A DNA stretch of 33,283 nucleotides from positions 1 through 33,283 of IMG/VR virus record IMGVR_UViG_3300034682_000112; one strand, written 5' to 3'. This document shows positions 1 through 33,283 of the stretch, in pieces (the first letter of the stretch is position 1; each line of letters starts with the position of its first letter). Below the pieces are notes generated by a model. That model was not told where the DNA came from, ran no database searches, and saw nothing but the letters and a program-made list of their open reading frames with translations. A program made the translations under genes and the position numbers. The DNA is from a virus.

Positions 1-2
1 AG

Positions 3-437
3 GGCAAGCCGCTCGCGCGTAAGACGCCGATGGCGCGCGGCGCCGGCTTCAAGGCGCCGGCTGCCGGCGCCGGCCTGCTGCGCGTCGCCACGGTGCAGCT
101 CAAGACCCGCAAGCCGATGAAGAAGTCTCGCGCCAAGTCGACACCGGCCCGGCGCGCCGCGCGTGGCCGCGACTGCACGCTGATGATCCCGGGCGTCTGC
201 AACCGCGACCCGGCCACCACGGTGCTGTGCCACTCCAACCGCATCGAGCACGGCAAGGGCATTGGCCTGAAGGCGCCAGACAGCAAGGCGTGCTTCGGCT
301 GCAGCGACTGCCACGACGTACTGGACGGGCGCCGCCCGCTGCCGGGCTGGATGACGCGCCAGCAACTGGAAGACACGTTCGACCGCGCCCGCACCATCAC
401 CCAGGAACAACTGAAGCTCGAAGGAATAGTCGCTTGA
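3..437 (+). CDS. DUF1364 / YbcO-like putative nuclease, 5' end outside window
   Basis: The frame is open to the left window edge, and the residues before the first in-window ATG (position 30) are lysine/arginine-rich like those after it, so the true start probably lies upstream. The core after the basic leader holds CTLMIPGVCNRDP, TTVLCHSNR and a CFGCSDCHDVLDGR stretch. This cysteine/histidine pattern is typical of the DUF1364 (YbcO-like) family, putative metal-binding nucleases found in the recombination (nin-like) regions of lambdoid phages. Its stop overlaps the TTG start of rusA (TTGA), so the two are probably co-translated. Family assignment is by motif recall. An internal start at ATG 117 is possible but would drop the basic leader. 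Confidence 0.75.
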   Translation, partial: GKPLARKTPMARGAGFKAPAAGAGLLRVATVQLKTRKPMKKSRAKSTPARRAARGRDCTLMIPGVCNRDPATTVLCHSNRIEHGKGIGLKAPDSKACFGCSDCHDVLDGRRPLPGWMTRQQLEDTFDRARTITQEQLKLEGIVA

Positions 438-793
438 TCACCCTGACCCTACCCATCCCGCCGACGATCAACCACTACTACGGCCAGCGCCCGCGCGGCG
501 GGCGATACATCAAGCCGGCCGGGATTGCATTCCGCGCCGCGGTGGCCGAGATCGTCGCTGCCGCCCAGGTCGAACCGCTGCTCGGGCGTGTGTCGCTGTT
601 CGCGGTGATCCATCCGGCCGATCGCCGCCGCCAGGACATCGACAATCGCGCCAAGTCGCTGCAGGACGCGCTGACGGCCGCCGGCGTGTGGCTGGACGAC
701 GAGCAGATAGACGAGCTGCACCTGGTGCGCCGCGAGGTTGTCCGCGGCGGGATGGTGCGCATCGTGATAACCGAAATGAAGGAGGCAGCATGA
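434..793 (+). CDS. rusA: RusA-family Holliday junction resolvase
   Basis: Endodeoxyribonuclease that resolves Holliday junctions during phage recombination and clears branches before packaging. At 119 aa it has the usual RusA length. The catalytic acidic cluster is visible as RRQDIDNRAKSLQDAL (D68 and D70, with K74) followed by GVWLDDEQID (D88/D89), the same spacing as the essential aspartates and lysine of E. coli RusA. I chose TTG 434 because it is preceded by an AAGGA ribosome-binding site at about 420-424, it overlaps the upstream stop, and the protein then begins with the typical short beta strand (ITLTLPIPPTIN). An ORF running further upstream in this frame would read through the DUF1364 gene. 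The stop overlaps the next gene's ATG (ATGA). Confidence 0.93.
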   Translation: MITLTLPIPPTINHYYGQRPRGGRYIKPAGIAFRAAVAEIVAAAQVEPLLGRVSLFAVIHPADRRRQDIDNRAKSLQDALTAAGVWLDDEQIDELHLVRREVVRGGMVRIVITEMKEAA

Positions 794-1104
794 CGAAGGC
801 AAAGTACGGCGACCGCCGCCAGCGGCAGCGTGACACGGCGAATGATCTGCGCGCTCGCATCCCTGGCGCTCTGGGGGCGGGCGGGCTTACTACGAAGCAG
901 CTCGCCGCCAGTCTTGGTGCCGACCCCGACGTCCTGTATCGAGTGCTCATCACGTTGCGCCGTGCCGGGACAGTTGAAAGCAAGGTCGATAACCACCCCA
1001 CGACCACTGGCCGCCCCGGCGCCACATGGCACCTGCGCAGTGCCAGCCCGATCCCGCCGCGCGATCCGTTGCTGTGGGCGCTGTTCGGAGGGTTGCCGGC
1101 ATGA
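790..1104 (+). CDS. Small winged-helix-like phage protein
   Basis: A 104-residue protein starting at ATG 790, which overlaps the rusA stop and follows a GGAGG site at 781-785. Residues about 35-70 (LTTKQLAASLGADPDVLYRVLITLRRAGTVE in outline) read as a helix-turn-helix with a following wing, as in MarR/IclR-like DNA-binding folds. The N-terminus is basic. It may be a regulator or a DNA-processing accessory of the early region. No specific family is recognised. Its stop overlaps the ATG of the next gene, so it is part of the same translationally coupled run. Confidence 0.7.
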   Translation: MTKAKYGDRRQRQRDTANDLRARIPGALGAGGLTTKQLAASLGADPDVLYRVLITLRRAGTVESKVDNHPTTTGRPGATWHLRSASPIPPRDPLLWALFGGLPA

Positions 1105-1307
1105 TCCACCACCTGCTCATCCGCGTCATGATGTTCGCCGCGGTCGGCCTGCTGCTCCACATCGAGGGCGTCACGGTAGCCGATCCGGCCCTGTGGTTCG
1201 CCTTCATCGGCATGGCAGTGGCGCTCATGCTGGGCTACGACAAGGGCCGCAATGACGCGCGCCAGCAACAGCGCGGCAGCTCGGTCGACAATTCCGAAAA
1301 TCATTAA
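1101..1307 (+). CDS. Small two-helix membrane protein
   Basis: A 68-residue protein; ATG 1101 overlaps the preceding TGA (ATGA). It has two hydrophobic segments, about residues 5-22 and 30-46, then a charged tail (GYDKGRNDARQQQRG), so a small inner-membrane protein with two spans is likely. No family recognised. It closes the coupled early run: an untranslated gap of about 65 bp follows before the next gene. Confidence 0.65.
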   Translation: MIHHLLIRVMMFAAVGLLLHIEGVTVADPALWFAFIGMAVALMLGYDKGRNDARQQQRGSSVDNSENH

Positions 1308-1372
1308 ATTCAGTCCGGAAATTTCTTGACTGCATGTGCTACGCTCGCTCGGTCGTCTTTCAGGAGAACCAC

Positions 1373-1798
1373 ATGACCACCGCAACGCTCGGCCTTTTCG
1401 CAGGCTCGAACCTCCGCCGGGCACCCAAGGCGGCGGCCGTTCAATCCACCATCAACAAACCCGATCCCTACGTCACCTGCATGGCCTGCTGGGTCGATTA
1501 CATGCGGGCCGACGATCGCGACCTGGGCGCTGCCGGCATGAAGCTGGCGGGCGAGGGCATCGACGAGCGCGACGTACACGAGCGTCAGCGCGCCGCTGAC
1601 CTGAAGGTGGGCGAGGCCGTGAACGCGATGGTCGACAGCCTGCAGATGCGCGACCGCTGGGCCATCTACAAGAGCCAGGGCATATCGTCGGCCTGGCGCT
1701 TCCCCAATGCCCGGTATGAGGACGTCCTGGCTGATGCGCGCGACGACCTCGAAAAGAAATTGCGCAACAACGTTGCAACTCGGCTGTACTTTGCGTAA
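1373..1798 (+). CDS. Conserved-looking phage protein of unknown function
   Basis: A 141-residue protein. ATG 1373 is chosen over the in-frame ATG at 1334 because a CAGGAG site lies 6-12 bases upstream. The C-terminal half (DRWAIYKSQGISSAWRFPN, then an acidic helix and RNNVATRLYFA) resembles proteins I recall at the end of the early region in betaproteobacterial phages, just before a strong terminator. A role in late transcription, such as antitermination, is conceivable from position only. There is one CMACW pair of cysteines near residue 38. It is followed 34 bp later by a strong intrinsic terminator, so it ends its transcription unit. Confidence 0.7.
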   Translation: MTTATLGLFAGSNLRRAPKAAAVQSTINKPDPYVTCMACWVDYMRADDRDLGAAGMKLAGEGIDERDVHERQRAADLKVGEAVNAMVDSLQMRDRWAIYKSQGISSAWRFPNARYEDVLADARDDLEKKLRNNVATRLYFA

Positions 1799-1832
1799 AC
1801 TGTGCGCACTGGGTGTCTTCGCACGCCCGAAG

Positions 1833-1866
1833 AAAAGGCCTGAACCGTAAGACGTTCGGGCCTTTT
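1833..1866 (+). terminator. Intrinsic terminator after the early region
   Basis: A 13-bp stem (1833-1845 with 1854-1866, containing one G-T pair) closes an 8-base loop. The A-rich 5' arm and T-rich 3' arm (AAAAGGCC / GGCCTTTT) make it a potential bidirectional terminator. Confidence 0.85.
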
Positions 1867-2010
1867 CCGTTTACCGCCCACTCGCGCAGATAGCCCTGGG
1901 GCTGGTCGCCTGACTGTCGTAGGCAGTCCCCGAGTCTCCTCGTCCAGCTCCAGCAGCTGGCGTTCGCCGCCCCTCGCAGCAATGCGCCGGGCGGCTTTTC
2001 TTTTTCTAGG
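1867..2010 (+). other. Structured non-coding stretch between two terminators
   Basis: No convincing ORF is seen. Short inverted repeats are present (GACTG/CAGTC near 1910-1928; CCAGCT/AGCTGG at 1944-1960) before the terminator at 1966-2006. Being bounded by a terminator on each side, it could be a leader or attenuator for the gene at 2017, an antitermination target, or a small RNA. No promoter is clear. Confidence 0.35.
1966..2006 (+). terminator. Intrinsic terminator with GCAA tetraloop
   Basis: GCCGCCC (1966-1972) pairs with GGGCGGC (1989-1995). Inside, CGCA/TGCG closes a GCAA tetraloop. A T-rich tract (TTTTCTTTTTC) follows directly. It sits only about 10 bases ahead of the gene at 2017, so transcription from upstream would be attenuated there. 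Confidence 0.85.
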
Positions 2011-2016
2011 TTCGCC

Positions 2017-2283
2017 ATGATCACTTCGAATAGCAAGACTTCCACCGTGGTTGTGACGGCGCCACGCCCATTGACCAAGGAGCAGCGTGAGACCGTCCGC
2101 GTCGAAGTCGCCAGCAATCTCCCGGCCAATGTCGGCGTGATCGTGCTGGACCCAGGCTTTGCCGTCGCGCCAATCGGCGATGTGGCGGGCATGCTGTTGA
2201 ATGAACTGCGCGCGCTCCGGTCGGACCTTGATGAGCGGCACGCGGAGATGCGTGCAGTCGGCATGCGCGTTTTTAAGGAATAA
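2017..2283 (+). CDS. Hypothetical phage protein (88 aa)
   Basis: An 88-residue protein with no recognised family. It has a hydrophilic start with VVVTAPRPLTKEQRE, a central hydrophobic beta-like stretch (NVGVIVLDPGFAVAP) and a C-terminal helix rich in R, E and D (LLNELRALRSDLDERHAEMRAVGMRVF). The start at ATG 2017 follows the terminator T-tract almost directly, with only a weak AGG-type site. Its last 11 bases overlap the end of a convergent minus-strand gene. Codon use fits its neighbours. The function cannot be inferred. Confidence 0.6.
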   Translation: MITSNSKTSTVVVTAPRPLTKEQRETVRVEVASNLPANVGVIVLDPGFAVAPIGDVAGMLLNELRALRSDLDERHAEMRAVGMRVFKE

Positions 2284-2488
2284 GGTCTGCCACTGCTTGA
2301 ATCCGGCGCAAGGCCTCGGGAACGAACTCATCGATCTTGTGCTCGGCCTCCCATTGATCACGCTTCTCGTTTCGGTCAGGGTCGTCAAGGTCCTTAAGGG
2401 ACTGCCAGTAGGCGCTGGATTTCGCCGCCCTGATATCCCTCGCCAGTACCCGCACCTGGGCGGCGAACATGAGTTTCTGATAATCCAA
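2273..2488 (-). CDS. Small minus-strand gene, convergent within the late region
   Basis: A 71-residue, highly charged helical protein (LDYQKLMFAAQVRVLARDIRAA at the start, then KDLDDPDRNEKRDQWEAEHKIDEFVPEALRRIQAVADLIP in outline). The frame is open much further upstream, but I choose TTG 2488 because a strong GAGGAG site lies 6 bases before it and the upstream part reads as antisense of other genes. The local sequence upstream is AT-richer than its surroundings. It runs against the phage operons, like a gene expressed during lysogeny, and its end overlaps the 2017-2283 gene by 11 bases. No family recognised; a small regulator or moron is possible. Confidence 0.6.
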   Translation of the reverse strand: MDYQKLMFAAQVRVLARDIRAAKSSAYWQSLKDLDDPDRNEKRDQWEAEHKIDEFVPEALRRIQAVADLIP

Positions 2489-2494
2489 AGTTTT

Positions 2495-2539
2495 CTCCTC
2501 GCTAATTGTTGTATGGAAATTGCAAGATAACACGAGGAG
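2495..2539. promoter_or_regulatory. AT-rich divergent intergenic region with candidate promoter
   Basis: Between the minus-strand gene (start 2488) and the plus-strand gene (start 2591). CTCCTCG (2495-2501) and CGAGGAG (2533-2539) form a 7-bp inverted repeat. A plus-strand promoter candidate is TTGTTG (2506-2511), 16 bases, then TAACAC (2528-2533). Weak evidence. Confidence 0.3.
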
Positions 2540-2590
2540 TTCAGCCGCTGGCCGAGTAAACGGTTGGCGGCATTCTTTTATGAGGTTCGC

Positions 2591-2809
2591 ATGAAGAAGC
2601 GCAAAATCGCCATCAAGGCATCGTCGCTGCCGGCTCGCTCGCCCGTCACCTTCGCTGCCGTCAACTGGCTGCTGCTGGAGCACTGGGATGCGCCGGGCTG
2701 GGCGCATGGTGTGCTGTGGACCATCGTTGCGCTGGCCGCCATCAACTGGATCGTCTGCCTCTGCACGACTGTCGAGCAGGATGTGCCCGGCTTCGGAGAG
2801 AAGAAGTGA
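2591..2809 (+). CDS. Small membrane protein
   Basis: A 72-residue protein starting at ATG 2591 after a TGAGG site; an earlier in-frame ATG at 2564 lacks one. It has a basic N-terminus (KKRKIAIK), a hydrophobic or aromatic segment around residues 22-35 and a clear transmembrane helix around 41-60 (GVLWTIVALAAINWIVCLC), then a charged tail. Topology and size would suit an accessory membrane protein, but the lysis cassette lies elsewhere (27978-29499). The stop overlaps the GTG start of the next tiny ORF. Confidence 0.6.
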   Translation: MKKRKIAIKASSLPARSPVTFAAVNWLLLEHWDAPGWAHGVLWTIVALAAINWIVCLCTTVEQDVPGFGEKK

Positions 2810-2886
2810 GCGTCGAGGACGAACTGGCCTGGCTGCGCTACACGGTGCAGCGCCACCGCGACCAGGCCGCCCAGGTGCAGCCATGA
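2806..2886 (+). CDS. Tiny coupled ORF (26 aa)
   Basis: GTG 2806 overlaps the upstream TGA (GTGA), and its own TGA overlaps the ATG at 2883 (ATGA). The product would be a 26-residue peptide, MSVEDELAWLRYTVQRHRDQ then AAQVQP, strongly helical in composition. Without it there would be a 73-bp untranslated gap in an otherwise gapless run of coupled genes, which is the main support for it. Confidence 0.5.
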   Translation: MSVEDELAWLRYTVQRHRDQAAQVQP

Positions 2887-3104
2887 GCATGGCCAAGGAC
2901 CACTACCGCCACCTGATCGTGCGCGCAGTCACCGGCAACCGGCCGGCAATGGTCTGGCGCGTGATCGATGGCACCGCCCTGGATCGCATCTGTGAGCGCC
3001 TGGTTGAAGCCGAGCGCGCCGCCGAGATCCTGCAGGCGAAGGGCTACGGCAAGCCGGGCCTGCTGCTGCACGAGGTGGCCGCGCTGGTCCCGCCTGCGCC
3101 ATGA
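2883..3104 (+). CDS. Hypothetical phage protein (73 aa)
   Basis: A 73-residue protein starting at ATG 2883 (a second ATG follows two codons later). The sequence contains HYRHLIVRAVTGNRP, then a helical ERLVEAERAAEILQAKGYG stretch and a C-terminal GLLLHEVAALVPPAP. Similar short proteins sit ahead of HNH-terminase blocks in betaproteobacterial phages, as far as I recall, but no function is known to me. Both ends overlap neighbours by ATGA, so translation is coupled to the HNH gene. Confidence 0.65.
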   Translation: MSMAKDHYRHLIVRAVTGNRPAMVWRVIDGTALDRICERLVEAERAAEILQAKGYGKPGLLLHEVAALVPPAP

Positions 3105-3418
3105 GCCGGCTCACCACGCTCAAGTCCCGCCTGCAAACCAGCAGCGCCCGCTTGCCCACCCTGACCGAGCGACCCAACGTGGTCCAGCGCAAGCGCGGCT
3201 ATGCCGGCGTGCTGGACCGGCGCCGCATCCGCGAGCGCGACTGTGGTCTGTGCCAGGAATGCAAGCGGCAGGGTCGTACCACCGCCGGCTACCCGGTCGA
3301 CCACATCATCGCCCTCGCCGACGGCGGCACGGACGATGATGACAACAAGGAAACCCTTTGCCAGCCCTGCCACGACGCCAAGTCGGCGCGTGAGGCGCGG
3401 CAGCGCGCCCGCGGCTGA
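3101..3418 (+). CDS. HNH endonuclease (packaging-associated)
   Basis: A 105-residue HNH nuclease. The fold is marked by a first zinc-site region CGLCQEC (C48-C54), the VDHI motif (D67-H68), N82 and the CQPCHD motif (C87, C90, H91). HNH proteins encoded immediately upstream of terminase genes in HK97-type phages act with the terminase in cutting concatemeric DNA at cos. Position, length and the basic N-terminus agree with that group. ATG 3101 overlaps the upstream stop. The catalytic residues look intact. Confidence 0.9.
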   Translation: MSRLTTLKSRLQTSSARLPTLTERPNVVQRKRGYAGVLDRRRIRERDCGLCQECKRQGRTTAGYPVDHIIALADGGTDDDDNKETLCQPCHDAKSAREARQRARG

Positions 3419-3462
3419 CTCGCCCTGGCGCCCGCCGGCCCGCCGCCCGCCGCCGGTCGGCC

Positions 3463-3499
3463 GGGTAGGGGGCGGGGTCAAAGTCTGGGGCGGCAGGGG
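3463..3499 (+). other. G-rich candidate cos region
   Basis: Five G-runs (3463-3465, 3468-3472, 3474-3477, 3487-3490, 3496-3499) surround GGGGTCAAAGTCT, in the 138-bp gap between the HNH and small-terminase genes. HK97-type cos sites lie here, and a run of Gs followed by GTCAAA is a pattern I recall from such regions. The exact nick positions cannot be read from the sequence. The G-runs could also form a quadruplex. The rest of the gap shows no gene. Confidence 0.45.
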
Positions 3500-3556
3500 C
3501 CAGACACCGACCTGTACCGCATATAGAGATTTTTGTCCCCTTGGAGGAAATTGTTA

Positions 3557-3991
3557 ATGGCTTTAACAGGCAAAAAGCGAGCCTTCGCCGATGCCGTTTT
3601 GGCCGGGCTCTCCAATAAGGAAGCGGCGATTCACGCCGGTTTTAGTGAAAAAACGGCATCGGCTGCCGGGTCTCGAAATGTTAAAGACCCAGATGTTAAA
3701 GCCTACCTCGATCAGCGTCGTCAGGCAGCGCCCGCTGCGGGCCAGAAAGCGACGCCGCTGCCGCCGCCTGATGACGTCGCGATCGAAATCCCCCCGACAG
3801 CCGACCCAGTCGAATTCCTGACCAATGTCATGAACGAGCCGGCGGCCGACCTGCGGCTTCGAATCGATGCGGCAAAGGCGATGCTGCCCTTCAAGCACAA
3901 GAAGCTTGGCGAGGGCGGAAAGAAGGACGAGAAGAATGACGCTGCCAAGAAGGCCGCTGGTGGGCGCTTCGGATTAAGGGTCGTGTCATGA
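3557..3991 (+). CDS. terS: Terminase small subunit
   Basis: A 144-residue protein that recognises the packaging site and recruits the large subunit. Residues 1-50 read as the helix-turn-helix region of the Terminase_2-type small subunits: LTGKKRAFADAVLAGLSNKE, then AAIHAGFSEKTAS and a DPDVKAYL helix. The middle is proline-rich and the C-terminus is lysine-rich (KHKKLGEGGKKDEKNDAAKK). ATG 3557 has a strong GGAGG site at 3543-3547; the upstream in-frame codons at 3533 do not. The stop overlaps the terL ATG (ATGA), the usual arrangement. Confidence 0.88.
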   Translation: MALTGKKRAFADAVLAGLSNKEAAIHAGFSEKTASAAGSRNVKDPDVKAYLDQRRQAAPAAGQKATPLPPPDDVAIEIPPTADPVEFLTNVMNEPAADLRLRIDAAKAMLPFKHKKLGEGGKKDEKNDAAKKAAGGRFGLRVVS

Positions 3992-5670
3992 ATGATTGGA
4001 CGACCTCGCTACTGGACTGGGAAAGCCGGATAGTTGCCCGCGACTCGCTGGTGCCGGTCAAGCCCCTGTTTCCCGATGAGGCAGCGTATGCGATGAGTGT
4101 CTTCTCAGCGCTGCGCATGGTGGATGCGGACGGCAGCCCGACGATGGGGGAGGCGTGCCTGCCATGGGTGACGGACCTGGTCGAGGCGCTGTTTGGCGCC
4201 TATGACCCGGAGCGCAAACGGCGGCTCATCACGAACTACTTCTTGATGGTCTCCAAAAAGAACGGGAAGTCGATGATCGCGGCGGCGGTAATGCTGACCG
4301 CCCTGATCGTCAACACCCGAGCTGCGGGGGAGTTCATCATCCTGGCGCCCACGAAAGAGGCGGCCGACAATGCATACAAGCCTATCCGCGAGATGATCCT
4401 TGCGGACGAAGAGCTTAACGACCGATTCCACGAGCAGCAGCACATCAAGACGGTAACGTGCCGCCTCAGTCGGGCAACCCTGAAGGTCGTCGCCGCTGAT
4501 GCTGCGACCGTGACCGGCAAGAAAGCGATCGGCGTTTTCATCGACGAGCTGCACGAGTTCGGCAAGAACAGCAAGGCGGCCGCCATGTTGACCGAAGCCA
4601 CTGGCGGGATCACCTCGCGCCCTGAGGGCTTTGTCTTCTACTGCACGACGCAGTCGGCCGAGCCACCTGCCGGCGTGTTCCTGGACAAACTCAGTTATGC
4701 GCGGAAGGTCCGAGACGGCAAAGTGAAGGACCCAAGGTTCTTGCCTGTAATTTACGAGTTCCCGGACCATATGCTCAAGAGCAAGGCGTACGAGGACCTC
4801 GGTAACGCCTATATCACCAACCCGAACTGGGGCATCTCGGTCGACGAAGAGGTAATTGAGCAGAAGCTGCTGGAGGCCACTGAGGCCGGTGAGCATGCGG
4901 TGCGCGACGTCAGGGCCAAGCATTTGAACATCGAGATCGGCTTGAACCTGCGCTCCGACAGGTGGAGCGGGGCCGACTTCTGGGAGGCCGCGGTCGACCG
5001 GACTATCACCCTGGAATCTCTCATTGAGCGGTCAGAGGTCGCTGTCGTCGGCATCGACGGCGGCGGTCTGGACGACCTGCTCGGGCTGTCGGTTCTTGGG
5101 CGCGAGCGCGACACCGGAAAGTGGCTGCTTTGGTGTCACGCCTGGGTGCACGAAATCGCGCTCGAGCGGCGTAAAGAGATCGCGCCGCGGCTGCTCGACT
5201 TCGAAAAGCAAGGCGATCTCACCATCGTCAAGCGGCCGGGCGATGACGTCATGGCCGTGGCAGATGTGATCTGCCGGGTGCGCGACTCGGGCTTGCTGCC
5301 GGACGAGAAGAGTATCGGCGTCGACGCGGTTGGCATTGGAGCGATCGTTGACGAGCTGATCACCGACGAACGCGGTATCGACATGAAGCAGATCGTGGCG
5401 ATCTCGCAGGGTTTCAAGCTGAACGGCGCTATCAAAGACACCGAGCGCAAGGTCGCGGGCGGTGAGCTGCTGCACGGCGGCCGTCCGATGATGGCCTGGT
5501 GCGTCGGCAACGCCCGCGTCGAGGACAAGGGTAATGCAATCCTGATCACGAAACAGGCCTCTGGCAAGGCCAAGATCGACCCGCTGATGTCCGCGTTCAG
5601 CGCGGTGTCGCTGATGGCGCTGAACCCCGTCGGGGCGGCGGCGCCGGAAATTCACGTATTGGACTTCTGA
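3988..5670 (+). CDS. terL: Terminase large subunit
   Basis: A 560-residue DNA-packaging motor and nuclease of the HK97-like Terminase_1 type. The ATPase half shows the variant Walker A SKKNGKS (about 89-95) and the Walker B region GVFIDELHEF (about 182-191, with the catalytic glutamate after the aspartate). A coupling-motif-like FYCTTQSAE follows near 218. The C-terminal RNase H-like nuclease half shows acidic residues in VGIDGGGLDD (D357), GVDAVGI (D446) and near AKIDPLMSAF. Length is normal for the family and nothing looks broken. It overlaps terS at its start and the portal gene by one base (TGATG). Confidence 0.95.
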   Translation: MNDWTTSLLDWESRIVARDSLVPVKPLFPDEAAYAMSVFSALRMVDADGSPTMGEACLPWVTDLVEALFGAYDPERKRRLITNYFLMVSKKNGKSMIAAAVMLTALIVNTRAAGEFIILAPTKEAADNAYKPIREMILADEELNDRFHEQQHIKTVTCRLSRATLKVVAADAATVTGKKAIGVFIDELHEFGKNSKAAAMLTEATGGITSRPEGFVFYCTTQSAEPPAGVFLDKLSYARKVRDGKVKDPRFLPVIYEFPDHMLKSKAYEDLGNAYITNPNWGISVDEEVIEQKLLEATEAGEHAVRDVRAKHLNIEIGLNLRSDRWSGADFWEAAVDRTITLESLIERSEVAVVGIDGGGLDDLLGLSVLGRERDTGKWLLWCHAWVHEIALERRKEIAPRLLDFEKQGDLTIVKRPGDDVMAVADVICRVRDSGLLPDEKSIGVDAVGIGAIVDELITDERGIDMKQIVAISQGFKLNGAIKDTERKVAGGELLHGGRPMMAWCVGNARVEDKGNAILITKQASGKAKIDPLMSAFSAVSLMALNPVGAAAPEIHVLDF

Positions 5671-7013
5671 TGACCGGACAACTGTTGAACCTGGAGGCGA
5701 CCAAGCACCGATCGAGCGTGCTCGACTCCTGGGCCGCCGGTCGCGATGGCGCTGCAGAGCGAATGGGCCTGGTCGCCCTGGGTGAAAACTCAAGCGGCAG
5801 CATGAGCATGGGTGAACTGGCCAACCTTCTGGGCGCGGCGCACCGCTCGTCGTCCGGATCGCAGGTGACGGCCGAGACCGGGATGCGCGTGTCGGCCGCC
5901 TACGGCTGTATGTCGCTGATCGCTGGAGCCATTGCGACGCTGCCGATCGGGATCTATGAGCGGAAGGGCAATGAACGCGACTCCGCTGATCATGAATACT
6001 GGTGGATGCTGAACGAGCTGGCCAGCGATGGCTGGACGTCCGCAGCCGCTTGGGAGGCGATCATTCTGTCGAAGCTGTCGCACGGTGATGGCTTCGGCGA
6101 GTGGATCCGACCGAGCCCATTCAGCAATCGTGTCATCGGCTGGAAGCCGCTCAAGCGGCACTCGGTTCAGCCGTTCAAGGACGGCAAGAGCATTTATTAC
6201 CGGATCAACCCGGAAGATGGTCCGTCGTATGTGCTTGACCGTGCGGACATCATCCATCTCCCGAGCTTGGGCTTCGACGGGCTCACCAGCCCGAGTCCGC
6301 TGACCTATGCGGCGCTCGAGGCGATCGGCACGGCGCTGGCGGCGCAGGAGTACACCGGGCGGTTCCTGGCTGGCGGCGGCAATTTCGACTATGCGCTCAA
6401 GACCGCATCCAAGCTGGACAAGACCCAGCTCGAGCAGCTGAAGGCCTCGCTCATTGCGCGCGCGCAGAACGGTGGGCGCGGCCCGTTGATCCTGTCGGGT
6501 GGCCTCGAGCCGGCGCAGCTGAGCGTTAATTCGAAGGACGCTGAAATCCTGGCGACCCGCCTGTTCACGGTAGAGGAAATCTGCCGGATCTTCGGCGTGC
6601 CGCCGACGATGGTCGGCCACGGCGGCGCCGTGTCGAACTGGGGCACCGGCGTCGCGCAGCAGGGCATGGGCTTCGTTCGCTACACGCTGCAGCGACATCT
6701 GACGCCGATTCAGCAGGAGCTGAACAGCAAACTCTGGCCAGTGCGCCAGCGGTTCTTCGTCGAACACATCACGGCGGCGCTCGAGCGCGGCGACCTGAAG
6801 GCGCGGTACGACGCGTATCGAATCGCCCTGGGCCGCGCCGGCGAAATGCCTTTCATGGAAGCCGACGAAGTCCGCCGGCTCGAGAACATGCCGTCTAACC
6901 CGAATCTCAAAGTGAATGGAGGCCAGAGTGCCAAACAGCCTGACGAAGCTCCTGGCGAGCAACAAGAAGCGTCCGGAGCGGACCCCGCAGTCGAAGATCG
7001 TCGCGAAGAGTGA
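5670..7013 (+). CDS. HK97-family portal protein
   Basis: A 447-residue portal protein, the dodecameric ring at the unique capsid vertex through which DNA passes. Family features are seen in order: a typical VSAAYGCMSLIAGAIATLPI helix near residues 75-95, the LPSLGFDGLTSPSPL loop, the ARAQNGGRGPLIL segment, and FTVEEICRIFGVPPTMVGHG, near-diagnostic of HK97-type portals. It ends in an acidic, glutamine-rich tail. It overlaps terL by one base, and its last 86 bases overlap the protease gene in another frame. Confidence 0.95.
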   Translation: MTGQLLNLEATKHRSSVLDSWAAGRDGAAERMGLVALGENSSGSMSMGELANLLGAAHRSSSGSQVTAETGMRVSAAYGCMSLIAGAIATLPIGIYERKGNERDSADHEYWWMLNELASDGWTSAAAWEAIILSKLSHGDGFGEWIRPSPFSNRVIGWKPLKRHSVQPFKDGKSIYYRINPEDGPSYVLDRADIIHLPSLGFDGLTSPSPLTYAALEAIGTALAAQEYTGRFLAGGGNFDYALKTASKLDKTQLEQLKASLIARAQNGGRGPLILSGGLEPAQLSVNSKDAEILATRLFTVEEICRIFGVPPTMVGHGGAVSNWGTGVAQQGMGFVRYTLQRHLTPIQQELNSKLWPVRQRFFVEHITAALERGDLKARYDAYRIALGRAGEMPFMEADEVRRLENMPSNPNLKVNGGQSAKQPDEAPGEQQEASGADPAVEDRREE

Positions 7014-7677
7014 CGGCGAGACCGAGATCTATATCTATGACGCGATCGTGGCCGACGAGGACACCGCGTACTGGTGGGGTGGCGTGTCGGCTGAGGCCTT
7101 GGTGCCCGAAATCCGCGCCATCAAGGGCGGTACGATTCGCCTGCGCATCAACAGCCCGGGCGGCGACGTGTTCGCGGCCCAGGCGATCTGCCAGGCCATC
7201 CGCGAGACCGGCGCCAAGGTCGTGGCGCATATCGACGGCTACGCCGCCAGCGCGGCGACCGTGATCGCCACCGCGGCCGACGAGGTGGAAATCTCGGACG
7301 GCGGCTTCTTCATGATCCACAACGCCTGGACCTGGGCAATGGGCAACGCCAGCGACCTAACCGCGACGGCGACCCTGCTGTCGAAGGTCGACGCCTCGCT
7401 GGCCGGCCAGTACGCGAAGAAAAGCGGCATGAGCGTCGAGGACGTCAAGGCTGCCATGGATGCCGAGACCTGGTACACCGCCGACGAAGCCGTCGCGGCC
7501 GGCTTGGTCGACCGGATCGCCGCCGGCGGCAAGGTCGAGGCATCGTGGGACCTGAGCGCCTACGCGAAAGCGCCGAAGCCAGCGCCGACCAACCAGATCG
7601 ACCCGGTCGCCACCGAGGAGCATCGCGCGCGCCAGCGGCAGCGCGTCGCCACGATGGCCCGCCTGCAAGTTAGCTGA
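6928..7677 (+). CDS. ClpP-like prohead maturation protease
   Basis: A 249-residue serine protease of the ClpP/SppA-like (S14) prohead protease group, which processes the capsid protein's N-terminal scaffold. Visible motifs are RINSPGGDV (oxyanion-loop glycines near 78-79), GYAASAAT with the nucleophile S108, and FFMIHNAW with the catalytic H131. GTG 6928 is preferred: a perfect GGAGG lies at 6918-6922, five bases upstream, whereas ATG 6916 has no ribosome-binding site and overlaps that GGAGG. Its start overlaps the portal gene by 86 bases. A terminator follows 20 bases after the stop. Confidence 0.92.
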   Translation: MPNSLTKLLASNKKRPERTPQSKIVAKSDGETEIYIYDAIVADEDTAYWWGGVSAEALVPEIRAIKGGTIRLRINSPGGDVFAAQAICQAIRETGAKVVAHIDGYAASAATVIATAADEVEISDGGFFMIHNAWTWAMGNASDLTATATLLSKVDASLAGQYAKKSGMSVEDVKAAMDAETWYTADEAVAAGLVDRIAAGGKVEASWDLSAYAKAPKPAPTNQIDPVATEEHRARQRQRVATMARLQVS

Positions 7678-7743
7678 CGCTCTCGCGCCACTAGACCAGC
7701 CGCCTCCGGGCGGCTTTTTTTATGCCCACCGGCCGCGAGAGCG
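7678..7743 (+). repeat. Inverted repeat enclosing the pre-capsid terminator
   Basis: CGCTCTCGCG (7678-7687) and its exact complement CGCGAGAGCG (7734-7743) flank the hairpin at 7698-7715. The 10-bp outer stem would hold the terminator hairpin inside a larger cruciform or long hairpin, ending 25 bases before the capsid start codon. Confidence 0.75.
7698..7721 (+). terminator. Intrinsic terminator before the capsid gene
   Basis: AGCCGCC (7698-7704) pairs with GGCGGCT (7709-7715) across a TCCG tetraloop, followed by a run of Ts to 7721. This is a textbook intrinsic terminator lying between the protease and capsid genes, both of which are late genes. Confidence 0.9.
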
Positions 7744-7768
7744 GACCAACCCCATCGAAAGGTTTTAC

Positions 7769-9016
7769 ATGACCAAGCTCGCACAACTGCGCGCCCAACG
7801 CGACACCGTGGCCAAGAAGGCCCACGACCTGAACAACAAGTACCCGGCCGACCAGCGCATGCCGGCCGCCGAGGCCGAAAAGCTGGACTCGATCCTGGCT
7901 GAAATCGGCGGCATCGATGCCGAGATCAGTCGCGAAATGCGTCTGGCCGAGCTGGCGGGCGACAACCCGGAGGCGCAGCACCGCGCTGCGGTCGAGGCCG
8001 CCCAACGCCAGGGCAGCGCCTCGACCGATGAGAGTGCCGCTCTGCGCGCCATGCTGGCCGGCGGCCTATCGAACCTGACGGCCGAGCAACGCAATGCAAT
8101 GCGTGCACGCGTCAACCAGGACATTCAAGGCGCGATGTCGACCACCACTGGTTCGGAAGGCGGCTACACCGTAGCGACCGAGTTCAGCCGCTCGCTGATC
8201 CAGGCGATGAAGGCGGCGTTTGCCGTGCGTAGCGTCGCCAGCGGCCTGCAAACCTCGACCGGCGCCCAGATGCTGTTCCCGACCGCCGACTCGACCCAGG
8301 AAGAGGGCGAAATCGTCGGCCAGAACACGAGCGCAACTGTCGGTGAGACCACCGTCGGCCAGGCATCGATGGACGTGTACAAGTATTCGTCGAAGTCGAT
8401 CGCGCTGCCGTTCGAACTGATCCAGGATTCGATGTTCAACATCGAAGCCTACATCGTCGAGCTGCTGCGTCTGCGCCTCGGCCGCATCCAGAACCGCCAC
8501 CACACTGTCGGTACCGGCACCGCCCAGCCGCGCGGCGTCGTGACTGCGTCGGGCGCCGGCAAAGTGGGCAGCACCGGCATGGCCACCACCATCGATTACG
8601 ACGCGTTGGTCGACCTGGAACACTCGGTTGACCCGTATTACCGCCCGGCCGGTCGCTGGATGATGCACGACGACACCCTGAAGGTCCTGCGCAAAATCAA
8701 GGACGACAACGCTCGCCCGATCTTCGTGCCGGGCTACGAGCAGGGCAATCCGGGTGGCGCACCTGACCGTCTCATGAACCGCGAGATCGTCATCAACCAG
8801 CACATGGCGCCGATGGCTGCCAATGCCAAGTCGATCTTGTTCGGCGACTTCTCGAAATACCTAATCCGCGACGTGATGGACACCACGCTGTTCCGCATGA
8901 CCGACTCGAAGTACACCGAGAAGGGCCAGGTCGGCTTCCTGGCATTCTGCCGCTCGGGCGCAAACATGGTCGATGTCGGTGGCGCCATCAAGCATTTCCA
9001 GAACAGCGCGACCTAA
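7769..9016 (+). CDS. HK97-type major capsid protein
   Basis: A 415-residue major capsid protein that builds the icosahedral shell. The N-terminal 100 or so residues are helical and charged (LAQLRAQRDTVAKKA onwards), matching the scaffolding delta domain removed by the upstream protease. The mature fold begins around TTTGSEGGYTVATEFS (about residues 124-140). Further typical signatures are the E-loop-like segment near YKYSSKSIALPFELI, RIQNRHHTVGTGTAQPRGV, and the conserved GFLAFCRSGANMVD near the end. A GAAAGG site lies 6 bases before ATG 7769. Terminator upstream and hairpin downstream suggest its mRNA level is set separately. Confidence 0.95.
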   Translation: MTKLAQLRAQRDTVAKKAHDLNNKYPADQRMPAAEAEKLDSILAEIGGIDAEISREMRLAELAGDNPEAQHRAAVEAAQRQGSASTDESAALRAMLAGGLSNLTAEQRNAMRARVNQDIQGAMSTTTGSEGGYTVATEFSRSLIQAMKAAFAVRSVASGLQTSTGAQMLFPTADSTQEEGEIVGQNTSATVGETTVGQASMDVYKYSSKSIALPFELIQDSMFNIEAYIVELLRLRLGRIQNRHHTVGTGTAQPRGVVTASGAGKVGSTGMATTIDYDALVDLEHSVDPYYRPAGRWMMHDDTLKVLRKIKDDNARPIFVPGYEQGNPGGAPDRLMNREIVINQHMAPMAANAKSILFGDFSKYLIRDVMDTTLFRMTDSKYTEKGQVGFLAFCRSGANMVDVGGAIKHFQNSAT

Positions 9017-9023
9017 CCACCAT

Positions 9024-9046
9024 GGCGGCCGGCCAGCCCGGCCGCC
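9024..9046 (+). other. GC-rich hairpin after the capsid gene
   Basis: GGCGGCCGG (9024-9032) and CCGGCCGCC (9038-9046) form a perfect 9-bp stem with a 5-base loop but no T-tract. It lies between the capsid stop and the next gene's GGAG site (9051-9054). An mRNA-stabilising or processing hairpin is more likely than a terminator. Confidence 0.6.
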
Positions 9047-9061
9047 AACAGGAGAATCCAG

Positions 9062-9391
9062 ATGGCAAAAGCAAAACAGCCTGGTTCGACTGGTGCCGAG
9101 CAGGGCGCGCAGGACGAACAAACCAATTCGGCGCCCGATGCTGGTGCCGCAGCCGACTCGGCACCGCCGCCGGCCGTGCCGCAGGATGAGCCAGCTGCAG
9201 CAGCTGTGGTGCAGCAGGCAGAAGATCCAGCGCAGGCGGCGCTCGTCAAGGCGCGTGTCCTTGTGACTGGCGCATACGGCCAGTGCAACGACGTCGTCGA
9301 GGTCGACCCGGACACTGCAAAGGCGCTGCCCGATGTGCTCGACACTACGCCGGAAGCGGTCGCATACGCCGAATCGCTGGCCGCACAGTAA
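9062..9391 (+). CDS. Head-region hypothetical protein with acidic, Ala/Pro-rich N-terminus
   Basis: A 109-residue protein with a GGAG site 7 bases before ATG 9062. The first 60 residues are low-complexity (A, P, Q, E, D) and probably disordered. The last 50 form a compact domain: VKARVLVTGAYGQCNDVVEV, then DPDTAKALPDVLDTTPEAVAYAESL in outline. Such a small domain is common directly after capsid genes in HK97-type phages. Decoration or head-stabilising roles are possible but unproven here. The opening MAKAKQ resembles the start of the tail chaperone gene at 15658 (MAKAKL), probably by chance. Confidence 0.65.
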   Translation: MAKAKQPGSTGAEQGAQDEQTNSAPDAGAAADSAPPPAVPQDEPAAAAVVQQAEDPAQAALVKARVLVTGAYGQCNDVVEVDPDTAKALPDVLDTTPEAVAYAESLAAQ

Positions 9392-9409
9392 GCACCGGAA
9401 CGGACCGTC

Positions 9410-9742
9410 ATGACCCACCTGCATATGACTTCCGAGGTCTCGACCATCCGCGTGTACGACGCGCCGGGCGGCTACGAGGCGCGCCGGCCGTACGTGGGAA
9501 TCATGACGGTCAGCCACCTCTCGGACACGGTCGTCTACCTGCACGGCGCCGTCGGCAAGATCGACCGCGCTACCCACCGGGCCGCCCTGGCCATGCTCCG
9601 CGAGCGCGGAGTGACCACGGTGCAGTACGAGCGCCGCGGGAAAATGAAAACAGTATTGCTGAGCGATCTACTGAGGAACTGCAATGACAGTGAAGTTGGC
9701 GCGGGACAAGAATCAGTCGATCAGTGCCCCGGATCACCCTAG
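9410..9742 (+). CDS. Hypothetical protein of the head region
   Basis: A 110-residue protein with no named family. It shows beta-strand-rich segments (STIRVYDAPGGYEARRPYVGIMTVSHL), a GKIDRATHRAALAMLRERGVTTV helix-strand unit and an ERRGKMKTVLLSDLL end. Start ATG 9410 follows a weak GGAACGGA site. Its last 59 bases overlap the fibre gene in another frame, and that overlapped tail looks less protein-like than the rest, so the gene may once have ended earlier. Its place between capsid and connectors suggests a structural or accessory role. Confidence 0.6.
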   Translation: MTHLHMTSEVSTIRVYDAPGGYEARRPYVGIMTVSHLSDTVVYLHGAVGKIDRATHRAALAMLRERGVTTVQYERRGKMKTVLLSDLLRNCNDSEVGAGQESVDQCPGSP

Positions 9743-12700
9743 TCTCACAATCCCGGAAGGCGATTTTACTATCGGCTTCATCATGCGGCTTGACGGGGTG
9801 ATGACAGGCGAGGCGCAAACGATACTTTCGACCGGAAATTTCCAAGAGGCTGGCTCGTTCCAGATCACCTATCAGCCCCTCGGAAACACGCTAGCGAACA
9901 GAATTGCCATCTACCGCAACACGGTGAGCACGAGCCTAGTAAGTTCGGCGGCGGCCTTAGGTGATGCTGGCGCCGTCTTTGCGTATTTCGTCCGGCGCTC
10001 TGGCGGTACGCTCGGGCTGTTCAAGTGTTCGATCCTTTCCAGCGCTCCGGCTGATGGCTCGGCGGTTGTCGCAGACGGAACGGTCGCGAATAATGCAATG
10101 TACGACGGCGCGCGTGGATGGACCATCGGCGCGCGCGCGGACAAAGCCGCAAATCGTTCGCTCGACCATTCCCTGGGTCGCATTTTCCTGGTTCCAGAGG
10201 CCCTGAGCACGCTGGAAATGTCGCGCTACGCCTATGGCGAAGACATCGTGGCGCAGCTCGGCAAGATCGTGAGCGCGTACGTGCGCTTCGACACCCCGGA
10301 CGACATCGCGGACCGCAGCGCGAATGCGAACGTTTTCACGGTCAATAATGGCCCCCTGACGGCCAGCGCCGTGGAACCGCCCTTTGGCTATGCTCCCGCC
10401 GCCACGCCGCCGACGATCAACGGCGCACCGGAAATCAGTGGCCCGGCCACGGTTGGCCAAGCAATCGGCTATACGCCAGCTCCGCACACCGGCACGCCTA
10501 CGCCTACGCGCACGCAGCAATGGCTGCTCGATGGCGTGGCCGTTGCTGGCGCCACTGGTGCGACTTATACGTCAGTGGCGAGCGACGTGGGCATCGACAG
10601 GCTGCGAGTAATCCAGTTCGCATCGAATGGGCAGGGTAGCCCGGCCAGCGCAACCAGCGAACCGGTAAGTGTTCAAGGTGCCGCCACGAATTCGATCAGT
10701 GTCACGCCTCTCGATAGCAACCGCATCGTGCAGCGAGGCTACCCGGTGCGCCTTGATATGGCGTACACCGGCAAGACGCCTACCGCGCTTGAATACCTGC
10801 TTACCCGTGCCGACGGCGTCACGGTGGCCCAAAACTGGACCGCGCTTGCCGGCGCAAGTATTGACGACGGCATCGCCGTGGCCGACGTGGTCATGCCGTC
10901 CGGAGGCCCGTACCGGCTGTCGGTGCGCTCGCGCGACGCATCGGGCATTCTGGCAAGTTCTGCTTCGCCAACCACCGAGGTATTTCTCGTCGGCGGCATT
11001 GGCGCGGTCCTCGGGTCGTCCAGCGCATCCCGGTTCTTCGAGGGCTGGAGCGGATCCGGGTACACCCCCGATGCCCTGACGCGGCGTTTGTCGGCGTCAA
11101 CGCTCACCTGGGGCACCATGAGCACGGAGGGCGCGGCCACGGTGCTGGCGGCGAGCCTGCGCCAACAATCCGGCGTACCAATCGGTTTGCTGCCTTGCGG
11201 CGACAGCGGCACGAAGTTGACCGATTGGCTGAACACAAGTGGCGCCCAGTGGACCACATTTCTGCAGTTGCTGGCGGAAGCCGGCGGCAAACTGGAATTC
11301 GTATATATCACGCTCGGTTCCAACGATGCCGCCGCAGCGACGAACTGGAGCGAGGTTGCCACGCATTACAACCGCATGGTGACGCTTGCCGATCGTATCC
11401 GGGAGGTAACCGGCCAACCAAACCTGCCGATTCTGTGGGGCGGGTCGAACCGTCGCACGGACATGACCCAGGCGAACGCGGACCTGTTGCGCCAGGCTGA
11501 AAACATGATCGGGGATTATCCGAACGTCTACCACGTGCAGACAGTCGATTTCCCGCTGCGCACGGACGACGGCGTGCATCTGACCGCAGCCGGCTTTCTC
11601 TCCAGCGCGAACCGGACCGCTTATGTCCTTGGGCGCAAACTTTATGGCGATGGCCTCTACGCTCGAGGCCCGGCCCTGGGTGCGGGGGTTTTTGACGGCA
11701 ACCGTATCCGCGTGCCGCTGACGCATCGCAACGGCGACAATTTCACCCCGGCGGCGGCCTACACCGGCATCACCGTGGCCGACGGGTCCGAAGCGCTGAC
11801 GATCACTACTGAAAAATACAGCGCTACCGAATTCGACATCGTGGGCTCTCGCGATTTCGTAGCGCCTACCGTCAGCTATTTGAGCGGCACGAATCCAGAT
11901 GTCACAGGGTCGATTTTCGATAACGGTGCGACCGCGCTACCGGCCAATATGAGCCCGGCGCGGGCGCCTGTCGCTGGCAACCTGGAGACCACGCCGCCGG
12001 TCGATAGCACCGCGCCTGCGTGGCCAGGCGGAGCTCAGCTGACCGCATCCAACATCACCACGAGCGGGGCCACGCTGACCGCCTCGGCGCCAGCGACCGA
12101 TTCCGTGGGCGTGGCCGGTTATCAAATCAGCCTGAACGGCGGGACCAGCTACAACAACATCGGGCCGTCGCCCACCACTACAGTTACCGGGCGCCCGGCC
12201 AATAGCTCGGTTACGGTGCTGATGCGCGCGTACGATGCTGCGCTGAATTACTCGACGGCGCTAGCTCGCACCTTCACCACGCTCGCCGAAACGCCTGGCC
12301 AGGACGACTTCGACGCCACGAAGGTGGCGCCGGCGCGCAAGGTCGTCTTCTCAGGCGGCACGCGAGTGGTGGTCTTCGGCGGGCCGGTGGTGGTTTACCC
12401 GGGCGGGCCGTACCAGCAGGATGGGCGCTGGACGATCGACAAGCATCCTCTGGACGAGTTCTACTGTGTGGCGGACATCTCGTTCGACCTCACAGAGAGC
12501 CAAGCCACTGCGGTGTTAGTTGTTGCGGTGACAGGCGGGGTGCAGGTTATCGAGCAGCCCGTGTTGCAGGGTTCGCTCATCGCAGTGAAAGTTGGCGGCC
12601 TGGACGAGCTTTCGGGCGCGGCCAACTTCTGCACCTTGCGCGTGACGCTCTCGAACGGCGAGCAGATCGACCGCACGATCTGGTTCGCCAGGCTCCAGGG

Positions 12701-12983
12701 CACCTGGGCGGTGCAGAAGGATCCAGACGACAAACGCTACTTCGTGGCCGACGTCACGAACATCCTTGCTGACAGCGGCACGCAGATCGCATCGGCGCTG
12801 CCGGCGATCCCGGTCGGCGTACAGGTTCTCGAGCAGCCGGTCGCCCAGGGCGCGCTGATCATGGTGAAGCTGGGCGGCATGGATGTCTCGGCCGACCCGC
12901 TCAACCACTGCACGTTGCCGTTCCTCTGTGCGAACGGCGAAAAGTTCTTCCGGACCATTCACTTCAATAGGGTGGACAACTGA
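9684..12983 (+). CDS. Multidomain putative capsid fibre with SGNH-esterase-like domain
   Basis: A 1099-residue protein encoded between the capsid and connector genes. In order: a LamG/concanavalin-like beta region (about 10-215); an Ig-like stretch (about 245-335) with the QWLLDGVAVAGATGATY pattern; a beta linker; an SGNH hydrolase-like domain (about 435-655); a fibronectin III-like domain (about 775-870); and two copies of a roughly 90-residue repeat (about 911-1001 and 1004-1095). The hydrolase blocks are GSSS (444-447, S446 as likely nucleophile in place of GDS), CGDSGTKL (G509), LGSNDA (N547) and DDGVHL (D629, H632). The block order and sequence resemble sialate/carbohydrate O-acetylesterases. 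GAGGA lies 6 bases before ATG 9684. Host polysaccharide deacetylation is an inference. Confidence 0.75.
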   Translation: MTVKLARDKNQSISAPDHPSLTIPEGDFTIGFIMRLDGVMTGEAQTILSTGNFQEAGSFQITYQPLGNTLANRIAIYRNTVSTSLVSSAAALGDAGAVFAYFVRRSGGTLGLFKCSILSSAPADGSAVVADGTVANNAMYDGARGWTIGARADKAANRSLDHSLGRIFLVPEALSTLEMSRYAYGEDIVAQLGKIVSAYVRFDTPDDIADRSANANVFTVNNGPLTASAVEPPFGYAPAATPPTINGAPEISGPATVGQAIGYTPAPHTGTPTPTRTQQWLLDGVAVAGATGATYTSVASDVGIDRLRVIQFASNGQGSPASATSEPVSVQGAATNSISVTPLDSNRIVQRGYPVRLDMAYTGKTPTALEYLLTRADGVTVAQNWTALAGASIDDGIAVADVVMPSGGPYRLSVRSRDASGILASSASPTTEVFLVGGIGAVLGSSSASRFFEGWSGSGYTPDALTRRLSASTLTWGTMSTEGAATVLAASLRQQSGVPIGLLPCGDSGTKLTDWLNTSGAQWTTFLQLLAEAGGKLEFVYITLGSNDAAAATNWSEVATHYNRMVTLADRIREVTGQPNLPILWGGSNRRTDMTQANADLLRQAENMIGDYPNVYHVQTVDFPLRTDDGVHLTAAGFLSSANRTAYVLGRKLYGDGLYARGPALGAGVFDGNRIRVPLTHRNGDNFTPAAAYTGITVADGSEALTITTEKYSATEFDIVGSRDFVAPTVSYLSGTNPDVTGSIFDNGATALPANMSPARAPVAGNLETTPPVDSTAPAWPGGAQLTASNITTSGATLTASAPATDSVGVAGYQISLNGGTSYNNIGPSPTTTVTGRPANSSVTVLMRAYDAALNYSTALARTFTTLAETPGQDDFDATKVAPARKVVFSGGTRVVVFGGPVVVYPGGPYQQDGRWTIDKHPLDEFYCVADISFDLTESQATAVLVVAVTGGVQVIEQPVLQGSLIAVKVGGLDELSGAANFCTLRVTLSNGEQIDRTIWFARLQGTWAVQKDPDDKRYFVADVTNILADSGTQIASALPAIPVGVQVLEQPVAQGALIMVKLGGMDVSADPLNHCTLPFLCANGEKFFRTIHFNRVDN

Positions 12984-13132
12984 TGATCGACGCATCGAAA
13001 TTGCCGCGCGTGCCGAATGAGGTGCTGCAGAAGCAAGAGCAGCAGCCGGTCGAGTATGTGCGGGCGCCGGTCGCAACCGGCACGCCTGTCATCCCCGGCC
13101 GGCCGCCAGCAACACAGGAAACGACCCGATGA
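12983..13132 (+). CDS. Small coupled ORF (49 aa), proline/glutamine-rich
   Basis: ATG 12983 overlaps the fibre stop by one base (TGATG), and its TGA overlaps the next ATG (ATGA). The peptide begins MIDASKLPRVPNEVLQKQEQ and ends PPATQETTR, with a valine/proline-rich middle. It fills the only gap between two coupled genes exactly, which supports translation. No family recognised; its partner is probably the fibre or the connector. Confidence 0.6.
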   Translation: MIDASKLPRVPNEVLQKQEQQPVEYVRAPVATGTPVIPGRPPATQETTR

Positions 13133-13674
13133 GCCTGAAATTGATCACCCCGCCGGCGGCGCTGGCGGTGTCGCTCGATGCTGCGCGCACGTCGGCCAAG
13201 GTCGATGGTGAGGAGCATGACGCCGATCTGCGCCAGCTCGTCGAGGCGTACACCCGCGAGGCCGAGCACGAAACCGGCCGCGCGTTCGTGGAGCAGGCCT
13301 ACCGCCTGACGCTCGACGCCTTCCCGGCGGCGATCCGGCTGGACAAGCCTCCGATTCTCACCGTGGTACACGTGAAGTTCTTCGACGAGGCCGGCGTGCA
13401 GCGCACGCTCGACCCGCAGGACTATCTGGTCGACGCCGAAAGCGAGCCGGGCTATGTCGTGCCGGCACCGGGCCGCGGCTGGCCGGCAACCCAGGCGCGC
13501 GTAAACGCGGTCGAGGTGGTCTACACCTGCGGATACGGCGCCGACGACACGCTGGTGCCGGCGAATGCCAAGCGCTACATCTTGGGCAAGGTGTCCGAAG
13601 AATTTGCGCCGGTCGGCACGCCCAAGAACGAGTTCCTGGGCAAGCTGCTCGACGAGCTGCGGGTGTTCGCATGA
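13129..13674 (+). CDS. Head-tail connector, phiE125 gp8 / HK97 gp6-like
   Basis: A 181-residue connector that docks under the portal. The N-terminus has the characteristic LKLITPPAALAVSLDAARTS, then helices ending in LVEAYTREAEHETGRAF, and a C-terminal beta part with VEVVYTCGYG near residue 130. This matches the phage conserved family I know as phiE125 gp8, related to the gp6-type connectors. ATGA overlaps link it to both neighbours. Position between the fibre ORFs and the head-closure gene fits. Confidence 0.85.
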   Translation: MSLKLITPPAALAVSLDAARTSAKVDGEEHDADLRQLVEAYTREAEHETGRAFVEQAYRLTLDAFPAAIRLDKPPILTVVHVKFFDEAGVQRTLDPQDYLVDAESEPGYVVPAPGRGWPATQARVNAVEVVYTCGYGADDTLVPANAKRYILGKVSEEFAPVGTPKNEFLGKLLDELRVFA

Positions 13675-13973
13675 TGAACGACCGCATCACCCTGCAGCAG
13701 CCCGGTCCTGGAGTCGGAAAGCTCCGCGCGCCCGACGCGTGGGCGGACGTCGCAACCGTCTGGGCCGACGTACTGTTCCCGAGCGGCGCCGAGGTGGTGC
13801 GCGCCGGCGGCGAGGTCTCGATCATCAAGTGCTCGATCCGGATCCGCGCCCGCGCCGGCCTTGATACCTCCTGGCGCGTCCAGTTCAAGGACAAGGCCTA
13901 CGACATCGAATCAGCGCTGCCAGATGGCCGCGACCCGCGGTTCGTGTTCTTGGTCTGCAAGGGGGTGCCGTGA
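13671..13973 (+). CDS. Head closure / head-tail adaptor protein
   Basis: A 100-residue protein of the phage head-tail joining type (SPP1 gp16-like fold). It starts with the typical NDRITLQQPG, then WADVATVWADVLFPSGAEVVRA and an SIRIRARAGLDTSWRV strand pair, all standard for this family. It forms the ring that closes the connector after DNA packaging. The start is at ATG 13671, immediately followed by a second ATG. Overlaps: ATGA with the connector gene upstream and GTGA with the gene downstream. Confidence 0.88.
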   Translation: MMNDRITLQQPGPGVGKLRAPDAWADVATVWADVLFPSGAEVVRAGGEVSIIKCSIRIRARAGLDTSWRVQFKDKAYDIESALPDGRDPRFVFLVCKGVP

Positions 13974-14485
13974 TCGAGTTCGACATGTCGCAGCTCCAGG
14001 ATGCTTTCAAGGAAATGGCCAAGCGCGTCGAGGAGAGCGTCAGCGAAAGCGCGCTTCGAACCGTCGGCTTTGCCGGCGCCGAGATCTTCCGCGACCAGGC
14101 CAGACAGAACTCGCTGAAGCACCGCCAGACCGGCCTGCTGTACGACAGCATCATTACCAAGCGTCTCGAAGAGGATTCGGACGGCGGCAGTCGGCAGGTC
14201 TATCTCGTCACCGTACGCAATGGCGGCGCCGGCCGGCCGGGCGCGTTCTACTGGCGCTTCGTCGAGTACGGCCACAAGTTTGTACCGCGCAACAAGAGGG
14301 TCAGCAAGAAGACCGGCCGCACGATCGGCTGGAAGGCGCACCGGCGCGCCGCCGAGCTGGAGTACGGCACGGCCAGCGCGCCGGCGTACCCGTTTATGCG
14401 CCCAGCCTACGAAAGCAAGAAGCAGGAGGCCGTCGACGTTATGACGCGCACCCTGGCCGAACAGATCGCAAGGAACGCCCGATGA
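13970..14485 (+). CDS. HK97 gp10-like tail completion protein
   Basis: A 171-residue protein of the HK97-gp10/neck family. It has an N-terminal helical region (LQDAFKEMAKRVEESVSE), then LRTVGFAGAEIFRDQAR, a QTGLLYDSI motif and the typical ending FVEYGHKF...EYGTASAPAYPFMRPAY before a C-terminal helix. Start GTG 13970 overlaps the previous stop (GTGA). The basic KRVSKKTGRTIGWKAHRR insert lies within the usual loop. It acts at the head-tail interface. Confidence 0.88.
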   Translation: MIEFDMSQLQDAFKEMAKRVEESVSESALRTVGFAGAEIFRDQARQNSLKHRQTGLLYDSIITKRLEEDSDGGSRQVYLVTVRNGGAGRPGAFYWRFVEYGHKFVPRNKRVSKKTGRTIGWKAHRRAAELEYGTASAPAYPFMRPAYESKKQEAVDVMTRTLAEQIARNAR

Positions 14486-14835
14486 CCCCTGAAGACCACA
14501 TCGACGCCGTGCTGCAGCACCTGGCCGGCGGCCGCGTGTTCCCCGACGTGGCGCCGCTGAACACCGAACGGCCGTTCATCACCTACCAGGCGGTGGGCGG
14601 CGCGCCGATCAACCTGCTCACCGGCGAGAAGCCGGAGAAGCAGCCGCATCGTATGCAGGTCAACTGCTGGGCCGCGCATCGCGTCGAGGCGTCCGAGCTC
14701 GGCATGCTGGTCGAGGACGCTCTGCGCTCCGCCGGCGCCGCGCTGCAGACCGAGGTGGTGACCGGCCGGGTTTCGACCTATGACGAAGAGACCGACCTCC
14801 GCGGGACCATGCAGGACTTCCAGATTTTCTGCTGA
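14482..14835 (+). CDS. DUF3168 tail terminator/completion protein
   Basis: A 117-residue protein matching the DUF3168 (SPP1 gp17-like) family: an N-terminal helix DHIDAVLQHLAGGRVFPDVAP, then PFITYQAVGGAPIN, QVNCWAAHRVEASEL and the C-terminal strand YDEETDLRGTMQDFQI. It caps the tail tube at the head-proximal end. ATG 14482 overlaps the upstream stop and has an AAGGA site at about 14470-14474; the long frame further upstream is antisense-like read-through of the gp10 gene. A terminator follows. Confidence 0.87.
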   Translation: MTPEDHIDAVLQHLAGGRVFPDVAPLNTERPFITYQAVGGAPINLLTGEKPEKQPHRMQVNCWAAHRVEASELGMLVEDALRSAGAALQTEVVTGRVSTYDEETDLRGTMQDFQIFC

Positions 14836-14854
14836 TCCGAGCCAGTTTTACACC

Positions 14855-14889
14855 AAGCCGCTCCCGAGAAATCCGGAGCGGCTTTTTCT
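14855..14889 (+). terminator. Intrinsic terminator before the tail-tube gene
   Basis: AAGCCGCTCC (14855-14864) pairs with GGAGCGGCTT (14875-14884), loop of 10 bases, followed by Ts. A second small hairpin, GCCCGG/CCGGGC, sits at 14892-14906, just before the tail-tube ribosome-binding site. Confidence 0.88.
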
Positions 14890-14926
14890 TTGCCCGGCTT
14901 CCGGGCCCTTTACCTGAAAGGCCGAT

Positions 14927-15559
14927 ATGCAATTGCCAAACAACATCGCGTTCGCAGTGGCGACCGCGTTCGCTACCGCCGTCAACATCACCGCGGCGAC
15001 CAACGCGGCGGAAGCCGTGTGCAGCGCCACCAACACTTTCGCCGTCGGCGACTTCGTCGAATACACCGGCGGCTGGAGCAAGGCCAATGGCCGCGTGTTC
15101 CGCATCAAGCTGGCCACCGGCACCACTTTCACCCTCGAAGGCCTGGACACCACCGACACCAGCCTGTTCCCGGCCGGCGCCGGCGTCGGCACCGTGCGCA
15201 AGGTCACCACCTGGGTGCCGATCACCGGCGTGGTGAGCGCCGAGGTCTCGGGCGGCGACGGCAAGACCGTCGAGGTGCCGCTGCTGGACAGCGACATGCC
15301 GGTCATGCTGCCGGACGGCTTCACGGCCACCACCGTGACCGTGACCATCGCCGATGACAAGTCGCTGCAGCACCACGCAGCTCTGAAGCTGGTCTCGGAC
15401 GGTGTGAAGCTCACCTGCCTGCGCGGCATCCTGCCGGGCGGCGGCGTGCTGCTGTATGCCGGCTACTGCTCGTTCAACGAGTCGCCCAGCCTGGCCAAGG
15501 GCAGTGTCATGTCCGTACGCGCCGTGTTCTCGCTGCAGAACAAGGTCGTCCGCTACTAA
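14927..15559 (+). CDS. Major tail tube protein
   Basis: A 210-residue structural protein that polymerises into the tail tube. It has the lambda gpV-like composition: beta-rich, with TNTFAVGDFVEYTGGWSKAN, FRIKLATGTTFTLEGLDTTD, then the C-terminal half with LRGILPGGGVLLYAGYCSFNES and a closing VMSVRAVFSLQNKVVRY. The position between the tail terminator and the chaperone gene pair, with its own terminators on both sides and a GAAAGG site 5 bases upstream of ATG 14927, suits a highly expressed tube subunit. The exact subfamily is uncertain. Confidence 0.85.
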   Translation: MQLPNNIAFAVATAFATAVNITAATNAAEAVCSATNTFAVGDFVEYTGGWSKANGRVFRIKLATGTTFTLEGLDTTDTSLFPAGAGVGTVRKVTTWVPITGVVSAEVSGGDGKTVEVPLLDSDMPVMLPDGFTATTVTVTIADDKSLQHHAALKLVSDGVKLTCLRGILPGGGVLLYAGYCSFNESPSLAKGSVMSVRAVFSLQNKVVRY

Positions 15560-15574
15560 ACCCGTTGCCAGCCG

Positions 15575-15634
15575 GCACCGAATGGTCGGTGCTGGCCTTC
15601 CCAGCCCGCGGGGTAGCGCCTCGCGGGTCTTTTT
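15575..15634 (+). terminator. Double hairpin and terminator after the tail-tube gene
   Basis: First hairpin: GCACCGA (15575-15581) with TCGGTGC (15586-15592), ATGG loop. Second: a 9-bp stem with one G-T pair (15605-15613 with 15619-15627), TAGCG loop, followed by TCTTTTT. The second is a good intrinsic terminator just before the chaperone genes. Confidence 0.85.
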
Positions 15635-15657
15635 ACCTCTCCTGAAAGAAAATCATC

Positions 15658-15975
15658 ATGGCAAAAGCAAAACTCTCCCTGGCCGGCGAAAACACCTTCA
15701 CCGCAACCGTCTTGATTCCAGTCCCGGGCGGCAAGACCGCCGAGGTTGATTGGGTATTCGCATGGATGCCGCGCGACCAGTTCAAGGAATTTATCAAGAA
15801 CCTGGAAGGCGCCGAGGACGTCGACGCGCTGATGGACATCAGCCGCGGCTGGGATCTGGACGACGATTTCGGCAAGGCCGCAGTCGAGAAGCTGACCCAG
15901 AAATACATCGGCGCGGCCCGCGCGGTCCTGGACAAGTTCATTGCCGAGATCACCGGCGCCCGCGCAAAAAACTAA
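15658..15975 (+). CDS. Tail assembly chaperone, short form (G-like)
   Basis: A 105-residue chaperone that coats the tape measure protein during tail assembly, equivalent in role to lambda gpG. It starts MAKAKLSLAGENTFTATVLI and includes WMPRDQFKEFIKNLEG and a DALMDISRGWDLDDDFGKAA stretch, typical of tail-assembly chaperones. The final codons GCA-AAA-AAC-TAA carry the slippery heptamer A-AAA-AAC (15966-15972), so a fraction of ribosomes shift back one base and continue into the next frame. The short product is made when they do not. Confidence 0.85.
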   Translation: MAKAKLSLAGENTFTATVLIPVPGGKTAEVDWVFAWMPRDQFKEFIKNLEGAEDVDALMDISRGWDLDDDFGKAAVEKLTQKYIGAARAVLDKFIAEITGARAKN

Positions 15976-15994
15976 GGGCCGTCGCCTCGGCCCT
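15966..15994 (+). promoter_or_regulatory. -1 programmed ribosomal frameshift signal
   Basis: Slippery heptamer A-AAA-AAC at 15966-15972, in register with the short chaperone frame. It is followed two bases later by a stem: AGGGCCG (15975-15981) with CGGCCCT (15988-15994). Slipping gives AAA-AAA then CTA-AGG, which enters the frame that ends at 16289. Heptamer, register and downstream hairpin together match a classical -1 site. Confidence 0.88.
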
Positions 15995-16289
15995 CTATGA
16001 GCCTGAGCCCTCCGAAGCCGATCTGGCGGTGGCGGGCCTGACTCTGGAGGACTTGGCGGCGGAGCCTGTCGAAATCTGGCCCGAGAACTACCGGGCCTAT
16101 TGCCTGTTTCATAGCCTCCGCAGGCAATGGCGAATCGCGCCGATGGGCGGCCCGCTCGGGCTCGATTTCGCGATCGCGTTCCATCGGATGGACCGGATGG
16201 AGCTCACGCCGGAGGAATACAACCAGCTGGACGAAGACCTCCAGGTGATGGAAGACGCAGCGCTCGAGGCGATGCGGACCAAGGAATAA
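15972..16289 (+). CDS. Tail assembly chaperone, frameshift extension (T-like, DUF1799-like)
   Basis: The C-terminal part of the fused chaperone, read only after the -1 slip, giving a product of about 210 residues from 15658. The extension contains LYEPEPSEADLAVAGLTLED and then a FHSLRRQWRIAPMGGPLGLD and MELTPEEYNQLDEDLQVMEDAAL region, matching the DUF1799-type proteins found after short chaperones. No well-placed start codon with a ribosome-binding site exists near its beginning (ATG 15997 is in another frame). The T part is expected to bind the tail tube subunits, the G part the tape measure. The stop lies inside the following hairpin. Confidence 0.85.
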   Translation, partial: LRAVASALYEPEPSEADLAVAGLTLEDLAAEPVEIWPENYRAYCLFHSLRRQWRIAPMGGPLGLDFAIAFHRMDRMELTPEEYNQLDEDLQVMEDAALEAMRTKE

Positions 16290-16347
16290 AGGGGTGGTTG
16301 AATCAACCACCCCTTTGTCAAAGGGTAGCCCAGTCTGGGTTACCCTT
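16288..16347. terminator. Two consecutive hairpins between convergent genes
   Basis: Hairpin 1: 13-bp perfect stem (16288-16300 with 16304-16316), AAT loop, AAA/TTT flanks usable in both directions. Hairpin 2: 12-bp stem with one G-T pair (16321-16332 with 16336-16347), GTC loop. They lie at the meeting point of the plus-strand chaperone gene and the minus-strand repressor, and overlap both stop codons. Confidence 0.8.
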
Positions 16348-16792
16348 GATCAGACGGGCTATCTGCCGGGCGCGCGTTGCGCTTACGGATAGTCTCTGTC
16401 AGTGCTTCGATGCGCTTCACGAGCTGGGAGTCGAAGTCAGCGGCGCCATGAATTACAGCGCTCGCATCGGAAATGAATCCCCTGAGCTGCTCTTTTTCAG
16501 CATTGCTTGTCACATGCGGGAGCAGTTGTTCGCAGACGAAGCGGAGGTCAAACGCGAACCGCGCCGCCTGAGCCTTCTCGGTTAGCTTCTCGATTTCCAG
16601 TCGAGCGAGGTCAGTGTTCAGCCGTTCAAACGCCGATAGAAGTATCGCGTACTCCGGAGTGGAGAACGAGCCCTCTAGGCGCCCGATTATTTCAGAATTC
16701 ATGCTTCGGCCATTGTTTTTGGCCTGCTCGGCAATGCGGTCTCGTAACTCGACCGGCATGCGTAGTTTCATTTGTGGATCTTCGCGTGTCAT
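16340..16792 (-). CDS. Arc/Mnt-type ribbon-helix-helix repressor with long C-terminal extension
   Basis: A 150-residue protein transcribed against the late genes. Residues 1-50 match the Arc family: MTREDPQMKLRMPVELRDRI, then AEQAKNNGRSMNSEIIGRLEGSF, where the MKLRMP strand would bind DNA and the RSMNSEI helix is the family hallmark. The remaining 100 residues are helical and charged, probably coiled-coil, longer than in P22 Mnt (83 aa). I choose ATG 16792: it has no ribosome-binding site, but a good promoter (TTGTCA, 17 bases, TATTCT) would place the transcript start at about this codon, suggesting a leaderless mRNA. An in-frame GTG at 16813 lies upstream of that start. It occupies the mnt position of a P22 immI-like switch. 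Confidence 0.85.
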   Translation of the reverse strand: MTREDPQMKLRMPVELRDRIAEQAKNNGRSMNSEIIGRLEGSFSTPEYAILLSAFERLNTDLARLEIEKLTEKAQAARFAFDLRFVCEQLLPHVTSNAEKEQLRGFISDASAVIHGAADFDSQLVKRIEALTETIRKRNARPADSPSDQG

Positions 16793-16798
16793 GGCTGG

Positions 16799-16871
16799 AG
16801 AATAATGCACCACGGTGGTCTTGACAATGGAACCACCGTGATCTATTCTGCTTCACATGGACCACGGTGGT
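16799..16871. promoter_or_regulatory. Overlapping divergent promoters with three palindromic operators
   Basis: Plus strand: TTGACA (16821-16826), 17 bases, TATTCT (16844-16849). Minus strand: TTGTCA (16827-16822), 17 bases, TATTCT (16804-16799). The two -35 boxes overlap. Three copies of the 11-bp near-palindrome ACCAC(C/G)GTGGT lie at 16809-16819, 16832-16842 (one mismatch) and 16861-16871: one in each promoter spacer and one at the start of the plus-strand transcript. Binding by the two ribbon-helix-helix proteins is the obvious inference. Confidence 0.88.
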
Positions 16872-16889
16872 TCGAGGATGGGAGGAAAT

Positions 16890-17063
16890 ATGGAAGGTGC
16901 GAGGGAGCTGCCAAAAATGATCGTAAGGATGCCGCAAGAGGTAAAGGAGCGTCTGCAGCGAAGCGCGAAAACTTCGCTGCGTAGTATGAACAGTGAAATC
17001 TTGGGCCGCTTACTGCGCTCGCTGGAAGAGGATGAAGCCCAGCAAGACGGTAAGCAGAAATGA
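16890..17063 (+). CDS. Arc-like ribbon-helix-helix protein (57 aa)
   Basis: A 57-residue protein close in size to P22 Arc (53 aa). The sequence has LPKMIVRMPQEVKERLQRSA followed by RSMNSEILGRLLRSLEED; the RSMNSEI-GRL core is identical to that of the minus-strand repressor next door, so the two share ancestry or targets. ATG 16890 has a GGAGG at 16881-16885, whereas ATG 16857 lies at the predicted transcript start and overlaps operator 3. As the first gene of the antirepressor operon it would, like Arc, damp expression of the genes behind it. Confidence 0.85.
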   Translation: MEGARELPKMIVRMPQEVKERLQRSAKTSLRSMNSEILGRLLRSLEEDEAQQDGKQK

Positions 17064-17064
17064 A

Positions 17065-17101
17065 AAAGCCCCGAACTAGCTTGGCGGCGGATCGGGGCTT
17101 T
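17065..17101 (+). terminator. Attenuator-like hairpin between arc-like and antirepressor genes
   Basis: AAAGCCCCGA (17065-17074) pairs with TCGGGGCTTT (17092-17101), 17-base loop, short T-run. It is a weak or partial terminator that would lower transcription into the antirepressor genes. Confidence 0.6.
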
Positions 17102-17131
17102 GGTGAAACCACACGTGAATGAGGAAACGAG

Positions 17132-17791
17132 ATGAATGCTACAGCAGTCACTACCAAGATGCAACATGCGCTGACCTTCGGCGCGCATGAAGTCAAGACG
17201 ATCACTCGTGAGGGGCAGCGTTGGATCAGCAACCGGCAGCTCACTGAGTTGCTCGGCTACGCAGATGAGAAGTCGGTCCACCGTCTGTACACAGCGCACG
17301 GTGACGAATTTACCCACACGATGGCGCGCGTGTTTCGAGTGGCAACGGCCGGCGGCAAGCAGGCAATGCGATTTTTCAGCTTGCGTGGTGCGCACCTCGT
17401 CGCAATGTTCGCGCGGACTCCGGTGGCTAAAGCGTTCCGCGTTTGGGTGCTTAATATTCTGGATCAGGAGATCGAGCAGGACCGTGTGGAGCGAGCCGGC
17501 TCTGTAACCCTTAGTGAGGTGCAGAAGCGTGAACTCGACAGCTTGTGCGTTGAGGTGAACTTCATGTCAGCGTGGTGGGAAAAATTCGGCCCAGCGGTTG
17601 AGCTGCTGAATCCCACTCTGTTCAGTGCTTCCTTCGAGATCTTCAACATGGCCAGGAGCCGCGCACGCTGGATCGCCAAAGATCTGGGCTTTCAGACGTG
17701 GAATAAATACTTCGACACATACCCCTGGCACAAAGGGTACACGGATAAGATGCTGCACCGTGAGCGCGCCATCCGGGAGGGTTGGAAATGA
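17132..17791 (+). CDS. Bro-N-like antirepressor
   Basis: A 219-residue protein. The N-terminal 110 residues resemble the Bro-N/antirepressor domain: GQRWISNRQLTELLGYADEK, a middle with GDEFTHTMARVFRVATAGGK, and the typical end FSLRGAHLVAMFARTPVAKAF then RVWVLNILDQEI. The C-terminal half is helical and tryptophan-rich (MSAWWEKFGPAVELLNPTLF) and not recognised. GAGG lies 7 bases before ATG 17132. In P22, Ant binds the prophage repressor and induces lytic growth; here the target would be the main repressor, encoded outside the window. The family call is by motif; the function follows from gene order. Confidence 0.75.
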   Translation: MNATAVTTKMQHALTFGAHEVKTITREGQRWISNRQLTELLGYADEKSVHRLYTAHGDEFTHTMARVFRVATAGGKQAMRFFSLRGAHLVAMFARTPVAKAFRVWVLNILDQEIEQDRVERAGSVTLSEVQKRELDSLCVEVNFMSAWWEKFGPAVELLNPTLFSASFEIFNMARSRARWIAKDLGFQTWNKYFDTYPWHKGYTDKMLHRERAIREGWK

Positions 17792-18579
17792 GCGCGCTTA
17801 TCGAGATCGGCGGCGTCGAACTGGCTCCGGTCGAATACCGCGGCGTGCGAGTCATGACGCTCGGGATGATGGATTCCGTTCATAAGCGCCCGGACGGCAC
17901 CGCACGTCGCAACTTTAACGAGAACAAGGCGCGGCTCATTGAGGGTGAGGATTTCCACGAGGTCACGCAGCCGGACGAGATCCGTATGCTTGGTTTTTCA
18001 AGGCCGCAGGGCGGCACGCCGGCTTCGATGGTTCTGCTCACTGAAACTGGCTACTCGATGGTGGTCAAGAGCTTCACTGACGATCTGGCGTGGGAGGTGC
18101 AGCGGCAACTGGTGAGGTCATATTTCGCCGAGCCCCGGAAGACGATCGAGAAGGCAGCGAATCTAGATGGAGCGTTCCAGGCCCTGAAGCTAGCGCCGCT
18201 CGCCATCAAGGCTGCTCAAGCGTTCGGCCTCAGTAAGAATGCCGCTGCGATCAGTGCGAACCAGGCGGTGACCAAGCTGACCGGAACGAACCTGCTGGGC
18301 CTGCTCGGCCAGACGCACCTCGAGCAAGAGGAGCAGGTGCAATACTTCACCCCGACCGAGCTTGGCGCGCGTGTGGCGCTGAGCGGGCAGAAGGTCAACG
18401 CACTGCTCGCTCAGGCTGGTTTCCAGGCGAAGGTCGAGAAGACCTGGGAGCTGCTGCAGCCTGGGCGCCAGTACGCGATGATCTACGACACCGGGAAGAA
18501 GCACAGCGACGGCGTCCCGGTTCAGCAGGTGAAGTGGTCGGCCAGCGTGCTCGACGCGCTGCCGCCGGCCACAGCGTAG
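17788..18579 (+). CDS. ORF6N-domain antirepressor
   Basis: A 263-residue protein with an N-terminal ORF6N domain: LAPVEYRGVRVMTLGMMDSV, RNFNENKARLIEGEDFHEV, then LLTETGYSMVVKSFTDDLAW and a QRQLVRSYF helix. The C-terminal part (about residues 190-255, with FTPTELGARVALSGQKVNALL) resembles KilA-C/antirepressor C-terminal DNA-binding regions. ATG 17788 is preferred over TTG 17782 because GGGAGG lies 7 bases upstream and ATG overlaps the preceding stop (ATGA), coupling the two antirepressors. Having two different antirepressor types in one operon is unusual. A terminator follows 17 bases after the stop. Confidence 0.82.
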   Translation: MSALIEIGGVELAPVEYRGVRVMTLGMMDSVHKRPDGTARRNFNENKARLIEGEDFHEVTQPDEIRMLGFSRPQGGTPASMVLLTETGYSMVVKSFTDDLAWEVQRQLVRSYFAEPRKTIEKAANLDGAFQALKLAPLAIKAAQAFGLSKNAAAISANQAVTKLTGTNLLGLLGQTHLEQEEQVQYFTPTELGARVALSGQKVNALLAQAGFQAKVEKTWELLQPGRQYAMIYDTGKKHSDGVPVQQVKWSASVLDALPPATA

Positions 18580-18596
18580 CCTGCACGACCTCGAAC

Positions 18597-18625
18597 AGCC
18601 GCCCTAGAAATAGTGGCGGCTTTTC
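18597..18625 (+). terminator. Intrinsic terminator closing the antirepressor operon
   Basis: AGCCGCC (18597-18603) pairs with GGCGGCT (18615-18621). Inside, CTA/TAG closes a GAAA tetraloop, followed by TTTTC. Confidence 0.88.
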
Positions 18626-18663
18626 GCGCTGGTGTAACATTGCCGCTCAACACAGGAGGCGGC

Positions 18664-19023
18664 ATGGCAAAACTCGAGGTACACGCGGGAGACTTTCCGA
18701 AAGGTAGTCATTCCATCGGCTTCAACGTCATTACGTTGAATTGGCAGCCTGGTGACGGTCTGGTCGGCAAGAGCGTTGCCCTGACGGGCTATCTAACGTC
18801 AGTGTCGATAGCCACGGAAGAGGAGGTCCGCCGAGTTGGCGGAACGATCGGATGGGGCATTGCCGGTGCCGCGATTCTCGGGCCGGTTGGACTGCTCGCT
18901 GGCGCACTGTTGGGCGGGAAGGGCAAGGACGTGACCTTCGTCGCGCAGTTCAGCGACGGCAAGAAGATGCTCGCCACAACTGATTCGAAAACCTTTACAA
19001 AAATGCAGGCGCTCGTTTTCTAG
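18664..19023 (+). CDS. Glycine-zipper moron-like protein
   Basis: A 119-residue protein; GGAGG lies 4 bases before ATG 18664. It has a beta-rich first half (AKLEVHAGDFPKGSHSIGFN), then a glycine-zipper hydrophobic stretch around residues 60-83 (GWGIAGAAILGPVGLLAGAL in outline), and a last part with VTFVAQFSDGKKMLATTDSK. Intrinsic terminators lie on both sides (18597-18625 and 19045-19070), the layout of a phage moron expressed independently of its neighbours. A TAACAT box at about 18634 could be its -10. Glycine zippers often insert into membranes; superinfection exclusion is one possibility, unproven. Confidence 0.7.
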   Translation: MAKLEVHAGDFPKGSHSIGFNVITLNWQPGDGLVGKSVALTGYLTSVSIATEEEVRRVGGTIGWGIAGAAILGPVGLLAGALLGGKGKDVTFVAQFSDGKKMLATTDSKTFTKMQALVF

Positions 19024-19044
19024 TGCAGGCATATATCGGCAAAC

Positions 19045-19070
19045 AAGCCGCCTTCGGGCGGCTTTTTTTT
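19045..19070 (+). terminator. Intrinsic terminator before the tape measure gene
   Basis: AAGCCGCC (19045-19052) pairs with GGCGGCTT (19057-19064) across a TTCG tetraloop, followed by eight Ts. It ends only 11 bases before the tape measure start, leaving almost no leader. Confidence 0.92.
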
Positions 19071-19081
19071 ATGGGCGGCGC

Positions 19082-22000
19082 ATGAGTCAAGTCACCAACG
19101 AAGCGGTCATCAAGGTTACCGCCGACGCGAGCGGCGTCGAATCCGGCCTGCGCCAGGTCGAGGCGGCCACCGCTCGCACCGGCAAGAACCTTGAAAACCT
19201 CGGCGCCACCGCGCAGAAAACGGGGAAGTCGCTCGAGACGCTTGGCGCCGGCCCCGGCCTGCGCAATGTCGGCGATGGTGCTGGCGCTGCAGCTGGCCAG
19301 GTTGATCGCGCGACGAAGAGCATGGCCGACTCGATCCAGCGCGCCACCGCGACGATGAATGCGGGCGCGAAGGGCAGTGCAGCCTATTACGAGGCGCTCG
19401 CCAATACGCGCGGGCTGAACATCACTGCGCTGCGCCCGTATCTCGACCAGTTGGACGCTGTTACCCGCAAAACCCAGCAGGCCGCAGCCGCACAGCGGCA
19501 GCTCGACGCCGGCAATAATTTCCTGGCCGGCTTGCGCGCTCAGGCGGAAGGGATCGGCAAGACTGCCTCGCAGCTGGCCGCATTGCGCGCCGAGCAGCTA
19601 GGTGTCGCGGACGACGCGCGCCCGCTGATCGAGCAGCTGCAGGCCGCCGAGGAGGCTGCTGGTAATGCTGGCAACTCGATCAACGGCTTCGCCGCCGCTC
19701 TTGCTGCAGCGGGCGCGAGCGCGGGCATTGCGAGCCTCGTCCAGCTTTCTGACGCGTACAGCAGCTACATCGCGCAGCTCCGGCTAGCGACGACGGGACA
19801 GACTGAATTTGCGCGGGCGCAGGCATCGGTCCAAAGTATCGCAACCGCCGCTCAATCTGACCTGGCAAGTACCGCCTCGCTCTACGCGAGCATCACGAAA
19901 AGCACGCGCGACCTCGGCATTGCGCAACAGCAGGTCGCGAATATTACTGAGGTGGTCAGCCTGGCCCTGAAGGTGTCGGGCGCCAACTCGCAAAGTGCGT
20001 CCTCGGCAATCCTTCAGCTGTCGCAGGCGTTCGCGTCGGGCGTGCTGCGCGGCGAGGAGTTCAACTCAGTGAACGACGCGGCACCGCGTTTGATGGAGGC
20101 GCTGGCGGACGGCATCGGTGTGCCAGTCGGCGCGCTCCGCGCAATGGCCGAGCAGGGCATGCTGACGACCGACGTTCTGGCGAACGCACTCCCGCGCGCC
20201 CTGAAGAAGCTGCAGGACGAAGCGAGGTCAGTGGAGACCGTTGGTGGCGCTGTGACTGTCCTCAAGGACAAGATCATGCTGCTCGTCGGCGCTACCTCCC
20301 AGTCGAGCGGTGTGGTCGCGGCGCTGTCCGGCGGGCTCAAGCTCCTGACCGATAACCTTGTTCTCGTCGGCGGCGCAATGGCGACCGTCGCCGCAGTGAA
20401 GCTCGGGTCGGCGCTTTCGTCGGCCACTGCGGCGGCTTACGCCAGTGTCGTGGCGAACAATGCGCGCCTGGCATCCAATCTGGCTGCCGCCCGGTCAGAT
20501 GTGGCTGCCACTGGCAGTGCAGCGGCGCTGGCAGCCGCTCGGGTGGCGGAGTTGCGCGCCGCGGTCTTGGCCGCCGAGGGCAACGTAGCGCTTGCGATCA
20601 CGACCAATGCACTCATTCCTGCGCAGGCGAAGGCTACGACAGCCGCTGCCGCACATGCTGCGGCGCTGACAGCCCAAGCCGGCGCAGCCAGTGCGGCATC
20701 TTTGGCTGGCCGTGCGTTCAGCGGCGTGATGGCATTGGCGGGCGGTCCCGTCGGGGCAATTATTGGCCTTCTCGGCATCGCCGCGACGATCTGGGGCGCA
20801 TGGTCGATCTCAGCCAGGGAGGCAAACGACAAGGTTGCACAGTCGACCGAAGAGTCGACCGCCGACATGATCAAGCGGCTGGACGAACAAATCGCGAAGC
20901 TGCGTGAGCGCAATGCGCTTGCCGCAGAGGAGCCGCGCATCAAGGCGCTGGATGGGATCAGCCAGGTGGATCGGGAAGGGCTCGAGCGCGCACGCGAGGC
21001 GCTGGCCAGAAACAGGCGCGACCAGCAGGCAAACCGTGACAATGCGCAGTACCACCTCAATATCGATCTGCGCCGGCAGGAGATCGTGCTGTCGAATGAA
21101 TACGAGGCGGCGCTCGAACGGGTTGCCGCCCAACAGCGCGAGGTTGCCATTGCAGCAGCGCGGACTCGCGATGAGAGGATCGACCAGTGGTTCGAAAAGA
21201 ACGGCACGCCGGCCCAGCGCCTCGCTGCCGAGCTTACTGAGCTGAAAAAGCAGTTTGGCGCCATCCCTCCCGAAATGGAGAAGTTGGTGCGCGCCAAGTA
21301 TGTTGACCCGGCGGCCACCAAGGCGCTCGCGGACCAGGCGAAGGCGGCGAAGGAATACGCCGACCTGATCGACCGCATCAGCGGCAAGAGCGCGGGCGTC
21401 GACGCCGACTACGTGGAGAACCTGCAGAAGCTGGCTGGTGGCTACGCCGCCGGCAAGCAGTCGATGGCGGATTACGTGGCCACCGTCGAGGCGTACATCA
21501 AGCAGCAGCCCTTCGCCAAGCAGGCCGAAGAAGACCGTCTCCGGGCGCTCAAGGAACTGAGCGACTTCCAGGATGGTTATTCCAAGGGGCTGGAGGCGAC
21601 CAGCGCCGTGTACGCCAAGCGCGTGCAGGACGCTCAGGACGAAGCGACCCGCAACGAAGAGCTGGCGCGCACCTACGGCATGACCAAGTCGGCGGTCGAG
21701 CAGCTGGAACTGGCGCGCCTGGAAGGCCAACTGGCGCAGCGCTCGACTCTGGGCCTCACGCTCGACGAGATCGAGACGCTCGAGAAGCTGATCGACGCGA
21801 AGAAGCGCAACGCTGCGGCGGTGTCGGCCATGGAGCAGGTCGACGCGGCGAAGAAGGCGGCGGAGGAATGGAAGCGCGCCTCCGACTCGATTGAGCAGTC
21901 GCTCACCGATGCGCTGCTGCGCGGGTTCGAGAACGGCAACGGTTTTGGCAAGAACCTGGTCGAGACGCTGAAAAACATGTTCGGCACGCTGGTGCTGCGC

Positions 22001-24508
22001 CCGATCATCTCGCCGCTGGTCAACCCTCTCGCGGCCGGCCTGGCGAACACGTTCGGGCTCGGTGGCGCGGCGGGCGCCGCTGGCGCTGGCGCAACCGGCC
22101 TGGCTGGCGTTGCCAGCGGGGTATCCAACCTGTACGGCTTGGCCACCGGTGGCGCCACGCTGGCCGGCGGGCTGGGGACTGGCTTTCTCGGCAGTCTGGC
22201 CGGCGGCTTGAACGGCGCCGGCATCGGCTCCGGCCTGACGTCCGCGCTCGGCATGAACATCGGCAACGGCATTGCGAGCGTGGTCGGTCCGAACATCGCC
22301 AGCGGCATCGCGTCGGGGCTGTCTGGGCTGGCAGCGGCAGCGCCGTGGGTCGCTGGTGCGCTGGCGGTTGTCTCGATCGGCAAGGCGGCGTTTGGCCGCG
22401 GTCCGAAAGAGTACAGCGGTGAGCAGACCCTCAATGGTTCGCTCGGCGCTGGCGGTTTCACCGGGACCATGGATGCCGATTGGGTGAAGAAGGGCGGCTG
22501 GTTCCGCAGCGACAAGAAAGGCACGGACCGCAACCCGGTAGGCGCCGAGTTCGCCGCGGGCCTGACGTCGGCCTACGACGCAATCAAGGCATCGTCGGCG
22601 GATTTCGCCGAGGTTCTGGGTCTCAATGCTGCGAGCATCGCAACCCGCTCGCAGACCATCAAGATCGCGCTCGGCAAGGACGAGGCCGCCAATCAAGCGG
22701 CAATCGCCGAGTTCTTCGCCGGCGTGGCCAACACGGTAGCGGCCGAGCTGCTGCCGGAGATTGGCAAGTTCCAAGTGCAGGGCGAGCAGGCGTCGGCCAC
22801 GCTGCAGCGCCTGGCGGTCAATTTCAGCGCCGTCGACCAGATCCTGGTAGCGATGGGCACCAGCTCGGAAGTTGCATTCCGCGCTGTCGGCGCCGCATCG
22901 ATCGAGGCGCGCGAGCGGCTGCTGGCATTTGCCGGCGGCATCGACGCGCTCGCCTCGGCGACGACCTTCTTCAACGACAACTTCCTGACGGAAGCGGAGC
23001 GGGTGGCGATCATCCAGAAGCCGCTGCAGGAAGGGCTGGCGGCGCTGGGCTTCGCCGGCCTGGCCACCTCAGACCAGTTCAAGGAGGCGGTGCAGGGCCT
23101 GGTGTCGTCGGGCGCGCTGGCGACGGAGCAGGGTGCGAAGCAGTACGCCGGCCTGCTGGCCCTGGGCCCGCAGTTCAAGACCGTGTCCGACTACCTGAAA
23201 TCGGTGGGCGACGCGGCGGCGGAAACGGCCCGGCAAGCGGCCGAGGCGGCAAAGGAGGCCGAGGAGGCGGCGAAACGCGCGGCGGAGGCTGCGCGCCAGG
23301 CGGCAGTCGAGCAGGCCGCAAGCCTGATCTCTGGCGTCGACGCCGCCTTCTCGGTGCTGCAGCGCGTGGTCGACCGCCAGAAGAAGGCGCTGCAGGAGGA
23401 AATCTCCGTGCGCACGGCCTCGATCCAGAAGATTGAAGCGCTGTCGCAGTCGCTGCGGTCCACCCTGGACGGCATGACGGTATCCGGTCGAGAGGCCGAA
23501 GACCGCCGGGCCGCCCAGGCGCAGATCGAAGCGGCGCTGGCGATCGCCAAGGCCTCGGGCAAGCTGCCGAGCGCCGAGGACCTGCGCAGCGCGCTGTCGG
23601 TGGTCAGCCGGGATTCGTCCGCGCTGTTCGCCACGCAAGAGGACTACCTGCGCGACTTCTACGCCACCCGGATCGGTATCGAGGATCTGGCCGGCCTGAC
23701 CGACGATGCACTGTCGGTCGAGGAGCGCAGCCTGAAGAAGCTCGAGGACCAGGTCAAGCAGTACGACCTGATGCTCGAGCGAGAGCAGGAGCAGATCGAC
23801 GTTCTGAAGGGGATTTCGACCATCGGCTTGTCGATCGAGCAGGCGCTCCAGGCGCTGCGCGGCGCGATGCTCGCCGCCGGTAGCAACCCGATCAATTCGG
23901 CAACCTCGGCCATCAGCGACGCCTACAAAACGTCGCTGGGCCGGGCGCCGGATCAGGCCGGGCTTGACTACTGGAAGGGCATCGCCGCCGGCGGCACTTC
24001 GACCGGCGCGATTGTCGACTCGATCAAGAACTCGCCCGAGGCGCAGCTTCAGAAGCTCTACAAGGAAGTGTTCGGCCGCACGGCTGACGCGGCCGGACTG
24101 GACTACTGGATGGGGCAGGTCAAGAACGGCATCAGCCTGGGCGCCATCAAGGACACGTTCGAGAACAGCGACGAGGCCAAGAAGAAGCTTCGAGGCTTCG
24201 CCGTCGGCACGAACTACATCCCGGTCGACATGCCGGCGATGGTCCACCAGGGCGAACGCATCATCCCTGCGGCTGACAACCGCGAGTTGATGCGCCGCTT
24301 GGCCAGCCCAGAGCAGGGCAACGAGGTGCTGGTCGCCGAGATCCGCGCGCTGCGTGAGGAAGTCGCTCTGCTGCGCCGGACCAACAGCGACGAAAACTAC
24401 TCAATCGCCAAGCATGCGCTGGACACTGCCAGCGCGCTGGACGATGCACTCAACGGCAACAAGCCACTGGCGACGAAGGTCGTTCAAGAGCAGGAGGAAA
24501 CTCAGTGA
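19082..24508 (+). CDS. Tail tape measure protein with C-terminal DUF4214 repeats
   Basis: An 1808-residue protein that sets tail length and is threaded inside the tube. The tape-measure N-terminal domain spans about residues 215-400 (QLSDAYSSYIAQLRLATTG, SASSAILQLSQAFASGVLRG, then FNSVNDAAPRLMEALADGIG). A hydrophobic segment lies at about 545-577 and a glycine/alanine-rich hydrophobic region at about 985-1105; coiled-coil lies between and after them. Near the C-terminus (about 1603-1705) are two DUF4214-like units, each with a (S/F)GR-D-AGLDYW core. At roughly 0.15 nm per residue a tail of around 270 nm is implied (general rule). The start is weakly supported: only GGCGG precedes ATG 19082. 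Confidence 0.93.
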   Translation: MSQVTNEAVIKVTADASGVESGLRQVEAATARTGKNLENLGATAQKTGKSLETLGAGPGLRNVGDGAGAAAGQVDRATKSMADSIQRATATMNAGAKGSAAYYEALANTRGLNITALRPYLDQLDAVTRKTQQAAAAQRQLDAGNNFLAGLRAQAEGIGKTASQLAALRAEQLGVADDARPLIEQLQAAEEAAGNAGNSINGFAAALAAAGASAGIASLVQLSDAYSSYIAQLRLATTGQTEFARAQASVQSIATAAQSDLASTASLYASITKSTRDLGIAQQQVANITEVVSLALKVSGANSQSASSAILQLSQAFASGVLRGEEFNSVNDAAPRLMEALADGIGVPVGALRAMAEQGMLTTDVLANALPRALKKLQDEARSVETVGGAVTVLKDKIMLLVGATSQSSGVVAALSGGLKLLTDNLVLVGGAMATVAAVKLGSALSSATAAAYASVVANNARLASNLAAARSDVAATGSAAALAAARVAELRAAVLAAEGNVALAITTNALIPAQAKATTAAAAHAAALTAQAGAASAASLAGRAFSGVMALAGGPVGAIIGLLGIAATIWGAWSISAREANDKVAQSTEESTADMIKRLDEQIAKLRERNALAAEEPRIKALDGISQVDREGLERAREALARNRRDQQANRDNAQYHLNIDLRRQEIVLSNEYEAALERVAAQQREVAIAAARTRDERIDQWFEKNGTPAQRLAAELTELKKQFGAIPPEMEKLVRAKYVDPAATKALADQAKAAKEYADLIDRISGKSAGVDADYVENLQKLAGGYAAGKQSMADYVATVEAYIKQQPFAKQAEEDRLRALKELSDFQDGYSKGLEATSAVYAKRVQDAQDEATRNEELARTYGMTKSAVEQLELARLEGQLAQRSTLGLTLDEIETLEKLIDAKKRNAAAVSAMEQVDAAKKAAEEWKRASDSIEQSLTDALLRGFENGNGFGKNLVETLKNMFGTLVLRPIISPLVNPLAAGLANTFGLGGAAGAAGAGATGLAGVASGVSNLYGLATGGATLAGGLGTGFLGSLAGGLNGAGIGSGLTSALGMNIGNGIASVVGPNIASGIASGLSGLAAAAPWVAGALAVVSIGKAAFGRGPKEYSGEQTLNGSLGAGGFTGTMDADWVKKGGWFRSDKKGTDRNPVGAEFAAGLTSAYDAIKASSADFAEVLGLNAASIATRSQTIKIALGKDEAANQAAIAEFFAGVANTVAAELLPEIGKFQVQGEQASATLQRLAVNFSAVDQILVAMGTSSEVAFRAVGAASIEARERLLAFAGGIDALASATTFFNDNFLTEAERVAIIQKPLQEGLAALGFAGLATSDQFKEAVQGLVSSGALATEQGAKQYAGLLALGPQFKTVSDYLKSVGDAAAETARQAAEAAKEAEEAAKRAAEAARQAAVEQAASLISGVDAAFSVLQRVVDRQKKALQEEISVRTASIQKIEALSQSLRSTLDGMTVSGREAEDRRAAQAQIEAALAIAKASGKLPSAEDLRSALSVVSRDSSALFATQEDYLRDFYATRIGIEDLAGLTDDALSVEERSLKKLEDQVKQYDLMLEREQEQIDVLKGISTIGLSIEQALQALRGAMLAAGSNPINSATSAISDAYKTSLGRAPDQAGLDYWKGIAAGGTSTGAIVDSIKNSPEAQLQKLYKEVFGRTADAAGLDYWMGQVKNGISLGAIKDTFENSDEAKKKLRGFAVGTNYIPVDMPAMVHQGERIIPAADNRELMRRLASPEQGNEVLVAEIRALREEVALLRRTNSDENYSIAKHALDTASALDDALNGNKPLATKVVQEQEETQ

Positions 24509-26151
24509 TCATTGTTGATCCAGTAACGCTGGGGGACGCGGCGTGCACGCGCCCGTCGCCCAAGTGGGTGTACGACCGAACCGGCACGCTGGTCGAGGTG
24601 CCGGCCGATATCCTGGCCGTCAGCTATGACCCGGCAGACCTAAGTAAGGCGCCATTTGCCGTGGTCGACCTTGAGCCGGCGACCAACTACATCCGAAACA
24701 ACACGATGCAGGGTGGCGTAATCGGTCGACTGGGGGCTGGCGGTGTTATGCCAAACAACTGGCTCGTCGGAAGCAACATCGGAATCCGATTCTGGCTGAT
24801 AGCTAAAGGCGTGGAGTCAGGAATCGACTACGTCGACGTGCGCATTGAAGGCGATGCGACCGCTGCAGGCTTTGCCGGGATCTACTTCGAAAGCAACACG
24901 TCCATCCCGGCACTAAATGGCGAAGTGTGGGAGGAAAGCGCATACCTCGCGGTGGTCGCCGGGAGCATGTCAAACGTTCTCGCGATCAACCTGTGCGTCG
25001 ATGAGGCGATGGCCAGTGGAGCATACGTGGGTGGCGGTAATGGTCCGACAATTAACCCCGCTCCAGATTCGCTAGTGCAGGGGCTCAGTAAGTACAAGCG
25101 TACCTTGTCTGGCGGCTCAACCGTGGCATATATGAGCCCGCACATCAAGTTGTTCAATCGAGGCGCTGGGCCTGTGGACATCACCATTCGCATCGGTCTG
25201 CCGCAGGCTGTTCCCAACCAGGCACCGGATTTCCCTATCAAGACCAGCAACGGCGCCGTCACCCGCGCTGCTGACGTAATCGGCCCGACCGCTGGCCTGA
25301 TCTATTCGAACGTGCCGATGGTCGAGCCGCCGTACAGCGCGGCTACCACCTATGCCAAGGACGCGGCCGTGTACGACCCGGCAACGAAGATCGTCTACTG
25401 GTCGATGCAGGCGGCGAACGTCGGCAAGCCGCTTAGCGATCCGGCGTGGTGGAACAAGCGCACGGCGATCAACCGCTGGGCGATGTTCGACGACCGCAAC
25501 AGCACGGTGACCAGCAACCCGGAGGAGATCGTAGCCGTGTTTTCGGCGAAGGCGATCACCCAGGGCCTATTTGCAGGCGCGCTGGATGCGAGTGAGGTAC
25601 GCATTTCGATGACGCACCCGACACGCGGTGTGGTCTACAGCGAGAAGCGCAGCCTGGTGCTGCCGCGCTCTGGCAGCAGCTTCTACGGCTGGGGCTTCAA
25701 TCGGCTGCGGATGCGCAGCTGGTTCCTGACGCTCAAGCTGCCGGTGTTCGCGAATGCGCTGGTCACCATCACTATTCGCCGGCCGGGCGGCGTGGCCAAG
25801 TGCGGCATGTGCATGATCGGCCACGCGATCGATGTCGGCCTGTCCTTGATGGGCCTGTCCACCGAGCTGAAGGACTACTCGACCACCACGTTCTACCCGG
25901 ACGGCTCGAGCGACACGATCCCGCGAGGGTTCTCGAAGCGCATGAGCATCGACCTGTCGGTTGAGCGTGACCGCGTCGAAAGCATCGAAGACGACCTGAT
26001 CAAGCGGCGCCAGAAAACCCTGGTGTGGCTGGGCTCGACCCTGCGCGGCGACACGATGCTGGTCGGGAAGTTTAGCAGCTTCCGCAAGGTGATCGATTCC
26101 TATCCCCGCTCGAAGATGGCATTGCAAATTGAAGGAGTATTGTCTCAATGA
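24505..26151 (+). CDS. Tail tip protein with carbohydrate-binding-like module
   Basis: A 548-residue protein directly after the tape measure gene. GTG 24505 overlaps the tape measure stop (GTGA) and follows GGAGG at 24493-24497. The N-terminal 270 residues are beta-rich, with a jelly-roll-like composition (ATNYIRNNTMQGGVIG onwards). Residues about 277-317 carry YSAATTYAKDAAVYDPATKI, then YWSMQAANVGKPLSDPAWW, the aromatic pattern of CBM5/12-type binding modules. The C-terminal 200 residues (from about WAMFDDRNS) look like a baseplate or distal-tail domain. No specific known family. A receptor- or surface-polysaccharide-contacting role is inferred from position and module. Confidence 0.7.
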   Translation: MIIVDPVTLGDAACTRPSPKWVYDRTGTLVEVPADILAVSYDPADLSKAPFAVVDLEPATNYIRNNTMQGGVIGRLGAGGVMPNNWLVGSNIGIRFWLIAKGVESGIDYVDVRIEGDATAAGFAGIYFESNTSIPALNGEVWEESAYLAVVAGSMSNVLAINLCVDEAMASGAYVGGGNGPTINPAPDSLVQGLSKYKRTLSGGSTVAYMSPHIKLFNRGAGPVDITIRIGLPQAVPNQAPDFPIKTSNGAVTRAADVIGPTAGLIYSNVPMVEPPYSAATTYAKDAAVYDPATKIVYWSMQAANVGKPLSDPAWWNKRTAINRWAMFDDRNSTVTSNPEEIVAVFSAKAITQGLFAGALDASEVRISMTHPTRGVVYSEKRSLVLPRSGSSFYGWGFNRLRMRSWFLTLKLPVFANALVTITIRRPGGVAKCGMCMIGHAIDVGLSLMGLSTELKDYSTTTFYPDGSSDTIPRGFSKRMSIDLSVERDRVESIEDDLIKRRQKTLVWLGSTLRGDTMLVGKFSSFRKVIDSYPRSKMALQIEGVLSQ

Positions 26152-27167
26152 TCACAGCACTTACCGATCCGACCCAGATGCCGAATCAGCTGGACGACCA
26201 GGAGACGTTCGACACCAAGATGGCGAACTTCCTGGACAACCTGGCCGAGCGGGCGCGCCAGGAGAACGAGCTGGCGGCCAACATGAGTGCCTACGCAGCT
26301 GGCGGCGCCTACGCCTTCCCGTACGTGTTCGACAGCTCAACTGCCGATGCGGACCCGGGCGTCGGCAAGTTGCGGCTGAGCAGCGCAACCCAGAATGCTG
26401 CGACGGTCATGCGCTTGGACCTGCAGGCGGTCGGTGGCGCCGATTTGACCAATGTGCTAGCGGATTTGCGCGCGGTCACGAGCGCCGTCAAGGGCTCGAT
26501 TCGCGTCGTGAAGATGACCGATCCGAGCAAGTGGCTGACCTTCGACGTCACGGCTGTGGCGCTGCCAACGGGCTATCGCAATATAACCATGACCTGGCGC
26601 GCGACCGGTGGCGGACAGGCCAGCCCATTCGCCAATGGCGATGCGCTGATGGTCTTCATCGACCGAAACGGCGACTCGGGCACCGTACCGGGAACCATGG
26701 AGTTACTGGCAACGATCACTGTGTCGAGCGCGGTTGCCTCCATATCGCTACCCACTGTACTTGGGGCGGATCACGATTGGTTCCTCGTCGATATCCAACG
26801 AATGGAGCTGTCCACCGATCAAATCCCGGCATTCCGATTTCTATCCGCAGGGTCGCCATTGGTTACCGGGTACAACTCGACCGTCGTGAATGCAGTTTCA
26901 ACGGGCGACGTAGCAAATTTCCTATTGAACGGTTCTGGAGCTCGGAGCTACACGGGGATTCTGCAGTTGCGCAACGTCAAGGCTGCGATGAAGGGCATCT
27001 TCTGGGACGGCGCTAGCTTTGCTAGCTCTGGCGGAACAAATTGCGGCGCGCCGACGCGACGGGGGTTCCATACGCCATCCACCCCAGCGGAAGGCTTCGA
27101 AATTTTCATCGGTAGCGGGATGATCAATTCTGCACTCATTCGCGTTTATGGAGTACGAAAAGTATGA
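26148..27167 (+). CDS. Putative tail fibre / tip protein
   Basis: A 339-residue protein, ATG 26148 overlapping the previous stop, GAAGGAG at 26131-26137. The N-terminus is helical (DQETFDTKMANFLDNLAERA, then RQENELAANMSAYAAGGAYA), a pattern used by fibre proteins to attach to the tail tip. The remainder is beta-rich with many S, T, G and N residues. Its end (GSGMINSALIRVYGVRKV) is typical of short fibres. No catalytic motif seen. The small protein after it often follows fibre genes. Confidence 0.7.
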   Translation: MITALTDPTQMPNQLDDQETFDTKMANFLDNLAERARQENELAANMSAYAAGGAYAFPYVFDSSTADADPGVGKLRLSSATQNAATVMRLDLQAVGGADLTNVLADLRAVTSAVKGSIRVVKMTDPSKWLTFDVTAVALPTGYRNITMTWRATGGGQASPFANGDALMVFIDRNGDSGTVPGTMELLATITVSSAVASISLPTVLGADHDWFLVDIQRMELSTDQIPAFRFLSAGSPLVTGYNSTVVNAVSTGDVANFLLNGSGARSYTGILQLRNVKAAMKGIFWDGASFASSGGTNCGAPTRRGFHTPSTPAEGFEIFIGSGMINSALIRVYGVRKV

Positions 27168-27502
27168 CGACCCTGCAGATCGCTGAATACTCTAACGGAC
27201 AGACCATCATCCGCGACATGACCGAGGAGGAACGTGCTGCAATCTCGCCCGTTGTGGCCGAGGTGCCGGGCGAGGTCACGATGCGCCAGGCCCGGCTCGC
27301 GCTGCTGGCTATTGACAAGCTCGACCAGGTCGCGCCGGCGATCGAATCGCTAGAAGGAGCCGAGCGCGACGCGGCCCGGATCGAATGGGAGTTCTCCAGC
27401 ACCGTGGTACGCAGCCGACCGCTGGTGGTCATGCTGGGCCAGGCGCTGGGCCTCGACGAAGAGGCGCTCGATCAACTGTTCATCACCGCAGCGGGGTTGT
27501 AA
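27164..27502 (+). CDS. Small tail-region protein (XkdW/fibre-assembly-like)
   Basis: A 112-residue protein, ATG 27164 overlapping the fibre stop. The C-terminal 65 residues have VTMRQARLALLAIDKLDQVA, then RIEWEFSSTVVRSRPLVVML and GLDEEALDQLFITAA, a pattern shared by small proteins after phage tail fibres (XkdW-like, tail-fibre-assembly-like). The N-terminal 35 residues form a short beta unit. It probably assists fibre folding or attachment, by neighbourhood only. The stop overlaps the next ATG by one base (TAATG). Confidence 0.65.
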   Translation: MTTLQIAEYSNGQTIIRDMTEEERAAISPVVAEVPGEVTMRQARLALLAIDKLDQVAPAIESLEGAERDAARIEWEFSSTVVRSRPLVVMLGQALGLDEEALDQLFITAAGL

Positions 27503-27981
27503 TGAAAGCAGCGTTCTACAAGGGCACGCGCCCGGGCCTGGCCGGCATCTACAACCGCCTGGTGCGGTGGTGGACGAAGTCGCCGTATTCGCATGTTGAG
27601 CTGATCTTTTACGACGGCGACAAGTGCGCCGGCGGGCTGGCCGCCTCCGCCTCGAACATGGACGGCGGCGTGCGCACCAAGGTGATCGACTTCGACCCGG
27701 CGCGCTGGGACTTCATCGACCTGCCCGACGCCCTGGTCGACCGCGCGTGGCAGTGGTTCCGCGAGCACGACGGCGCCCCGTATGACCTGGTCGGCAACCT
27801 TCAATTCGTGCTGGCGCCGATTCCGCACAGCCAGCGCCGCTGGTTCTGCTCCGAGGCGGTGGCCGCCGCGCTCGGCATTCCGGACCCCTGGCGATACTCG
27901 CCCGGCACGCTGGCCAGCGCGCTCACCCTTCTCCAACCCGCTTCGGCGGGTTTTGTTTTTTCTGATGCACCCACACCATGA
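27502..27981 (+). CDS. Permuted NlpC/P60-like papain-fold enzyme
   Basis: A 159-residue protein resembling the circularly permuted NlpC/P60 (YiiX/YaeF-like) enzymes: the histidine comes first, in SPYSHVELIFYDGD (His about residue 32, acidic residue two later), and the cysteine second, in RRWFCSEAVAAALG (Cys about 116). Tail-associated NlpC/P60 enzymes cut peptidoglycan during DNA entry; here it lies between tail and lysis genes, so either an entry or a lysis role fits. ATG 27502 overlaps the upstream stop. Its last codons run through a terminator hairpin. Substrate unknown. Confidence 0.72.
   Translation: MKAAFYKGTRPGLAGIYNRLVRWWTKSPYSHVELIFYDGDKCAGGLAASASNMDGGVRTKVIDFDPARWDFIDLPDALVDRAWQWFREHDGAPYDLVGNLQFVLAPIPHSQRRWFCSEAVAAALGIPDPWRYSPGTLASALTLLQPASAGFVFSDAPTP
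27935..27962 (+). terminator. Intrinsic terminator inside the 3' end of a coding region
   Basis: AACCCGC (27935-27941) pairs with GCGGGTT (27946-27952) across a TTCG tetraloop, followed by TTGTTTTTTC. It encodes the last residues of the NlpC/P60-like protein and lies 16 bases ahead of the holin start. Confidence 0.85.
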
Positions 27982-28373
27982 AAGCACCCCAAATGAGTGA
28001 ACCAATTTCCGGCGCCGCCGCCGGCGCCTTCGGCTGGAAGCTGCTGGGCGGCATGGCCGGCATGGGCGCAATCGGCGCCGGCCTGGCCTCGGTGGTCGTG
28101 ATGTGCATGATGACGCCGCGCAGCCCGAAGGAGTGGGCCGTCGGCCTGATCTCGACCATCGTGTTCTCGATCGGCGGCGGCGCTTGCGTGATCCAGCACT
28201 ACGGCCTGGAGGCCTGGGCGCACAAGCCGGTCGGCCTGGTCGCGATGCTGGGCCTGGTATTCGCCTGCGGGCTGCCGGGCTGGGCCATCGTGCGCTGGCT
28301 GTTTAACTACATCGAGGCGAAGCGCAATGCGACGCTTGCCGACGTGGTGCGTGACGTTCGAGGTCGGCCATGA
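27978..28373 (+). CDS. Putative holin with possible dual start
   Basis: A 131-residue membrane protein with about three hydrophobic segments (residues about 25-46, 55-75 and 86-110) and a charged C-terminus, directly ahead of the endolysin gene. This fits a class I-type holin, which forms the membrane lesion that releases the endolysin. Two starts are close together: ATG 27978 (MKAPQMSEP, overlapping the previous stop) and ATG 27993 (MSEP). The longer form adds a lysine, as in the lambda S antiholin. Neither has a strong ribosome-binding site. Sequence family not recognised. Confidence 0.7.
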   Translation: MKAPQMSEPISGAAAGAFGWKLLGGMAGMGAIGAGLASVVVMCMMTPRSPKEWAVGLISTIVFSIGGGACVIQHYGLEAWAHKPVGLVAMLGLVFACGLPGWAIVRWLFNYIEAKRNATLADVVRDVRGRP

Positions 28374-29035
28374 TCGTCACGGCCGAAATCATCCGCCGCG
28401 TGGCGCCGCAGTGCGGCTCGAACGCGGCCGTCGTCGCCGCGGCGCTGCAGCCGGCGATCGAGCGCTTCGAAATCAACACCCGGCGGCGCCTGGCGCACTT
28501 CCTCGCCCAGGTGGCGCACGAGAGCGGCGGCTTCACGCGCAAGCGCGAGAACCTGAACTACACGCCGGCCGCGATCCTGGCCACGTTCAACACCAGGGCG
28601 GTGACGCGCTTCACGCCGGCGCAGGCCGAACGCCACGGCCGCACGCCGGCGCATGCTGCCGACCAGCAGGCGATCGCCAACATCGCCTACGCGAACCGGA
28701 TGGGGAATCGCGGCCCGGAGAGCGGCGACGGCTGGCGCACGCGCGGCGCCGGGTGGATGCAGATCACCGGCGCTACGAACCACAACGCCGTTGCCGACTA
28801 CTTCGGTCTGTCGCGCGACACCATCGGAGGGTGGCTGTCGACGGACATGGGCGCGGCCTTGGGCGCCGGCTGGTTCTGGTACGTCAATAACCTGAACCGG
28901 TTCGCGGACGTCGATGACGTCGACGGCGTGTCCGACTGCATCAATATCGGCCGCAAGACCGAGCGAATCGGCGACGCCATTGGCTACATCGAGCGCCGCG
29001 CGCTGACTGGCCAGGCCATGAAGGCGATTCCATGA
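28370..29035 (+). CDS. GH19-type endolysin
   Basis: A 221-residue peptidoglycan hydrolase of the glycoside hydrolase 19 (chitinase-like) group. Seen: FLAQVAHESGGF with the likely catalytic E51, then RKRENLNYTP with E60, the segment YANRMGNRGPESGDGWRTRG and GWMQITGATNHN, all typical of phage GH19 lysozymes. No signal peptide, so release depends on the holin. ATG 28370 overlaps the holin stop (ATGA). Length is standard for a single-domain enzyme. Confidence 0.93.
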   Translation: MIVTAEIIRRVAPQCGSNAAVVAAALQPAIERFEINTRRRLAHFLAQVAHESGGFTRKRENLNYTPAAILATFNTRAVTRFTPAQAERHGRTPAHAADQQAIANIAYANRMGNRGPESGDGWRTRGAGWMQITGATNHNAVADYFGLSRDTIGGWLSTDMGAALGAGWFWYVNNLNRFADVDDVDGVSDCINIGRKTERIGDAIGYIERRALTGQAMKAIP

Positions 29036-29499
29036 TCCCGTCGCCATACCGCGCGGCGGCGGCCGGCGTCGTCGTGCTGCTGGGCATAGGCCTGGCCGGC
29101 GCAGCCGGCTGGGTCGCCAACGGCTGGCGGCTCGAAGCGGCGCACCGCGCCGACATCGCCGCACGCGACGCCCAGCTGGCCGCCGCCAAAGATCTCGCCC
29201 GCCTGCGTGAGCAGGACTGGACCGCTCAACGAAACCAGGCTCTCGAAAATGCAAACTCCCGCGATCAAACCATCCGCGCTCTGGCTGCTGGCTCTGCCAG
29301 CGCTTCTCTCAGCCTGCGCGACACCCTTGCCGCCATTAGCCGCGGCGTGCCCGACGCTTCCGTCGAGGCCCTCCGTCACTCAACCACCACCCTCGCAGCC
29401 GTACTCCAAAACTGCCAGAGCGAATATCGAGACCTGGCAGAAAAGGCTGACCGGCACGCTAGTGACGCCCTGACCCTGGAGCAGGCCTGGCCGAAGTAG
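29032..29499 (+). CDS. Rz: i-spanin (Rz-like)
   Basis: A 155-residue inner-membrane spanin subunit. An N-terminal transmembrane segment (about residues 8-29, AAAAGVVVLLGIGLAGAAGW) is followed by a long charged helix (LAAAKDLARLREQDWTAQRN) in the periplasm. It pairs with the outer-membrane lipoprotein encoded inside it to fuse the two membranes in the last lysis step. ATG 29032 overlaps the endolysin stop. The gene order holin-endolysin-Rz/Rz1 is canonical. Confidence 0.88.
   Translation: MIPSPYRAAAAGVVVLLGIGLAGAAGWVANGWRLEAAHRADIAARDAQLAAAKDLARLREQDWTAQRNQALENANSRDQTIRALAAGSASASLSLRDTLAAISRGVPDASVEALRHSTTTLAAVLQNCQSEYRDLAEKADRHASDALTLEQAWPK
29249..29473 (+). CDS. Rz1: o-spanin lipoprotein (Rz1-like), nested in Rz
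   Basis: A 74-residue lipoprotein read in another frame, wholly inside Rz. From ATG 29249 it starts MQTPAIKPSALWLLALPALL and has the lipobox LSAC with C23 as lipidation site. The mature part is proline-rich (TPLPPL, SRPSVTQPPPSQPYS), the usual Rz1 composition. An in-frame GTG at 29207 would put a hydrophilic stretch before the signal peptide, so the internal ATG is preferred. The nested arrangement matches the lambda Rz/Rz1 type. Confidence 0.88.
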   Translation: MQTPAIKPSALWLLALPALLSACATPLPPLAAACPTLPSRPSVTQPPPSQPYSKTARANIETWQKRLTGTLVTP

Positions 29500-29662
29500 G
29501 GCGCCGCCGCAGCCAAGGCTTGAGCAGCACGCGCACGGCCAGCTCGAGCGCGACGCCCTGGGCTCGGAGCGCGGCCGCCGCTGCGTGGGCGCCGCGCGAC
29601 GCGGCGAGGTTGATGGCCAGGTCGATCTGGGCGGCAGTCGTGAGGTCGGTTCGAGTATGCAT
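29459..29662 (-). CDS. Small minus-strand gene after the lysis cassette
   Basis: A 67-residue protein, MHTRTDLTTAAQIDLAINLA at the start, then an alanine-rich helix and AVRVLLKPWLRRR before a basic/proline tail. ATG 29662 is used; a GTG lies one codon upstream. It overlaps the 3' ends of Rz and, by 15 bases, Rz1 on the opposite strand and is divergent from imuA, with the LexA box lying 63 bp from its start. I recall similar short proteins near lysis genes in related prophages but know no function. Composition is GC-rich and alanine-rich, so a spurious ORF cannot be ruled out. Confidence 0.5.
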   Translation of the reverse strand: MHTRTDLTTAAQIDLAINLAASRGAHAAAAALRAQGVALELAVRVLLKPWLRRRPTSARPAPGSGRH

Positions 29663-29724
29663 CACGATAGGGTAGCCGACCGGCTGCCGCCCGCCGCGAG
29701 CGGTATCAATCTGGCATGGTGTTA

Positions 29725-29744
29725 TACTGTATAAACGTACAGTA
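29725..29744. promoter_or_regulatory. LexA (SOS) box upstream of imuA
   Basis: TA-CTGT-N8-ACAG-TA, with the full CTGT...ACAG core at 29727-29730 and 29739-29742 and matching TA flanks. It lies 16 bases before the imuA start. A TATACT box (29723-29728) overlaps it as a possible -10. LexA control of the imuA gene is the natural reading. Confidence 0.92.
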
Positions 29745-29760
29745 TTTCAGCGAGTCAACT

Positions 29761-30459
29761 ATGCTCACCGCCGCCGCGAAGATCAACCCCGAAGACCTGC
29801 ACCCGTCCCTGTGGCGCGCCTCGCAGCTGGCACGCAGCACCTCGCGCTGTATCAGCACTGGCCACCCGGCGCTGGACAACCAGCTGCCCGGCGGTGGCTG
29901 GCCTTTGGGATCGATGACGGACCTGCACACGCAGCAGCCCGGTATCGGTGAGCTGCGCCTCTTGGCGCCGGCGCTGTCCAAGGTGGCGAACCGGCAGATT
30001 GCGCTCCTTCAGCCGCCGCACCCGCCCCAGGCCCTGGCCCTTGCCGGCATGGGCATCCCGCCCGAGTCGGCGCTGTGGCTGCGCGCCGACCGCACTGCCG
30101 ATGCGTTGTGGGCCGCCGAGCAGGTGCTGCGCAGCGGGAGTTGTGGCGCGCTGCTGTTCTGGCAGCACCAGATCCGCGCCGAGAGTCAGCGGCGCCTGAC
30201 GCTGGCGGCCCAGGAGGGCGAGACGCTGTTCTTCATGATCCGGCTGCTCGCCTCAGCGCAGGACCCGTCGCCCGCGCCACTGCGCCTGGCGCTGCGCCCG
30301 CGCGCCGGCGGCCTGGAGGTCGGGTTCGTAAAAAGGCGAGGCCCGCAGCGCGACGAACCAGTATTCCTGCCGATGCAAATTAACCCGGCTCATCGCATGC
30401 AGCCGCATCGCGAAGTGGTGCCAACGCATCACGCGATGGAGCCTGCGTTGCACCAGTAA
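29761..30459 (+). CDS. imuA: ImuA, SOS mutagenesis accessory protein (orphan)
   Basis: A 232-residue RecA/SulA-like protein of the ImuA family, which normally works with ImuB and DnaE2 in error-prone translesion synthesis. Recognisable parts: PEDLHPSLWRASQLA, the GHPALDNQLPGGGWPLGSMTDL loop region, QQPGIGELRLLAPAL, then ALWAAEQVLRSGSCGALLFW and GLEVGFVKRRGPQRDEPVFL. No classical GKT/S Walker A is seen, as is usual in ImuA. The last 28 residues (from about MQINPAH) look unrelated to the ImuA ends I know. No imuB or dnaE2 follows: an att-like tRNA remnant comes next. ATG 29761 follows the LexA box; no clear ribosome-binding site. Confidence 0.88.
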   Translation: MLTAAAKINPEDLHPSLWRASQLARSTSRCISTGHPALDNQLPGGGWPLGSMTDLHTQQPGIGELRLLAPALSKVANRQIALLQPPHPPQALALAGMGIPPESALWLRADRTADALWAAEQVLRSGSCGALLFWQHQIRAESQRRLTLAAQEGETLFFMIRLLASAQDPSPAPLRLALRPRAGGLEVGFVKRRGPQRDEPVFLPMQINPAHRMQPHREVVPTHHAMEPALHQ

Positions 30460-30468
30460 TCGAGCGAA

Positions 30469-30550
30469 AATCGTCTCCGCAACCAATCCGCAAATCTCGA
30501 TAAAACAACCACTTAGGCCGGGTCAAAATTGAGGTGCTGCGGAAACGATT
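30469..30550. repeat. Inverted repeat next to the tRNA remnant
   Basis: AATCGTCTCCGCA (30469-30481) and TGCGGAAACGATT (30538-30550) are inverted with 12 of 13 bases matching, and TCGATAA occurs in the spacer (30498-30504) and again just past the right arm (30554-30560). The 30460-30585 stretch has no gene. Recombinase or excisionase binding sites next to the attachment site are possible. Confidence 0.45.
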
Positions 30551-30585
30551 GTTCGATAAGTAACTGAGCCTTAAGGGTTTTGGCC

Positions 30586-30648
30586 GTAGTCTTGAAAACT
30601 GCCGACGGGTGAAACCGTTCGTGAGTTCGAATCTCACCGCTTCCGCCA
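30586..30648 (+). other. 3' part of tRNA-Ser(UGA): attachment-site remnant
   Basis: Reads as a tRNA from the anticodon arm onward: stem GTAGT / ACTGC around CTTGAAA (anticodon TGA, 30593-30595), long variable arm with CGG...CCG typical of serine tRNAs, T-arm GTGAG-TTCGAAT-CTCAC (30621-30637), acceptor strand CGCTTCC, G and an encoded CCA (30646-30648). The upstream sequence lacks a D-arm and fits no 5' half. tRNA 3' ends are standard integration sites for tyrosine recombinases, and an integrase gene follows, so this is read as an att core. Confidence 0.82.
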
Positions 30649-30663
30649 AGCATGCTGAACAAG

Positions 30664-30688
30664 AGCCCCACACGCTGGGGCTTTTTTT
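30664..30688 (+). terminator. Intrinsic terminator after the tRNA remnant
   Basis: AGCCCCA (30664-30670) pairs with TGGGGCT (30676-30682), CACGC loop, followed by seven Ts. It lies where a native tRNA terminator would be. Confidence 0.9.
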
Positions 30689-30765
30689 CGTCTCCTCATA
30701 GGAGAAATGTCAAAATCAGGGTCCATCGACGTCCACTAGAATTTACCTGCATCCCGCTCTTCGGA

Positions 30766-30820
30766 GTGGGTAGGGCGGTGGGTAGGTTTGAGAGTGAAGA
30801 ATGTGGTCGAAAGGTGGGTA
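30766..30820 (+). repeat. GTGGGTA direct repeats upstream of the integrase (arm-site candidates)
   Basis: GTGGGTAGG at 30766-30774 and 30778-30786, and GTGGGTA at 30814-30820, all on the plus strand in the 140 bp before the integrase start. A fourth copy, GTGGGTAGG, is at 32059-32067 just after the gene. Direct repeats beside att and int are typical integrase arm-binding sites. Confidence 0.6.
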
Positions 30821-30825
30821 CACCA

Positions 30826-32028
30826 ATGAGCTACACGATCAACAAGCTCTCCGCGATCAAGGTGCGCGCGGTGACGCGACCAGGCCTGTACGGCGATGGC
30901 GGCGGCTTATGGCTGCAGGTGTCGCGGAGTGGTTCGAAGAGCTGGATCTTCCGCTACGACCTGGCCGGCCGGCGCCGCGAGATGGGGCTCGGATCCTGCA
31001 TCACCGTGGACCTGGCGCTGGCGCGCGACAAGGCGCGCGCATGCCGCCTGGTTCTGCTGGATAAGCGCGACCCGCTGGAAGAACGCGACAAGGCCCGCGC
31101 CGAACACGCGCAGCGCCAGGCCAAGCGCGTGAGCTTCGACGAATGCGCTGCATCGTACATCGACGCCCATCGCGGCAGCTGGAAGAGCGCCAAGCATGCG
31201 GCGCAGTGGGAGACCACGCTGGCCATGTATGCCAGCCCGGTCATCGGGGCGCTGCCGGTGGCCGATGTGGACACCGACCTGGTCGTGAAGGTGCTCGCGC
31301 CCATCTGGAAGACCAAGACCGAGACCGCCACGCGCCTGCGCGGGCGCATCGAGAGCATCCTGGACTGGGCGGCCACGCGCAAATTACGTCATGACGTAAA
31401 TCCCGCGCGCTGGCGCGGGCACCTGGAGAACCTGCTCGCCAATCCGAACAAGATCGCGCCGGTGAAGAACCATCCCGCGCTGCCGTGGCGCGAAGTGGGC
31501 GGCTTCATGACGGAGCTGCGCCAGCGCGAAGGCGTCTCCGCGCGCGCGATCGAGTTCGCGATCCTGACGGCGTGCCGTTCGGGCGAAGTGCGCGGCGCGA
31601 CCTGGGATGAATTCGACCTCGACGCGAAGCTGTGGGCCATCCCCGCCGAGCGCATGAAGGCAGGCAAGGAGCACCGCGTGCCGCTGTCGACGAGCGCAAT
31701 CGCCCTCCTGCGCGCGCTGGAGAGCCGTGGGCGCTTTGCCTTTCCGGGGCGGGACACGAAGACCACGCTGTCCGACATGAGCCTGACGGCCGTCCTGCGG
31801 CGAATGGGACGCACCGACATCACCGTTCATGGCTTTCGTTCGACCTTCCGCGACTGGTGTGCGGAGTGGGAGAACAACGCCTTCCCACGCGAGGTGTGCG
31901 AGCACGCGCTGGCGCACAACCTTCCCGACAAGGTGGAGGCGGCATACCGGCGCGGGGACCTGTTCGACAAGCGTGTGGTCCTGATGCAGGCGTGGGCCGA
32001 CTACTGCGCAGTCGATCCGGCATCTTAG
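30826..32028 (+). CDS. int: P4-type tyrosine integrase
   Basis: A 400-residue site-specific recombinase. The N-terminal arm-binding DUF4102 domain is present (KLSAIKVRAVTRPGLYGDGG, WLQVSRSGSKSWIFRYDLAG, REMGLGSCITVDLALARDKA). The core-binding domain spans about 100-200, and the catalytic domain carries R251 (TACRSGEVRG), H335-R338 (VHGFRSTFRDW), H360/H364 region and the nucleophile Y374 (EAAYRRGDLFDKR). All catalytic residues look intact. ATG 30826 follows AAGGTGG; the longer frame from 30652 crosses the terminator and is rejected. Placement just after the tRNA-Ser remnant fits tRNA integration. It may belong to the phage or to a second element to the right. A palindrome lies within codons 187-192. 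Confidence 0.93.
   Translation: MSYTINKLSAIKVRAVTRPGLYGDGGGLWLQVSRSGSKSWIFRYDLAGRRREMGLGSCITVDLALARDKARACRLVLLDKRDPLEERDKARAEHAQRQAKRVSFDECAASYIDAHRGSWKSAKHAAQWETTLAMYASPVIGALPVADVDTDLVVKVLAPIWKTKTETATRLRGRIESILDWAATRKLRHDVNPARWRGHLENLLANPNKIAPVKNHPALPWREVGGFMTELRQREGVSARAIEFAILTACRSGEVRGATWDEFDLDAKLWAIPAERMKAGKEHRVPLSTSAIALLRALESRGRFAFPGRDTKTTLSDMSLTAVLRRMGRTDITVHGFRSTFRDWCAEWENNAFPREVCEHALAHNLPDKVEAAYRRGDLFDKRVVLMQAWADYCAVDPAS
31384..31399. repeat. 16-bp palindrome inside the integrase gene
   Basis: TTACGTCATGACGTAA, a perfect palindrome in frame at codons 187-192 (reading LRHDVN), at the joint between core-binding and catalytic domains. The same 16 bases recur at 32559-32574. Confidence 0.85.
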
Positions 32029-32058
32029 GGGCTAAGGGTCCGTGCGCGCTCGATGCCG

Positions 32059-32067
32059 GTGGGTAGG
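32059..32067 (+). repeat. Fourth GTGGGTAGG copy, downstream of the integrase
   Basis: Same 9-mer and orientation as the copies at 30766 and 30778; lies 31 bases after the integrase stop. Confidence 0.5.
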
Positions 32068-32115
32068 GAGGTGAATCGTGAGCGCGCGACCACGATCAAA
32101 CACTTCGCCATGGCG

Positions 32116-32146
32116 GTCCGTTACGCTCTAACGGACTATCTTTTCC
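32116..32146 (+). terminator. Terminator-like hairpin after the integrase
   Basis: GTCCGTTA (32116-32123) pairs with TAACGGAC (32129-32136), CGCTC loop, then TATCTTTTCC. The T-tract is imperfect. Confidence 0.6.
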
Positions 32147-32164
32147 TATCAATCGGGGCGGGCC

Positions 32165-32476
32165 ATGAGCACAGCGAAGACGACGGCGGAACGGCAGGCG
32201 GCGTATCGGACGCGCCAGGCATGCGGCGAGAATGACGGGCAGAAGCGGGTCAGCCTGTGGCTCAGCACCGGTTGCGCCCTTGCCCTGGCCAGACTGGCCA
32301 GGCGCCACGGCAGCACGCAACGCGAATTCCTTGAAAAGCTCGTGCTGGCGGAGGACGACAAGGTCCTGGCGACGATGGCGCTCGACTCGCCGGAGTGGAG
32401 CGCGTATTTCCAGCTACAGCCCATGCGGGCCAGGGCAGGGGCGGCGCCACACGCCGGCGCCGCGCCCGAGGCTTGA
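32165..32476 (+). CDS. Small regulator-like protein (103 aa)
   Basis: A 103-residue protein: KTTAERQAAYRTRQACGEND, then KRVSLWLSTGCALALARLAR and RRHGSTQREFLEKLVLAEDD. The strand KRVSLWLST followed by two helices fits a ribbon-helix-helix or RepB/CopG-like DNA-binding fold; I recall similar proteins in Massilia-type genomes and on mobile elements. The C-terminus is alanine/proline-rich. ATG 32165 has only a GGCGGG-type site. It stands alone between the integrase terminator and a 338-bp intergenic region. Confidence 0.65.
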   Translation: MSTAKTTAERQAAYRTRQACGENDGQKRVSLWLSTGCALALARLARRHGSTQREFLEKLVLAEDDKVLATMALDSPEWSAYFQLQPMRARAGAAPHAGAAPEA

Positions 32477-32757
32477 CGTGATGCGGCGGACGGACAGCGC
32501 TGGCGGTCGCTGTCGTTCAATGCCAGGGCGTGATCCGCAGCGCGCGGGCGGCGGCGCATTACGTCATGACGTAATGCGGATCCTGGTTCTGTGGTCGGGC
32601 AGCCGCGTTCCGGACCGGTGCCGACGTTTTGTCGACCTGTGGGCGGTGAGCCGGAGAATGCCGCCGAAAGGCCGGTCTGCTTTGCCTCCGTCTGAAATCC
32701 AATGGCTTCGGGGCCGCCAGCCCTGTATGCGGCCCACGCACGCCAGCACTCGGTGTA
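32477..32757. other. Intergenic stretch without a supported gene
   Basis: Contains an ACAGCG/CGCTGT hairpin (32495-32514), the palindrome at 32555-32578 and nothing that reads as protein in either direction. Composition shifts to AT-rich near 32755, where the AbiEi promoter region begins. Confidence 0.5.
32555..32578. repeat. 24-bp perfect palindrome
   Basis: A perfect inverted repeat without spacer whose central 16 bases (32559-32574) equal the palindrome inside the integrase gene. The extra arms are CGCA and TGCG. No T-tract follows, so it is not an ordinary terminator. Confidence 0.85.
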
Positions 32758-32766
32758 TTGAACAAT

Positions 32767-32808
32767 ATGTCGGCAAATATTGATAAGTGCCGACATTTTG
32801 TGTAGACT
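32767..32808 (+). promoter_or_regulatory. AbiEi promoter and inverted-repeat operator
   Basis: ATGTCGGCA (32767-32775) and TGCCGACAT (32788-32796) form a perfect 9-bp inverted repeat with 12-base spacing. A promoter, TTGATA (32780-32785), 17 bases, TAGACT (32803-32808), runs through it, with the transcript start expected at about the ATG. Known AbiEi antitoxins repress their own promoter through inverted repeats. Confidence 0.8.
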
Positions 32809-32814
32809 GGCCGC

Positions 32815-33283
32815 ATGACGCAAACTGAACGCATTCTTGCGCTTGCCCGATCCAAAGGCATACTGCGAACACGCGATGTGGACAGTGCCGGTGCATCGCG
32901 CGCGCTGCTCGCTTCGCTGACCGCTGAAGGCCGGCTGCTCAAGCTCGGCCGCGGCCTGCACACCTTGCCCGACCGGTCTGCCTCCGAATACGATAGTTTT
33001 GCCGAGGTGGCGACAAGGAGCCCAAGCGGAGTGCTATGCCTGCTTTCCGCGCTGCGCTTTCACGACCTGACGACGCAGCAGTCATCCGACGTCTGGCTGG
33101 CCATCCCGCACAAGGCCAGGGCGCCGCGCTTCGATTATCCACCGCTACGGGTGGTGCGCATGTCGGGACTGGCGATGACGGAGGGCGTCGAGATTGCCGA
33201 CCTGGCTGGCGCCCAGGTGCGCGTGTTCAGCGTCGCGAAGACGGTGGCCGACTGCTTCAAGTTCCGCAACAAGATCGGGCTCG
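32815..33283 (+). CDS. AbiEi-type antitoxin/regulator, 3' end outside window
   Basis: The first 156 residues of a protein cut by the window edge. An N-terminal winged-helix region (TERILALARSKGILRTRDVD, SLTAEGRLLKLGRGLHTLPD) is followed by the AbiEi antitoxin-type domain: PSGVLCLLSALRFHDLTTQQ, DVWLAIPHKARAPRFDYPPL, then VRVFSVAKTVADCFKFRNKIGL. These are characteristic of AbiEi-like antitoxins and predicted regulators of viral defence, type IV toxin-antitoxin partners of AbiEii nucleotidyltransferases. A toxin gene is expected just to the right. No ribosome-binding site is seen; the promoter position suggests a leaderless mRNA. Confidence 0.85.
   Translation, partial: MTQTERILALARSKGILRTRDVDSAGASRALLASLTAEGRLLKLGRGLHTLPDRSASEYDSFAEVATRSPSGVLCLLSALRFHDLTTQQSSDVWLAIPHKARAPRFDYPPLRVVRMSGLAMTEGVEIADLAGAQVRVFSVAKTVADCFKFRNKIGL

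Follow-up and report, generated by a model that had tools for sequence, protein, structure and literature searches.

An Antirepressor Block Resembling P22 immI between the Tail Chaperone and Tape Measure Genes of a Siphovirus

Results

Gene Content and Insertion of the Block

The 33-kb window, that is, the whole stretch of DNA that was analyzed, is itself a virus record. In its tail operon, the tail chaperone pair is followed by a block of 2.75 kb (16290 to ~19044) and then by the tape measure gene. Profile matches placed the tail tube protein, Phage_TAC_4, and DUF1799 upstream of the block and the tape measure downstream, in agreement with the neighbors named in the preliminary description of this DNA (chaperone pair upstream, tape measure downstream). 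The block carries a minus-strand Mnt-like gene, overlapping divergent predicted promoters, and three copies of one palindromic operator. On the plus strand an Arc-like gene, a Bro-N antirepressor, an ORF6N antirepressor, and one gene without assigned function follow in this order (table 1). The same immI-like arrangement (Arc/Mnt-type minus-strand gene, divergent promoters, three operators, Arc-like gene, antirepressors) had been proposed at first sight and was confirmed by the Pfam, PHROG, promoter, and operator analyses.

Table 1. Features of the Block and Its Edges
Feature	Position	Strand	Evidence or remark
Near-perfect hairpin AAAGGGGTGGTTGAATCAACCACCCCTTT, left edge of insert	16288..16316	.	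Read directly; self-complementary match
Second hairpin AAGGGTA...TACCCTT	16321..16347	.	Read directly; overlaps Mnt-like stop
Mnt-like repressor, 150 aa	16340..16792	-	PF03869 (Arc), E=4.9e-17
Predicted promoter of Mnt-like gene, TTGTCA N17 TATTCT	16799..16827	-	Hexamers 9/12
Putative operator O1 ACCACGGTGGT	16809..16819	.	Exact palindrome
Predicted promoter Pant, TTGACA N17 TATTCT	16821..16849	+	Hexamers 10/12
Putative operator O2 (ATCACGGTGGT on minus strand)	16832..16842	.	One mismatch; within Pant spacer
Putative operator O3 ACCACGGTGGT	16861..16871	.	Exact; downstream of Pant -10
Arc-like repressor, 57 aa (68 aa from 16857)	16891..17063	+	PF03869, E=1.4e-12
Candidate sar-type antisense RNA region	17058..17146	-	Covariance model R1, E=0.0016; folding
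Antirepressor 1, Bro-N domain, 219 aa	17132..17791	+	PF02498 2.6e-9; PHROG anti-repressor 7.8e-31
Antirepressor 2, ORF6N domain, 263 aa	17788..18579	+	PF10543 4.8e-13; PHROG anti-repressor 6.8e-33
Terminator-like hairpin GCCGCC...GGCGGC then TTTT	18597..18621	+	Read directly
Accessory gene, 119 aa	18664..19023	+	PHROG 12025 7.7e-20, family without assigned function
Terminator-like hairpin, right edge, directly before tape measure gene	19045..19064	+	Terminator scan

The block is regarded as an inserted moron because 21 IMG/VR relatives have an empty site at this junction, whereas versions of it are present in six further ones (seven filled sites including the present virus). The coexistence of filled and empty sites among related viruses bears out the earlier view of a portable antirepressor block. 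The features of the "ant moron" class are present, namely a clean presence or absence among relatives, own promoters and hairpins, and a deviating base composition (GC of 0.58 in the insert vs. 0.64 overall). In a distant DNA search, annotated phages matched no more than 5% of the region, and an Rfam search gave no match inside the block.

A block bounded by hairpins at 16288–18625 had been described before. The left edge holds, but the right one does not, as the insert extends to ~19044 with an extra gene of 119 aa. The left-edge hairpin overlaps the DUF1799 stop and is a possible bidirectional terminator; similar hairpins with different arm sequences are found at the left edges of L002, L003, L040, L113, and L114. 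The hairpin following antirepressor 2, whose sequence is identical in L001, was missed by the automatic terminator scan, which lists only 19045 on the plus strand. This latter hairpin is already present in the empty site.

The Two Small Repressors

The Mnt-like protein combines an N-terminal Arc/RHH domain (MTREDPQMKLRMP) with long predicted C-terminal helices. Its PDB matches by phmmer include pArc (1.9e-7) and P22 Mnt (1mnt, 3.5e-7), and its AlphaFold2 model (mean pLDDT 75) shows helices at residues 14–26 and 31–42, then two long helices. Foldseek with this model gave no match below E=0.001, so that this search did not confirm the RHH fold; such an outcome is expected, as the fold is dimeric and has long helices whereas the model is of a monomer. 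The gene starts at ATG 16792. GTG 16813 is not the start because it lies inside the gene's own promoter.

For the Arc-like protein, the PDB matches were AmrZ (7.7e-7), pArc (9.5e-5), Arc (4e-4), and Mnt (8.5e-4), and its RHH domain is 57% identical over 37 aa to that of the Mnt-like protein. Its start is probably ATG 16891, preceded by the Shine-Dalgarno sequence GGGAGGAAAT, rather than 16857. As originally thought, the two small proteins are Arc family members by sequence, and the two proteins encoded downstream fall into antirepressor families.

Promoters and Operators

The -35 boxes of the two divergent predicted promoters overlap. O1 is located within the spacer of the promoter predicted for the Mnt-like gene, whose predicted transcript start is at or very near the ATG. 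No further exact copy of ACCACGGTGGT exists in the window, and the operator triplet outscores 100/100 shuffles. O3 shares the 9-bp core CCACGGTGG with the P22 Mnt operator GGTCCACGGTGGACC and stands at the corresponding place (+40 from the -35 box vs. +38 in P22). Similarly, O2 stands in the Pant spacer, as does the Arc operator of P22. The operator offsets from the -35 box are -12/+11/+40, compared with -12/+13/+39 in an enteric group which shares the operator layout and has a similar Mnt-like N-terminus (MSREDPQLRIRLP). All three sites have one motif, and the Mnt-like and Arc-like proteins apparently use a common type of operator. The automatic operator finder found none in L001 and none significant in L003 or in several KFNLR/RFNVR blocks.

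Antirepressor and Accessory Genes

The start of antirepressor 2 overlaps the end of antirepressor 1. Within the part that matched, the latter is at most 48% identical to recorded phages, and a scan of genome contigs with it found no relative. Its C-terminus was considered as P22_AR_C and this was rejected, since the profile comparison with P22_AR_C-type sequences gave a probability of 1%. Its AlphaFold2 model is poor (pLDDT 60). The name "antirepressor" follows mostly from family in the case of Bro-N and ORF6N proteins. A CI-type (HTH_3) repressor was looked for in the present contig and none was found; the L040 prophage carries an S24 repressor. The accessory gene differs from block to block, with a 94% identical copy in L114.

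The sar-Like Element

Covariance model R1 was trained with P22 and enteric phages only, without the present phage group, and gave a sar-like match at the Arc/antirepressor junction in 7/7 blocks of this group. The E-values are modest (0.0015–0.1), with shared start-codon context supplying part of the score. In the present virus the candidate consists of a minus-strand hairpin (17065–17101) with a U-run behind it. Stem covariation reached 0.338 versus 0.189 in shuffles (0/500 shuffles). A candidate Psar (TTGCAT-N17-TAGCAT, minus strand, 17164–17136) with weak hexamers (3/6 and 4/6) is located inside the start of the antirepressor 1 gene. On these sequence and folding data, a sar-type antisense RNA may span the arc-ant junction.

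Antirepressor 1 begins with 20 codons that are near-identical among the blocks, with conserved synonymous sites (p 1.4e-5 to 4e-3). Strong constraint by an antisense promoter as the full cause is weakened by the more diverged L113 and L114, which show that part of the near-identity is due to recent sharing. Hexamers of the form TTGC... and TAnCAT are nevertheless retained at a distance of 17 bp.

Distribution in Other Phages

Of 63 other prophages (IMG/VR loci) in which a related Bro-N gene occurs, 36 have it between the major tail and tape measure genes, and the same position is occupied by the block in the annotated phages Salmonella SPN3UB and Klebsiella ST11-VIM1phi8.1. The preliminary description had considered the location and the siphovirus setting unusual; this was abandoned, as dozens of enterobacterial prophages carry the module immediately before the tape measure gene. 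A published description of the complete module in siphoviruses was looked for and not found.

The enterobacterial blocks agree with the present one in the order Arc(-)/Arc(+)/Bro-N/second antirepressor, in the kind of operator, and in the sar-like element. They differ in the sequence family of the first antirepressor and in operator and recognition types. L040 and the Klebsiella phage have both KFMLR as recognition strand and GTCACGGTGAC as operator in common. The SPN3UB counterpart of the first antirepressor is a fusion of Bro-N with P22_AR_C, the C-terminal domain of the P22 antirepressor. The second antirepressor position varies between blocks: it may be filled by ORF6N, by Bro-N, or by a gene without a match, or it may be vacant.

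Discussion

The immI region of P22, with mnt, arc, sar, and ant, is the "ant moron" of P22-like phages and lies inside the late operon (PMC2629481). The present block is similar in its divergent RHH pair, its downstream antirepressor, its orientation along the late operon, and the 17-bp Pant spacer holding an operator. The Mnt-operator core and the sar-like element make the resemblance closer than was first noticed. Differences are found in the antirepressors (Bro-N and ORF6N here, Ant with P22_AR in P22), in the operators (one motif at all three sites here, distinct Arc and Mnt operators in P22), and in the neighbors (tail chaperone and tape measure genes here, genes 16 and 9 in P22).

We consider it likely, with a probability of roughly 0.8, that the block is an antirepressor moron of the late operon, with a control like that of P22 immI and favoring lytic growth. 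Its products probably are able to cancel the dormancy of a resident virus. From the layout we infer the following regulatory interactions, for each step of which P22 offers a precedent (PMC11016777, PMC2629481). In the prophage, the Mnt-like protein would bind the operators and keep Pant off. Upon DNA entry into a cell, or if repression fails, Pant would fire and the Arc-like protein and both antirepressors would be made. The latter would inactivate a CI-type repressor, either the phage's own or that of resident prophages, so that lytic growth is favored, and the Arc-like protein would subsequently shut both promoters. The sar-like antisense RNA, if transcribed, would hold down translation of the first antirepressor, and the hairpins at both ends may insulate the block to some extent from late transcription.

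It is less probable, though worth weighing, that the block mainly protects the lysogen as a second immunity system, in which the prophage's Mnt-like repressor would switch off the antirepressor genes of those invading phages that have the same operator type. P22 immI has been termed a secondary immunity region (PMC11016777), and the clearly different operator and recognition types in related blocks are expected if escaping each other's Mnt pays. This reading is compatible with an antirepressor moron, because the antirepressor genes still act whenever the block is unsilenced.

Bro-N and ORF6N are broad domains of DNA viruses, and to our knowledge few of their members have been tested. The two downstream genes could encode DNA-binding proteins of another purpose (e.g., Roi/Rha-like regulators acting on host or phage genes) in a regulatory moron unrelated to lysogeny, and the varying second gene would fit this. 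We find this improbable given the PHROG antirepressor families (up to 6.8e-33), the Bro-N–P22_AR_C fusion of SPN3UB, and the P22-type control region preceding the genes. Least of all do we expect the present effect of the block to be on tail gene expression, with terminators and a second promoter changing how far the tape measure gene is transcribed: Pant is directed toward that gene, and the ant moron of P22 is considered to influence expression of the tailspike gene downstream at the level of transcription (PMC2629481), but empty sites already have a terminator-like hairpin there, so that little need change, and the conserved repressor/operator pairs are left unexplained.

Beyond the antirepressor moron itself, we tentatively suggest, at somewhat less than even odds, that the immI circuit (Mnt, Arc, sar, and three operators) is a portable unit at one site of the tail operon in many siphoviruses. 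The recognition strand of the paired repressors and the operators would change together while sar stays, giving second, independent immunity types with interchangeable antirepressors. If so, each block would silence only matching invaders, and it could be predicted and tested which prophages silence, or are overridden by, which invaders. So far, P22 immI has mainly been viewed as belonging to P22-like phages; according to the sequences, siphovirus prophages with different antirepressors and operators appear to share its entire control logic, the sar antisense RNA included. The natural series of matched repressor/operator pairs is usable for testing DNA recognition by the beta-strand.

A similar group of genes exists in Paraburkholderia phage 437, with myovirus-type tail genes. 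In the accessible part of its description, orf63–66 comprise a minus-strand Arc-domain gene (157 aa), a plus-strand Arc gene (60 aa), an antirepressor, and a Roi-type protein; only orf64 is called a moron there and read as AmrZ-like, and that part draws no relation to immI (PMC5567305). ES18 gp18–20 are other morons at the chaperone/tape measure junction of the late operon; annotated Arc/Mnt or antirepressor genes are absent from them.

Components and Classification of the Block

The preliminary description listed an Arc pair, operators and two antirepressor-family genes, all of which are found in the window (table). In a PDB search, the Mnt-like protein hit P22 Mnt (3.5e-7), and the two genes 3′ of the Arc-like gene match Bro-N and ORF6N, plus antirepressor PHROGs. 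The operator ACCACGGTGGT is present in two exact copies and one copy with one mismatch, spanning 63 bp; no further exact copy exists elsewhere in the window, and the triplet scores higher than every one of 100 shuffles. The −35 boxes of the divergent promoters overlap, and therefore the leftward promoter has O1 in its spacer, Pant (the promoter of the Arc-like and antirepressor genes) has O2 in its own, and O3 falls past the Pant −10.

The reading as immI is right in kind, but distinct Arc and Mnt operators and an Ant of the P22 family, which define P22, were both sought and are absent. The block is thus an immI-like antirepressor moron and not P22 immI. Its chief interest is the combination of a conserved, predicted sar-like element with changing repressor/operator pairs.

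Both repressor genes also match PHROG families (795 and 2685) labelled "partition protein ATPase", a label which some records of P22-like phages carry for their mnt genes. It looks wrong, since these families match Arc/Mnt repressors.

Features of the block, its surroundings and related contigs
Feature	Position	Strand	Remark
1099-aa protein gene	9684-12983		between capsid and head-tail connector genes
Mnt-like gene	16340-16792	minus	Arc family, 4.9e-17
O1	16809-16819		predicted operator
Pant	16821-16849	plus	promoter
O2	16832-16842		predicted operator
Arc-like gene	16857-17063	plus	Arc family, 1.4e-12
O3	16861-16871		predicted operator
sar-model match	17058-17146	minus	E = 0.0016
Hairpin	17065-17101		U-run after it on minus strand only
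Accessory gene, 119 aa	18664-19023		end of insert; function unassigned; 94% identical in L114
Empty-site element	19045-19081		immediately 5′ of tape measure gene
Tape measure gene	19082-24508		DUF4214 repeats near C-terminus
Gene labelled enoyl-CoA hydratase-like	27385-27981		PHROG label, 2.4e-42; no Pfam match
Palindrome GGGGGTATCGATTCGATACCCCC	L113 3987-4009
Palindrome GGGGGTATCGATTCGATACCCCC	L114 5397-5419	minus
Palindrome GGGGGTATCGATTCGATACCCCC	L002 2141-2163
Palindrome GGGGGTATCGATTCGATACCCCC	L112 2646-2668	minus
Palindrome GGGGGTATCGATTCGATACCCCC	L111 2425-2447
Tail tube gene	L002 1160-1684		protein 91% identical to window's
Large ORF	L003 2-1747		unrelated-looking

Operators and Recognition Strands

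The order in P22 (AF217253) is mnt(−), arc(+), ant(+) and then the tailspike gene 9. Its Pant is TTGACA-N17-TATATT, with GGTCCACGGTGGACC 3′ of the −10. GGTCCACGGTGGACC is the Mnt operator, and the Arc operator lies in the Pant spacer. This site and O3 share the core CCACGGTGG at nearly equal distances from the −35 (+38 and +40, respectively). In an enteric group with the Mnt-like N-terminus MSREDPQLRIRLP (MTREDPQMKLRMP in the window), the operators are of the CCCACGGTGGG type and sit at −12, +13 and +39; those of the window sit at −12, +11 and +40. L040, a prophage related to the window phage, and the otherwise distant Klebsiella phage ST11-VIM1phi8.1 have one recognition strand (KFMLR) and one operator (GTCACGGTGAC) in common. 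The strands of the repressor pair match in several blocks, for instance PFGLR/PFGLR (L002), PYPLR/PYPYR (L001) and KFNLR/KLNLR (Salmonella phage SPN3UB), which suggests that, unlike in P22, both repressors of a block may read the same sites.

The sar-like Element

In P22, the antisense RNA sar is directed to the start of ant (PMC11016777, PMC13397905). The minus-strand arc-ant regions of P22 and 20 other phages were aligned, and covariation supports the stem, at 0.338 where shuffles averaged 0.189 (0/500 shuffles). The covariance model built from these phages, none belonging to the window's group, matches the window and L001 (both E = 0.0016), L040 (0.0015), L003 (0.03) and L002 (0.1) in the 199 kb searched, where the only other match below E = 2 is the arc-ant junction of Providencia phage PSTNGR2lys. 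L113 and L114 match at 0.0085 and 0.017. The E-values are individually modest; that 7/7 blocks agree on the junction carries more weight for the predicted element. Putative sar promoter hexamers in the window are weak.

Proposed Mechanism

Every regulatory step proposed here is carried over from P22 by analogy. In the lysogen, the Mnt-like protein would hold Pant off; once the block is unrepressed, antirepressors would be made and would disable CI-type repressors, in a burst limited by the Arc-like protein and the putative antisense RNA. A plausible target is the repressor with an S24 peptidase domain in the L040 prophage. No HTH_3 repressor was found in the 33,283-base IMG/VR contig, so the main immunity region probably lies beyond its ends.

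Insertion Site

The DUF1799 gene, left neighbour of the block, adjoins the tape measure gene in 21 of the 25 IMG/VR loci found with it, which thus show the empty site. The gap of about 40-50 bp ends in a hairpin, a T-run and ATGGGCGG; from the position of this element in the window, the insert extends from 16290 to about 19044. Its GC is 0.58 versus 0.64 for the genome. Filled sites are those of L001, L002 (a contig stopping short of the tape measure gene), L003, L040 (same contig as L112), L113 and L114, the last two found with one left-edge hairpin as search pattern. The left edge carries a strong hairpin whose arms vary from block to block.

The perfect palindrome GGGGGTATCGATTCGATACCCCC, possibly a terminator, occurs in only five IMG/VR contigs, at the block's left edge in four; the L111 copy adjoins an unrelated gene. 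The 119-aa position is occupied by a 118-aa gene in L001 and by HNH and 62-aa genes in L003. L002 has a tail tube protein 91% identical to the window's but a first tail chaperone of a different type; thus, chaperone genes have been exchanged beside the block.

Distribution and Genomic Setting

The location had been called unusual, which does not hold. The Klebsiella antirepressor as query gave 63 non-independent loci, many near-identical; an RHH pair is detectable in 54, 36 lie between a major-tail-type gene upstream and a tape measure gene downstream, and 29 combine the two features. The block is visible in the annotated phages SPN3UB and ST11-VIM1phi8.1. The first antirepressor of SPN3UB is a fusion of Bro-N with P22_AR_C, which ties it directly to P22 Ant. 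In ES18, the junction carries other morons.

According to PMC2629481, the ant moron of P22 is a variable late-operon insert with independent expression. No paper on the complete module in siphoviruses was found in a search of the open-access literature. Similar gene sets appear in the reports on Paraburkholderia phage 437 (PMC5567305) and Psychrobacter phage Y8A (PMC10434257). The former interprets orf64 as an AmrZ-like moron that may be linked to biofilm; its neighbours suggest that it belongs to an immI-like block, as the Arc-like gene.

The window contains an HK97-type siphovirus late region (terminase, portal, protease, capsid and tail genes), an endolysin gene and, near its right end, an integrase. 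PHROG 1407, a major tail protein family, is the sole match of the 1099-aa protein, over a short stretch (1.7e-6), and the large ORF of L003 occupies a comparable place.
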